Part shown: positions 1-38,853 of the stretch, one piece after another
Numbering within the stretch: the stretch's first letter is position 1
Layout: every line of letters starts with the position of its first letter
Origin: a virus
Reading direction: 5' to 3' (one strand)
DNA: 38,853 nt
IMG/VR virus record: IMGVR_UViG_3300000367_000004
Coordinates: 1 to 38,853 of that record
Notes under the pieces: generated by a model
Database searches by the model: none
Told to the model about the DNA's origin: nothing
The model's input: the letters and a program-made list of their open reading frames with translations, nothing else
Made by a program: the position numbers and the translations under genes

Positions 1-28
1 CCTGTGGCTTCAGTGTGTGTGCGCTCAT
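1..28 (-). CDS. Partial CDS, N-terminus only
   Basis: An ATG at 28-26 follows TAGGAGTTACAGC, a convincing ribosome site, and opens the frame MSAHTLKPQ before the window ends. Only nine codons are visible, so no function can be assigned. It lies downstream of a leader with a possible promoter (107-136) and a hairpin (57-81), which suggests that it begins a new transcription unit. Confidence 0.55.
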
Positions 29-56
29 GCTGTAACTCCTAGATTGTTGGCGAACG

Positions 57-81
57 GGGCCGACCCTCTGTGCCGACCCCG
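57..81 (-). terminator. Leader or terminator hairpin
   Basis: Read on the minus strand, GGGGUCGGC pairs with GGUCGGCCCC across a short loop, giving a stem of about 9 bp with two G-U wobbles. It has no U-tract and lies between a possible promoter and the edge gene, so it may be a 5' leader structure rather than a terminator. Confidence 0.4.
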
Positions 82-106
82 CCGAGATACAGATCACCTC
101 CGCCGC

Positions 107-136
107 TGATTACCGTTGCCATTCACAGCGTTGCAA
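107..136 (-). promoter_or_regulatory. Possible promoter of the edge gene
   Basis: TTGCAA is followed after 18 nt by TAATCA (after 17 nt by GTAATC). The -35 matches the promoter family seen elsewhere in this window, but the -10 is weaker. It lies in the 150 bp gap between the small basic gene and the left-edge gene. Confidence 0.4.
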
Positions 137-178
137 CCCTTTCTCGCGGGTGCCGTAAGGCTACCGGATCGGGTGGCT

Positions 179-292
179 CTAGCTGCCCTTCTTGGGTCCA
201 CCCTTGCCGTGCCCATACTTACGCTTCCGAGTCGCTGCGGCCTTCTTTCCCGCCTGAACTCGCTTCGGGCTCTTGCTGCTGCCCTTCGCCAT
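179..292 (-). CDS. Very basic 37-aa protein
   Basis: Start ATG at 292 has GGGAGG at good spacing. The product (MAKGSSKSPKRV..., ending GKGGPKKGS) is about one third Lys/Arg with Gly, Ser and Ala, like a histone- or HU-type nucleic-acid-binding tail. It has no hydrophobic core, so it is probably disordered. Its first 74 nt overlap the 3' end of the gene at 219-446 in another frame. DNA or RNA compaction is an inference from composition only. Confidence 0.6.
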   Translation of the reverse strand: MAKGSSKSPKRVQAGKKAAATRKRKYGHGKGGPKKGS

Positions 293-446
293 CCTCGCCA
301 CCTCCCTTCCTCTCAAGGTGTTCTCGGTACTCACGAGCAAGCTGTTCCAGTTCCCTGCACGCAAGAATTCGGGTCGCTACAGGATAACTGGCAGCCAATC
401 TACGAACACGGGACTCCATGCGGTTCCGTATGCGGGACGGTGTCAT
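219..446 (-). CDS. Hypothetical 75-aa protein with disordered tail
   Basis: Start ATG at 446 is preceded by TAGGAGGGCAGC, a strong ribosome site overlapping the stop of the protease gene at 456. The first ~48 residues are a plausible charged helix (RELEQLAREYREHLERK). The rest is a Gly/Glu/Ser-rich tail that overlaps the basic 37-aa gene at 179-292 in a second frame. Its low complexity suggests that the lower gene constrains this sequence. Family not recognised. Confidence 0.6.
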   Translation of the reverse strand: MTPSRIRNRMESRVRRLAASYPVATRILACRELEQLAREYREHLERKGGGEDGEGQQQEPEASSGGKEGRSDSEA

Positions 447-455
447 GCTGCCCTC

Positions 456-1259
456 CTAGCGGAACGCCACGCCCATCGTGCGCAGCACTTGTTCAATGGG
501 ATTGTGGAAGCTGACCGAGTTGCTGCCCGCGAAGCCAAGCCCGCACACGAAACCACCAGAAGTTACGAGTAGGGAACCGCTATCGCCAGCGGCCAGCATG
601 TAGTCGGTCATGATCTGGTTGCGGAAGCGCGCGGTGCCGTTGCCCATGGACACGTCCACGGTCACGTTACGCGCGAGCACGCGCCCGTGCGTGAGCCCGC
701 TGGTGCGCCCGCGCTTGCGCACGTTCCACCCAACCTGCGCCTGGATCGTACGAGCAGGGTGAGTGAAAGGTGCATGATTCAGCAACTTGACCAGCGCGAC
801 GTCCACGTAGTTGGCCCCGTTGAACCAGATCGGCTCGAAGCGCCCAAGCTGGCCGAACACACGACCCAGGCCGTCGCGTGGGCCTGGACTGTGAAGCTCA
901 GCTAGGACCCGTGCAGCGTTGGAATTCGCAGCAACGTGGTTGTTCGTGATCACGTAGCGCTGCCCGTGCTCGTCAACCACCACGCCTCCGGCCGTACCCG
1001 TGCCGCCGTTGCGCAGCCCGATGCTCGCGCCCGCTTGCAGCTTGGCTTCCACCTTCTCAATCTGCAGAACCCGAGTACGGAAGCCTTCTACCGTTTCAGG
1101 CACCACATCGTCAGGATTCAGCTGATCCAGAGGTAGCTTGCGTTCCACCAGAACCACGATCGTGTCCTCGTGCTCTGCAGGCGCGATGCCAACCACGTTC
1201 TCCAGATCCATGATCTGGTCCTCGTTACGCGCGCACGCGCGTTCTGTTGCTCTACTCAT
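456..1259 (-). CDS. Trypsin-like serine protease
   Basis: 267 aa, a chymotrypsin-fold (S1-like) endopeptidase. The triad is visible: His108 in TNNHVA, Asp153 in YVDVALV and Ser227 in the hallmark GDSGSLL. RKRGRTSGLTHGRV and FHNPIEQVL also match bacterial trypsin-like proteases of this group. No signal peptide is evident, so it probably acts in the host cytoplasm or is packaged. The start at 1259 is chosen because GGAGGG lies 6 nt upstream; it overlaps the previous stop as ATGA. It follows the RuvC and 86-aa genes in one run, not a head-gene context, so a prohead protease is unlikely. Substrate unknown. Confidence 0.85.
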   Translation of the reverse strand: MSRATERACARNEDQIMDLENVVGIAPAEHEDTIVVLVERKLPLDQLNPDDVVPETVEGFRTRVLQIEKVEAKLQAGASIGLRNGGTGTAGGVVVDEHGQRYVITNNHVAANSNAARVLAELHSPGPRDGLGRVFGQLGRFEPIWFNGANYVDVALVKLLNHAPFTHPARTIQAQVGWNVRKRGRTSGLTHGRVLARNVTVDVSMGNGTARFRNQIMTDYMLAAGDSGSLLVTSGGFVCGLGFAGSNSVSFHNPIEQVLRTMGVAFR

Positions 1260-1516
1260 TCCCATCCCTCCCTCGGCCCATATCCGTAGAATGCTGCCGG
1301 GTCACGGTCCCGCGTTGGGTCTTGCTCCTGGCCAGTGCCGTAGATCAGGCTGAGAAGCTCCGCGCTCGTGAGTTCGTGCCCGCCTTGCACGGGCAGACCG
1401 TTATCAGTTCGCGCGTCGGGGTTCTCAGGCTGAAATCCGTTCTTCTGGACCTTGCCTCCATACTCGCTCGGTCGCCCGCGATCAGGGCTCGGAACCGTGC
1501 GATACGGACCAAACAT
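1256..1516 (-). CDS. Hypothetical 86-aa protein
   Basis: Start ATG at 1516 follows AAAAGGAGAGCTG, an excellent ribosome site; a longer frame reaching 1564 lacks one. The protein is hydrophilic and Gly/Pro/Asp-rich, with a short helical stretch near the end (HELTSAELLSLIYG). It overlaps the protease start by 4 nt (ATGA), so the two are probably translationally coupled. Family not recognised. Confidence 0.7.
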   Translation of the reverse strand: MFGPYRTVPSPDRGRPSEYGGKVQKNGFQPENPDARTDNGLPVQGGHELTSAELLSLIYGTGQEQDPTRDRDPAAFYGYGPREGWE

Positions 1517-1586
1517 CAGCTCTCCTTTTCGGTTGAAGAACCCAAAGATACCATTTCTGCACACCCACCTACGGTGCGGAACCCTA

Positions 1587-2102
1587 TCACCTAGTTCGCA
1601 TCCAAACGATCGCGTGCCGAACCGTATCCCTCTTGTGCGCGGACCCCTTGATCCACAGCTTCCATTCCCTCAAACGCTTGTCGTTGGCGACGGTCATCTG
1701 GGACGGTTGCTGCAGAACCAACTTCCCTTTCCAGCCCCGTTCCTGAAGCCTGCCAACCAGGCAAGATGTCACCCGAATGGGGTCCAGAGTGGTGCGTCGT
1801 TTGTCCGCTGTACGAAGGATGAAATCCTCCACTACGAGCGTGCAATGCACCCATCCAGAACCCAATGCGGAACGCATCCAACCCTCCAGAGTCTCAGCCA
1901 GGTCAGGCTCCCACCACCGCCTCGTGTCCACCTCTAGCGCCTGAACTGAACCGTCCTCCAACCCTTCACGCAACCGTTCCACCTCGGTATCCCCGAACAA
2001 ATCACGGATATCTACCAGCAGAACACCTGTCGCAGTTCCAGGGTCCACAACCACGAACACTTCCTTGCGCAGCAGTTCTGCGGAGTTCTTTGAGCTTTTC
2101 AT
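1587..2102 (-). CDS. RuvC-like Holliday junction resolvase
   Basis: 171 aa, an RNase H-fold nuclease of the RuvC type expected to cut branched DNA such as Holliday junctions before packaging. Acidic residues fall where expected: Asp20 in VVVDPGTATG, Glu92/Asp93 in VVEDFILR, and a C-terminal HKRDTVRHAI block (His156, Asp159) for the last metal site. Length matches the family. CCGGAGGGTTCC precedes the ATG at 2102. The 300 bp gap upstream holds a nested palindrome (2233-2346), which may itself be a branched-DNA substrate or a regulatory site. Confidence 0.85.
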   Translation of the reverse strand: MKSSKNSAELLRKEVFVVVDPGTATGVLLVDIRDLFGDTEVERLREGLEDGSVQALEVDTRRWWEPDLAETLEGWMRSALGSGWVHCTLVVEDFILRTADKRRTTLDPIRVTSCLVGRLQERGWKGKLVLQQPSQMTVANDKRLREWKLWIKGSAHKRDTVRHAIVWMRTR

Positions 2103-2186
2103 GGAACCCTCCGGTTCTTAGATACGAACTTGCACCTGAACTAACAGTTCCCATCGAAGATCAGATTCTTATGCGCGCCCGCGTAT

Positions 2187-2208
2187 AGGTGCCCGCACAC
2201 GGGCGCCT
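2187..2208 (-). terminator. 9-bp hairpin without U-tract
   Basis: On the minus strand AGGCGCCCG pairs with CGGGCACCT (one wobble) across a 4-nt loop. It follows the nested palindrome and precedes the resolvase gene. It could be a weak terminator or part of the larger structured element. Confidence 0.45.
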
Positions 2209-2232
2209 ACACACACCCGTCTGCGTTCCGCC

Positions 2233-2346
2233 CGTATGCGCATTACGCGGAGCCTCTGACCCGTAGAGCGCCGCGACAACCCCCTACGCGCATAGGGGCC
2301 ACCGTTGTCGGTGTGCAAGCTGGGGCCTCCGCGTAATGCGCATACG
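2233..2346. repeat. Nested inverted repeat A
   Basis: Arms 2233-2252 and 2327-2346 are perfect 20-bp reverse complements beginning CGTATGCGCATTACG. Inside, CGACAAC (2274-2280) pairs with GTTGTCG (2304-2310), and CCCCTA (2281-2286) pairs with TAGGGG (2293-2298) around a CGCGCA loop. The three stems are concentric, so either DNA cruciform or RNA folding is possible. Arms and core recur at 20723-20836. Confidence 0.85.
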
Positions 2347-2402
2347 TACACACGAGCGCCCGTGCTGTCGCAGACCAGAGCATAAGACGGAACTAAACGG
2401 AA

Positions 2403-2936
2403 CTAGAACCTAGGTTCCTCCTCCACTAGAGAACTGAGAACCGCAAGGTCTTGCTGAACCAGACCCTTCTGGTCATAGAACGCAAGCTGGAACACTTGCA
2501 GCACCGAGAACTCCTTAGCCGAATCATGGATCCGGAAATGCAGCCCGGTGTCCTTTCCAAACTTACGAATCGGCGCGTAGAGGCGCGGCTGCTCAGCGAC
2601 GCTGCCGTACCGACTCCGGAAATGCTCCTCGTGCTCCGGCACCCACATCGCCGATGCCAGCAACCCCACCTCGGCGAACGAGTGCGTGACGCCCCACCCA
2701 CCGGGCAGCACCACCGCCACCGTCCGAACGTATTCCCTCCCGACCGTGGCAGCTCCAAGCTCTCGCCCCAACGTGCCGACCCGATTCAGCATCTTCCTGT
2801 CGTACTTGCGCAACCCATCGCGCTCCACCGAGGCCACGGCAGCAGCACAACGCTGAACTATCCCCTCACGCGCTGCAAGAATCGCCTGAACCTGCTCTTC
2901 AGTGAGCCCCGACCCACCGCCCTTCCCGGCATCCAT
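2403..2936 (-). CDS. Hypothetical 177-aa protein
   Basis: Start ATG at 2936 follows CGAGGAGGACGT. The protein has an N-terminal helical region (LTEEQVQAILAAREGIVQRCAAAV), then a mixed alpha/beta stretch (YVRTVAVVLPGGWGVTHSFAEVGLLASAMWV). There is no Cys/His cluster or membrane segment. It is the last gene before non-coding locus A, and its stop codon overlaps a GAACCTAGGTTC palindrome. Family not recognised. Confidence 0.75.
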   Translation of the reverse strand: MDAGKGGGSGLTEEQVQAILAAREGIVQRCAAAVASVERDGLRKYDRKMLNRVGTLGRELGAATVGREYVRTVAVVLPGGWGVTHSFAEVGLLASAMWVPEHEEHFRSRYGSVAEQPRLYAPIRKFGKDTGLHFRIHDSAKEFSVLQVFQLAFYDQKGLVQQDLAVLSSLVEEEPRF

Positions 2937-3270
2937 ACGTCCTCCTCGTTCCAGATTCTGTGAGTTATGATCCCTTGCTGGCACTGTGAATCGTGCAGTT
3001 CAACCTCGGACCCGCCGAGCACGCGCGCGGGGCGAGCGGGCTGCTCAGGCGTGCGCCGACGCCCACGATAGGCGCCTGGACGCCGCTTGGGCGCCCTGCC
3101 ACGCGCCTTGACACGCTCTGCCCGCATCAGCCAGCCCCAAGCGTCGTCTCTACAGATGACCAGAGGCCCCTAGGCGCCTCGATAGCCCCCTGGCCGCTAC
3201 CACGGCATACCCCAGGGCCTTGGTCAACTGTAGGCGGCGTCTGAGCGCTCCGTCGTGTACCTGTGACCAC
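2937..3270. other. Non-coding interval, locus A2
   Basis: This 334 bp gap holds an imperfect inverted repeat of about 19-20 bp at 3150-3233 and GC-rich segments (GGCGCC occurs several times). The CCCCCTGGCCG segment near 3186 resembles one at 20606 in locus B. No clear member of the TTGCNN promoter family was found; a weak candidate (TTCACA, 17 nt, TAACTC) sits just upstream of the 177-aa gene. Confidence 0.6.
3150..3233. repeat. Inverted repeat A2 with CTACANNYGACCA arms
   Basis: CTACAGATGACCA plus a GGCCC extension (3150-3169) faces CTACAGTTGACCA on the opposite strand (3215-3233), with one mismatch and one inserted base. The 45-nt interior has GGCGCC and CCCCTGGCC elements that can fold further. 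The same 13-mer motif recurs at 20661, 20688 and 28809, always between genes. Confidence 0.75.
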
Positions 3271-3654
3271 CTAGCCGTCCTCGGGTTCGGTCGGGGAACA
3301 GTGCCCCGGATGGTGACAACTCGGCCCGTGCACGTAGTCGCGGTGGCGCTCCAACGCCTCCTCCGCCTCGGCAGCCGACGGGGCCAACTGGATCAACTCG
3401 GGGCATTCCGGGCAATACACCGGAACATCTCCGCGCATTCGGTAGCTGTTCATCACCTCAACCACCATCCTTACCATGCCGGGTGTGATCTGGGTGCCGC
3501 CAGAATTCTTGTGAATCCAGTTCTCTAGGTCCTCGAATTCGTAACCAGCGGTCAGCCACTGCCGACACGCGCCCTCCCACTGGTCCATGGAATAGGGCGT
3601 CGTGTGCGCCAGCTTCAGCGCCATCGCCTTCGCACGGTCAGCTGCCGTGGCCAT
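3271..3654 (-). CDS. 127-aa protein with C-terminal zinc-knuckle cysteines
   Basis: Start ATG at 3654 overlaps the previous stop as TGATG, with GGAG upstream. The N-terminal two thirds look helical (MDQWEGACRQWLTAGYEFEDLENWI). The C-terminus has CPEC ... ERHRDYVHGPSCHHPGHC, enough Cys/His for one zinc site in the style of a C2H2 finger. It is the last of a run of overlapping small genes before locus A2. Nucleic-acid or protein binding is an inference; family not recognised. Confidence 0.75.
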   Translation of the reverse strand: MATAADRAKAMALKLAHTTPYSMDQWEGACRQWLTAGYEFEDLENWIHKNSGGTQITPGMVRMVVEVMNSYRMRGDVPVYCPECPELIQLAPSAAEAEEALERHRDYVHGPSCHHPGHCSPTEPEDG

Positions 3655-3806
3655 CACTGATGCTCCACGCACGACCACACGACCAAACGTCGCGCAGGCA
3701 CGGGCAGCCATACACCGTCATCGGCCTCTAGTGGCGTCCCGCAGAAGTGACAGGGCCAGCGTTTCGGTGGTTTCACCAGTTTCTCAACGTCCAGCTCAAA
3801 GCTCAC
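3654..3806 (-). CDS. 50-aa zinc-ribbon-like protein
   Basis: Start GTG at 3806 overlaps the stop of the upstream gene (GTGA) and follows GGGGGACCGC. The sequence MSFELDVEKLVKPPKRWPC then carries CHFC at about residues 19-22 and a lone late Cys (WSC), so at most one incomplete zinc site is visible. It is a coupled member of a cluster of tiny Cys-rich genes. Function unknown. Confidence 0.6.
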   Translation of the reverse strand: MSFELDVEKLVKPPKRWPCHFCGTPLEADDGVWLPVPARRLVVWSCVEHQ

Positions 3807-3958
3807 GCGGTCCCCCGATCGCCAGAGGGAAGGCACCCAGCGCACACGAAGAACAACAGGCCGTCCACGGTCACGAGCCATTCCGCAGAACGTTGCTCGC
3901 AAGATTCGCAGGAACCAACGTCCTCACTCATGTGAATCGGTTCTTTCTTCTCACTCAT
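3803..3958 (-). CDS. 51-aa CxxC...CxxC protein
   Basis: Start ATG at 3958 lies in an ATGAGTGA overlap of 8 nt with the preceding gene. Residues 17-20 are CESC and 39-42 are CAGC, which makes a compact four-cysteine zinc ribbon with hydrophobic strands (WLVTVDGLLFFV) between. Coding status is supported by the exact coupling on both sides. Family not recognised. Confidence 0.6.
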   Translation of the reverse strand: MSEKKEPIHMSEDVGSCESCEQRSAEWLVTVDGLLFFVCAGCLPSGDRGTA

Positions 3959-4136
3959 CGCGGATCCTCTCTCGTCGTTTCTTCTCCAGATGAATCCCCC
4001 GCCACGCGCAAGCGCAGCCGAGCAGTGTTGTCAGAGCCCACGGCCAGAGCCGTTCGTCTATGAGGGTGGTCGCATGGAACCAGAGCAGAACGCCTAGGAA
4101 TGCGTACAGCAAGGGCAAGGCACGTTCCATCGTCAT
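3951..4136 (-). CDS. Small membrane protein, 61 aa
   Basis: Start ATG at 4136 overlaps the previous stop as TAATG. Two hydrophobic segments (LPLLYAFLGVLLWFHATTL and LWPWALTTLLGCACAW) are followed by a basic tail (EKKRRERIRDE), predicting two membrane passes with a cytoplasmic C-terminus. It follows another membrane protein gene directly. Function unknown. Confidence 0.7.
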   Translation of the reverse strand: MTMERALPLLYAFLGVLLWFHATTLIDERLWPWALTTLLGCACAWRGIHLEKKRRERIRDE

Positions 4137-4303
4137 TAGAACACTCCAGTCGGCAGATTTGCCTGAACCCAGGCGACGAGTACGACAACGGCCAGCACCA
4201 CCAGCACCACGATGGCACCGACCATGACGGCCAGCAACACACGAACCATCAGCACCACCCACGGGTCGGTGCTCCAGTCGAATTCCGGAGGTGGACTATC
4301 CAT
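4136..4303 (-). CDS. Small single-pass membrane protein, 55 aa
   Basis: Start ATG at 4303 follows AAAGGGAACCGGA and overlaps the upstream stop by 8 nt. After an acidic N-terminus (MDSPPPEFDWSTDPW) comes a very long Val/Leu/Ala-rich helix of about 30 residues. It and the 61-aa neighbour may form a pair. No family recognised. Confidence 0.7.
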   Translation of the reverse strand: MDSPPPEFDWSTDPWVVLMVRVLLAVMVGAIVVLVVLAVVVLVAWVQANLPTGVF

Positions 4304-4520
4304 TCCGGTTCCCTTTCTCCCAGATCTCCTTGAGATATCCAGACATCGCGATCGCAGAAGCCTCCTCGGGATGCGCCTTGGCGAACGCCCTTGCCATTCG
4401 GCGTCGGGGCCACCCGGCCATTCCAGGAGTTGGCACCCGGCGTATCCACTGGCAGTAGATTTCCGCAGAAACACCGAAAGGCCGATGATCTCGCAGGCAT
4501 CCGGAGCACACGCTATCCAC
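4296..4520 (-). CDS. Hypothetical 74-aa protein
   Basis: Start GTG at 4520 follows GGGGGCTCGCC. The N-terminus has CSGC and a later Cys (YCQW), then a basic helix (GWPRRRMARAFAKAHPEEASAIAMSGYLKEIWEK). It could be a small nucleic-acid-binding protein, but no family is recognised. Ends overlap both neighbours by 8 nt, indicating one operon. Confidence 0.65.
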   Translation of the reverse strand: MDSVCSGCLRDHRPFGVSAEIYCQWIRRVPTPGMAGWPRRRMARAFAKAHPEEASAIAMSGYLKEIWEKGNRNG

Positions 4521-4842
4521 GGCGAGCCCCCGATGGGATCTCCACGCCGCGCGTGGCCACCCTGGACATCGGCCGAATCTTGTCGGGGCTGTTCTCTAGC
4601 AGCTGAATGCAGACGTTGCAGAACTTCTCACCGCGCGGAGTACGGAACACGAGCCAGCGCACTAGATCGGTGCCCGACCAGATCTCAACGTGCTGTAGTT
4701 CTTCCGTTTCGTGCTTGATCACCTCGTCAACGTGGTGCAGACACACGGTGTAGAGGATGACCTGGTTATCTGTGAACAACGCCGCGACATCTCGCAGTTC
4801 CTGCGGCATTGGGGATACTGTGTATTTCTGCTTCCTGGGCAT
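4513..4842 (-). CDS. Hypothetical 109-aa protein
   Basis: Start ATG at 4842 is 2 nt after the upstream stop, with AGGAGC as ribosome site. The protein has a basic N-terminus (MPRKQKY) and His/Cys residues (CLHHVDEVIKHE and FCNVC) that could bind a metal. A longer frame exists upstream but has no ribosome site. Family not recognised. Confidence 0.7.
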   Translation of the reverse strand: MPRKQKYTVSPMPQELRDVAALFTDNQVILYTVCLHHVDEVIKHETEELQHVEIWSGTDLVRWLVFRTPRGEKFCNVCIQLLENSPDKIRPMSRVATRGVEIPSGARRG

Positions 4843-4844
4843 CG

Positions 4845-5009
4845 TTAGCTCCTGTCTTCCTTCGGGCCATAGGGCGACAGCTTCGGTGCGCCACCCTGGG
4901 ACAACCTGCGCTTCTGTTCTTCCAACCACTCACGCTCTTCAGGTGTCAGATCGCAGGACCAGCTTCCACGAAACAACCACTCCTTCTCAGGGAAATCTTT
5001 GCTTCTCAT
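4845..5009 (-). CDS. Hypothetical 54-aa protein
   Basis: Start ATG at 5009 follows GGAGGTGGGAAGT and shares ATGA with the previous stop. The product is hydrophilic with a central charged helix (TPEEREWLEEQKRRLSQ). No known motif. The tight coupling on both sides is the main evidence that it is expressed. Confidence 0.65.
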   Translation of the reverse strand: MRSKDFPEKEWLFRGSWSCDLTPEEREWLEEQKRRLSQGGAPKLSPYGPKEDRS

Positions 5010-5200
5010 ACTTCCCACCTCCGAAGCAGTCGCCTCATCGGGGTCAGGCTGTCGAGCCCCAATCCCCAGCGGTCCACGTAGTAGCGAGAACAGCGGCGCC
5101 CTGGCACGCGAGACACGGGCTGTGGACCACGCGGCCGGCGACACGCCATGTATCCAGAAGCGAACGGTGAGATAGCGACGAGGATCTCAGTGATCTCCAT
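5006..5200 (-). CDS. Hypothetical 64-aa protein, possible membrane anchor
   Basis: Start ATG at 5200 overlaps the preceding stop (TGATG). A short hydrophobic N-terminus (ITEILVAISPFASGYMAC) leads into an Arg/Pro-rich body (RRPRGPQPVSRVPGRRCSRYYVDRWG). Possibly membrane-associated with a basic cytoplasmic tail. Family not recognised. Confidence 0.6.
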   Translation of the reverse strand: MEITEILVAISPFASGYMACRRPRGPQPVSRVPGRRCSRYYVDRWGLGLDSLTPMRRLLRRWEV

Positions 5201-5571
5201 CAGTAACCACCGACCCAGGTTCCGTTCAGGCCGCCACGGCAGTAGCTCACCACGGTACGGGCAGATCCGCGACCCCAGAAGCTGCGCTGCTCATAGATAC
5301 GTACCTGATAGTTCCTGGGAGCGTAGAAGATCGTCTGCTTCACCCGATACTGGTTGAATCCGGTGCTTCGCGAGGGGCCGCAATAGCGGTTCAGTGTGTT
5401 GCTGCCCGCCGACGAGGCCAGCACCACTCCGGCAGCTGACGCGTCTAGCTGGGCCGTGATGGGTGGCTTCTCCTGCGGTTTCATGTCGTAGGCTGCCGTC
5501 GCCATGCTGACCAGTGCCAGCAACATCACCAGCGAAATGAACACTGACCACACCTTGTCTGAAGGTTTCAT
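5200..5571 (-). CDS. Exported or membrane-anchored 123-aa protein
   Basis: Start ATG at 5571 overlaps the thyX stop by 4 nt (ATGA). Residues 6-27 (KVWSVFISLVMLLALVSMATAA) form a signal peptide or anchor. The mature part is a small soluble domain with Cys in RYCGPS and SYCRGG that could form a disulfide, and a Tyr/Arg-rich beta-type sequence. One of three exported proteins in this block (with 6717-7202 and 7264-7836), so an envelope role is likely. Confidence 0.7.
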   Translation of the reverse strand: MKPSDKVWSVFISLVMLLALVSMATAAYDMKPQEKPPITAQLDASAAGVVLASSAGSNTLNRYCGPSRSTGFNQYRVKQTIFYAPRNYQVRIYEQRSFWGRGSARTVVSYCRGGLNGTWVGGY

Positions 5572-6623
5572 CGGTTACTCCTTGCGGCTGCCGGGTCGGC
5601 CAGCCATTCTTCGGGGTATATTCCGGGCACTTGCTTCGGGTCACCGTAGTGATCTGGAACGTATGGGTCATCCGCACGACGGATGGACTCGGCCCCTTCT
5701 CCCAAGTAGTACAGTTCGTGGTCCAGGTGCCACTGGCTGCTCGGTACACCGTGCGCAGCGAACTCGTCAACGCGGTCGCGGATGGAGCAGTTCCTGTCAA
5801 AGCTGGCCTTGAACGGACACTTGCCCTGTTCATAGCAAACTGGCCGAAATACCTTCGCTATCTCCTTGAACTGCCATCCTCCGTTGTCGTACCATTCCTC
5901 CTGGTCGCCTGTCTGCCCGTAGCTGCCGATCGCCTGCGCGATGCCAGCGAACACTAGTCTCCAGTGGAACTGCGCTTGCGTGCACAGACGGTTTCCCGCG
6001 TGGTCCAGTAGATTCCGCAGATTCGTGTCATAGTGCACCCGCGTCGCCATGGCGTGCGGCAGCAATCCCCGCGCCTCTTCGGCAGGCATTCCACCTTCTA
6101 CGAGCCGTTCGTAGGCGTCCTCTATCACCAGAAGCGCGTCGTCCCATATCAGGCGCCATTGCTGCTCGCGATCTACGGCTACGCCGCCCAGCTCGCCAGA
6201 CTTCTTCGTACCGTGCAGCGAGGGCGGTAGCGAAGTGGCCTCACGGAAATCGCCGCCCATCACGGCGAATCTCATGGATTCCTGTGCGTAGACGGCGGTG
6301 CGCTGCCGGACCAGTTGGTGTGTGAACGCCCGGTCCACGCCCTCCAGCATGAAGTGAAAGTGCACGTACTCCAGCGGTGCCTTCAGGTGCGTGGCTTGCG
6401 CCTGCCTCCAGTAGTGCATCCGCTGTTCATCCGAGATCTGTGAGAGATCGTAGACTGGCTTGCCTTCGTACATCAGGCAGGCTGCCGCGATCTCACCCAG
6501 CGGATCGGGGCTCATGCTCAGTAGGTGTACCCGTGGCATGACGCCCGTGGACGGGTCGTAGTTGCCCTGCATCGGCGCGACCTCGTACTGCTGGTCGTCG
6601 CCCCACTTGCGTAGCTCGCTCAT
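5568..6623 (-). CDS. thyX: ThyX-family flavin-dependent thymidylate synthase, divergent
   Basis: 351 aa. ThyX makes dTMP from dUMP using methylene-THF, FAD and NADPH. The core is clear: FMLEGVDRAFTHQLVRQRTA, then the AQESMRF segment, and later a Thr/Asn/Arg-rich LPHAMATRVHYDTNLRNLL block. The signature RHRxxSxNxxSxR reads R106-Q-R-T-A-V-Y-A-Q-E-S116-M-R118: His, the first Ser and Asn are changed, while the essential second Ser and the Arg residues remain. It is longer than typical ThyX (about 220-250 aa), with a Cys-containing C-terminal extension. CCAGGAGCCAGT precedes ATG 6623. Normal activity is likely but not certain. Confidence 0.85.
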   Translation of the reverse strand: MSELRKWGDDQQYEVAPMQGNYDPSTGVMPRVHLLSMSPDPLGEIAAACLMYEGKPVYDLSQISDEQRMHYWRQAQATHLKAPLEYVHFHFMLEGVDRAFTHQLVRQRTAVYAQESMRFAVMGGDFREATSLPPSLHGTKKSGELGGVAVDREQQWRLIWDDALLVIEDAYERLVEGGMPAEEARGLLPHAMATRVHYDTNLRNLLDHAGNRLCTQAQFHWRLVFAGIAQAIGSYGQTGDQEEWYDNGGWQFKEIAKVFRPVCYEQGKCPFKASFDRNCSIRDRVDEFAAHGVPSSQWHLDHELYYLGEGAESIRRADDPYVPDHYGDPKQVPGIYPEEWLADPAAARSNR

Positions 6624-6716
6624 ACTGGCTCCTGGCTCCTGGCTAGATCTGTGAGTTGAGGTGCCCGTCGCGAACGAATTCCACGGGCTCTGGTTGCCCA
6701 GCCTTGCCTCGTTGGA

Positions 6717-7202
6717 CTACCGAACGGTAACCCAACCGCTGCGCCGAGTGTGATCAACGCGCTTGGGCGCTCCGTGGTACCAGAACGGACCCACCTTCCA
6801 CACGTCCGGAGCGATCACGGTGTGCACCGCAACCGTACGGATCTGCTGCCCTTTCTTGAAGGAACCGTTCGGGCGCTGGGGACCGCTGCTGAAGCGTCGG
6901 TTCCAACCCTCGTGCACGATGGTACGGCTGTCCATCCGAGCCGGAGAAGTACGACTGTTTCGCACTTCGATATACGTTACGAGCCGACGGCTCTGGATGT
7001 GATCCTTGTCAAACGCCGTGGCAGAACGCGCGATGTCTGTGCGCGCCCAGCCCCGGTAGACCGAGCCGGACAGCTTCTCTGGCTTCTTGATCTGCGTCTT
7101 GCCGCTGACAACGTGCGCCTCCGCTGGCGCCTGAGCCGTGGGTGTGACGACCATGCCGACTGCCATGAGCGCCACCACCATCAGCGTGAACAACCGATTC
7201 AT
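6717..7202 (-). CDS. Secreted 161-aa protein
   Basis: Start ATG at 7202 follows GGAGGCAAG. Residues 1-25 are a classic Sec signal peptide (MNRLFTLMVVALMAVGMVV then TPTAQA). The mature protein is basic and rich in beta-type sequence (VTYIEVRNSRTSPARMDSR), ending GWVTVR. No lipobox and no catalytic motif seen. It sits between the lipoprotein gene and thyX, within the exported-protein block. Role unknown. Confidence 0.75.
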   Translation of the reverse strand: MNRLFTLMVVALMAVGMVVTPTAQAPAEAHVVSGKTQIKKPEKLSGSVYRGWARTDIARSATAFDKDHIQSRRLVTYIEVRNSRTSPARMDSRTIVHEGWNRRFSSGPQRPNGSFKKGQQIRTVAVHTVIAPDVWKVGPFWYHGAPKRVDHTRRSGWVTVR

Positions 7203-7263
7203 CTTGCCTCCGCTTTCATCTGTCTTGCATGTCCCCGACCGATTGGCACGGGAATTCTATGAG

Positions 7264-7836
7264 CTAGGCGCCCTCCCACTCAACGCCCTGCCCGCCGAAC
7301 GTCGGCTCCACCACGATGGTGCCACCTTCCAGCGCCTCGCTTGGGATGTCGAAAGCCACGTTGCCATTCACTGAGCCACCACTGCTCACCTCAGGCTCTG
7401 CCATGAGATCATCGGGCAGCACCACGGCATCCGTGTCGTAGAATCGTGCGTCGGTGCCGTGATACTGCAAGCGCAGGTCCAGCCATGCCAGCCCCGTGTC
7501 GCTGCCGTTGTAGGTGGCTTCAACGAGCGCCATCACGTACCCGTGTTCGGCATCCTCGTTGAACTGGTTCTCCTCCATGATGGCTGCCGTTGGGTCGGTG
7601 TCCAGCTCTACCACCGTGACCGTCCAGTCGCCGATCTCAGCAGATTCACCGAGTGGTAGCCCCTCTTGGGCAGCTTCCTCCGGTTCCACTTCGTCCGCTG
7701 GCTCCGGCTCGGGCGCTTCAGCATGCTCCACCTGCTCTTCCTGCTCCACCGGGCCGTGGTCCGTGGTGTCGGTGTCTTCGCAGCCGTACAGCGCAAGCGC
7801 TGCGGCCATGATCGCTGCGTACTTCATCTTCTTCAT
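7264..7836 (-). CDS. Lipoprotein with DUF4352-like domain
   Basis: 190 aa. MKKMKYAAIMAAALALYGC is a lipoprotein signal peptide; Cys19 would be lipidated. A Glu/Pro-rich linker (about 25-60) leads to a beta-rich domain (IGDWTVTVVELD ... EHGYVMALVEATYNGSD ... GNVAFDIPSEAL) resembling DUF4352, a telokin/Ig-like fold common in Gram-positive lipoproteins. CAGGAGAGAACAGC precedes ATG 7836. Some temperate Gram-positive phages use lipoproteins to block DNA entry of rival phages; that role here is inference. Confidence 0.75.
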   Translation of the reverse strand: MKKMKYAAIMAAALALYGCEDTDTTDHGPVEQEEQVEHAEAPEPEPADEVEPEEAAQEGLPLGESAEIGDWTVTVVELDTDPTAAIMEENQFNEDAEHGYVMALVEATYNGSDTGLAWLDLRLQYHGTDARFYDTDAVVLPDDLMAEPEVSSGGSVNGNVAFDIPSEALEGGTIVVEPTFGGQGVEWEGA

Positions 7837-7858
7837 GCTGTTCTCTCCTGTGTGTGGA

Positions 7859-7883
7859 GGCCCTCAGAACGACTGTGAGGCCC
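7859..7883. repeat. Hairpin containing AGAACGACTGT
   Basis: CCTCA and TGAGG flank the 11-mer AGAACGACTGT (7866-7876), making a short hairpin in the leader of the lipoprotein gene. The same 11-mer is found at 24825, 24892 (opposite strand) and 28868 (opposite strand), always between genes. Confidence 0.6.
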
Positions 7884-7908
7884 GTTGATGGTTGGGTGGT
7901 GCCTTGCC

Positions 7909-8178
7909 CTACTGCGACCAGTCCTCGTAGGCCAGGCCGCATCTCACGCACTCCGCTTCGGGTGTTAGCTCCGGTGGCCAGTCGTGGCTACCCATCAGCC
8001 AGCAATCCTCGTCCAACGGCTTGCTGAAATCTGGGATCAACGACAGGCCGTGTTCGTCCAGCAACCGCTGCGCAATCTCCACCCTCCGGGCAGCGCAGTC
8101 GGATTCAGGGCTCGTGGTGGCCAGCAAGAACCTAGCCATGTTCCTCACGACCTTGCGATCTAGGCGCTGATTACTCAT
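7909..8178 (-). CDS. 89-aa protein with C-terminal CxxC
   Basis: Start ATG at 8178 overlaps the upstream stop by 8 nt. The N-terminal half is helical and basic (QRLDRKVVRNMARFLL). The C-terminal part has DEDCWLMGSHDW and ECVRCG, which could coordinate one zinc. Last gene before the lipoprotein leader. Family not recognised. Confidence 0.7.
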   Translation of the reverse strand: MSNQRLDRKVVRNMARFLLATTSPESDCAARRVEIAQRLLDEHGLSLIPDFSKPLDEDCWLMGSHDWPPELTPEAECVRCGLAYEDWSQ

Positions 8179-8350
8179 CGCACACCGCCTCGGCCACGTA
8201 CTGCCCGTCGCTGCAATCGTGGTCGTAGGTGATGTCCGGCACCACTGCCGCGCAGCCCAGCAACAGAAACGCGAGGGCTGCCCAGAAGATGGCGGACAGG
8301 GTCAGCCCGAACAGGCAGCCACGGGCTGGAGCCAGGGGGTCTTCAGCCAT
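8171..8350 (-). CDS. Small membrane protein or lipoprotein, 59 aa
   Basis: Start ATG at 8350 follows GGAGGCGCGCA. One strong hydrophobic helix (CLFGLTLSAIFWAALAFLLLGC) is followed by an acidic, Cys-containing tail (DITYDHDCSDGQYVAEAVCDE). The LLLGC end of the helix resembles a lipobox. Overlaps both neighbours by 8 nt. Confidence 0.65.
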   Translation of the reverse strand: MAEDPLAPARGCLFGLTLSAIFWAALAFLLLGCAAVVPDITYDHDCSDGQYVAEAVCDE

Positions 8351-8564
8351 TGCGCGCCTCCAGTTCTGCCTCGATCGCCCGATACAGGTCGCGTTCTGCC
8401 TGAATCTTGTAGCCATCGTCCATGGCCTGCTCCACGTCGCCGCGAAGCTCCACCAGCTCCTCGTCGTGCATCGCGGGCAGCATTGCCTTGATCTCGTGAT
8501 AGATCATTCCGCGCACCTTGGTAAGAATTCCGGTGCGTTCGGAGGTCTTAGAACGTGAATTCAT
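8343..8564 (-). CDS. Hypothetical 73-aa helical protein
   Basis: Start ATG at 8564 follows AAGGAGTGGCCCG. The product is almost entirely helical and charged (GMIYHEIKAMLPAMHDEELVE then DLYRAIEAELEARNG), suggesting a small coiled-coil or helical-bundle adaptor. Overlaps the upstream gene by 17 nt. Family not recognised. Confidence 0.7.
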   Translation of the reverse strand: MNSRSKTSERTGILTKVRGMIYHEIKAMLPAMHDEELVELRGDVEQAMDDGYKIQAERDLYRAIEAELEARNG

Positions 8565-8754
8565 CGGGCCACTCCTTCCAGGTTCTGAGTTTGAGATTGC
8601 AGAAGATGCAGAGAACAGTGACTTGCGTGCCCCTAGCGCCACCGTAGACGACACGGGCCTCGCTCACTGCCTGATGCTTGTCGGCGTCCCAGCACCGTGA
8701 GTCATGGAATTCTTCTTCTGATCCATGGTCTACTCGGTTGCTGATGTCAGCCAT
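8548..8754 (-). CDS. 68-aa zinc-binding-type protein
   Basis: Start ATG at 8754 lies within the 8-nt overlap with the 52-aa gene. It has HDSRCWDADKH and VLCIFCNLKLR, a likely zinc site built from one Cys/His pair and one CxxC, and ends PDEFTF. Similar small zinc knuckles are frequent in actinophages. Function unknown. Confidence 0.65.
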   Translation of the reverse strand: MADISNRVDHGSEEEFHDSRCWDADKHQAVSEARVVYGGARGTQVTVLCIFCNLKLRTWKEWPDEFTF

Positions 8755-8905
8755 GGTCAGCGTGAGCCATCTTCGTCAGCGGAATGACCATGCCGAGGTC
8801 GTCGTTGGTCCACGCTAAGAACATCGCTGGGTGCCCGTCCCGGCAGTAGAAGGCCATCATGGACAGGTCCATCCCCACCGCTAGGAACATGAAATGTACG
8901 AGCAC
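8747..8905 (-). CDS. Hypothetical 52-aa protein
   Basis: Start GTG at 8905 (MLVHFMFLAVGMDLS...) follows AGAAAGGGAACCA; an in-frame ATG five codons on is the alternative. The product has a partly hydrophobic, Met-rich body and ends PLTKMAHADHG, overlapping the next gene by 8 nt. It is the first gene after the promoter at 8951-8979. Family not recognised. Confidence 0.6.
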   Translation of the reverse strand: MLVHFMFLAVGMDLSMMAFYCRDGHPAMFLAWTNDDLGMVIPLTKMAHADHG

Positions 8906-8950
8906 TGGTTCCCTTTCTCTGTAGTTTGTGTGTGCTGTGGTGCTGGGTGC

Positions 8951-8979
8951 ACTGTCGCACCCCTGCGCACGGGTGGCAA
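8951..8979 (-). promoter_or_regulatory. Promoter, TTGCCA-17-GACAGT
   Basis: TTGCCA (8979-8974) and GACAGT (8956-8951) are separated by 17 nt, matching the early-promoter family of the right half. It would drive the run of small genes starting at 8905, after the stop of the 55-aa gene at 8993. Confidence 0.65.
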
Positions 8980-8992
8980 CTGTAATGCGCGC

Positions 8993-9160
8993 CTAGCGCA
9001 CACTGCCACGTTCCCAGTTTCGACGCTCCTCAGCGGCCTTCCTCATGCGCCTGCGCCGCTGTGTGCGGGTCTCGGGTGGGCGTGGTTGCTGGCCCTTGCT
9101 CACCGCATCTAGGAGCTGTTCCAGCCTATCTCGCTCAGTTCCATGAGTATTGCTGTTCAC
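8993..9160 (-). CDS. Basic 55-aa protein
   Basis: Start GTG at 9160 has GGAGGAGGT upstream within the end of the membrane-protein gene it overlaps by 26 nt. The sequence (MNSNTHGTERDRLEQLL...) becomes very basic (TRTQRRRRMRKAAEERR) and helical, consistent with RNA or DNA binding. No family recognised. Confidence 0.6.
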   Translation of the reverse strand: MNSNTHGTERDRLEQLLDAVSKGQQPRPPETRTQRRRRMRKAAEERRNWERGSVR

Positions 9161-9284
9161 GCATGACCTCCTCCACCAGCACCCTTCGCTGCCCGATGTA
9201 CGTCGTGGGCAGGAGCAGGAACTCGGCAGCTACGAGCAATGCGCCCGCAACCCTCAGAATTCCATGAACTATCATGTTCCACAT
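9135..9284 (-). CDS. Small single-pass membrane protein, 49 aa
   Basis: Start ATG at 9284 is chosen because GGAGGG lies 6 nt upstream; an ATG two codons earlier is too close to it. The protein has one N-terminal membrane helix (MIVHGILRVAGALLVAAEFLLL) and a charged cytoplasmic tail. It follows the polymerase gene with almost no gap. Function unknown. Confidence 0.65.
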   Translation of the reverse strand: MWNMIVHGILRVAGALLVAAEFLLLPTTYIGQRRVLVEEVMREQQYSWN

Positions 9285-9286
9285 GA

Positions 9287-12200
9287 TCATCCCTCCGGAT
9301 CGATAACGTGCATCTTCGTCACGTAGATCGCCCTTCTCGCCAGGAATCCACGTTTGACACCTTGGACAAGAACGAAATGGCGGCCGAGTTCCAAGCCCCA
9401 TACCATCTTCTTGAACTTCGCGTAGCGCCACCTGTCAACCGTAATATCCAGGAGATCAGTGTCATCCTCACCAACCATTGCAACGTATTCGTTGAGGTGC
9501 GGGTCGCGAATTTTATCCGGATCCAGCTCCTCACCAGTGCGTGAGTAGTGCAATTCAAAGAGATCCTTGAGGTTTCGGTGCCGAATCGTACCGATCCAAC
9601 AAACCTCAACGTCCGGCCCTTTCTCGTATGGCACCTGAGAAGCAGTATGCGTCGGCCTCGGCACCCTGCCAAGGGCACCCGAGTAGATCTGCTCTTTCAC
9701 GTCCCTGATCGTGTTGCTCAGTAGATTCAGCTGAAAGGGGTCCTCTGCGTGCACGAACTCCTGGATCTTCTCTACGGTCTTGTCGCCCACACCCTTGATC
9801 TTCGTCAGGTCTGTCCACTGCTGGAATTCTGCCGGCGTTTCGGTCCTAGCCTGAATGATTCGCTCTCCGACTTTGGGTCCGATGCCATGGATCTGGCTGA
9901 ACCCTGCACGCACAGCGTTCGGGTGGCTGCCCACGGTCCAGCCCGTGCCGCTGTGCACCACGTCGGGCGGCTCAACCTGCAAGCTGCGCCCGTGCTTCTT
10001 CGTGTCACGCAGTAGTTCCTCTCCCTTGTTGATGCCGTAGGCGTTCTTCTTGTGCCCGTTCTTCTCAAGCGCTGCCACGTAGAACGCTTGCGGGTAGTGC
10101 CGCTTGAGCCACATCGTCCAGTAGGCGATCAGCCCGTACGAAACACAATGCGCAGCGTTGAAGGCATACGCACCTGAAGTGATCAGATTCTTCCAGATTT
10201 TCTGGGCTATCTCTTCACTCAGGCCATTCTCTAGGGCACCGTTGCGGAACCGCTCCCACTGCCTGTTGAATTCCTGCTCCCCTAGCTTCTTACTGATGAT
10301 CTTACGGATATACGCGGCAGCCGTCCAGTCAAAGTTCCCCACCTCGCGCACGATGCGCAAGATCTGTTCCTGGTAGATGATGCATCCATGAGTACCAGCC
10401 GTGATCTCGTCAACCAACGGGTGAAAGCTGGGCCGCTCCATGCGCCCGTGCTTCACGTCGATGTACTCACCGGTCGCCCCGCTGTGCAACGGGCCAGGCC
10501 GTGACAGCGCGTTGATGTCGGCTATCTCACGGAAGTTTTCAGGTTTGACGGCCTCATTCACAGATCTCGTGGCACGCCCGTCGAACTGGAAGATGCCGAT
10601 GACATCGTTCTCCTTGAATCCCCGGAGCGTTTCCTCGTCATCTAGCGGAATTGAGTAGAACTCGTCTAGCGTCATGCCGATCAGGTCGATAGCGATACCG
10701 ACCAGGCCCATCGTGCTCAAGCCAAGGTTGTCCAGCTTCAGGATGTTCAGGTACTCGGCGTCCCACTTATCCAGGCTGATGCTGCGCCGCCCATCGCGCT
10801 CGTACACCGCGCAGATATCTGTGAGTGGTTGGCTGGAAACGACCAATCCGGCAGCGTGCACGCCGAAGTTCTTCAGGTTGCCTTCTAGCAACGTGGCGTC
10901 CATGATCTCCGGGTGTTCCTCAACAATCTTGGCTGCCTCCTCGAACATCTCCACCGTGTCTTCAATGGTGGCGCTACTACGAAGATCCGCAGAACTGCGC
11001 TCGATCAGCAGATTCTTGAGGGTTTCTACCTTTCCGATGGGCACGCGGTACACCTTGCCCACGTCGTCCAGGCTGTTCTTGCCCTTGAAACCGGTGAACG
11101 TACCGATGACCGAAACTCTGTCCCTTCCGTACTTACTGGCCATGTAGTCGGCAACCTCGTCGCGCCGGTCGTCGGCAAAGTCCAGGTCAATGTCTGGCAG
11201 ATCGCTACGGCTGCGGTCGATGAACCGCTCGAAGATGAGGTCCGGAATATCCGTCCTGAGTGGGTTCACCTCAGTGATTTCTAGGAGCCAACACACCAGC
11301 GACGCGGCAGCCGAGCCGCGCGCAGGGCCAACGGGGATTCCTGCGCCCTTGGCGTACTTCACCATGTCACTGGTGATCATGAAGTAATCCGGGAAACCCT
11401 TTTCACGGATCAGGTCTACTTCGTACTGCATCTGCTGCTGATACTGCCGTTGCATGGCTTTCGGCATCTTGTGGCACTCACGCTTCTTCCAGCCTGCGCG
11501 CAGCCACTCCATCATCAGCTCGCCCGTGTCACCTTCGTACGGGTAACGCAGTTCGGCAGCTTTCGGCAGCGTAACGCTGCATCGCTCAGCGATCTCGCGC
11601 GTGTTACGAATAGCCTGTTCAGCTGCCGGGGGTGAGAGGCCACTTGCCTTCAGCTTTCGCCAGATCGCATTGTCGTCAACAGGGTGCGAACTGTCGATGT
11701 CGTAGTTCCACTCCTGCCCTAACTCCTTGAAATCTGTGTGTCTGCCGATGCTGTGGAGTACCTGCCGGATGCGGGCCATGCTGGGCGCTGGGTAGTGGAC
11801 GTCGGCAGTGGCAACGAGGGGTATTCCCAGCTCCCGGCCGAGTTGCTCGTAGCCTTCGTTGATGCGTCGTACATCATCCAGCTCTGGGAATATCTGAACC
11901 TCCAGATAGAACCGATCGCCCAGCATCCGCTGATACTTTCGTGCCACCCTACGAGCGTTCGCATAGCTCCCCTCCTTGATCCACTTGCCGCCGATCAGCG
12001 TCGTCGCAAGGATACTGGCCGTACACCCTGAGAGAACTATCAATCCCTCGTTGAATTCCTCTAGCATCTGGTTGGTGACCGTCATGTTGCGGAAGAAGTT
12101 GTGGTCCTCCCAGCCTGCCGAAACCACTCGCAGAAGGTTGCGATACCCAACGTCGTTCATGGCTAGCACCGTCAGGTGATTCTTGCCCTGGGCGAAGCCC

Positions 12201-12559
12201 TGCGGGTTCTTCTCAGTGATCTTGCCCGTACCTGGCACGCCCTGGTAGAGCTCGCAACCGAAGATGGGCACCACGCCCGCGTCCTTGGCAGCTTGCTCCA
12301 GCTTGGCGTGGCTGCTCACGTTGCCGTGCTCGGTCAGTGCCAAGTGCGTCATGCCTAGTTCTGACGCGCGCAGCACGTGGTCCTCAGGCATCCCTAGGCC
12401 GTCCTGGTAGCTGAACGTGCTGTGGTGGTGCAGGCTTACGAAGACCATCTCCTTGTCCGCAACGCGGACTTCACGATCTTCAGTTTCACCGAGCTTGCCG
12501 AACGTATATCCCTGATTTCGGGATACGTTGCGCTTCTTCAGTACGCGCTGTTCGGCCAT
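9287..12559 (-). CDS. dnaE-like: DNA polymerase III alpha subunit-like replicative polymerase (family C)
   Basis: 1090 aa, the presumed phage replicative DNA polymerase. It opens with a PHP domain (FVSLHHHSTFSYQDGLG, residues 40-54; TEHGN near 76-80; TADVHYP near 251-257). The palm has GPARGSAAAS (411-420) and PDIDLDF (455-461), whose Asp456/Asp458 are expected catalytic residues. FGVHAAGLVVS, a helix-hairpin-helix pair (GIGPKVGERI, IKGVGDKTVEKI) and a C-terminal OB-like part follow. It is slightly shorter than E. coli DnaE (about 1160). PHP metal ligands look largely present, so proofreading is possible. ATG 12559 overlaps the previous stop (TGATG); a GTG at 12571 is the alternative. Confidence 0.93.
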   Translation of the reverse strand: MAEQRVLKKRNVSRNQGYTFGKLGETEDREVRVADKEMVFVSLHHHSTFSYQDGLGMPEDHVLRASELGMTHLALTEHGNVSSHAKLEQAAKDAGVVPIFGCELYQGVPGTGKITEKNPQGFAQGKNHLTVLAMNDVGYRNLLRVVSAGWEDHNFFRNMTVTNQMLEEFNEGLIVLSGCTASILATTLIGGKWIKEGSYANARRVARKYQRMLGDRFYLEVQIFPELDDVRRINEGYEQLGRELGIPLVATADVHYPAPSMARIRQVLHSIGRHTDFKELGQEWNYDIDSSHPVDDNAIWRKLKASGLSPPAAEQAIRNTREIAERCSVTLPKAAELRYPYEGDTGELMMEWLRAGWKKRECHKMPKAMQRQYQQQMQYEVDLIREKGFPDYFMITSDMVKYAKGAGIPVGPARGSAAASLVCWLLEITEVNPLRTDIPDLIFERFIDRSRSDLPDIDLDFADDRRDEVADYMASKYGRDRVSVIGTFTGFKGKNSLDDVGKVYRVPIGKVETLKNLLIERSSADLRSSATIEDTVEMFEEAAKIVEEHPEIMDATLLEGNLKNFGVHAAGLVVSSQPLTDICAVYERDGRRSISLDKWDAEYLNILKLDNLGLSTMGLVGIAIDLIGMTLDEFYSIPLDDEETLRGFKENDVIGIFQFDGRATRSVNEAVKPENFREIADINALSRPGPLHSGATGEYIDVKHGRMERPSFHPLVDEITAGTHGCIIYQEQILRIVREVGNFDWTAAAYIRKIISKKLGEQEFNRQWERFRNGALENGLSEEIAQKIWKNLITSGAYAFNAAHCVSYGLIAYWTMWLKRHYPQAFYVAALEKNGHKKNAYGINKGEELLRDTKKHGRSLQVEPPDVVHSGTGWTVGSHPNAVRAGFSQIHGIGPKVGERIIQARTETPAEFQQWTDLTKIKGVGDKTVEKIQEFVHAEDPFQLNLLSNTIRDVKEQIYSGALGRVPRPTHTASQVPYEKGPDVEVCWIGTIRHRNLKDLFELHYSRTGEELDPDKIRDPHLNEYVAMVGEDDTDLLDITVDRWRYAKFKKMVWGLELGRHFVLVQGVKRGFLARRAIYVTKMHVIDPEG

Positions 12560-12900
12560 CAGCGGCCCCACTTGTTCCCAGCGCGGAAGTTGCGCACGAA
12601 GAACACCGCGTAGTTGATCAGGTCCATGGCGTCGTCTAGCAGAATCTTGTCAGTAGACGGGCTCTCTCGCCAGAACTTGCGGACCAGCCTCATGGACTTG
12701 CTGCGCAAGTGCGTCAGCGTGTCCATCCAGCCGTAGTCCTTCCATAGATCCTCGTAGGTGGAGTTGCGCTGCACGAACAGCTCGAACGCCTCCAGGTACA
12801 CCACCATCTGCTGAACGTTCGTTTCAGTGAGGCCGTAGCCACCGCGCCTCAGCACGTCTTCGGCTAGCCCTACCATCGGTTGAGGCAGATCGTATTCCAT
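12559..12900 (-). CDS. DUF1599-like protein, 113 aa
   Basis: Helical protein with the layout of DUF1599 (PF07659): an aromatic segment (YEDLWKDYGWMDTLTHLRSKSMRLVRKFW) then ILLDDAMDLINYAVFFVRNF, where an acidic pair precedes DLINYA. DUF1599 proteins often occur in phages beside nucleotide-metabolism genes and have been linked to nucleotide modification. Here it lies between the HAD phosphatase and the polymerase. Start ATG 12900; no strong ribosome site is obvious. Family call is moderately sure. Confidence 0.65.
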   Translation of the reverse strand: MEYDLPQPMVGLAEDVLRRGGYGLTETNVQQMVVYLEAFELFVQRNSTYEDLWKDYGWMDTLTHLRSKSMRLVRKFWRESPSTDKILLDDAMDLINYAVFFVRNFRAGNKWGR

Positions 12901-12922
12901 GATATAAGCCTTCCTGGGTCTG

Positions 12923-13588
12923 TTATTCTGGGTGGTGCTGTGCCCGCCATGCTAGCACGCGGGCTTGCAGCATGGTACGCGCTTCTTTGAGATTTACCGC
13001 TGTATTCATGTGAATTCCATGACCTGAGCACAGCCGTCGGTATGCGAGATTGTGCTCCCGCTTGATCATGATGGGCTCCAGCCCAAGGTGCTCCGCCTCG
13101 TCGAACTGCTCGGGCAGGTCCTCCAGCACCCCGATCACGCGGCCAGCCTGCGTCAGCTTGTGAAGCTGCTGATACTTGTCGTCGCCGTAGATCATGTAAT
13201 CGTACGGAATCTCATTGCGCCGGAGCCACTCGCGCGTGTCCGGGTCAACGTTGTCCAGGCGCAGGTGCGGGCGCGTGGTGCAGATCCACACCTCACAGCC
13301 CTCTTCTCGTAGAGTTCTGGCCAGTGTGCGGGCGCCCAGGTACGTCGGCATCGTGCGCTTCGCACCGCCCTGCCGATACGCGAGCTTGATCTCACGGTAT
13401 TGGGGCAGCTCTAGTCCTAGAAACTGCCAGAAGGTCTCCTCTCCGGTGTACGCGCGCCACGGCAGGAGGTTGCGACCCAACCAGCCCTCGGCGAATTCAA
13501 TGAAGTGTTCGTGGTAACGGCCCATCGTTCCGTCAATGTCCAAGGCCACCACTGGATCCATGGGCTTGCGGCAGTCGCTGCACTTCAT
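12923..13588 (-). CDS. HAD-superfamily phosphatase / nucleotidase-like protein
   Basis: 221 aa. HAD motif I is ALDIDGT (Asp17 nucleophile, Asp19 general acid). CTTRP supplies the motif II Thr and GVLEDLPEQFDEA fits the acidic motif IV. The cap-like insertion (FIEFAEGWLGRNLLPWRAYTGEETFW) resembles 5'-deoxyribonucleotidase or polynucleotide 3'-phosphatase HADs. An N-terminal CSDC may bind zinc. Start ATG 13588 follows GGGAGCTATGAT and lies 1 nt past the oxidoreductase stop. Substrate is unproven; a nucleotide or DNA 3'-phosphate fits the neighbourhood. Confidence 0.8.
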   Translation of the reverse strand: MKCSDCRKPMDPVVALDIDGTMGRYHEHFIEFAEGWLGRNLLPWRAYTGEETFWQFLGLELPQYREIKLAYRQGGAKRTMPTYLGARTLARTLREEGCEVWICTTRPHLRLDNVDPDTREWLRRNEIPYDYMIYGDDKYQQLHKLTQAGRVIGVLEDLPEQFDEAEHLGLEPIMIKREHNLAYRRLCSGHGIHMNTAVNLKEARTMLQARVLAWRAQHHPE

Positions 13589-13589
13589 A

Positions 13590-14441
13590 TCATAGCTCCC
13601 TCAGTTTGACGCTGAAATCCAACGCTTCGTCCTGCACGGTGTCAACGAGAACGTTCTTGTCCCAGCGCCCGTACCGACCGGTCATCAGCATCGGCACCTT
13701 GGGCTGCGCGTAGCAGTCGCAGTTCGTTGTAACTGGCTTCGTAATCGTGCGAATTCCTTCCAATGGAGGCCTCTTGTCACCCGAGTACTCGTATGCCGTG
13801 TGCCCGAAAAGGTGACTGCATCGGTACCAACCTGGAGAATCCTCACCATTGTAGACAATGCGATCTTGCTGAGGGCTGTCCTCGTATTGCGTGATATGGA
13901 CCGTTTGGTTGATGAACTGGTGCCCAAGATTGAAGCACAACCGCTCCAGTGGGATGGTGCTGATCCAAGCGTCGCAGTGAACCTTCAGCGCTCGGTCCTC
14001 ATGCCACGCGAACAGGTACCCCTCCTCGGCCAAGAACCTCGTGGACAACGACTGGATCTCCAACGGCATCACGCGAGTTTGCCACGTATTCCACAGATTT
14101 CGGTAGATACGGCGCAGGTTCCATGCGGGATACTCAGCGTCTTGGTAGCGGTCCCAGCTGACGGGAGCTTGCGGGTCGCCGTACACCTTCTTCGCGTAGC
14201 CATCGCGCGTGCCATGCCTTTCCACCTGGACCAGTGCATCGGGCCGCGTAGGGTCATTGAGCCCTAGCACTGCCTCGTGTGAATACTGAGCACCGGCGAT
14301 GAACGATGGTCGTGGCTTGCCCGTAAGATCAGGCTTACTGAACAGCCGAACCTGATGGCCCATCTTGTGTAGGGCGTTGGCTGCCACCAGGGCGCTTGGG
14401 CCACACCCTAGAATTCCTACGTCTGCGAACAGTTTGCTCAT
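13590..14441 (-). CDS. Rossmann-fold FAD/NAD(P)-binding oxidoreductase-like protein
   Basis: 283 aa. The N-terminal dinucleotide-binding motif is clear (VGILGCGPSALVAANALHKMGHQVRLFSK: GxGxxA with the basic end of strand 2). Later ISTIPLERLC and YRCSHLFGHTAYEY resemble flavin amine-oxidase or UDP-galactopyranose-mutase-like folds, but the protein is shorter than either, so it may be minimal. It sits between primase-helicase and HAD genes, each gap being 1-2 nt, so it is co-translated with replication enzymes. Substrate unknown; sugar-nucleotide or nucleobase chemistry is speculation. Confidence 0.7.
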   Translation of the reverse strand: MSKLFADVGILGCGPSALVAANALHKMGHQVRLFSKPDLTGKPRPSFIAGAQYSHEAVLGLNDPTRPDALVQVERHGTRDGYAKKVYGDPQAPVSWDRYQDAEYPAWNLRRIYRNLWNTWQTRVMPLEIQSLSTRFLAEEGYLFAWHEDRALKVHCDAWISTIPLERLCFNLGHQFINQTVHITQYEDSPQQDRIVYNGEDSPGWYRCSHLFGHTAYEYSGDKRPPLEGIRTITKPVTTNCDCYAQPKVPMLMTGRYGRWDKNVLVDTVQDEALDFSVKLREL

Positions 14442-14443
14442 GG

Positions 14444-17311
14444 TTACTGCTCCCTCATGTCCTTGAGTAGTTCTATCAGTTCTGGTGACAAGCGGTACGC
14501 GGTGCGCCCCGCCATCGTATCCGCCATAAGCATTCCCATCTGGCGGTACTTACTGATCTTGGCGTTGACGTCCTCCTTGCGCAGATTCATGTCGCTTTCC
14601 ATCGTTTGCGGCAAGAATACGACACCTGGCATGTCCCTGAAGAAACGCTCCAACTGCGCGTCACCCAGCAGATCGTTCATTACTGGAATTCTGTTGTCCT
14701 GGGCCAGCTTCTCACGGCCCTTGGCTTGCCGACTACGGTCCCTGTAACCGAACCCACGATTGCCATACAGGTGATCCAAGAACCTAACGGCATCCTTCAC
14801 GTGCTGCCGGGTCACCACGACGTTCGTGCCGTCGTCTGTGCTGTACGTCCGGGCAGCTATCGCTACGGCCATACGTGCGATCTTCTCGCGCATATTCGCA
14901 GCCTGAACTAGCGGTGGCTGCTCGGTGTAGCGGTGCCCCATCTTCACGGCTTGCGCCTTGGCTTCGCGCTCAGCGCCGCGCTGCCATAGCACCTGATGCG
15001 GCTTGCGCGACCACGCCCACATCACCAGGTCATGGCACAGATCTCGCGTAAATCTATGAGCTACGTGCCGTTCCCCGGTGGCATTGATAGCGTTCATGCT
15101 CACCTCGTCGCTGCGCACCGACATCGCGAAGTCAAGCCGTGCGATGTCCTCAGGGGCGCCGAGTAATTCTTGCACTACGTCCACCCCATCTCCCACTTCT
15201 CGCATAGAACGGCCACTGCGCGGGTTGCCCATCCAGATCAGGCGAGTGCGCGCTGGCACGCTGTCACTAGTGATCTGCCGAACCTCGGCTACGCCACTGC
15301 TTCGCACGCTGCTCATCTGCCCGATATCTTCGTGTGACAGCCCTGAAACCTCATCGATCACCACTAGGCGCCGATCACTCAGCGGTATGATTCCCCAGGT
15401 CACGGACCATTCGTCGTTGACCCGTTGGCTGCCGCCCAGCAAGCCCGATCGAGTTGCCGTTTCTGCTGAGACTACGCGCCCTGCTCGGTAATGCTGGGCA
15501 AGGCGTTCAGCCACTTCGCTCTTCCCGGTGCGGGTGTCGCCCGCCACCATCATCTCCAGCCATCCCTTGCGGAGCAGCTTGCCGTCGTAACGAAACCGCA
15601 GAACGCTGTGCCATACCAGATCAAAGGCAACGTGCAAGTTCTGCCGCCCTACGATATGGGTCACGTTAGCTGCCAGATCCTGGGCGATCTCGCCGCACTT
15701 CTTCAACGGCCGTTGCCCCTCTGCGGGCTGGAACACCTTGAGCCGTTCGTGCAGTTCGGGTGTCATGCGGAACCGGTCAAGGCTGGTCTCGGTGTCTTGC
15801 ACCTCCCAAGCCAAGAATTCGTTGACCTTCGTCCGCTCATTGTGAACAACCTTGCCCTTCACCTGAACGGTGCGGTTCTGCATTGTTGTGAATTCTGGTG
15901 AAACCATAATGCGCCGAATGCTGGTTAGGTCCTCCTTGTCTACGCGGCTGTCGCTTTCGTCTTCTTCATCTATGGCCCTCCTAACGCCCAACATCTGGCA
16001 GTTTTCGTATTCATGCACCTCGGTCGTCAGGTCCTTGCACAGCAAGCCAAGGTGCTTCCTCATGCTCTCTGCCAGGTTGGCACGCGGGTCCACGAGCTCC
16101 AGGATGGCATCGTCGCCAGGCGCCACGGCAACCTCCTGCTCTAACCTTCCGCCTACGCGCTCGCCCTTGCTGGACATCGGGCAGAACTGACACTTATCGC
16201 CCTTGTTCTCAAAGCATCCCACGGTCAGGCTAGACGGGTAGCTACGGGTGTCGCCCGTGCGTGCGGCCACTTGCGCTCTCATGTTCAGCGCTTGCCCTGC
16301 CAGCTTGATGTTCATGCTGTCCAGCACACTGATGTCCTGCGCGCCGTCCTGCGTTTCCTGTTTGCCTGAGATCTGCTTCGCACCGCGCATCAGCTCATCA
16401 AGTTCTTGCTTGAACAGCTCAGCCCCAACCTCGTGATACAGGTCGGTCAGGTCCTTGCCGTGCTTCTTCACTAGCTTGAACGGCAGCTGAACATCGTACA
16501 CAGACTCAGCGATTTCTTTGAGATGGTGGCGCACAACCTTCAATGCCTCGCGCCCGGTGCTGTCCCGGTCGTAGCAGACATACACCTTGCAATCCTTGAA
16601 ATGGACGCCCCACTCAGGCTTCCAGTTCTTGGCGCCACCACTGCCCGTCACGGCGTTGAATCCGTATTGCCTTGCGAGTAGGGTGTCCATCTCGCCTTCA
16701 CACAGCAGAACTGGTTCATCTGTGTCGGGTGCTGCCGGATACAGTCGGCGCTCGTTGTGCCCGGAAACTCCCCACATCTTCTTGTCGTGGTCGTGCAGAT
16801 CCAAGCGGTAACGCTTGAGATTGACGAGCTTACCGCCCTCAAAGAACGGAATCGTGTAGGCGCCCTCGTCGTTGTCCCAGCCCAGCTTGACCGCCTCGAT
16901 GGTTGCCTGCGTCAAGCCACGCCGTTCCTGTAATGCTGCCAGTGCATCCGGGTTGCTCATCAGTGCGCTGTGCCAACCTGCCACGCTGCCGAGGCTGGGT
17001 AGTGGCACCTCTCGCTTGCGCTTCGTGCGGATATCTACGACATCGGCCGTGAAACCTCCGCGATCTCCTTTCGCGGTAACCGTGCCGGTGGTTCCTCCCT
17101 CCTCCTCGATACGCCAGAGTAGTTCACCCAACGCCCCGTCCGGGCAGCCTGCGAAGCACCGCCACACTTGCTTGTCGAAGTTGTACGACGCACTCGCGTT
17201 CTGATCCTCGTGTAAAGGGCAGAATCCTGACCATTCGCCTTGCTGGTCCGGTCCGTCAACGACAAGCCACGGCCTCAGGGCGTTGATGTCAGGACGATCG
17301 TGATCCTGCAT
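14444..17311 (-). CDS. DNA primase fused to an AAA+ (MCM-like) helicase domain
   Basis: 955 aa. A CHC2-type zinc finger (Cys31, His34, Cys52, Cys56) is followed by a TOPRIM domain (LLCEGEMD, Glu205; CYDRDSTG, Asp248/Asp250), as in DnaG. A central Cys group (C366, C374, C377) may bind metal. The C-terminal half is an AAA+ ATPase: Walker A GDTRTGKS (591-598), Walker B LVVIDEVSG (Asp653/Glu654), then SSGVAEVRQ and IWMGNPRSG, more like MCM than the DnaB/T7 RecA type. It should unwind the fork and lay primers for the DnaE-like polymerase. Start ATG 17311, 13 nt after the previous stop. Confidence 0.85.
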   Translation of the reverse strand: MQDHDRPDINALRPWLVVDGPDQQGEWSGFCPLHEDQNASASYNFDKQVWRCFAGCPDGALGELLWRIEEEGGTTGTVTAKGDRGGFTADVVDIRTKRKREVPLPSLGSVAGWHSALMSNPDALAALQERRGLTQATIEAVKLGWDNDEGAYTIPFFEGGKLVNLKRYRLDLHDHDKKMWGVSGHNERRLYPAAPDTDEPVLLCEGEMDTLLARQYGFNAVTGSGGAKNWKPEWGVHFKDCKVYVCYDRDSTGREALKVVRHHLKEIAESVYDVQLPFKLVKKHGKDLTDLYHEVGAELFKQELDELMRGAKQISGKQETQDGAQDISVLDSMNIKLAGQALNMRAQVAARTGDTRSYPSSLTVGCFENKGDKCQFCPMSSKGERVGGRLEQEVAVAPGDDAILELVDPRANLAESMRKHLGLLCKDLTTEVHEYENCQMLGVRRAIDEEDESDSRVDKEDLTSIRRIMVSPEFTTMQNRTVQVKGKVVHNERTKVNEFLAWEVQDTETSLDRFRMTPELHERLKVFQPAEGQRPLKKCGEIAQDLAANVTHIVGRQNLHVAFDLVWHSVLRFRYDGKLLRKGWLEMMVAGDTRTGKSEVAERLAQHYRAGRVVSAETATRSGLLGGSQRVNDEWSVTWGIIPLSDRRLVVIDEVSGLSHEDIGQMSSVRSSGVAEVRQITSDSVPARTRLIWMGNPRSGRSMREVGDGVDVVQELLGAPEDIARLDFAMSVRSDEVSMNAINATGERHVAHRFTRDLCHDLVMWAWSRKPHQVLWQRGAEREAKAQAVKMGHRYTEQPPLVQAANMREKIARMAVAIAARTYSTDDGTNVVVTRQHVKDAVRFLDHLYGNRGFGYRDRSRQAKGREKLAQDNRIPVMNDLLGDAQLERFFRDMPGVVFLPQTMESDMNLRKEDVNAKISKYRQMGMLMADTMAGRTAYRLSPELIELLKDMREQ

Positions 17312-17324
17312 CAGCTGCCCTGTT

Positions 17325-17603
17325 CTACGAGGTGACGTGCCTTGGGCGCGGGAATCCGCGGTTTCCTTCGGCGTCGTACATGTCCCGCTTCAGGGCCGCG
17401 ATGATGGAGTTGTATTCCTTCAGGTTGCCCTCGGCGAAGCCACCCACGTAGTCGCTGACACGGTCAGCCAATTCGTCCGTGTCGTCAAACATCCAGTAGC
17501 ACTTTCGGCCGATCCACTTCGTACCGTTCAGGTCAAAGTGCATCATCAGCCAAGCTGCCAGCGTGATGTCGTCGGTTTTCCAATCTTCCAGTTCGTCTGC
17601 CAT
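17325..17603 (-). CDS. DUF5659-like small protein, 92 aa
   Basis: Start ATG at 17603 has AGGA upstream. ITLAAWLMMHFDLNGTKWIGRKCYWMFDDTDELADRVSDYVGG matches the pattern of DUF5659-type proteins that accompany primase genes in phages (hydrophobic strand, basic turn, F-x-D segment). The rest is helical and ends in a basic tail. Located between the SSB-like and primase genes; a replication accessory role is inferred from position. Confidence 0.65.
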   Translation of the reverse strand: MADELEDWKTDDITLAAWLMMHFDLNGTKWIGRKCYWMFDDTDELADRVSDYVGGFAEGNLKEYNSIIAALKRDMYDAEGNRGFPRPRHVTS

Positions 17604-17628
17604 TGTCAGTATCCTTCTATGAGTTGTG

Positions 17629-17679
17629 TTCTGCGGGGTCGCTGCCCGATGGTGACGCCACGTCAGCGACCCCGCAGAA
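17629..17679 (-). terminator. 16-bp perfect stem between the SSB-like gene and the 92-aa gene
   Basis: TTCTGCGGGGTCGCTG (17629-17644) is exactly complementary to 17664-17679, leaving a 19-nt loop. On the minus strand no U-tract follows, so it may be a partial terminator or a 3' stabiliser that raises SSB mRNA over primase mRNA. Confidence 0.65.
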
Positions 17680-17688
17680 TTCTGTGAG

Positions 17689-18447
17689 CTAGAAGGGAAC
17701 GTCGTCCTCCACGAGCTCCTCAACCAGCTTGTCGATCGCGGCGGCCTTCTTCAGCCCCTTGAGGCTGATCCCGTGCTCCTTGGCGAGTTCCTTGAGCTGC
17801 GCCGGGTTCATCGCCCGAATCTGCTCCTCGGTCAGCTCGTCTTCCTCTTCCTCTTCGTCGTCCCAGTCGTCGTCCTCGTCCTCCTCCAACTCCTCGGATT
17901 CGGGCTCTTCGGGCTCCAACTCGTCCTTCTCCAACTCGTCTTCCAGGCCGTCGTCCATCTCCACCGTGGCAGCGTCCTCGCCGATCGGGAAGATCGTGCC
18001 GATCTTGGCCCTGTAGTCGCCCTCCTGGTTGGAATCCGCCTTCACCACTGCCAGGAAACGGGTCTTGCCCTCGTGCTTCTCGGCGTTGAACTTCCCCTTC
18101 TTCTTCTTGGGGCTTGCCTCGCCGATCGCCTTGAAGAACTGCTTCTGCTTCCACTCGCTGGCATCGCTGAAGGACACGTAGTCCCAGATGCGCGCCCCGG
18201 TGCAGTCGCCGCCTTCCTTGCCGCTGGTCTTCAGGCTTTCGGTCTCGCCCTTGCCGTCGGCCACCACGTCCAGCACCACCTCCAGGCGGGGCCGACTCTT
18301 GTCCCCTTGGGTGTAACCGGGGATGATCTCCTTGATCAGGAAGGTGTAGACACCCGGCTTGGGCTGCTCTGCGAAGTTCGGGCTGTCGTCCTGCACGAAC
18401 TCCTCGTCGGACATGCCGCTCAGGTCAAACTCAACCATCTTTGCCAT
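17689..18447 (-). CDS. Single-stranded DNA-binding-like protein with acidic C-tip
   Basis: 252 aa. The N-terminal ~150 residues (PGVYTFLIKEIIPGY ... RLEVVLDVVADGKGETE ... WDYVSFSDASEW) form an OB-like beta domain of the DUF669/phage SSB kind. A long Glu/Asp region follows, then a SAP/Rho-N-like helix pair (NPAQLKELAKEHGISLKGL), and the chain ends EDDVPF, closely like the DDDIPF tip by which bacterial SSB recruits partners. Start ATG 18447 follows AGGAGCAAGATTC. Its neighbours are a Sak4-like ATPase and an exonuclease, which fits an annealing-type recombination module. Confidence 0.78.
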   Translation of the reverse strand: MAKMVEFDLSGMSDEEFVQDDSPNFAEQPKPGVYTFLIKEIIPGYTQGDKSRPRLEVVLDVVADGKGETESLKTSGKEGGDCTGARIWDYVSFSDASEWKQKQFFKAIGEASPKKKKGKFNAEKHEGKTRFLAVVKADSNQEGDYRAKIGTIFPIGEDAATVEMDDGLEDELEKDELEPEEPESEELEEDEDDDWDDEEEEEDELTEEQIRAMNPAQLKELAKEHGISLKGLKKAAAIDKLVEELVEDDVPF

Positions 18448-18469
18448 GAATCTTGCTCCTGTGTCGTTG

Positions 18470-19306
18470 TCAGAAGGTGAATTCGTCATCACCCTCGGGG
18501 TCGGCCTTGGGGTTCAGCTTCTTCGTTGCCTTCTTGCGCGTTGTCTTTGCTGCCTCCTTCTGTGACTGCTGCCGGACGGTGGCGATGGCATCTTCCAGTT
18601 TGGGCACCGTGGGACGCACGATTCTGCCCTTTGGGAATGCACCTAGGCCGTCCTTGGCATAGTACTCGCCGTGCGGTTGGGTGTGCAGCACCCTGACTCT
18701 ACCGTGCTCCTCCGTTTCCAGTACCTCCAGATGGCCCACGATCGTAGCGTAAGCGCAGATCTTCTCAGGCATCATCTTGCCCTGCACCCATGGCCAGATA
18801 TGTTCCTCGCCGGTCTTGGGCGACACGTACCGCATCTCGTGCGCGGTCATGCCGAAGTTGAAATCTAGCGAGGACATATGCCTGATCCACTTGGAAAGCC
18901 TGTTCATGTTCTGCAGGTATTCCGGCTTGTCAGGCACGTACTCGTCCCGGTGTGGCTTGGCAGCTACCAGGTCGGCCATCAGCCCGTCCATGCCGATTTC
19001 TTGGAGTAGGGGCACGCTATCGGCCCATACCCATCGGTAGCCGTGCTTCTCGTGGCGCAGGTACTCGTGGATCTCGTCCAGGTCCGCCCACTCAGCTGCC
19101 ACGTACTCGTCCACCTTGAACTTCGGGTGGTGAATGCTGATGGTGTCGGTGTTCTCAATGGCTGAGCGGATGATCAGCGTGTCATGGTCCTTGCGCGCAC
19201 TGCTGCCCGCAAGCCACGTCTTTCCGACGCCTGGATCGGCGAACACCATGATGTTGAACTGCGGCCGGTCACTGTTGACCGTGCGAATCCCGGTTGGCTT
19301 ACTCAT
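18470..19306 (-). CDS. Sak4-like RecA-fold ATPase (recombinase)
   Basis: 278 aa. Walker A is ADPGVGKTW (Lys29, Thr30) and Walker B is RWVWADS (Asp96), typical of the short RecA-core AAA_24/Sak4 proteins that promote single-strand annealing or exchange in phages. The C-terminus is a basic Lys/Thr-rich tail (TTRKKATKKLN) ending DDEFTF. It starts within the 3' end of the Cas4-like gene (8-nt overlap) and precedes the SSB-like gene, the usual order of such modules. A replisome ATPase is the alternative. Confidence 0.8.
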   Translation of the reverse strand: MSKPTGIRTVNSDRPQFNIMVFADPGVGKTWLAGSSARKDHDTLIIRSAIENTDTISIHHPKFKVDEYVAAEWADLDEIHEYLRHEKHGYRWVWADSVPLLQEIGMDGLMADLVAAKPHRDEYVPDKPEYLQNMNRLSKWIRHMSSLDFNFGMTAHEMRYVSPKTGEEHIWPWVQGKMMPEKICAYATIVGHLEVLETEEHGRVRVLHTQPHGEYYAKDGLGAFPKGRIVRPTVPKLEDAIATVRQQSQKEAAKTTRKKATKKLNPKADPEGDDEFTF

Positions 19307-20492
19307 TGAAATCCTCATCGATGGGCAGTAGTTCACGGTATTGCGCGTAGGGATCGCGCGGTTCGTAGTCCATGTCCAGTAGCACTTCCCAGTCAGCCCC
19401 GTCCTCCTTGAGCTGGCATAGGTCGTAGAATTCGCACATCGTGCACGCACCCAAGCCACCGAACATCGGCACCCTATAGACGCCTAGCTTGCCCTTGCGA
19501 ACGAGGTTCATCTCGTAGGCTTGCATACGGATGCGCTCCAGCACGTTCTGCCTACGGTCGTCACCGGAGTACACCGTGAAACGCTGGAACAGCGGTGGCG
19601 ACTGGCGCTTGCTGGGCTGCCCGTACTGCGCAGGATCGTGCCCAGCGGCCTCGAGAGCCGCCGTAAGCGCCGCTACGGTGGGCTTGGGTGGGTTGGGTAC
19701 CCCCAGCGCCGCAACGGCCCTTAGGAGGTCGTCCTTGCTCGGCTTGTTCAGCGCTTGGCCCTTGTCGTTCTTGGGCCTCTCGTCGGGCAAGCCCTTACGC
19801 AGAACGTTGTAGAGGAAGCCCGAAATATCGGCATCTTCCGGGATCCACCCATTGGCTGCCAGGTACGCGGGGCCGAACAGCCAGTAGGTTCCGCACTGGT
19901 CGTCCAGCTCCTTCTCGTTGGGATCAAGCAACGATGCGGCGGTCTTGTGGTCCACGAACAGGTAACGATTCAGCTCGCTATCCCAGATCACCGCGTCGAA
20001 CTGCATGAGATAGCGAACCATCGGCTTGCCTGCCTTGTCCAGAACCACCGCCATCGCAGGTACCTCGGGTGCCAGCACGTTCCACGCCTTATCGCGTTCC
20101 TGCCAATGGTCCACGTAGTTCTCCAGCATGGCTTGCCCTAGTTCACGGGCAGCTACCCATTCCTCGTCCTCGTCGCGGATGCTGAAGTCGTACCCGGCCT
20201 CCTGAGCCGCCTTGTCGTATTCCCTGAGGAACGTACCCGCTGGGTGCGGACCACGCTTGATTCCGGGAACGTAGTACTCCTCCAGCGCCGTGTGGACCAT
20301 GCTGCCGAAACGCAGAGCGTTTCCGGTCCTGGACCGCGTGATCCGCAGAACGCTGGAGTTGTGCCACTGCTCCCGACACCGCGTGTAGCTGCCGCGCTCG
20401 CTGGTGCGCAGAAGCGGTAGGTGCGTCCAGTCGGCCGGGTCTGGGTCGTGAATGAAGCCCAGTTCCCGATGGAGCGTAGTGATGGGTGCCAC
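19299..20492 (-). CDS. Cas4/RecB-like PD-(D/E)XK exonuclease
   Basis: 397 aa. The nuclease core shows His67 (FGSMVHTALEEYY), Glu143, Asp166 (MQFDAV) and Asp181-His-Lys183 (VDHKTA), matching the RecB-type motif. Cys39 (TRCREQW) plus Cys350, Cys353 and Cys359 (CTMCEFYDLC) can hold the iron-sulfur cluster of Cas4/AddB enzymes. An insert near 251-284 resembles a SAP/HeH fold. It should resect DNA ends for the Sak4-like protein. GTG 20492 follows AGGAAGGCAAGCC; promoter at 20538-20567. No CRISPR array or cas1/cas2 lies nearby. Confidence 0.85.
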   Translation of the reverse strand: MAPITTLHRELGFIHDPDPADWTHLPLLRTSERGSYTRCREQWHNSSVLRITRSRTGNALRFGSMVHTALEEYYVPGIKRGPHPAGTFLREYDKAAQEAGYDFSIRDEDEEWVAARELGQAMLENYVDHWQERDKAWNVLAPEVPAMAVVLDKAGKPMVRYLMQFDAVIWDSELNRYLFVDHKTAASLLDPNEKELDDQCGTYWLFGPAYLAANGWIPEDADISGFLYNVLRKGLPDERPKNDKGQALNKPSKDDLLRAVAALGVPNPPKPTVAALTAALEAAGHDPAQYGQPSKRQSPPLFQRFTVYSGDDRRQNVLERIRMQAYEMNLVRKGKLGVYRVPMFGGLGACTMCEFYDLCQLKEDGADWEVLLDMDYEPRDPYAQYRELLPIDEDFNE

Positions 20493-20537
20493 GGCTTGCC
20501 TTCCTGTGTGTTGGCTGCTGTGTGTGTTGCTGCCCGC

Positions 20538-20567
20538 AAGCTAGCCCGTGGCCCTGGCACCACGCAA
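20538..20567 (-). promoter_or_regulatory. Promoter of the exonuclease/Sak4/SSB operon, TTGCGT-18-TAGCTT
   Basis: TTGCGT (20567-20562) and TAGCTT (20543-20538) with an 18-nt spacer. It lies 46 nt upstream of the GTG at 20492 and would drive the recombination genes and perhaps the whole replication operon. Confidence 0.6.
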
Positions 20568-20657
20568 CCGTGGAGGCCCCTCAGATGCCCCAGGAGCCAC
20601 GATCACCCCCTGGCCGGTGCCCACGTACCCCCTGGAACCCTTCGGCTCTTACATTCG

Positions 20658-20707
20658 TTCCTACACCTGACCATGAACCCAGGGTTCCTACACCCGACCA
20701 TGAACCC
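20658..20707. repeat. Two tandem 23-nt direct repeats (iteron-like)
   Basis: 20658-20680 and 20685-20707 differ at one base; each contains CTACACCYGACCATGAACCC. The 13-nt part CTACANNYGACCA is also present at loci A2 and 28.8 kb. Close tandem copies next to a large palindrome resemble protein-binding iterons. Confidence 0.7.
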
Positions 20708-20722
20708 TTACGCACGCGCTCA

Positions 20723-20836
20723 CGTATGCGCATTACGCGGAGCGCCACAACTGCACAGCCACCACGACACCCCCTACGCGCGTAGGGGGTTGCTGCGGCA
20801 CTAGGCGGCGGCTTGGCTCCGCGTAGTGCGCATACG
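20723..20836. repeat. Nested inverted repeat B
   Basis: Arms 20723-20743 and 20816-20836 (21 bp, one mismatch) carry the same CGTATGCGCATTACGCGGAG sequence as repeat A 18 kb away. The centre (20769-20790) is a perfect 22-nt palindrome with CCCCCTA and TAGGGGG halves. An overlapping perfect 16-nt palindrome, GCGCATACGTATGCGC, lies at 20828-20843. Confidence 0.85.
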
Positions 20837-20877
20837 TATGCGCGTACGAGGTTCTTAGGGGTTCTTAGGCGTGAAAG

Positions 20878-20909
20878 GAACGGTGTTCAGGCTTATGAAC
20901 AGGGTTCTT
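20878..20909 (-). terminator. Imperfect second copy of the helicase-gene terminator
   Basis: GGAACGGTGTTCA and TGAACAGGGTTCT pair with a few mismatches and are followed on the minus strand by TTTCAC. It resembles the perfect hairpin just upstream, suggesting duplication for tighter termination. Confidence 0.55.
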
Positions 20910-20911
20910 AG

Positions 20912-20951
20912 GCATGAAAGGAACCCTGTTCCGGCTTGCGAACAGGGTTCC
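20912..20951 (-). terminator. Rho-independent-type terminator of the SNF2-type helicase gene
   Basis: A perfect 12-bp stem, GGAACCCTGTTC with GAACAGGGTTCC, and an 8-nt loop lies 18 nt after the helicase stop codon. On the minus strand it is followed by TTTC. Confidence 0.75.
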
Positions 20952-20968
20952 TAGGTGTTCCTGGGTGT

Positions 20969-22906
20969 TCAGCAGGCGATGGCACCTTCCGTGACACCGC
21001 GCCGAACATCCATGATGAACGCTGCCATTTCCTTCTTCCCCTGCACCTTCGGGGCCACCGTTTCCGTTTCCACGGTGTTCAGGGTGCGCAGGAAGTAGAC
21101 GGTCACGGGCACCGTGCGCCCCTTGTTCGCGCGGTCCAGGCGGTCCATTGCCTGTTCCATCAGGCCGTAGTTCCAGGTCTCGTCCATGAACACCACCTCG
21201 TCGGCCGCGTCAAGCTCAATGCTGACCCCGCCTGCACGGGTGCTGATAAGAATCAGGTTCGTGTCGTTGGTCTTGTCCTGGAATTCGTTGATCGCCTCAA
21301 GCCGCGCCTTGCCACTGACACCGCCGGTGATCATGCCGACCCGAACACCCTTGGCTTCGTAGTAGCCCCGCATCATCTGCAGAACTCGGGCGAACTGGCT
21401 GAAGACCACCACGCGCTCGCTGCTACCCGTGGCCTCGCCCTTGTCGTCCAGCACACCCAGCTCCTTCAGGTGCTCGTCAAGCCACGCAACCTTCGCGCTT
21501 TCCGGGGTCTGCTGTACGACCACCGGGTGCCCGTCGCCCTTCGGGTTCTCAGTGATGTCGCACAGCGCGATGGCAAACTGGCGAAGGCGGGTCAGTTCGT
21601 CCAGCACACCCGTAGCGCCCAGCTCCAGGTCAGCGATCTTGACGAACGCTTCCTGCTGGAACTGAACATACTGCTTCCGGTGGGCCTCGCTGGCGAAGCC
21701 AAGGTCAACGTTGATGAACTGCTTCGGCGGGAGGTCCTTAGCAACCTCGGCCTTCGTGCGGCGCAGCACGTAGGGCTTCAGGCTTTCAAAGAATTCTTCC
21801 TGCATCTCGTCGCGCAGGTCGCCGATGGTCTTGCCGTACCCGTTGTCCTGGATCTCGCAGAAACGCTCGGCCCAGCGCCACTTGGAGCTGAACGTTTCAG
21901 GGTTCAGCCAGTGCAGCACCGCCCAGAGGTCCAGCGGAAGGTTCATAATCGGGGTGCCAGTCATGGCAATCTTCAGGCAGCCCTCCTCCTCCGGCAGCTT
22001 CAGCACACCCTTCGCGGTCAGCGTGTTCGGGTTGCGCACCACTTCGTGCGACTCGTCAATGACCACCGCGTCCCAGAGGATCTCGTTGAATTCCGGGTAT
22101 TCGCGGGTCTGCACCTGTACGCAGTAGGCGCAGCCACGCTTGTCCTTCGCGCTGTCCTTGTCGTCGTGCTCAATGCAGCGGGTCGTGTCCCACTCGTTGC
22201 GGAACCGAACCATGGCCGGGTTGACGACCAGCCACCCGTTTCCGCCGAATTCACGGTGCTCAACGAACTCTGCGATGGTGGCCTGCCGCTGTGCACGGCT
22301 GCCCTTGGCAACGAATACATCGGTGTGCTGCCACTTGCTGAGCTCCTTGAGCCAGGTAGCCTCCAGGCTGGTCAGCGGGGCGATCACTAGGAAGCCCTTT
22401 CCACCGTCGGGGTCGTCCAGCTGTTCGGCTTCGGCGATGGCGCCGATGGTCTGGATCGTCTTGCCGAGGCCAGGGTGGTCGGCGATCAGGCCACCGTTGA
22501 CGGAAAGGAACTTGACCCCGGCCCGTTGGTAGGGGCGCAGTGCGTCGGCCACCTCCGGCAGCACCATCGGCAGGTTCTCAAGCTCGGCATCATCGGCGTC
22601 GGCCAGGCTGCCCAGCATGGAGTCGCGACGCTGCTGAAGCCAGCCCCACTCAGCCAGCCGTTCCGTCAGCTGGAGGCGGTCGCCGAAGGCCTCCCGAAGC
22701 CCACGGGCGCTGATCATGTCGCGCGGCACCGTCCAGTAAGGCGTCGGCGACTCGCCGTTCAGCTTGTCCTTGGACACGAACTGCGCGCCCAGCACGGACT
22801 TGATGCCAGCCACGTCCTCGCGGGAGTAGCTGAAATCAACGCGGATACGGCTGCCGAATCGGTCGCTCAGGTCGGCCGTCACGGTGTTGGTGATTGTGCC
22901 TGCCAT
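20969..22906 (-). CDS. SNF2-type DNA helicase/translocase
   Basis: 645 aa, superfamily 2. Walker A is DHPGLGKT (143-150), motif II is VVIDESHE (Asp284-Glu-Ser-His287), motif III MTGTP. The second RecA domain has VVFSQFARVL, ISTRAGGVSIEL and QAMDRLDRANKGR, the SNF2 order. Between motifs Ia and II lies a Cys/His insert (C244, H247, C259, C262) that could be a zinc finger. It should translocate on or remodel DNA during replication or recombination. CAGGAGAACAGC precedes ATG 22906; a promoter lies at 22935-22963 and terminators follow. Confidence 0.9.
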   Translation of the reverse strand: MAGTITNTVTADLSDRFGSRIRVDFSYSREDVAGIKSVLGAQFVSKDKLNGESPTPYWTVPRDMISARGLREAFGDRLQLTERLAEWGWLQQRRDSMLGSLADADDAELENLPMVLPEVADALRPYQRAGVKFLSVNGGLIADHPGLGKTIQTIGAIAEAEQLDDPDGGKGFLVIAPLTSLEATWLKELSKWQHTDVFVAKGSRAQRQATIAEFVEHREFGGNGWLVVNPAMVRFRNEWDTTRCIEHDDKDSAKDKRGCAYCVQVQTREYPEFNEILWDAVVIDESHEVVRNPNTLTAKGVLKLPEEEGCLKIAMTGTPIMNLPLDLWAVLHWLNPETFSSKWRWAERFCEIQDNGYGKTIGDLRDEMQEEFFESLKPYVLRRTKAEVAKDLPPKQFINVDLGFASEAHRKQYVQFQQEAFVKIADLELGATGVLDELTRLRQFAIALCDITENPKGDGHPVVVQQTPESAKVAWLDEHLKELGVLDDKGEATGSSERVVVFSQFARVLQMMRGYYEAKGVRVGMITGGVSGKARLEAINEFQDKTNDTNLILISTRAGGVSIELDAADEVVFMDETWNYGLMEQAMDRLDRANKGRTVPVTVYFLRTLNTVETETVAPKVQGKKEMAAFIMDVRRGVTEGAIAC

Positions 22907-22934
22907 GCTGTTCTCCTGTGTGTGCTGTGCGCCT

Positions 22935-22963
22935 AGTGTCGCACGCCCTGAGTTCCGTGAAAA
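22935..22963 (-). promoter_or_regulatory. Possible promoter of the SNF2-type helicase gene, TTTTCA-17-GACACT
   Basis: The spacing matches the local family and the -10 resembles GACAGT at 8951, but the -35 departs from TTGCNN. It lies in the 86-nt gap before the helicase gene. Confidence 0.45.
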
Positions 22964-22992
22964 GGCTGTTCTGGAGTTCGTGCACCCTGCGC

Positions 22993-23274
22993 TCAGGCCG
23001 TCGCGAGCTCCCGAGCAACCGGAGCGACAAAGGTGTCAACCTTATCGGAACGCTCCAGGTTGCAGCTACGGCAGGAAGGCTGAACGTTGTCCCTACGGTA
23101 GCTGCCACCCTGCGAACCAGGGATGATGCGGTCGGCTTCCACCGTGTCGTAGGTCACCTGAACGTGGCAGTGGACGCACGGGCAGCTTTCGCCGTCTCCC
23201 CAGGTGGCCAGCATCCACAGCTTGCGGGCTCGGCGGTCCTTGCTGTTCCCTCGCTTCTCGCCGCCTGCCCTCAT
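22993..23274 (-). CDS. HNH endonuclease, 93 aa
   Basis: Small HNH/zinc nuclease: CVHC, then VEADRIIPGSQGGSYRRDNVQPSCRSCN, with the final Asn in NVQP and two CxxC pairs for zinc. The usual first catalytic His (DH) reads Asp-Arg here, a variant common in phage HNH genes. The N-terminus is basic. Free-standing, it could aid packaging, recombination or homing. ATG 23274 follows GAGGAGCAGGAC; promoter at 23314-23342. Confidence 0.85.
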   Translation of the reverse strand: MRAGGEKRGNSKDRRARKLWMLATWGDGESCPCVHCHVQVTYDTVEADRIIPGSQGGSYRRDNVQPSCRSCNLERSDKVDTFVAPVARELATA

Positions 23275-23313
23275 GTCCTGCTCCTCTGTGTGCTGTGAAC
23301 TGCTGTGCTGCGA

Positions 23314-23342
23314 ACAGTAGGGCGGCATGAACCGTTCCGCAA
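23314..23342 (-). promoter_or_regulatory. Promoter of the HNH gene, TTGCGG-17-TACTGT
   Basis: TTGCGG (23342-23337) and TACTGT (23319-23314), 17 nt apart, 40 nt before the HNH start. It follows the GH16 terminator, so the HNH gene is a separate unit. Confidence 0.75.
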
Positions 23343-23378
23343 CTCGTGCAGTTAGTTCCGTGCGCAGAACGCACAGAA

Positions 23379-23413
23379 GCGCGCGGCCCGAGCTAGCTGC
23401 CCGAGCCGCGCGC
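23379..23413 (-). terminator. Terminator of the GH16 gene
   Basis: GCGCGCGGC (23379-23387) pairs with GCCGCGCGC (23405-23413); the minus-strand transcript continues TTCTGTG. It begins 14 nt after the GH16 stop codon. Confidence 0.7.
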
Positions 23414-23426
23414 CCTTGCTGTGTTC

Positions 23427-24716
23427 CTACCGTTCGCGCCACGCGCGGCAGTGCGAGATCTGCATCGGGATGCGCTGCACAGCGGCAGGCGGACGGATGT
23501 CCTGCCACACGGCCAGGTTCATGATGATGTTCATGTCCCCGCGCGGTGTGTTGCCAATGCTGCGCACAGCACGATCGTTGAAGTAGAACGTGATCCCGTT
23601 GCTGCGCAGGTGCGCACCGAACTTCATCCACGGGCCGATGGGCGTTTCTGCCCCCGATTGGTACGTAGGCATTGGAGATCCGCCGAATTGCACAGAACCC
23701 TGGTTGCTGCCGCCCATCCCGGAGCCGTGGGTCCCAGCGGTGTAACTCTGTCCACGCCCGGACCAACTCGGCCAATACTCGTAGATGTCAATCTCGGTCA
23801 CCTGCGACCCGCCAGGAACCTGCCAGGTCCAGAACGCAGGCCACGAGCCGGACCCAACGCTGGGCAGCCGCACGCGCTGTTCCAGGTACACACCCGTACG
23901 GAAGCGAAATCCGCCAGTTGTGGGCGAACTGGTCAGCAATGCCGATCGCCACGGGTAGTTGATCCCGTTCTGCGTGGTGCTCTCGCGGGTAGCGCGAAAG
24001 TGCAGAATTCCGTCGCGAACCCAGGCGTTGTCGGAACGTCGTGCATCGTTCCACTCAAGCTGGCTGTTCTGGAGGCGGTTGCCCTGGCCGTCGCGCTGTG
24101 ACGAACTGGTGTGAGACCACTTGCGCCAGTCAATCGCGTTGCCCTCGAACTCGTCGCGCCACGCCATCGTCCAGTTGCCAGGTGCCGGAGGGTTTCCAGC
24201 CGGATCTCCGCCGCCACCACCGGGCTGAGTGGTCACGGTTGCCGTGAACTGCGTGCCCTGCACGTCGGTCCAGTTGCCATCGCGGAACACCGCGATCCAT
24301 CCGGTGTACGTACCCGCTGGCAGCGCACTACGAGAAGCAGTGAAGTTTCTCGCTGAATTCGCTGAGAACTGCACGTTGTCGGTGTGGCCGAAGTCCAGGT
24401 TCTGTCCAGCAGAATTGCGCAGCGCGACCACAACCTGCGCAGCCGTGGCAGCCTGCGAAAAGCTGAGTGAGTACGCAACGTTCAGTGTTTGTGCTGAGAT
24501 CGTCGCGGTGGCTTGCCCCGTGACGGCAGGTTCTCCGGGCGCAGGTGGCTCCGGGTCTGGCTCCGGGTCTTCTGGGTCTGGCTCCGGGGGTTCCGGGTCC
24601 GGGTCGGGCTCTGGCTCGGGTTCGCCGCCGGAATCCTCCAGCTGCGCTACGCGCTGTTCTAGGGCAGCGTGTTCCTCGTAGGTGGGAACGCGCGTGCCCT
24701 TGTCCTCGGTTGCCAC
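23427..24716 (-). CDS. GH16-family glycoside hydrolase with coiled-coil and proline-rich linker
   Basis: 429 aa. A short helix (TYEEHAALEQRVAQLED) is followed by a Pro-Glu/Asp linker (31-63), a beta-sandwich (65-162) and a Gly linker. A GH16 domain (about 181-429) has the catalytic signature EIDIYE (Glu308 nucleophile, Asp310, Glu313 acid/base), with WPAFWTWQ before it, as in beta-glucanases. No signal peptide, so it is released by lysis or carried on the virion; the N-terminal helix could trimerise it. Likely targets are beta-1,3/1,4-glucans or a host capsule. GTG 24716 follows AAGGAGCCAAC. A structural-type protein among early genes is unexpected. Confidence 0.85.
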   Translation of the reverse strand: MATEDKGTRVPTYEEHAALEQRVAQLEDSGGEPEPEPDPDPEPPEPDPEDPEPDPEPPAPGEPAVTGQATATISAQTLNVAYSLSFSQAATAAQVVVALRNSAGQNLDFGHTDNVQFSANSARNFTASRSALPAGTYTGWIAVFRDGNWTDVQGTQFTATVTTQPGGGGGDPAGNPPAPGNWTMAWRDEFEGNAIDWRKWSHTSSSQRDGQGNRLQNSQLEWNDARRSDNAWVRDGILHFRATRESTTQNGINYPWRSALLTSSPTTGGFRFRTGVYLEQRVRLPSVGSGSWPAFWTWQVPGGSQVTEIDIYEYWPSWSGRGQSYTAGTHGSGMGGSNQGSVQFGGSPMPTYQSGAETPIGPWMKFGAHLRSNGITFYFNDRAVRSIGNTPRGDMNIIMNLAVWQDIRPPAAVQRIPMQISHCRAWRER

Positions 24717-24766
24717 GTTGGCTCCTTGGGTTGGGTGGGCAACCGAAGCGTAACGTCGTGGTCACT

Positions 24767-24813
24767 GGGACGCCCCTGGCAACGGGCCAGCACTACCCGC
24801 GCCAGGGGGTCCC
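24767..24813. repeat. Inverted repeat C1
   Basis: GGGACGCCCCTGGC (24767-24780) pairs with GCCAGGGGGTCCC (24801-24813) with one bulge; an alternative inner hairpin CTGGC/GCCAG is at 24776-24790. The two pairings exclude each other, as in attenuator-like elements. Confidence 0.65.
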
Positions 24814-24821
24814 TGGAGGTG

Positions 24822-24905
24822 CTCAGAACGACTGTGCTGCACGATGGCCGCTGGCAAGGGCCAGCACACCCAAGCCGCGTCATCGGCGCTTACAGTCGTT
24901 CTGAG
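24822..24905. repeat. Inverted repeat C2 with AGAACGACTGT arms
   Basis: CTCAGAACGACTGT (24822-24835) and its exact complement (24892-24905) enclose GCTGGC-AAGG-GCCAGC (24850-24865). Arms contain the 11-mer that also occurs at 7866 and 28868. Confidence 0.8.
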
Positions 24906-24909
24906 CGCG

Positions 24910-25488
24910 TCAGAAGTCCCATTCGTCTGTGTCCCACGCTTCTGGGTTCTCAGCCTGCGCGTGGCACCGTGGGCAGACGGTTTCTGGGCTGTTCCCGTAG
25001 AAGTCCGCCTCGCACCGCGTGCACACCTTGGCAGCTGAAACGGCAGCTTCGTCCTCTTCGTCCCACAGCAGTTCTTCGTCCTCGTCAAACAGATCTTCCA
25101 GATCATCCCAGTCGGTGGCCGGGTCGGTGGCCGGGTGGCAGTTCGTACTAGGGCAGCACTGACGCCCGCAATAGAACGCGCGCCCACCTACGGCTCTCGG
25201 CACCTTGGCACCGTTCGCGAAGTGCCAGTGCGCCCCGTTGATCTTGGCACCGCAACCGCAGCACTTGTGATTGGTCGGCAGTTTGCTGACGAATTCTTTG
25301 AGATCCTGCAATGGCTTGCCGTCCACGATATAGTTCCTTCCTCCCTGGAATGTTTGAGCTACGCGGCTAACGATGCAGATTTCGCAGAGTTGCCAGTCGC
25401 ACGGGCCAGTGTCGCTGTCCCACTGGAGGCGGTGCGCTGCCCCTTGCTGGCAGACAACGCACCGCTCGTCGGGCGCTGGGCGCCTCAT
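24910..25488 (-). CDS. Multi-zinc-ribbon protein, 192 aa
   Basis: Start ATG at 25488 shares ATGA with the preceding stop. It has three Cys-rich modules: CVVC plus CDWQLCEIC (residues 10-38), CCGCGA with later CGRQCCPSTNC in the middle, and CTRC with CPRC near the end. A long acidic stretch (WDDLEDLFDEDEELLWDEEDEA) divides the last two. Such proteins bind nucleic acids or host proteins; an acidic tract could mimic DNA. No family recognised. Confidence 0.75.
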   Translation of the reverse strand: MRRPAPDERCVVCQQGAAHRLQWDSDTGPCDWQLCEICIVSRVAQTFQGGRNYIVDGKPLQDLKEFVSKLPTNHKCCGCGAKINGAHWHFANGAKVPRAVGGRAFYCGRQCCPSTNCHPATDPATDWDDLEDLFDEDEELLWDEEDEAAVSAAKVCTRCEADFYGNSPETVCPRCHAQAENPEAWDTDEWDF

Positions 25489-26138
25489 CGTACTGAAAAG
25501 GCGATCAGCTGCCGTGCACTGCGCAGCCACTCGCGGGTGTCGTCGTCGTTCTGGTCCCTTCCGCCCCAGCCCTGCAAGATGCGCTCCTCGGAGTCGGCCT
25601 TCACCGTCTCTGCGGCTGACAGGTTGTCCTCGCCGTCGCGCTGCGCCACCGTTTCCACCCTTGCCCAGAGCTCCACCTTGGCTTCCGCGTTGCGCAGTTC
25701 TTCCGCCTTTCTGGTGAGCCAACGGGCGTCACCGACAGCCTGGAAGCCTGATTCGTCCCTTCCGCCCCAGCTACGGCGCCGTGTCTCACGGATTCCCGGC
25801 ATCATGGCGCTAGCCACTTCCTGCCGGAGCAACCAGTAACGTCGGTTGTCCCGGAGCGATTCCCATGCAATCTGCTGATTCGCTTCGGCGCGCTTCTCCG
25901 CCTCGGTGGCAACCATACGCACCACGTGCACCTTCTGGTCGCACTCCACCTTCCACACCTTCTTGCGACCGATCGGGTCTTCCAGCTTCAGGTAGCACCA
26001 CTGGTCGCCGATGTGAACTTCGCCCAGGGCGTGCGGTGTGCCGTTCTCGCTGATCTCCTTCGTCGCTTCGTTTATCAGTAGATCGTCGGTGTGACGGACC
26101 CGGTCGGCCGGGACGGTGATGAACTGTGCCTCTGGCAT
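25485..26138 (-). CDS. Hypothetical 217-aa protein
   Basis: Start ATG at 26138 follows AAGGAGAATTCC. The N-terminal ~85 residues look beta-rich (AQFITVPADRV, GDQWCYLKLEDPIGRKKVWKVEC). The remainder is helical and charged, with a Gly-Arg-Asp motif seen twice (SWGGRDESGF and GWGGRDQND). Coupled to the zinc-ribbon gene by ATGA, so the two may act together. Family not recognised. Confidence 0.75.
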   Translation of the reverse strand: MPEAQFITVPADRVRHTDDLLINEATKEISENGTPHALGEVHIGDQWCYLKLEDPIGRKKVWKVECDQKVHVVRMVATEAEKRAEANQQIAWESLRDNRRYWLLRQEVASAMMPGIRETRRRSWGGRDESGFQAVGDARWLTRKAEELRNAEAKVELWARVETVAQRDGEDNLSAAETVKADSEERILQGWGGRDQNDDDTREWLRSARQLIAFSVR

Positions 26139-26149
26139 GGAATTCTCCT

Positions 26150-26175
26150 TGGGTGCTGGGTGCTGGGTGCTGGGT
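26150..26175. repeat. Short tandem repeat, CCCAGCA x3
   Basis: On the minus strand CACCCAGCA is iterated at 7-nt period in the leader of the 217-aa gene. The same CCCAGCA unit occurs singly in other early-gene leaders, so slippage of a common leader element is likely. Confidence 0.6.
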
Positions 26176-26178
26176 GGA

Positions 26179-26382
26179 TCAGTAGTCGCGGTTCCGGGCT
26201 TCTTCGAGGGTGATGATGCCGCGGACCAGGAAGTAGGCGCCACGGTGGTCCTTCTCGGCGAGCAAGCCCTGGAGGATCTCGTAGGTCTCAGTGTCGGGCG
26301 ACACGGGGTGCTGGGCCAGGTAGTCGGCGAGGCGGTCCTTGACCGGGATGTCGTTGCGGTTGATCATCTTGTGCTCGGTCAT
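26179..26382 (-). CDS. Hypothetical 67-aa protein
   Basis: Start ATG at 26382 follows AGGAGCAGCCAAG. Charged, soluble, mostly helical (VKDRLADYLAQHPVSPDTETYEILQGLLAEKDHRGAYFLVRG). First gene behind the promoter at 26424-26452. Family not recognised. Confidence 0.75.
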   Translation of the reverse strand: MTEHKMINRNDIPVKDRLADYLAQHPVSPDTETYEILQGLLAEKDHRGAYFLVRGIITLEEARNRDY

Positions 26383-26423
26383 CTTGGCTGCTCCTGTGTG
26401 CTGGTGTGTTGCTGACAATGGGA

Positions 26424-26452
26424 ACAGTACGCCAGCCCGGAACGGTTCGCAA
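26424..26452 (-). promoter_or_regulatory. Early promoter, TTGCGA-17-TACTGT, with dyad
   Basis: The spacer and -35 lie inside a 10-bp inverted repeat (CCCGGAACGG / CCGTTCCGGG). An outer half-site ACTGTACG lies upstream near 26470 and matches the -10 arm CGTACTGT. Confidence 0.8.
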
Positions 26453-26479
26453 CTCCGTTCCGGGCCGTTCGTACAGTGG

Positions 26480-27394
26480 TCAGTTCAGCGAAGGACGCTG
26501 CGCGATGCGGGTCTGGTTCAGATCCGCCTTGGCTCCGGCAGCCGCGCCCCGTTGGTAGCTGGCCAGGTCAAACTTCCCGCCCGGACCCTTGGCTCGGCCG
26601 TAGGAAACGTTCGGGAACATCTCCTGGAATACCTCGTCAACGGCGTTGGTAACGGGCACCAGGGCGGCACCGCTGGACTCAACCTGCGCCTTCTGTTCGC
26701 GCTTCAGGGCGCGCAGTCGGCTGTGGATTTCGTGGTTGAAGCCCTGCACGAAGTTACGCTGCACCGTTAGCGGATTGATCCGCTTTCGTGGCAGTTCGCC
26801 ACGGCGTTCGCACTCCTCCTCGTACATGCGGAGCCAGCGGTGCGCGGTCGGGCTTGGGTGCCCCTCGGCAGGCTTGGCAGCCCTGCACACCTCGCTGATA
26901 CGTTCCCACTTCAGGCCAGCACTGCGCATCTGGTAGATGTTGGCTGCCAACGGCTGCCCGTGGTCGTAGGGCGGCTCCAGCGTGTTCGCGATCTGCAGTC
27001 GCAGCGAGATGAACAGCATTTCAGCGTATTCCACGTCCGCCTCCATCCCGACGATGGAAAGGGTGCGCGGCACCGCGTGCTCCATACTGTGGAACTTGTA
27101 TCCCGGGTGGCCGATGTGCTGGCACCGTGCGTGCCGGGCGATCATGCGGACCAGGTCGTCCAGCAGTTCCGTGAACCACGCGCCATCCTCGCCCAGGGAC
27201 ACGGTCTTCTTGATCACCTGGTCCTTCAGGCTGCGCCCTTCGCGCTGGGTCAACTCGCTGTTCTCAATCGCGTGCTGAAGCATCAGCTGGTCCGCCTTGG
27301 CACGGAACGCGTCGCGCTCGGGGCCGAAGGTGGTGGCTTCCGCCTTGGCGAGCAAGGCGCTGACCTTGGAGATCATGTCTTCGCGGGAGATCAC
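26480..27394 (-). CDS. DUF2786-domain protein, 304 aa
   Basis: Start GTG at 27394 follows AAAGGACAGCACA. Residues 8-50 (ISKVSALLAKAEATTFGPERDAFRAKADQLMLQHAIE) fit DUF2786, a helical domain frequent in actinobacteria and their phages. The middle (RHARCQHIGHPGYKFHSMEHAVPRTLSIVGMEADVEYAEMLF) and the C-terminal part are conserved-looking but unassigned. Own promoter at 27444-27472. Biochemical role unknown. Confidence 0.8.
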   Translation of the reverse strand: MISREDMISKVSALLAKAEATTFGPERDAFRAKADQLMLQHAIENSELTQREGRSLKDQVIKKTVSLGEDGAWFTELLDDLVRMIARHARCQHIGHPGYKFHSMEHAVPRTLSIVGMEADVEYAEMLFISLRLQIANTLEPPYDHGQPLAANIYQMRSAGLKWERISEVCRAAKPAEGHPSPTAHRWLRMYEEECERRGELPRKRINPLTVQRNFVQGFNHEIHSRLRALKREQKAQVESSGAALVPVTNAVDEVFQEMFPNVSYGRAKGPGGKFDLASYQRGAAAGAKADLNQTRIAQRPSLN

Positions 27395-27443
27395 TGTGCT
27401 GTCCTTTGTCTGTGTGCTGTGTGCTGTGGGTGGTACAGGGGCC

Positions 27444-27472
27444 ACGCTAGTTGAGTGACCCCTGCGTTGCAA
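27444..27472 (-). promoter_or_regulatory. Early promoter, TTGCAA-17-TAGCGT
   Basis: TTGCAA (27472-27467) and TAGCGT (27449-27444), 17-nt spacer, 50 nt before the GTG of the DUF2786 gene. The flanking dyad is weaker than at neighbouring promoters. Confidence 0.7.
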
Positions 27473-27501
27473 CTGTTCACTGCGAAGTGCGCGTTCTGTG
27501 C

Positions 27502-27705
27502 TCAGGCCGCGTAGCGGTTGAAACCTTCCTTGTCGGTGGAGGAACGCACCGTGCAGTTCTCAGCCAGCTTGACTTCAATCTCCCACTTACGCGGGTACCC
27601 CTGCAGATCCTGAACCTGCATCTCGGTGCCCTTGGGGATCACCATTCCCGCCAGAACGAAGTCCTTGAGTGCGGTACGGGTGTGGGTGCTGGAGTTCTTC
27701 ATCAT
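27502..27705 (-). CDS. Hypothetical 67-aa protein
   Basis: Start ATG at 27705 (Met-Met) follows AGAGGAAGCCCG. A small beta-rich protein (LAGMVIPKGTEMQVQDLQG then WEIEVKLAENCTVRSST) that may form an SH3-like barrel. Resembles the 89-aa product at 27797-28066 in size, strand pattern and promoter. Function unknown. Confidence 0.75.
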   Translation of the reverse strand: MMKNSSTHTRTALKDFVLAGMVIPKGTEMQVQDLQGYPRKWEIEVKLAENCTVRSSTDKEGFNRYAA

Positions 27706-27740
27706 CGGGCTTCCTCTGCTGTGGGGTTGCTGTGTTAGGA

Positions 27741-27769
27741 ACTGTACGGGGACTTGGAACTGTTCGCAA
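27741..27769 (-). promoter_or_regulatory. Early promoter, TTGCGA-17-TACAGT, with dyad
   Basis: TTGCGA (27769-27764), TACAGT (27746-27741). It sits within CGGGGACTTG / CAAGTCCCCG, and ACTGTAC half-sites flank both ends (27741 and near 27786). Confidence 0.8.
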
Positions 27770-27796
27770 GTCCCCGTGGGGCCGATCGTACAGTGG

Positions 27797-28066
27797 TCAG
27801 CGAACCTTGAGGGCTCCGGTGGAAACGCTGATCGCGCGGTACCCGCCCGGGAACTTCAGGGTGGCCTCAATCCCGCGGAAACCACCGTTGCTTTCGCCGA
27901 CGACCTGGCACTCGGTCCCGGCCGGGAATTCCTTGCGAGACACAACGCGGAACTCGGGGTCCCAGGTGGTGATGGTCGCCTGAACCGGGCGAGCGAGGGT
28001 GACGTAGGTGCCACGCTGCACGCGGTTCCGGTAGCTGGCCTTCTTCTCGGCGTTGTGGTTGATCAT
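27797..28066 (-). CDS. Hypothetical 89-aa beta-rich protein
   Basis: Start ATG at 28066 follows AGGAGGCACCAAG. After a polar N-terminus (MINHNAEKKASYRNRVQ) the sequence is a run of short strands (GTYVTLARPVQATITTWDPEFRVVSRKEFPAGTECQVVG), possibly an SH3- or OB-like fold. Own promoter at 28107-28135. Family not recognised. Confidence 0.75.
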   Translation of the reverse strand: MINHNAEKKASYRNRVQRGTYVTLARPVQATITTWDPEFRVVSRKEFPAGTECQVVGESNGGFRGIEATLKFPGGYRAISVSTGALKVR

Positions 28067-28106
28067 CTTGGTGCCTCCTGGGTGCGGTGTGTTGCTGACA
28101 GTGGGA

Positions 28107-28135
28107 ACAGTACAGGAACCGGAGCCAGTTCGCAA
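28107..28135 (-). promoter_or_regulatory. Early promoter, TTGCGA-17-TACTGT
   Basis: TTGCGA (28135-28130) and TACTGT (28112-28107), with GGAACC/GGTTCC arms around the -35. It lies between the HTH regulator stop and the 89-aa gene. Confidence 0.78.
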
Positions 28136-28156
28136 CTCAGGTTCCCGCGGTGTGCG

Positions 28157-28495
28157 CTAACCGCACCATCCGCACAGCCCGCTAGGCGTGAGCGCAGTGT
28201 GGCACTTTGGGCAGTTCGCCTGAATTCCCTGAGATACGCCTTTCTTCTCGTAGCTATAGTTCGGTGTGTGGCATTGCCTACCTTGGGTGGTCACCTCGCA
28301 GTCTTGAAACAGTTCCGTGATTGGCACGTACAGCGCTTCCGAAAGTGCTGCCGCTGTGGTCACGTGAATCCTCGGGGTCGTGCCGTCCTCCAGTTTGCTG
28401 ATCGTGGTCTTGTGAACACCCGCCAGTTCAGCCAGATCTCGCTGAGATAGCCCGTGATATTCGCGCAAATCCTTCATGCGGTCGCCGACTGGCAT
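28157..28495 (-). CDS. HTH (Cro/CI-type) regulator with C-terminal zinc ribbon
   Basis: 112 aa. Residues 6-63 form an HTH_3 domain (MKDLREYHGLSQRDLAELAGVHKTTISKLEDG), then a short hydrophobic helix (LSEALYVPITELF). The C-terminus has NCPKCHTALTPSGLCGWCG, a four-cysteine zinc ribbon in place of the usual dimerisation or peptidase domain. It is probably a DNA-binding repressor or activator; the dyad promoters of this region are plausible targets. ATG 28495 is 1 nt past the previous stop, with GGAGG inside that gene. Confidence 0.85.
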   Translation of the reverse strand: MPVGDRMKDLREYHGLSQRDLAELAGVHKTTISKLEDGTTPRIHVTTAAALSEALYVPITELFQDCEVTTQGRQCHTPNYSYEKKGVSQGIQANCPKCHTALTPSGLCGWCG

Positions 28496-28496
28496 G

Positions 28497-28676
28497 TCAG
28501 GCCTCCAGATCAGCGAGTTGCAAGTGCACGTCGGTGGTCCGGTCGGCGCGGTTCAGGCGGTCCACCCAACGCTGCGCGTCTTCTTGGTCACCCCGGTCCA
28601 GGGCAGCCAACGCCTGAGACTCGTACATCTGGGCGATGAAACGGTGCGCCTGGAGGATTTCGGTTCGCTTGTCCAT
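28497..28676 (-). CDS. Hypothetical 59-aa helical protein
   Basis: Start ATG at 28676 has AGGA upstream. Almost wholly alpha-helical and charged (ILQAHRFIAQMYESQALAALDRGDQEDAQRWVDRLNRAD), resembling a single TPR-like hairpin. It is coupled to the HTH regulator and may be its partner. Promoter at 28720-28748. Confidence 0.7.
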   Translation of the reverse strand: MDKRTEILQAHRFIAQMYESQALAALDRGDQEDAQRWVDRLNRADRTTDVHLQLADLEA

Positions 28677-28719
28677 CTGGCATCCTGTCTGCTGTGGTTG
28701 CTGTGTTCTTGCCCTGCGA

Positions 28720-28748
28720 ACACTAATCGGAGTTCCTGGCCACCGCAA
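28720..28748 (-). promoter_or_regulatory. Early promoter of the regulator operon, TTGCGG-17-TAGTGT
   Basis: TTGCGG (28748-28743) and TAGTGT (28725-28720), spacer 17 nt, 44 nt ahead of the 59-aa gene. Confidence 0.75.
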
Positions 28749-28906
28749 GCCTTCTGTTGTGAACGTGCACTCTGCGCGCGGAACGAAGGTGGCGCCACCA
28801 GCGCCTCTCTACAAACGACCAACTCTGCCTAGGTGCCAGCGCACCAAGGCGCCCGCTATCGGCTGCCACAGTCGTTCTCACGACGCCCTACTCGGTACAC
28901 AGCAAA
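28749..28906. other. 158-bp non-coding interval, locus D
   Basis: Contains one CTACANNYGACCA motif (28809-28821) and one AGAACGACTGT motif on the opposite strand (28868-28878), separated by GCGCC-rich palindromic sequence. It links the two motif families. No open frame with a ribosome site seen. Confidence 0.6.
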
Positions 28907-28933
28907 GACCCCCGGCCAGGTGCACCGGGGGTC
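28907..28933 (-). terminator. Rho-independent-type terminator
   Basis: GACCCCCGG (28907-28915) pairs with CCGGGGGTC (28925-28933); the minus-strand RNA continues with UUUGCUGUG. It closes the unit of the 192-aa and 47-aa genes. Confidence 0.8.
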
Positions 28934-28955
28934 CGTGAGCTGGGTAACTTGGCAG

Positions 28956-29099
28956 CTAGCCGAACATCTTCCTGGCCAGCTTGCCCGTGCCCTTGCCATA
29001 GGCGCGTCGGGCCACCCTGCGCCCAACCTTGCCCTTCTGGATCGCGTTGATGTCGTTGGAGTACTTGAGTGCCCTGTAGATGCTGCGCTTGCTGAACAT
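28956..29099 (-). CDS. Basic 47-aa protein
   Basis: Start ATG at 29099 follows AAGGAGGCAACC; an upstream in-frame extension to 29162 lies inside the previous gene. Highly basic (KRSIYRALKYSNDINAIQKGK then RRVARRAYGKGTGKLARK), with one amphipathic helix, so it probably binds nucleic acid or membranes. Terminator immediately after. Function unknown. Confidence 0.75.
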   Translation of the reverse strand: MFSKRSIYRALKYSNDINAIQKGKVGRRVARRAYGKGTGKLARKMFG

Positions 29100-29109
29100 G
29101 GTTGCCTCC

Positions 29110-29688
29110 TTAGAAAGATTCTGCGCAGATGGGGCCGATGCCCGCTGCGATGCTGCCTTCATCGGTCAGGGTGCGACCGCACTTGATGCACATCCCGTAC
29201 AGGTGACCAAACTCCTTCGCCTGGGCCAGTGTCATCAGCGTTTCCTCGGACAGCTGCCCGAAGGGCGCGCGGCCGACGTAGTCAAACGAACCGGAGTTCT
29301 TGTTCAGTTGCTTCGCGTACTTCTTGCCGGATCCGTGATGCGCCACCTGGACCTTGAAGATCTGGTCTCCGGCCAGGTGGATGCCTTCGGGTGGCTCGGC
29401 GCTTCCCGTGGTCACGTTGCCAACCTTGGGTGCGATCAGCAACGCGCTGATCAGCGCACTAGCCTCGTTCTTGGTGATCGCCTTGTCGCTGCCCGTGGCC
29501 AGGTCAAACGCCCTCTCGTACAGGTTGCCGTTCAGTGTTTCAATGTCGCGCTCCTGGACCAAGCTGGCCAGGAAGCCAAGCTGCTTCGGGCTGGCCGGTG
29601 GCCCTACGGGTCCGGTGGGCTTGGGTGCCTCGCCCACGATACGGGTGACGCTGCCAGGTGCGCCGAAGGGGTCGGGTGCGGTGTTCAT
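29110..29688 (-). CDS. DUF6011-like zinc-knuckle protein, 192 aa
   Basis: The C-terminus YGMCIKCGRTLTDEGSIAAGIGPICAESF has the C-x2-C-x-R-x-LT...S...GIGP-x-C pattern of DUF6011-type zinc knuckles of actinobacteria. The N-terminal part has a Pro-rich segment then helices (PKQLGFLASLVQERDIETLN; KNEASALISALL), and the middle is a beta-rich domain. Probable nucleic-acid or protein binding. ATG 29688; promoter at 29730-29758. Confidence 0.8.
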   Translation of the reverse strand: MNTAPDPFGAPGSVTRIVGEAPKPTGPVGPPASPKQLGFLASLVQERDIETLNGNLYERAFDLATGSDKAITKNEASALISALLIAPKVGNVTTGSAEPPEGIHLAGDQIFKVQVAHHGSGKKYAKQLNKNSGSFDYVGRAPFGQLSEETLMTLAQAKEFGHLYGMCIKCGRTLTDEGSIAAGIGPICAESF

Positions 29689-29729
29689 GCTGTGCCCTTT
29701 GCTGTGGTGTGTGGCTTGCTGTGTTAGGA

Positions 29730-29758
29730 ACTGTACGGGGCCGGAACGGGAACCGCAA
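29730..29758 (-). promoter_or_regulatory. Early promoter, TTGCGG-17-TACAGT, with dyad
   Basis: TTGCGG (29758-29753) and TACAGT (29735-29730), inside GGCCGGAA/TTCCGGCC arms. ACTGTACG half-sites flank both ends. Confidence 0.8.
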
Positions 29759-29790
29759 TTCCTTTTCCGGCCGTTCGTACAGTGGCCGGT

Positions 29791-30060
29791 CTAGATGTCC
29801 TTCAGCGTCGCGCTGTCGCAGCGGATGACACCGTTCTCGTTGACATACTTGCTGCCCCTGGCCAGCAACGAACCCGGCCGGTCCAGCTTCACGACCACCG
29901 CGTGCGTCTGGAGGTCCACTACGACCCCGGTGTGCCCGTTCAGGTACGCAGGGGCGCAGTGGTCCATCACGACCCGCTCGCCCCGGCGGAAGAAGTAGCT
30001 GCCATCGGTGCGACGGATGGGCTCCTGGCCCTTGGCGAGCTTCGTGATCGGGTTCGGCAT
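29791..30060 (-). CDS. KOW/SH3-like 89-aa protein
   Basis: Start ATG at 30060 follows AAGGAGCCCGAA. Residues 24-60 (FRRGERVVMDHCAPAYLNGHTGVVVDLQTHAVVVKLD) follow the KOW/SH3 layout (hydrophobic strand, Gly-His-Thr-Gly turn, V-V-V strands) seen in RNA-polymerase-bound and ribosomal proteins. Host transcription or translation is a speculative target. Own promoter at 30103-30131. Confidence 0.75.
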   Translation of the reverse strand: MPNPITKLAKGQEPIRRTDGSYFFRRGERVVMDHCAPAYLNGHTGVVVDLQTHAVVVKLDRPGSLLARGSKYVNENGVIRCDSATLKDI

Positions 30061-30102
30061 TTCGGGCTCCTTGGGTGCTGGGTGTGTGTTGCTGTGTTAG
30101 GA

Positions 30103-30131
30103 ACAGTACGTGGCCCTCCGGTGTTCCGCAA
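30103..30131 (-). promoter_or_regulatory. Early promoter, TTGCGG-17-TACTGT, with dyad
   Basis: TTGCGG (30131-30126) and TACTGT (30108-30103), with GTACG...CGTAC arms on either side. Confidence 0.8.
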
Positions 30132-30163
30132 CTCCGGTTCTGGGCCGTTCGTACAGTGTTCAG

Positions 30164-30355
30164 TCAGGAGTTCTTCAGGAGGCGGTCCAGCGCCATGTCG
30201 CCGAAGGAGGGAAAGAGGCCCATTCGCACGGCCTGCCGACGAAGAGCGTTCACGGTCCCGACACGGCTCAGGCCGTCCTCTACGAACAGCTGACGCGCCA
30301 TCTCGGCGAGCTCTTGCACCTGGTCGGCGGTCGGGCGGTTGCTTGGGCTGGTCAT
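30164..30355 (-). CDS. Hypothetical 63-aa helical protein
   Basis: Start ATG at 30355 has AGGAAC upstream; the frame is open farther but through the promoter. Helical (TADQVQELAEMARQLFVEDGLSRVGTVNALRRQAVRMGLF), with a shape that could be a small HTH-like fold. Own promoter at 30390-30418. Family not recognised. Confidence 0.72.
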   Translation of the reverse strand: MTSPSNRPTADQVQELAEMARQLFVEDGLSRVGTVNALRRQAVRMGLFPSFGDMALDRLLKNS

Positions 30356-30389
30356 CTGGGTTCCTGTCTTGTTGGTTGCTGTGTTAGGA

Positions 30390-30418
30390 ACAGTACGCGG
30401 CCCGGAACTACCTGGCAA
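30390..30418 (-). promoter_or_regulatory. Early promoter, TTGCCA-17-TACTGT, with strong dyad
   Basis: TTGCCA (30418-30413) and TACTGT (30395-30390). It lies in the loop and 3' arm of GTTCCGGGCC/GGCCCGGAAC, extended by GTACG half-sites. The clearest example of the hairpin-embedded promoter. Confidence 0.82.
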
Positions 30419-30445
30419 GTCGGTTCCGGGCCGATCGTACAGTGG

Positions 30446-30787
30446 TCAGTCGTCCAGGTCCATCTTGTTCAGCATGTCGCGCACCTTCCGGGCCTGCTCC
30501 CTCTCCAGGAACAGGGTGGCCTCGGTGCGGACCCCGGTGGCGTGGCGCTGCCTCACTGCGGAGATGGAAACCTTGCCAACGTTATCCAGGTCGTATGCCC
30601 GAACCAGGTCCACGTCGTAAATCTTGGCATCCACGTCACGGTCGCCGTCGTCGTCGGCGGAACGCTCCACGTACAGTCCTGCGATTTGGGTGGTCTGGGA
30701 AACCCTGGCGAAGTCGCCGTAGGTGCTCTTGTTCACGCGGCCACGGTTCTCGGTGGGAAGCTGGTCTGCGTTGGGTGCCTTCGGCAT
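30446..30787 (-). CDS. Hypothetical 113-aa protein
   Basis: Start ATG at 30787 follows AGGAGACAGCAGA. The middle is beta-type with an acidic loop (AGLYVERSADDDGDRDVDAKIYDVDLVRAYDLDNVG); the C-terminus is helical (LEREQARKVRDMLNKMD). No motif recognised. Own promoter at 30831-30859. Confidence 0.75.
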   Translation of the reverse strand: MPKAPNADQLPTENRGRVNKSTYGDFARVSQTTQIAGLYVERSADDDGDRDVDAKIYDVDLVRAYDLDNVGKVSISAVRQRHATGVRTEATLFLEREQARKVRDMLNKMDLDD

Positions 30788-30830
30788 TCTGCTGTCTCCT
30801 GTGTGCTGGGTGTGTGTTGCTGTGTTAGGA

Positions 30831-30859
30831 ACAGTACGCGGCCCGGAACTACCTGGCAA
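30831..30859 (-). promoter_or_regulatory. Early promoter, TTGCCA-17-TACTGT, with dyad
   Basis: TTGCCA (30859-30854) and TACTGT (30836-30831). Core sequence is identical to the promoter at 30390 over about 35 nt, indicating duplication of gene plus promoter units or strong selection. Confidence 0.82.
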
Positions 30860-30892
30860 GTCGGTGTTCTGCCCGTTCGTACAGTGGCCGGT

Positions 30893-31315
30893 CTAGGGCT
30901 TGGGCCAGATGTAGGGCAGGTCCGGAGGAGTTCCTGGCCATAGGGCGCCGTAGTGTGCAGGATTCTTGCGAATCAGGTTGCTGCGGTGGCTTAGGTGGAA
31001 CGCCTCCCAGCCAAGCCACCCTGGCAGCCTGTCGTCAGGGCTTGCGAACAGGTGGTCCATCTCCATGTTCAGGTACGCACCGTGCGCCTTGCCACGCCTG
31101 CGCACCCACTCGTCGTTCATGGCAGCGCTGTACGCAAGTAGGGCGCCTAGGTGGCCCCGCCACGCCTGGACCGCTGGGTGGCGCTGCCACCCGTAGTCAG
31201 GGTCAGTCAGCGCCCTACCGATCTGGCGTGATTCTATGATCTGCTTGCCCAATCTCTGCAGATCTAGCGATTCAGCTGATGCACTGAACGACGGCAGCGG
31301 GAGGAAGGTCTGCAC
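30893..31315 (-). CDS. Pyrimidine-dimer DNA glycosylase-like protein (MSMEG_6728/Pyr_excise type)
   Basis: 140 aa. MQTFLPLPSFSASAESLDLQR, LGKQIIESRQI, GWQRHPAVQAWRGH and a final NPAHYGALWP follow the pattern of the MSMEG_6728/T4 endonuclease V-like family, which acts on or is annotated for UV-damaged DNA. Length is typical. Start GTG 31315 has AGGA upstream. Likely a DNA-repair enzyme, though biochemical proof for this family is limited. Confidence 0.8.
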   Translation of the reverse strand: MQTFLPLPSFSASAESLDLQRLGKQIIESRQIGRALTDPDYGWQRHPAVQAWRGHLGALLAYSAAMNDEWVRRRGKAHGAYLNMEMDHLFASPDDRLPGWLGWEAFHLSHRSNLIRKNPAHYGALWPGTPPDLPYIWPKP

Positions 31316-31343
31316 GATTCTGTGTCCTGTGTGGTGTGTGCCG

Positions 31344-32129
31344 CTAGAATTCTAGCTCGGCCTCCGTGCCATCGTACAGCTTCTTCCAGCTGATGCGTGG
31401 CCACACCTGGCCGTTCTTGCGGGTGGTCAAACTGACGAACTCTGGGTATTCAGCCGCTAGTTCTGTAGCTTCCTTCAGCGCACGGGTGTTCACAGCGTCC
31501 TCGCTGCTCAGCTGCTCAGCGCTTTCGTTGCCACCCTTCGCCCATCGCGCCTGCACGCCTGCGCAGTGCGCCTCAGTGTGGATCCACCACGGCCCGTAGC
31601 CTGCCAGCACCGCACGGATCACCAGTTCAGCGTCCTCGCGCAGCCAATACTTCGTGCGAATTCCGCCGAGTTCCAGGTATAGATCAATGGAATACGCTTT
31701 CACGTTGTATCCCATGGATCCCTTGTGTGGCTGAACGCCCGTGTGCGGTGGCATGTCCAGCCAGTTCTGGTAGATGCGGTTCCAGGCGCCGATACCCAGC
31801 TGTTCAGGGTTGTCCTGCAACCATTGCTCCATCAGCTGCCAGTTGCGCGCCTCTCCTGCTGGAACGTAGTCGTCGTCGCAGATCGTAATCGTGCTGTGGC
31901 CACGCTTGGCAGCGTGCTCAACTGCCGAATTCCTGCTGTACGGCAGCCCTTGGTCCTGCTTCTCAAGCGTTACGATCTGGGCGCGCACACCCGTTTCGTC
32001 AATGGCTCGCTCGTAGGCTGCCACGTCGGGCGCCTCCACCACGAGGCGGATCTCCATCCCGGTTGCTGCCCACTTGGGTAGGTGCTTCTTGACCAGTTCT
32101 GCGCGCTGTCGCGTGTTGATATACAGCAT
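31344..32129 (-). CDS. Glycosyltransferase (GT-A fold, GT2-like)
   Basis: 261 aa. GLPYSRNSAVEHA (Arg66, Asn67) followed by ITICDDDYVP (DDD at 85-87) is the nucleotide-sugar and metal site of GT-A enzymes. LGGIRTKYWLREDAELVIRAVLAGYGPW provides the downstream acidic catalytic segment. Phage GTs decorate modified DNA bases, host surface glycans or virion proteins; its place among early genes favours DNA or host envelope over virion. It comes just after a hairpin (32162-32193). ATG 32129 with AGGACAGAAC. Confidence 0.82.
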   Translation of the reverse strand: MLYINTRQRAELVKKHLPKWAATGMEIRLVVEAPDVAAYERAIDETGVRAQIVTLEKQDQGLPYSRNSAVEHAAKRGHSTITICDDDYVPAGEARNWQLMEQWLQDNPEQLGIGAWNRIYQNWLDMPPHTGVQPHKGSMGYNVKAYSIDLYLELGGIRTKYWLREDAELVIRAVLAGYGPWWIHTEAHCAGVQARWAKGGNESAEQLSSEDAVNTRALKEATELAAEYPEFVSLTTRKNGQVWPRISWKKLYDGTEAELEF

Positions 32130-32161
32130 GTTCTGTCCTGTTCTGTGAATTGTTCATGGGT

Positions 32162-32193
32162 AAGGGGCCGAGCCCGTGTGGACCCGGCCCCTT
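32162..32193 (-). terminator. 9-bp hairpin after the first early gene
   Basis: AAGGGGCCG (32162-32170) pairs with CGGCCCCTT (32185-32193). No strong U-tract on either strand and no promoter between it and the glycosyltransferase gene, so it probably attenuates rather than stops transcription. Confidence 0.65.
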
Positions 32194-32202
32194 GGCTGCC
32201 GA

Positions 32203-32913
32203 TCAGGCGACGGCGGTCACCTGGTCAAGCGGGAACGTGCGCTCCTTGCCGTCGGTGGTGTTGACCTTCGCGCCCCACCGGCCGGACTTGGCTTGCTTCA
32301 CGGCAGCCACCTCGGCCACCTGCACCTCCACGGTGCCACTGCCCTTCTTGACGGTGACGGTCTTGCCGTTCAGCGCTTCGCCGACCTCCTCTTCGGTCGG
32401 GTTCTCGCTGAATTCCGGCACCGTGGCCGCCACTTCGTCCTCGGTCTCGCCGGTGTCGTTGTCCGCCACGTCGGCAGGCTCCGCCTTCGCGGGCTTGGGC
32501 TTGGGCTTGGCTGCGCCGTTCTCCTCGCCCTTGGGGCGTCCGCCACGGCCCAGAACGGACTCGGTGTACGGGATACCCGTGGTCTCCTCGTACAGGGACT
32601 CCACGCGGCCCTCGCTGACGCCGCCCAGTCGGGCGCCGATCACGGCCCATCCCTGCTGCTCCTTGTCCCGCGCCTTCACCAGCTTCTCGCGGAACTCCTT
32701 CTCGCTGCGGAACGGGATCAGCCCGTGCTCGTGCACCAGTGCGGCCAGCCCGACCACCGACGGGGGAACGCCCAGCTGCTCAGCGGCCTCCTTGCGGGTC
32801 GCGGCCTCGGCCAGCGCCTTCGCGGCCTTCTCCGTGAACTCCGTGTCGGTGTACGGGCCACGGGGCAGCTTCAGTCGTGGGATCTCCAGCTTGTCAAACG
32901 CTTGCTGTGCCAT
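32203..32913 (-). CDS. Putative DNA-binding early regulator, 236 aa
   Basis: Start ATG at 32913 follows AAGGAGTACGACAG; a longer in-frame extension runs through the promoter and is rejected. Residues ~25-95 have two HTH-like helices (RKEAAEQLGVPPSVVGLAALV; AVIGARLGGVSEGRVESLY). GRGGRPKGEE is AT-hook-like, then a Lys/Pro/Ala linker and acidic stretch, and a small C-terminal beta domain (GKTVTVKKGSGTVEVQVAEV). It is the first gene after the late terminator, with up to three promoters, as expected for a master early protein. Confidence 0.7.
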   Translation of the reverse strand: MAQQAFDKLEIPRLKLPRGPYTDTEFTEKAAKALAEAATRKEAAEQLGVPPSVVGLAALVHEHGLIPFRSEKEFREKLVKARDKEQQGWAVIGARLGGVSEGRVESLYEETTGIPYTESVLGRGGRPKGEENGAAKPKPKPAKAEPADVADNDTGETEDEVAATVPEFSENPTEEEVGEALNGKTVTVKKGSGTVEVQVAEVAAVKQAKSGRWGAKVNTTDGKERTFPLDQVTAVA

Positions 32914-32980
32914 CTGTCGTACTCCTTGGGGCCTCTGACCCCGGTTGGGTGTGCCGCCCTCAGTGCGGCAACTGGTGGGA

Positions 32981-33009
32981 ACATTACGTGGGTTCTTGCC
33001 GCCTTGCAA
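32981..33009 (-). promoter_or_regulatory. Early promoter, TTGCAA-17-TAATGT
   Basis: TTGCAA (33009-33004) and TAATGT (32986-32981), the best -10 of the set. It lies 68 nt before the start of the 236-aa regulator. Confidence 0.8.
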
Positions 33010-33066
33010 GGAACTGTGCGCTAGATGCACACTCTGTTTTCTGCCCTCCTGTTTCTGCTGGACGGC

Positions 33067-33095
33067 AACGTACACCTACGCAGAGAGCCTTGCAA
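33067..33095 (-). promoter_or_regulatory. Early promoter, TTGCAA-17-TACGTT
   Basis: TTGCAA (33095-33090) and TACGTT (33072-33067), tandem with the promoter 86 nt downstream. Between them AGGAGGG precedes a trivial GTG-TGC-ATC-TAG frame that is probably meaningless. Confidence 0.65.
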
Positions 33096-33131
33096 CCCGA
33101 ACCGTGGCGGGGAAGCCCGTGCGCTGTGCGC

Positions 33132-33159
33132 GACTTACGGGGCGTTCGCTTCGGGCCAA
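33132..33159 (-). promoter_or_regulatory. Possible third tandem promoter, TTGGCC-16-TAAGTC
   Basis: A weaker match with a 16-nt spacer, upstream of the two better promoters. It is flanked by an 11-bp inverted repeat, CCGTGGCGGGG (33102-33112) and CCCCGCCACGG (33203-33213). Confidence 0.3.
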
Positions 33160-33265
33160 TCACCTAATCCTTGGGCCACCGAGGTTTCTATGGTGACTTC
33201 CGCCCCGCCACGGCCGGGCTGTCTTACACCCGAATCATACCACTTCTTTGAGATAAGACAAGAAG

Positions 33266-33293
33266 AAAGCCCGAGTTCAGCAACTCGGGCTTT
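33266..33293 (-). terminator. Strong rho-independent terminator after the lysis cassette
   Basis: AAAGCCCGAGTT pairs with AACTCGGGCTTT around a 4-nt loop, and the minus strand continues CTTCTTGTC. It begins 26 nt after the endolysin stop, closing the late operon ahead of the early region. Confidence 0.9.
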
Positions 33294-33318
33294 CATCCCC
33301 TCGGTGGCGGTGAGGTGA

Positions 33319-33705
33319 CTAATCCACGAGTTGGACCAGGTCTGCTCGGGTTGTGACGAAGAATGGGCCTGCGCCACGGCTGTTCCGCACGCGGTACCAC
33401 CTGCTCGTCCCCTCGGTGTGGATCCCTTCAATGACCGGGAAGTGCTGGCCTCTGGAGAACTGGCCGGTGGGGCGCTCCCACCGTGGGCTGTCGTAGAAGT
33501 TGACGCTCGGCGCCGTGGCGCGTAGGCGCTTGCCTTCCCATGGCTCGCTCTGCGGTGGCGCAGGCGGCGCAGGTTGCTCCTCGGGTGGCACGTTGCCGAA
33601 GGCTGCCGCGAGTGCGGTACGGGTGCGTGCCCCTGGAATTCCATCGCTGGGGCCAGGGTCGTAGCCTGCGTCCCTCAGCGCGTCCTGTATCAGTTTGGTT
33701 GCCAT
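33319..33705 (-). CDS. Internal-start product: endolysin cell-wall-binding region, 128 aa
   Basis: Within the endolysin gene, AGGAGG lies 5 nt before an in-frame ATG at 33705, the best Shine-Dalgarno of the gene. The product would begin MATKLIQDALRDAG and contain exactly the peptidoglycan-binding repeat and SH3b-like region without the catalytic domain. Endolysins of some clostridial and enterococcal phages use such internal starts to make hetero-oligomers. Expression here is inference. Confidence 0.6.
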   Translation of the reverse strand: MATKLIQDALRDAGYDPGPSDGIPGARTRTALAAAFGNVPPEEQPAPPAPPQSEPWEGKRLRATAPSVNFYDSPRWERPTGQFSRGQHFPVIEGIHTEGTSRWYRVRNSRGAGPFFVTTRADLVQLVD

Positions 33706-34359
33706 CGCTTCCTCCTGGTCCTGTATCGGCGGTGCCGGGGTAGGTGTCGGTGCGGGTGTCGGCGGAACCGGGGTCGTATTCCCCAGATATTGGTTGATCA
33801 GCTGGAAGAACAGCGTGGCCGGGAAGTTGGCTCCGGGGTCACTGCGGCGAGCGGGATCTGCCACTGAGTGACGGATAAATCCCTTGATTCCACGATTCGC
33901 CTGAGCCAGTGTGATCCAGCGCACCGGGATGCCGTACAGCCGAGACCATTGCGCGCACTGCCACGCCGCGTTCTGCAACATTCTGCGCTCTGGTGCTGAA
34001 ACGCTCGTCGTCCAACGATGGGCCTGGTGGAGGAAGCTGATCCCCAGACTGCGCGTATTCAGCCCAACGGTGTGGAATCCTGTGGAAACGTCACGGAGTG
34101 TTCGTAGCAGTGTGGGCGCCTGGTCAACGATCACGTGGTAGCTGGTCGGCGTTGGCGCCGTGTGCGCCTGCCAGTTCGCTACGTTGCGGGCGCTGCCGCG
34201 CATGATGTCGTTCTCTGTGGTGTGGACAGCGATGCACGTGATCGCTCCTAGACCACCGGCGCGTGTGGGATGGCCCCAGAAGCGAACGCCATTGCTACGA
34301 ACTGCTGAGTGTGGATTGGTTCTTGTTGAAAGTAAGAATTCTGTGATACTCGGGGTCAT
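33319..34359 (-). CDS. Endolysin: PGRP-type N-acetylmuramoyl-L-alanine amidase
   Basis: 346 aa. Amidase_2/PGRP fold with zinc ligands His46 (VHTTEN), His164 (RHSVADP) and the Asp174 region (SDPGANFP), plus His75 in SYHVIVD; it should cleave the MurNAc-L-Ala bond of peptidoglycan. A Pro/Thr linker (~196-210) leads to a PG_binding_1-like repeat (KLIQDALRDAGYDPGPSDGIPG, ~220-255) and an SH3b-like end (280-346). No signal peptide, so a holin is needed. It overlaps the previous stop (TAATG). A strong internal ribosome site precedes Met218. Confidence 0.92.
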   Translation of the reverse strand: MTPSITEFLLSTRTNPHSAVRSNGVRFWGHPTRAGGLGAITCIAVHTTENDIMRGSARNVANWQAHTAPTPTSYHVIVDQAPTLLRTLRDVSTGFHTVGLNTRSLGISFLHQAHRWTTSVSAPERRMLQNAAWQCAQWSRLYGIPVRWITLAQANRGIKGFIRHSVADPARRSDPGANFPATLFFQLINQYLGNTTPVPPTPAPTPTPAPPIQDQEEAMATKLIQDALRDAGYDPGPSDGIPGARTRTALAAAFGNVPPEEQPAPPAPPQSEPWEGKRLRATAPSVNFYDSPRWERPTGQFSRGQHFPVIEGIHTEGTSRWYRVRNSRGAGPFFVTTRADLVQLVD

Positions 34360-34769
34360 TACTCGCCCCCTGGGAGTAGGTTACGGATCGGGCCATCGTG
34401 ACTGTTCTCGCGCAGCTCATCTATCGTGGGTGGTGGTACCTCGAGCAGTAGGTTACAGTCCTGCTCACGGAGTAGTGGCTCTACCTCCATCATGAACTGT
34501 TCACGGGCTTCTGCCCTTTCAGCTTCCTCTTCGAACTCCGTTTGACGGTTCAGCTCAAGGATTTCCCACATCGTGTTCTTCAGTTCGTTCTGCGACTCGC
34601 AGTTGACGACTGCACGAATTCTTGCGTTAGCGGCCACCTGGTCGGCAACATTCTGCGTCTGGAAGAAGCCTGCCGCCATGGCAGCTACCACGATCAACCA
34701 TCCGATGAAACCTGCGTGGTTCACCAGAAAACGGTGCCAACCCCTTTCTTCTATCTGTTCATTATCCAT
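34359..34769 (-). CDS. Membrane protein with coiled coil, 136 aa (lysis cassette)
   Basis: Start ATG at 34769 follows GGAGCTACGA; a TTG at 34781 is less likely. One membrane helix (AGFIGWLIVVAAMAAGFF, ~22-39) is followed by a long Glu/Arg-rich coiled coil (WEILELNRQTEFEEEAERAEAREQF) and a Pro-containing tail. It may be a holin partner or spanin-like protein, since it lies directly before the endolysin. Confidence 0.75.
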   Translation of the reverse strand: MDNEQIEERGWHRFLVNHAGFIGWLIVVAAMAAGFFQTQNVADQVAANARIRAVVNCESQNELKNTMWEILELNRQTEFEEEAERAEAREQFMMEVEPLLREQDCNLLLEVPPPTIDELRENSHDGPIRNLLPGGE

Positions 34770-34896
34770 TCGTAGCTCCAAGAATCAACAGAAACAGAAT
34801 CGCGGTCGTGACGAGGGCTACGTACCAGGTCAAGAACCGATGTTGCTGGTCCCATTCCCGTAAAGCCTGGGTCCATGTTCTACGAGGGGTCTCCAT
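34762..34896 (-). CDS. Small membrane protein, 44 aa (holin candidate)
   Basis: Start ATG at 34896 follows CGGGAGAACA. A basic N-terminus (METPRRTWTQALREWDQQHRF) precedes a single strong helix (LTWYVALVTTAILFLLILGA). Overlaps neighbours by 17 and 8 nt. Size and topology fit a class III-like holin or accessory. Confidence 0.7.
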   Translation of the reverse strand: METPRRTWTQALREWDQQHRFLTWYVALVTTAILFLLILGATNG

Positions 34897-35101
34897 TGTT
34901 CTCCCGGCCGTTGCGGTTACTCCGTCGTTTCGCATCCGCCAGTAGGATGAACGGAACCCCGATAAGAGAAGCCAGAAAAGCAAGAATGTAAGGACGAACG
35001 TCCGGCTGGAACCAGATTTCGTTGACCGTACCTGCAATGCCGATCGTGAAGATAACAGCATCACGGATACGCTTCTCAATGATCTCATAGTTCTCATTCA
35101 A
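34880..35101 (-). CDS. Small membrane protein, 73 aa
   Basis: Start TTG at 35101 is chosen because GAGGGG lies 7 nt upstream; a TTG at 35137 would lengthen it by 12 aa. Two hydrophobic segments (RDAVIFTIGIAGTVNEIW and YILAFLASLIGVPFILLA) and a basic tail (KRRSNRNGRENN). Typical two-helix holin-like layout, in the lysis cassette. Confidence 0.7.
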   Translation of the reverse strand: MNENYEIIEKRIRDAVIFTIGIAGTVNEIWFQPDVRPYILAFLASLIGVPFILLADAKRRSNRNGRENNGDPS

Positions 35102-35140
35102 TAGATGGCCCCTCAGTTCAAAGACCCTAGGGACCAATGC

Positions 35141-35398
35141 CTACCGGACCTTCACATACTGGTCATTCAGTGGCTCTCCTACGCCATCAAGCGGAACGGT
35201 GTACTCCTCAGCTTGCGTGGTGCCCTTGCCCAGCACACCTAACAGCACCAGCACGTTGAGCGCAGCCACGGCGATTTCCTGCCAACCCTCGGTGACGTCC
35301 GAGGCGATGCCAGCGGCGGCAGCCACCGTGACGATCGCCTGCACGAGAACTACCCAGAACATCTGCTTCCGGATGGGGTGTCGTTCGTCCAGATTCAT
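35141..35398 (-). CDS. Holin-like membrane protein, 85 aa
   Basis: Start ATG at 35398 follows AGGAGATAACTCA. After a charged N-terminus (MNLDERHPIRKQ) come two helices (MFWVVLVQAIVTVAAAAGIA and EIAVAALNVLVLLGVLG) separated by a polar turn, as in class II holins and the widespread actinophage holins. First gene of the lysis cassette, so it is the best holin candidate. Confidence 0.75.
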   Translation of the reverse strand: MNLDERHPIRKQMFWVVLVQAIVTVAAAAGIASDVTEGWQEIAVAALNVLVLLGVLGKGTTQAEEYTVPLDGVGEPLNDQYVKVR

Positions 35399-35449
35399 TG
35401 AGTTATCTCCTGTTCAGTGATGTTTCGCGGTGTGACATCGTACAGCTAA

Positions 35450-35710
35450 CTAGCTCAGCGCACCTAGTATCACCCAGCTACCTCCGACCCGATGAAGGAT
35501 GACACGTTCGCCGTTTGATGGCTGATTCCCTTTCAGGTATCGGTAGCGTTTCATGGAGGGTGTGGCTTCGCCGTCAAAGTGCACTCGAGCACCGCTGGCA
35601 TTCACGTCGTACGCCTTGCCCATCTTGGTTGATGTGTTCCGCTTCACGTCGTCCAGGACGTCTAGCACGATTCTACGAATAGTTCGTACTGCCTCGGAAG
35701 AATCAGCCAT
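35450..35710 (-). CDS. Small tail-associated protein, 86 aa
   Basis: Start ATG at 35710 overlaps the tail gene stop by 8 nt. Helical N-terminus (EAVRTIRRIVLDVLDDVKR), then a compact beta domain ending NGERVILHRVGGSWVILGALS, a pattern like OB-type baseplate or spike domains. Position after tail genes supports a structural role. Family not recognised with certainty. Confidence 0.7.
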   Translation of the reverse strand: MADSSEAVRTIRRIVLDVLDDVKRNTSTKMGKAYDVNASGARVHFDGEATPSMKRYRYLKGNQPSNGERVILHRVGGSWVILGALS

Positions 35711-36947
35711 GCAGGCTCACCAGCTTTCTCAGCTTATGGCTCATCTTGCCACCCACTTCCAGCTCCATCTCCCAGTCGGTTTCCACAAACCTGTCGTTGG
35801 TACGATTCAGCCTTGGGTACACAACGCGGATCAGGTCTCCGTTCTCATGCATAGGCATGAGCAGCGTGTCTATCTCTGCACGTTGGTAGATCTGGCTCGC
35901 TTCAAAGGCAAGCCGTTCCACGTAGCTGTCCAGCGCCTCCTGGCTCACTACGTCAAGGTCATCACGGAAATCTGTGATTACACGCTGCATGTTCACAGTA
36001 CTCAGCGGATTCCCAGGGCTGTCATTGGTGAACGTACTGATCAATGGTTCGTCCACGTCTGGGTTGCTGACAACCGCGATCCAGTGATTGGCTACGCCGA
36101 ACCAGTCGAATTCGTAGGTTGCTGCCGGGTGGATGATACTGCGGTCGTCAGTCTGATAGGTGTAGTCCGTGTGCCGCTCGTCTGGGCGCTGATAAGGGTA
36201 GCTGTACGCCTTGCCGTGCCCATTGAACGACAGGGAGTTGTAGTTCATTGAATCTAGCAGATCGTTCACGATCTCTGCGAAGGAAGTTCCGATAGCCCAT
36301 TCCTTGTCTGCTGGCAACGTATGTTCGCTACCTGGAATGATGATGTCGCTGCCTCTGAAGCCTACGAAACGCAAGATCTCCCGAACGGCTGCCGTTATGT
36401 TCGTGCCAGATTCTAGGGAATAGCGGTCCTCAACTCGCCAATCTCGCAGGATCAGCATCTGGTCGAAGAGCTGCATGTCGTGGCCCAGCAATGCGCGCTC
36501 GCTCAGCTGGCTCTTGGGGCTGGCGATCATGAACACGCCGAGAGGCCACCGTAACTCGTCGTATTCCCACACTAGGTCTTCGTCAATGCTGGCCCAGATC
36601 GTGTCCATCTCATCCCAGGTGGGCGCAAGCGTTGCCCACGAAGTAGACGAGAAGCTGACCACGCGACGACGCATTTCCAGGTAGAACCACGGCTTGATTC
36701 GCTGCGTTGTGATCTCAAGATCTAGCCGAGTACGAAGGCGTATCTCAGCGATTCGCTTGATGTCTGCGAACATTCGGTTCGTCACCTTGCCACTGACAAC
36801 GTGATCATCAAGCCAACGAACGTGCCGACCGTCCTTGTCAAGAAGTTCGTAACGGAACCAGATCCGCCGACCGCTCCGGTGTAGCTCAGCGATCACTTCC
36901 TCTCGGCTGTAGCCGCCCTGCGCTAGTTCCTGCTGTTCGTGCGACAT
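35703..36947 (-). CDS. Minor tail / baseplate hub-like protein, 414 aa
   Basis: ATG 36947 overlaps the previous stop (TAATG). Residues 27-75 (GRRIWFRYELLDKDGRHVRWLDDHVVSGKVTNRMFADIKRIAEIRL) match the opening of actinophage minor tail proteins thought to be hub (gp27-like) components. The middle and C-terminal parts (NDLLDSMNYNSLSFNGHGKAYSYPY; YVERLAFEASQIYQRAEIDTLL) fit this type of protein. It is followed directly by the small OB-like gene. Confidence 0.75.
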   Translation of the reverse strand: MSHEQQELAQGGYSREEVIAELHRSGRRIWFRYELLDKDGRHVRWLDDHVVSGKVTNRMFADIKRIAEIRLRTRLDLEITTQRIKPWFYLEMRRRVVSFSSTSWATLAPTWDEMDTIWASIDEDLVWEYDELRWPLGVFMIASPKSQLSERALLGHDMQLFDQMLILRDWRVEDRYSLESGTNITAAVREILRFVGFRGSDIIIPGSEHTLPADKEWAIGTSFAEIVNDLLDSMNYNSLSFNGHGKAYSYPYQRPDERHTDYTYQTDDRSIIHPAATYEFDWFGVANHWIAVVSNPDVDEPLISTFTNDSPGNPLSTVNMQRVITDFRDDLDVVSQEALDSYVERLAFEASQIYQRAEIDTLLMPMHENGDLIRVVYPRLNRTNDRFVETDWEMELEVGGKMSHKLRKLVSLHG

Positions 36948-38853
36948 TAGAAGTTGTCCTCGCCACGGTAGTCCACTCCAGTCAGGCGCAGCGGTGCCAC
37001 TTCTCCCCAGAAACGGGCGTCCATCTCAGCGCCTTGGTCCGGGATACCGAAGAGCTTGCGCCCGCGCCCGTCGCGATAGCAAAGAATGCTACGACTACTG
37101 AGTAGGCGCTCCAAAGCGGCAGGATCGCCGGAGGCGTCATCCAGCTGCAGATCAACAGAGATGTACTCCTGGTCCCGCGTGCCGAACTCAGCCACCGGCA
37201 GTCTTCTACCCGCTACTCGGTGGTAGACACTGTCCGGAATGTGACCGTAAGCACCCCCTGAGTCATTGAATCTGAAGTTGTGAACGGTGGCCGCGTAGTT
37301 GTCAACTGCGTAGATCCAAGAGCCACGAAACCTCAGCTTGGGGCTGGTTACTTCAAATCGCAGAACAGTACCGTTGTCCCCGTAGACACTGATGCGGTAC
37401 AGATATTCGCGTTGCGCTGCCGGCGATATGTCTACGTAAGACACGGTGCCGGTGCCGTCAACCTCTACGAGCCTGTTCCAGTGGTCGCGGTCCCAGCGGT
37501 CAATGCTCGTACGAATCACGGTCGGGTCGTCTGGTCCAGGTTCGTTGTGCTGAACCTGGAGCTCCATGGTTGCCCGGTCCTCCTGTGGGAACATGAGGAT
37601 TTCTGGTGCTCTGGGCCTCGTATACTGAACTTCAACGCGCACGCTGCGCCACGAGCTCCACTGCCCGTTCTCGTAGATACGCAGCTGGAGCCACTCAGCA
37701 CGGTCCGTTACTGGAAACGGAACTTCGTGCTCTGTTCCGCTGGTTTCTACGAGAATGGTCTGGTAGATCTCGTTCGCGTTCATGCTGCCGTCGGCGTCAG
37801 CCACGCGCCTGAGCTGGAACTGACTGTGCCCTTCGCTTGTGAAACGAACTAGGTGGGTTTCCTGCCTGATGGTGTCGCCCATGACGGGGCTGATGAATCC
37901 CGGCGTCGGCGGTGCGGGATAGGCGCCGAACGGTTCCCATGAGCTATACGGCCCTACCTCCTGTTCTTCGTCGTAAGTGCGCACGCGCCATTCGTAGTCA
38001 CCTGGAGAGAAGAAGTTTGCCGTGAACAGATGGCTTGCATTGCTGGTGGTGCGAGTGATCGTGGTGGTGCTGCCGCCCACCGGGCGCCATTGCAGGTCGT
38101 AGCGCCACATCGGGCCACCGTCTGGGTCACGGTGTGTGAACGTGAAGGTGTTCGGCTCTTCCAGGTTGACGACTTCGTTGCCGACTGGATATGTCAGAGT
38201 TGGGGCTTGGGGCGGTAGATTCATGGTGAATAGCGTGAAGTTGTCAAACTCCGCGCTGCCGCCACCGACGTGCCCGAATCCGTGGCGGCGCCCGCTCATC
38301 AGTTCGTTGACGATCGCACTGATTCTGGGAGTTGTATTGCTCACTTCAGGTGAGAACACCTCAACGGTGCTATCGTCAGCACGCACGCGCAGCCGGTGGG
38401 TTCTGGCCACGCCCGTACCATCACGCCCTGCCAGCCACTCACTGATCGTTGACTGCGTGCCATTGATGGATCTCATCAATCTCACGTAGTAATCCTGCGC
38501 CGTTCCTGTTTGCACGAACTGTGTTGACCCGGTGCGTGCACTGCTGGTCTTGCTGTGGCTGTGCGTCCAGTTGCTGCCGAGCACCGAGTGAGTGTGGGTG
38601 TAACTGCTCGGGTGCGGGTCGCTACTGAAAGAACTCCACTCAAAACGGTCGTCAGCGGTGCCGTGCCCGTGGGTGTTGCTCGTGTTGCTGGCCGTGTCAA
38701 TGATCAGTCTCGCGTTCGGCTCAAAGATCATGTATGGCGAGTTACTCGTCGTGTAGAGGCCGATTCCGCGTGCGCTGCCATCGCGCAGGGCGTTTCCCCA
38801 GCCGAGCGGCAGGTCAACGGTTCTGGTCTGGCCCCACGACCATCCGCCCTGGG
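36947..38853 (-). CDS. Minor tail protein with Fn3-like repeats, N-terminus outside window
   Basis: The frame is open to the right edge: upstream of the Met at 38731 it reads QTRTVDLPLGWGNALRDGSA and GIGLYTTSNSPYM, so that Met is internal and at least 634 residues are visible. It is rich in Ser/Thr/Gly near the visible start, and Fn3/Ig-like modules are seen (PPQAPTLTYPVGNEVV ... YDLQWRPVGGS; PPTPGFISPVMGDTI ... SQFQLRRVAD; RPRAPEILMFP). These are typical of siphovirus tail fibres or baseplate proteins that touch the host surface. The C-terminal domain (YAATVHNFRFNDSGGAYGH) is unassigned. Confidence 0.85.
   Translation of the reverse strand, partial: QGGWSWGQTRTVDLPLGWGNALRDGSARGIGLYTTSNSPYMIFEPNARLIIDTASNTSNTHGHGTADDRFEWSSFSSDPHPSSYTHTHSVLGSNWTHSHSKTSSARTGSTQFVQTGTAQDYYVRLMRSINGTQSTISEWLAGRDGTGVARTHRLRVRADDSTVEVFSPEVSNTTPRISAIVNELMSGRRHGFGHVGGGSAEFDNFTLFTMNLPPQAPTLTYPVGNEVVNLEEPNTFTFTHRDPDGGPMWRYDLQWRPVGGSTTTITRTTSNASHLFTANFFSPGDYEWRVRTYDEEQEVGPYSSWEPFGAYPAPPTPGFISPVMGDTIRQETHLVRFTSEGHSQFQLRRVADADGSMNANEIYQTILVETSGTEHEVPFPVTDRAEWLQLRIYENGQWSSWRSVRVEVQYTRPRAPEILMFPQEDRATMELQVQHNEPGPDDPTVIRTSIDRWDRDHWNRLVEVDGTGTVSYVDISPAAQREYLYRISVYGDNGTVLRFEVTSPKLRFRGSWIYAVDNYAATVHNFRFNDSGGAYGHIPDSVYHRVAGRRLPVAEFGTRDQEYISVDLQLDDASGDPAALERLLSSRSILCYRDGRGRKLFGIPDQGAEMDARFWGEVAPLRLTGVDYRGEDNF

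Follow-up and report, generated by a model that had tools for sequence, protein, structure and literature searches.

In the 38,853-nucleotide stretch of viral DNA analysed here (the window), three genes between the primase-helicase and DNA polymerase genes, together with an altered ThyX encoded nearby, are on balance likely to be the version, found in actinophages, of a module with which phages modify nucleotides. What it makes is most likely a deoxyuridine nucleotide modified at C5 for use in phage DNA, a chemistry that we infer, and it probably yields a modified thymine-type DNA letter which shields that DNA from bacterial enzymes. The evidence consists of observed gene linkage, loss of signature residues from ThyX, homology with gene sets of other phages and absence of ThyA. 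An initial annotation had proposed a modification group linked to ThyX. This link is supported, given that ThyX accompanies the flavoprotein in 46/46 flavoprotein-bearing records tested, that its signature residues are lost, that a homologous module exists and that Wifcevirus phages are resistant to restriction; a glycosyltransferase (1/46) and tolerance of GAATTC sites (enriched about 8-fold), by contrast, fail as props.

All of the genes concerned lie on the minus strand. A primase-helicase with CHC2, Toprim and MCM domains (14444-17311) is followed, in order, by a flavoprotein of 283 aa which is annotated as an ‘oxidoreductase’ and carries a FAD-type GxGPS motif (13590-14441; phrog_8720), a HAD phosphatase of 221 aa with a DxDGT motif and of the NT5C/phrog_415 type (12923-13588), a small all-helical protein of 113 aa whose family is related to DUF1599 (12559-12900), and a DnaE-like DNA polymerase III alpha (9287-12559), whose open reading frame opens at 12571 and has its likely ATG at 12559. 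The first and last of these are flanking context. From the primase-helicase onward the gaps measure 2, 1 and 22 nt, and the stop of the 113-aa gene overlaps the DnaE start; the tight packing originally described for the three genes is thus borne out by the open reading frames. The window is almost the whole of a viral record of 39,778 bases which is itself a fragment, and the absence of a gene from it therefore proves little. Near the contig end, 456-1265 encodes a trypsin-like serine protease domain (PF13365, 6e-10). A Pro/Glu-rich stretch with a GH16-like motif, EIDIYE, recognised by eye at 23427-24716, marks a possible glucanase, for which Pfam gave no GH16 match.

The flavoprotein was found in 120 actinophage records, and a profile scan of IMG/VR added 80 further loci. 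The conserved actinophage order is Cas4, Sak4, primase, flavoprotein, HAD, 113-aa family, DnaE and ThyX. The HAD is present in 83/91 and the 113-aa (DUF1599-like) family in 72/91 flavoprotein-centred loci; both values are lower bounds, because part of the 91 loci are short, and both are conditional on the flavoprotein, by which the loci were picked. The genes therefore co-occur in related phages, a check which the initial annotation had proposed, and their arrangement reflects a conserved module and is not due to chance. About 43/120 actinophage records lack the HAD, which is absent from many Microbacterium and some Gordonia phages and is therefore not indispensable. Members of the module turn up across hundreds of unrelated phages, and its genes have previously been grouped into phams with no function described for them; the oxidoreductase pham has 116 members in clusters AE, BN, D, DG, DV and EF (PMC11385102). 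The window also encodes a Pyr_excise protein (PF03013, T4 endonuclease V family; 30893-31315, minus strand); about 38 related loci carry its homologue immediately ahead of the flavoprotein, which makes it a candidate accessory of the module. In Nocardia phage P3.1, QSL67825.1 (L004:8969-9670) is seemingly a wrong-frame annotation, the HAD homologue being encoded in a different frame at L004:8929-9639.

The AlphaFold model of the flavoprotein has a pLDDT of 93.7, and its closest solved folds in Foldseek are p-hydroxybenzoate hydroxylase (PHBH) and UDP-galactopyranose mutase (E about 1e-7, TM 0.5). No Pfam family scored above cut-off, and PDB profile searches returned the generic FAD N-terminal motif only; the C-terminus carries a GRYGxW motif. 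A scan of 84,980 bacterial and archaeal species by a short-pattern method, which may miss distant relatives, confirmed none, and host pathways therefore offer no clue. In the window HAD, motif I (DxDGT) is present in both sequence and alignment. The protein matches phrog_415 at 1.9e-19 and Pfam NT5C at 19.7 bits, below the curated cut-off of 24.8, and is predicted to be a 5'-deoxyribonucleotidase. The label ‘DUF1599-like’ is apt for the family of the 113-aa protein, 8/33 members of which match DUF1599 (PF07659, nucleotide modification associated domain 1; best E 1.6e-6). It does not hold for the copy encoded in the window, which gave no PF07659 match in a Pfam search. The model of this protein consists of four helices, and a fold search returned nothing significant, only weak matches (E 5-6) to RS21-C6/DCTPP1. 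The family is linked to DUF6378-like domains through phrog_1485, the same region of which is matched by both helical families; the 113-aa protein may be a nucleotide-pool enzyme.

The assignment of ThyX (351 aa, 5568-6623, minus strand) is confirmed by its match to PF02511 (E 6.4e-28; 98.3 bits, cut-off 24.8). Counts of ThyX and flavoprotein obtained with tblastn are equal in Gordonia (46), Microbacterium (36) and Mycobacterium (26) phages, as genus-level totals. Published work describes Tyr91 of ThyX as critical and strictly conserved, and the Thermotoga enzyme reacts 100- to 1000-fold more slowly when Y91 is mutated (PMC8316439, PMC11940539). At the sites equivalent to H53, H79 and Y91 of Thermotoga ThyX, the canonical residue occurs in 0/129 aligned module ThyX proteins, which retain R78, R80, R90, R147 and R174 (Thermotoga numbering). 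The window protein has RQR for RHR, Leu at the His53 position and, at Tyr91, the Phe substitution that has been studied in vitro. Module ThyX thus has the PF02511 fold, these five arginines and E58 in common with canonical ThyX of Thermotoga and Mycobacterium, whereas H53, H79 and Y91 are replaced; ThyX of Thermus and of Bacillus phage KLEB27-1 retains H79 and Y91. With these three residues lost and the arginines kept, module ThyX should, judging from its sequence, bind dUMP and flavin and probably does not act as an ordinary dTMP synthase. In the ThyX tree long branches separate canonical from module proteins, and because of their length one loss of the residues looks the same as several. A ThyA-family gene (PF00303) was found in 0/49 module records, the window's fragmentary record included, in a search in which controls matched in 9/14 cases; a TET/JBP gene (PF12851) was likewise found in 0/49, in a search where controls matched none either.

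The state of ThyX also bears on a rival explanation, ordinary nucleotide-pool management, in which virion DNA is normal, ThyX makes dTMP, and the other parts serve dNTP balance (HAD and small protein) or the recycling of flavin or another cofactor (flavoprotein). Such a role would suit a set of parts which are all nucleotide-metabolism-like and lie within a replication operon; several phages, KLEB27-1 among them, use canonical ThyX for dTMP supply, and common enzymes can cut Pbunavirus DNA (PMC6521218). It is rather unlikely, however, in view of the loss of H53, H79 and Y91 from 129/129 module ThyX proteins and their retention in canonical ones, the strict pairing, seen in two groups of phages, of ThyX with a single flavoprotein specific to phages, and the unexplained restriction resistance of Wifcevirus (PMC11990801).

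The second of these phage groups infects proteobacteria. The next ThyX relatives come from Pbunavirus, Wifcevirus, Myosmarvirus, and Rhizobium and Xanthomonas phages, and a homologous set of flavoenzyme, altered ThyX, HAD, DUF6378-like domain and often FabG occurs in Pbunavirus, Wifcevirus, Myosmarvirus and Carpasinavirus. Neighbours of ThyX in these phages include a ‘polynucleotide kinase/phosphorylase’, in which a helical domain comes after a HAD domain, often FabG, and a hypothetical protein that is a flavoenzyme homologous to the window flavoprotein (E 2.2e-7 over the full length in a profile comparison; E 1.3e-9 and 96% in a deeper one). The HAD profiles of the two groups match at E 3.9e-9 (96%), and the 113-aa family matches the proteobacterial helical domain more weakly (80%, E 1.4e-5, one helix); a negative control gave E 0.29. 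Flavoenzyme and ThyX counts by genus are 291/290 in Pseudomonas, 27/27 in Escherichia, 9/9 in Serratia and 6/6 in Xanthomonas phages, and all four parts are present in 35/35 proteobacterial-phage IMG/VR loci with a length of 14 kb or more, with FabG in 27. The set of these four phage genera resembles that of the window in its homologous flavoprotein and HAD, in the ThyX residues lost and in adjoining replication genes. It differs in that a single protein often combines the HAD and DUF6378-like domains and FabG is generally present, whereas the window encodes the two as distinct proteins and showed no FabG. No published function for the proteobacterial set was found in the literature consulted. 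Three proteins annotated as ‘polynucleotide kinase/phosphorylase’ (L095:2533-3549, L096:3803-5221 and L099:4798-5673) show HAD and DUF6378-like helical domains, and Pfam finds no kinase domain in them.

In the proposed pathway, altered ThyX would use dUMP and a one-carbon unit from folate to reach the flavin-CH2-dUMP intermediate and, instead of completing dTMP, would release a C5-substituted dUMP, for example 5-hydroxymethyl-dUMP. The release of this compound is plausible, since acid quench of the ThyX reaction yields it. The flavoprotein, with FabG where present, would tailor the C5 group, while the HAD and the DUF1599-like protein would degrade competing canonical nucleotides (dTMP/dTTP). 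DnaE would then incorporate the modified product, and the resulting DNA would be poorly recognised by restriction and other DNA-targeting defences. It is quite possible, if still tentative, that the ThyX lineage without H53, H79 and Y91 has turned into a dUMP-modifying enzyme whose product is a C5-functionalised dUMP and not dTMP, and which, with a phage-only flavoprotein, builds an undescribed base in at least two unrelated phage groups, many phages used therapeutically among them.

The system would belong to phage pyrimidine modification, a kind already known, with an entry enzyme that is probably new. In the hydroxymethyl pyrimidine pathways of T4 and SPO1, a C5 one-carbon unit is added before replication and the competing nucleotide is degraded. 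Both features are shared with the proposed module, whereas T4/SPO1-type pathways use hydroxymethylases of the ThyA family, a gene of which is present in 0/49 module records. Thymidine hypermodification in ViI, M6 and SP10 involves flavin chemistry in some branches, and it resembles the module in this respect and in having thymidine as the presumed target; of its hmdU kinase and aGPT-PPlase genes, none was found among the module's neighbours as annotated. Thymidine nucleotides are cleared by a dTMP phosphatase or dTTP pyrophosphatase in the dU-DNA pathway of PBS1, DSS3_VP1 and PhiR1-37, the dTMP phosphatase that serves dU-DNA in PBS1 being of HAD type (PMC12697855). The entry enzyme of that pathway, however, is dCTP deaminase and not ThyX, and no flavoprotein is described there (PMC12697855). 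If the proposal is true, ThyX would provide a flavin-based route to modified pyrimidines besides those already known to use ThyA, TET or a deaminase. Proteins annotated as ‘ThyX-like thymidylate synthase’, ‘oxidoreductase’ and ‘polynucleotide kinase/phosphorylase’ would be corrected to probable parts of one pathway, and the analysis points to candidate genes in several actinophage clusters and in Pbunavirus, whose members are in wide use for phage therapy.

Nucleotide signals are among the possible targets of HAD and NTP-hydrolase-like proteins, and as a counter-defence the module might alter RNA, a host nucleotide, a nucleotide signal or some other target instead of phage DNA. Apart from EcoP1_I, none of the defences tested, RM systems included, affected the Wifcevirus phages Bas98-101, for whose resistance no protection mechanism is known (PMC11990801). 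This resistance extends beyond restriction systems, as a non-DNA target would allow. This alternative is nonetheless improbable: ThyX retains its dUMP- and flavin-site arginines, replication genes flank the module in both phage groups, and purified DNA of the PB1-like phage P1-14pyo is incompletely cut by EcoRI and HindIII, which points to the DNA itself (PMC3634792). Modification of phage DNA is the preferred reading, and, since Bas100 carries the module, it would, if true, supply a testable genetic cause for the Wifcevirus resistance. A Pbunavirus isolate has been mapped with HindIII, EcoRI or XbaI (PMC6521218), and protection in that isolate is therefore at most partial. For the module actinophages, no restriction-phenotype data were found in the literature.

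The initial annotation had also counted a GT-A-like glycosyltransferase (31344-32129, minus strand) as a pathway member, and a hydroxymethyl pyrimidine finished by this enzyme would make the pathway one of pyrimidine glycosylation. The enzyme has weak similarity to TAGT (PF20691; 23.4 bits, 6.5e-5) and to phrog_842 (HMC glucosyltransferase; 2.2e-5), and its gene adjoins the Pyr_excise homologue, elsewhere a module member. The TAGT score, however, is below the cut-off of 27.5, no relatives of the glycosyltransferase were found in phages or IMG/VR, and the window's copy is the only one in 46 module records. It therefore falls outside the conserved set and was rejected as a core part of the module; a glycosylated pyrimidine is highly improbable as the module's product, and the enzyme could be a private add-on of the window phage.

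The many GAATTC sites had been taken as tolerated through modification. The window contains 42 of them, spanning 365 to 36108, against an expectation of 5.3 (order-1 Markov) or 9.8 (order-2), an excess of about eight-fold at the first of these which makes GAATTC its most over-represented hexamer; the sites are thus actively enriched and not merely tolerated. The excess is present in all codon frames and between genes, 42/51 AATT in the window fall within GAATTC, the flanks are not conserved, and relatives are without the enrichment. Palindromic hexamers overall are depleted, with an observed/expected ratio (O/E) of 0.80 in the window, a median of 0.78 in module phages and 0.87 in Troll4. As the sites are enriched, which calls for an explanation of its own, while palindromes are depleted, the GAATTC count was discarded as evidence of protection. 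Palindrome avoidance was also rejected as a test of modification, because modified and unmodified phages overlap in O/E (unmodified TM4, 0.66; the hmU phage SPO1, 0.79; T4, 0.96). The window is, in addition, strongly depleted in TCGA (37 per strand where about 153 are expected) and is free of GGGCCC and GTCGAC, which suggests host restriction pressure on the window phage.

Follow-up and report, generated by a model that had tools for sequence, protein, structure and literature searches.

We found that the endolysin gene of a likely actinophage carries an in-frame ATG behind a strong Shine-Dalgarno sequence at the junction between its amidase and its predicted wall-binding part, and we consider it probable, from comparison with other phages, that this site at codon 219 is a real internal translation start, which would give a free C-terminal subunit besides the full amidase. 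The main support for an internal start comes from distant homologues, in which such signals recur at the same border between domains. The sequence examined, here called the window, comprises 38,853 bases out of a 39,778-base virus record in IMG/VR. Its DNA polymerase and helicase have protein relatives mostly in Microbacterium, Streptomyces, Gordonia and Arthrobacter phages and, because these are largely phages of Actinobacteria genera, the host is likely actinobacterial and the phage an actinophage. The lysis region and the endolysin show the following features:

35141 to 35398, minus strand: possible holin of the lysis region, upstream of the endolysin (phrog_297 holin, E 4e-4)
34366 to 34371, minus strand: AGGGGG, Shine-Dalgarno-like, serving the full-length endolysin start (pairing -9.4 kcal/mol)
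33319 to 34359, minus strand: endolysin gene, 346 aa, 38.0 kDa, whose ATG start overlaps the stop of the upstream gene (TAATG)
33832 to 34245, minus strand: Amidase_2 domain (Pfam PF01510), residues 39-176
33706 to 33783, minus strand: linker rich in Pro, residues 193-218, modelled with low confidence
33711 to 33716, minus strand: AGGAGG, internal Shine-Dalgarno sequence, 5 nt ahead of the internal ATG
33703 to 33705, minus strand: candidate ATG for internal initiation, codon 219 of the endolysin frame, next codon GCA (Ala)
33319 to 33705, minus strand: predicted short product, 128 aa, 14.0 kDa, pI 8.2
33604 to 33696, minus strand: PG_binding_1-like stretch, partial, residues 222-252 (Pfam match below cut-off)
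33331 to 33534, minus strand: SH3-like C-terminal domain, residues 276-343 (phrog_2338 and weak fold matches)
33265 to 33294, minus strand: terminator-like hairpin 3' of the endolysin stop, with a 13 bp stem and a T-rich tail

A glycosyltransferase-like protein (31344-32129, minus strand; weak matches to phrog_842 and phrog_2456) is encoded near the lysis region.

In the endolysin one catalytic domain, at the N-terminus, precedes a predicted wall-binding C-terminus, made of the partial PG_binding_1-like stretch and the SH3-like domain. The Amidase_2 profile passed its cut-off (45.6 bits vs a gathering threshold of 26), and residues H46, H164 and D174, invariant in the alignment, are likely the zinc ligands, judging by their role in the family. 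In the structure model the last amidase helix ends near residue 192. The PG_binding_1 profile (PF01471) missed its gathering cut-off (19.9 bits, or 21.7 for the short product, vs 23) and covered 31 of 57 positions, and for the SH3-like end Foldseek matched bacterial SH3b domains with a probability near 1 but an E of 0.03 or worse. AlphaFold modelled the full protein at a mean pLDDT of 55 and the short product at 64; these single-chain models are of low confidence, too weak to bear on assembly, and their alignment drew on the window and IMG/VR sequences only.

The minus strand from 33716 to 33703 reads AGGAGG AAGCG ATG, so that the spacer is exactly 5 nt, as the preliminary description of this DNA had it. 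Its placement of the site at the border between amidase or linker and binding domains also holds, since codon 219 lies past Amidase_2 (end at residue 176) and the linker (end at 218) and ahead of the PG_binding_1-like match (from 222), and the product of about 14 kDa that it expected agrees with the predicted one, which contains no part of the amidase. Among the in-frame starts of the endolysin gene the codon-219 site has the best Shine-Dalgarno pairing, -10.3 kcal/mol vs -9.4 for the full-length start. The window's 46 putative genes contain 221 internal in-frame ATGs, and beyond codon 40 none of the others pairs as strongly as this one. The pattern AGGAGGN5ATG occurs three times in the window, vs 0.29 expected. 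Three further genes (2403-2984; 27797-28135; 179-364, minus strand) have their strongest Shine-Dalgarno sequence and ATG 16-24 codons within the longest reading frame, and these inner ATGs are probably their true starts.

Judged on its own gene, the codon-219 site is moderately improbable and only suggestive, and the same features that weaken it favour chance as an explanation, by which AGGAGG would simply result from encoding Gln-Glu-Glu in a phage of 60.5% G+C, lying beside a linker Met and leading to no consequential internal initiation. When the gene was resampled synonymously by phage codon usage, AGGAGG was retained in 51% of draws (p 0.5 for the endolysin gene alone), because CAG and GAG are common Gln and Glu codons in this phage. 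In-frame internal GTGs with a pairing of -10.6 to -11.0, matching that of the endolysin site, occur in putative replication and unknown genes of the window, all on the minus strand (14444-17311, codon 396; 17689-18492, codon 76; 32203-33075, codon 253). The mRNA around codon 219 is unremarkable in its openness, slightly above the gene average (z 0.4).

The comparison with other endolysins changes this picture. The preliminary description had made conservation of the start in homologues a point on which its reading would stand or fall; no close homologues of the endolysin were found by megablast with half of the window, by scanning IMG/VR and GTDB genomes with single proteins or with degenerate patterns, and among distant families the outcome favours that reading. 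The relatives of the amidase domain, at about 30% identity, are found in Arthrobacter, Rhodococcus, Gordonia and Corynebacterium phages, and of the 8 nearest families of actinophage endolysins 7 have a strong Shine-Dalgarno sequence with ATG or GTG at this domain border, the peptides encoded there being unrelated. The border sites read, from Shine-Dalgarno region to start codon and, where given, second codon:

Rizwana: CAGGAGGAATACGAC-ATG-GCT
McGonagall: CAGGAGGACGATGAC-ATG-GCA
REQ2: CCAGGAGGACCC-GTG-GCG
Tank: AGAAGGAGACGACGAC-GTG-GCA
CoffeeBean: CCAGGAGGCGGC-ATG-TCC
Wollypog: AAGGAGCTCGAC-GTG-GCA
BFK20, with wide spacing: AGGAGGACAATACCGTC-ATG-GCT
L034 (IMG/VR): ACAGGAGGTAACGAA-ATG
L017 (IMG/VR): ACAGGAGGGCTCACC-GTG
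L038 (IMG/VR): GAGGAGGGAACAATC-ATG
L025 (IMG/VR): AAGGGGGATACT-TTG
L044, inspected later: AAAAGGAGAGGAAGCT-ATG
L040, inspected later: ACAGGAGACGATGAC-GTG
L043, inspected later: ACAGGAGACGAC-ATG

In Rizwana, McGonagall and REQ2 the start codons are ATG198, ATG188 and GTG181, respectively. The eighth family (Auxilium, Shoya) has a weak border site, and several endolysins have none, for example L009, L030, L031 and L033. There is also no border start in L045 (IMGVR_UViG_3300037070_000012), whose amidase, of the same family, lies in a frame exceeding 1,500 codons that runs off the contig and possibly encodes a virion-associated protein. In lysin A of the Rhodococcus phage CoffeeBean (L012:987-2331), start-like sites are present at both domain borders, GTG144 (AAGGAGGCCGAC-GTG-GCA, pairing -12.2) preceding the amidase and ATG334 following it, and this gene could encode three nested products.

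For the statistics we used 28 representative endolysins with less than 70% identity. The border window was taken as 20 to 50 codons past the amidase DPG motif, a definition set only once the first genes had been looked at, and a site as an in-frame start with a pairing of -8 or better, one anti-Shine-Dalgarno sequence serving for all phages; in the endolysin under study the border was counted from the DPG at residue 174, another DPG being present at residue 234. Of the 28 borders 12 held a site, vs 5 among 223 in-frame windows elsewhere in these genes (Fisher 1.4e-9), although the p-values for border sites overstate independence, because the genes share ancestry. Out-of-frame border windows had a site in 1 of 56 cases (p 2.8e-6 against the in-frame count), and codon-shuffled linkers gave a mean of 1.4 and a maximum of 6 sites over 500 trials, vs the 12 observed. 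Alanine follows the start in 9 of 15 sites, vs 31 of the 400 remaining in-frame codons of start type (1e-6). In 17 genes, mRNA openness at the sites exceeds the average of the gene (mean z +1.5) and is also greater than in flanks 8-15 codons off (p 1e-4) or in linkers that have no site (p 9e-4). A family-wide synonymous-codon null gave a weak signal, with a combined p of 0.033 for borders and of about 1 for amidase controls; it is conservative, because the linker peptide itself may be shaped by the signal. Enrichment was also weaker among ten taxonomically chosen endolysins (3/10 vs 6/100 at -7, p 0.03; not significant at -8).

The recurrence of such sites at one border over unrelated peptides, together with the negative out-of-frame and shuffle controls, argues against chance, which we regard as unlikely. 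The internal start giving a free binding subunit, which the preliminary description had proposed from the site itself, is thus the best-supported reading by virtue of its distant homologues, the site alone being only suggestive. Nor is the site peculiar to this endolysin: similar ones lie at the same border in many actinophage endolysins.

A second explanation starts from the junction itself, which is constant in the endolysin comparison while the C-terminal modules differ among phages, and which resembles a gene start. Amidase and binding module would formerly have been separate genes, as suggested by actinophages such as Tonitrus in which the amidase has no C-terminal module, and after fusion the second gene would have left behind its ribosome site and its start, now without function. 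Such a remnant would be expected to decay, yet start codons, alanine second codons and open mRNA are found across divergent families, and a remnant start would still work unless silenced, so we hold a functionless relic to be quite improbable. It has also been proposed, and disputed, that Shine-Dalgarno-like sequences between domains pause ribosomes and aid co-translational folding, and the site does fall in the linker past the amidase; pausing, however, needs no start codon, yet in-frame starts and alanine are enriched here and out-of-frame starts are not, which makes this very improbable.

With an internal start as the preferred reading, one mRNA would most likely give two proteins, the full amidase of 38.0 kDa and a free C-terminal module of 14.0 kDa, with ribosomes loading on the AGGAGG in the linker region and initiating at codon 219. 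The free module may assemble with the full enzyme, so that each enzyme would have more domains with which it could bind the wall; alternatively, an unassembled module may tune lysis. We recognised no assembly element in the short product of the window. The short products of some other actinophages (L022, L034, PAS50, Neville) end, as judged by eye, in helix-forming heptad-like stretches, which would be suited to assembly and which the window product lacks. Heptad-like helical C-termini were likewise noted by eye in the predicted short products of L022, L034, L056 and L057 (for example QQLKRIEDLLKGGK and RLDRLESAVNDLKK), and such stretches could drive oligomerisation in those actinophage endolysins. 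For actinophage endolysins as a class we suggest, tentatively and with some doubt, that a portable internal start, placed where the amidase meets the C-terminal module, is retained though peptide and module differ, that the signal travels with swapped modules and that free C-terminal subunits may be general in lysis.

If this is true, the lysis enzymes of many Actinobacteria phages, mostly handled as single chains, would be two-product systems, and the purification, assay and engineering of actinophage endolysins would be affected. A short C-terminal band is predicted for many named phages, and the pattern opens the question of whether internal starts evolved in step with the swapping of modules. 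With an N-terminal tag the short form would go unseen. The vector pET-15b places its tag at the N-terminus. In the published expression of the endolysin of the C. acnes phage CAP 10-3, cloned in pET-15b, no short form is reported, and the blot could not have revealed one, because the tag is N-terminal.

The preliminary description had rightly noted that internal starts giving a free binding subunit are known in some clostridial and enterococcal endolysins. An internal start between one catalytic domain and the binding part is proven in enterococcal, clostridial, lactococcal and streptococcal phages, and in the endolysins with one catalytic domain whose association was tested the full and the short form assemble, a step believed to make wall binding more avid (PMC9430671). 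Lys170, LysIME-EF1, CTP1L, CD27L, CS74L, LysP7951 and LysLW32 are two-polypeptide endolysins of this kind (PMC9430671, PMC7098653, PMC4777826), and they share with the window endolysin an N-terminal catalytic domain, a C-terminal binding part, an internal in-frame start that lies between the two behind a ribosome site of its own and a short product, predicted here, that has no catalytic domain. They come from Firmicutes phages and both products have been shown, whereas the window endolysin belongs to a probable actinophage and its short product is a predicted one; unlike theirs, its C-terminus combines a PG_binding_1-like stretch with an SH3-like domain. In the staphylococcal phage 2638A, Ply2638A also has an internal start and an SH3-type C-terminus (SH3b), with the short form confirmed in infection (PMC12203907), but this form consists of amidase and SH3b and pairs with the full enzyme via the amidase domains, which a lone C-terminal module could not do.

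Among actinophages, internal in-frame starts are proven in two amidase endolysins, LysA of mycobacteriophage Ms6 (Lysin384/Lysin241; PMC3111421) and LysPollywog (PMC9430671), and an internal Shine-Dalgarno sequence and ATG giving a binding-domain product was raised as a sequence-based possibility for the endolysin of Clavibacter phage CMP1 (Wittmann 2010, as cited in PMC3111421), the CMP1 product having 166 aa vs 128 here. Because of these three, the actinophage setting is less unusual than the preliminary description claimed. The start of Ms6 LysA and LysPollywog precedes the amidase and leaves the short form catalytic, whereas that of the window endolysin follows it and would give a non-catalytic product; nor does the Ms6 LysA type, with the start between two catalytic domains, match the window endolysin, whose predicted short product keeps no catalytic domain. 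The confirmed actinophage starts in the literature compared (Ms6, Pollywog) thus keep a catalytic domain, and in this respect proof of the present one would be new. A screen of Gram-positive phage endolysins predicts an internal start in about half, and some of the phages named in our border-site comparison may already be included in it. Set beside these systems, the more interesting result is that the signal recurs at a single border in actinophage endolysins whose C-terminal modules differ.
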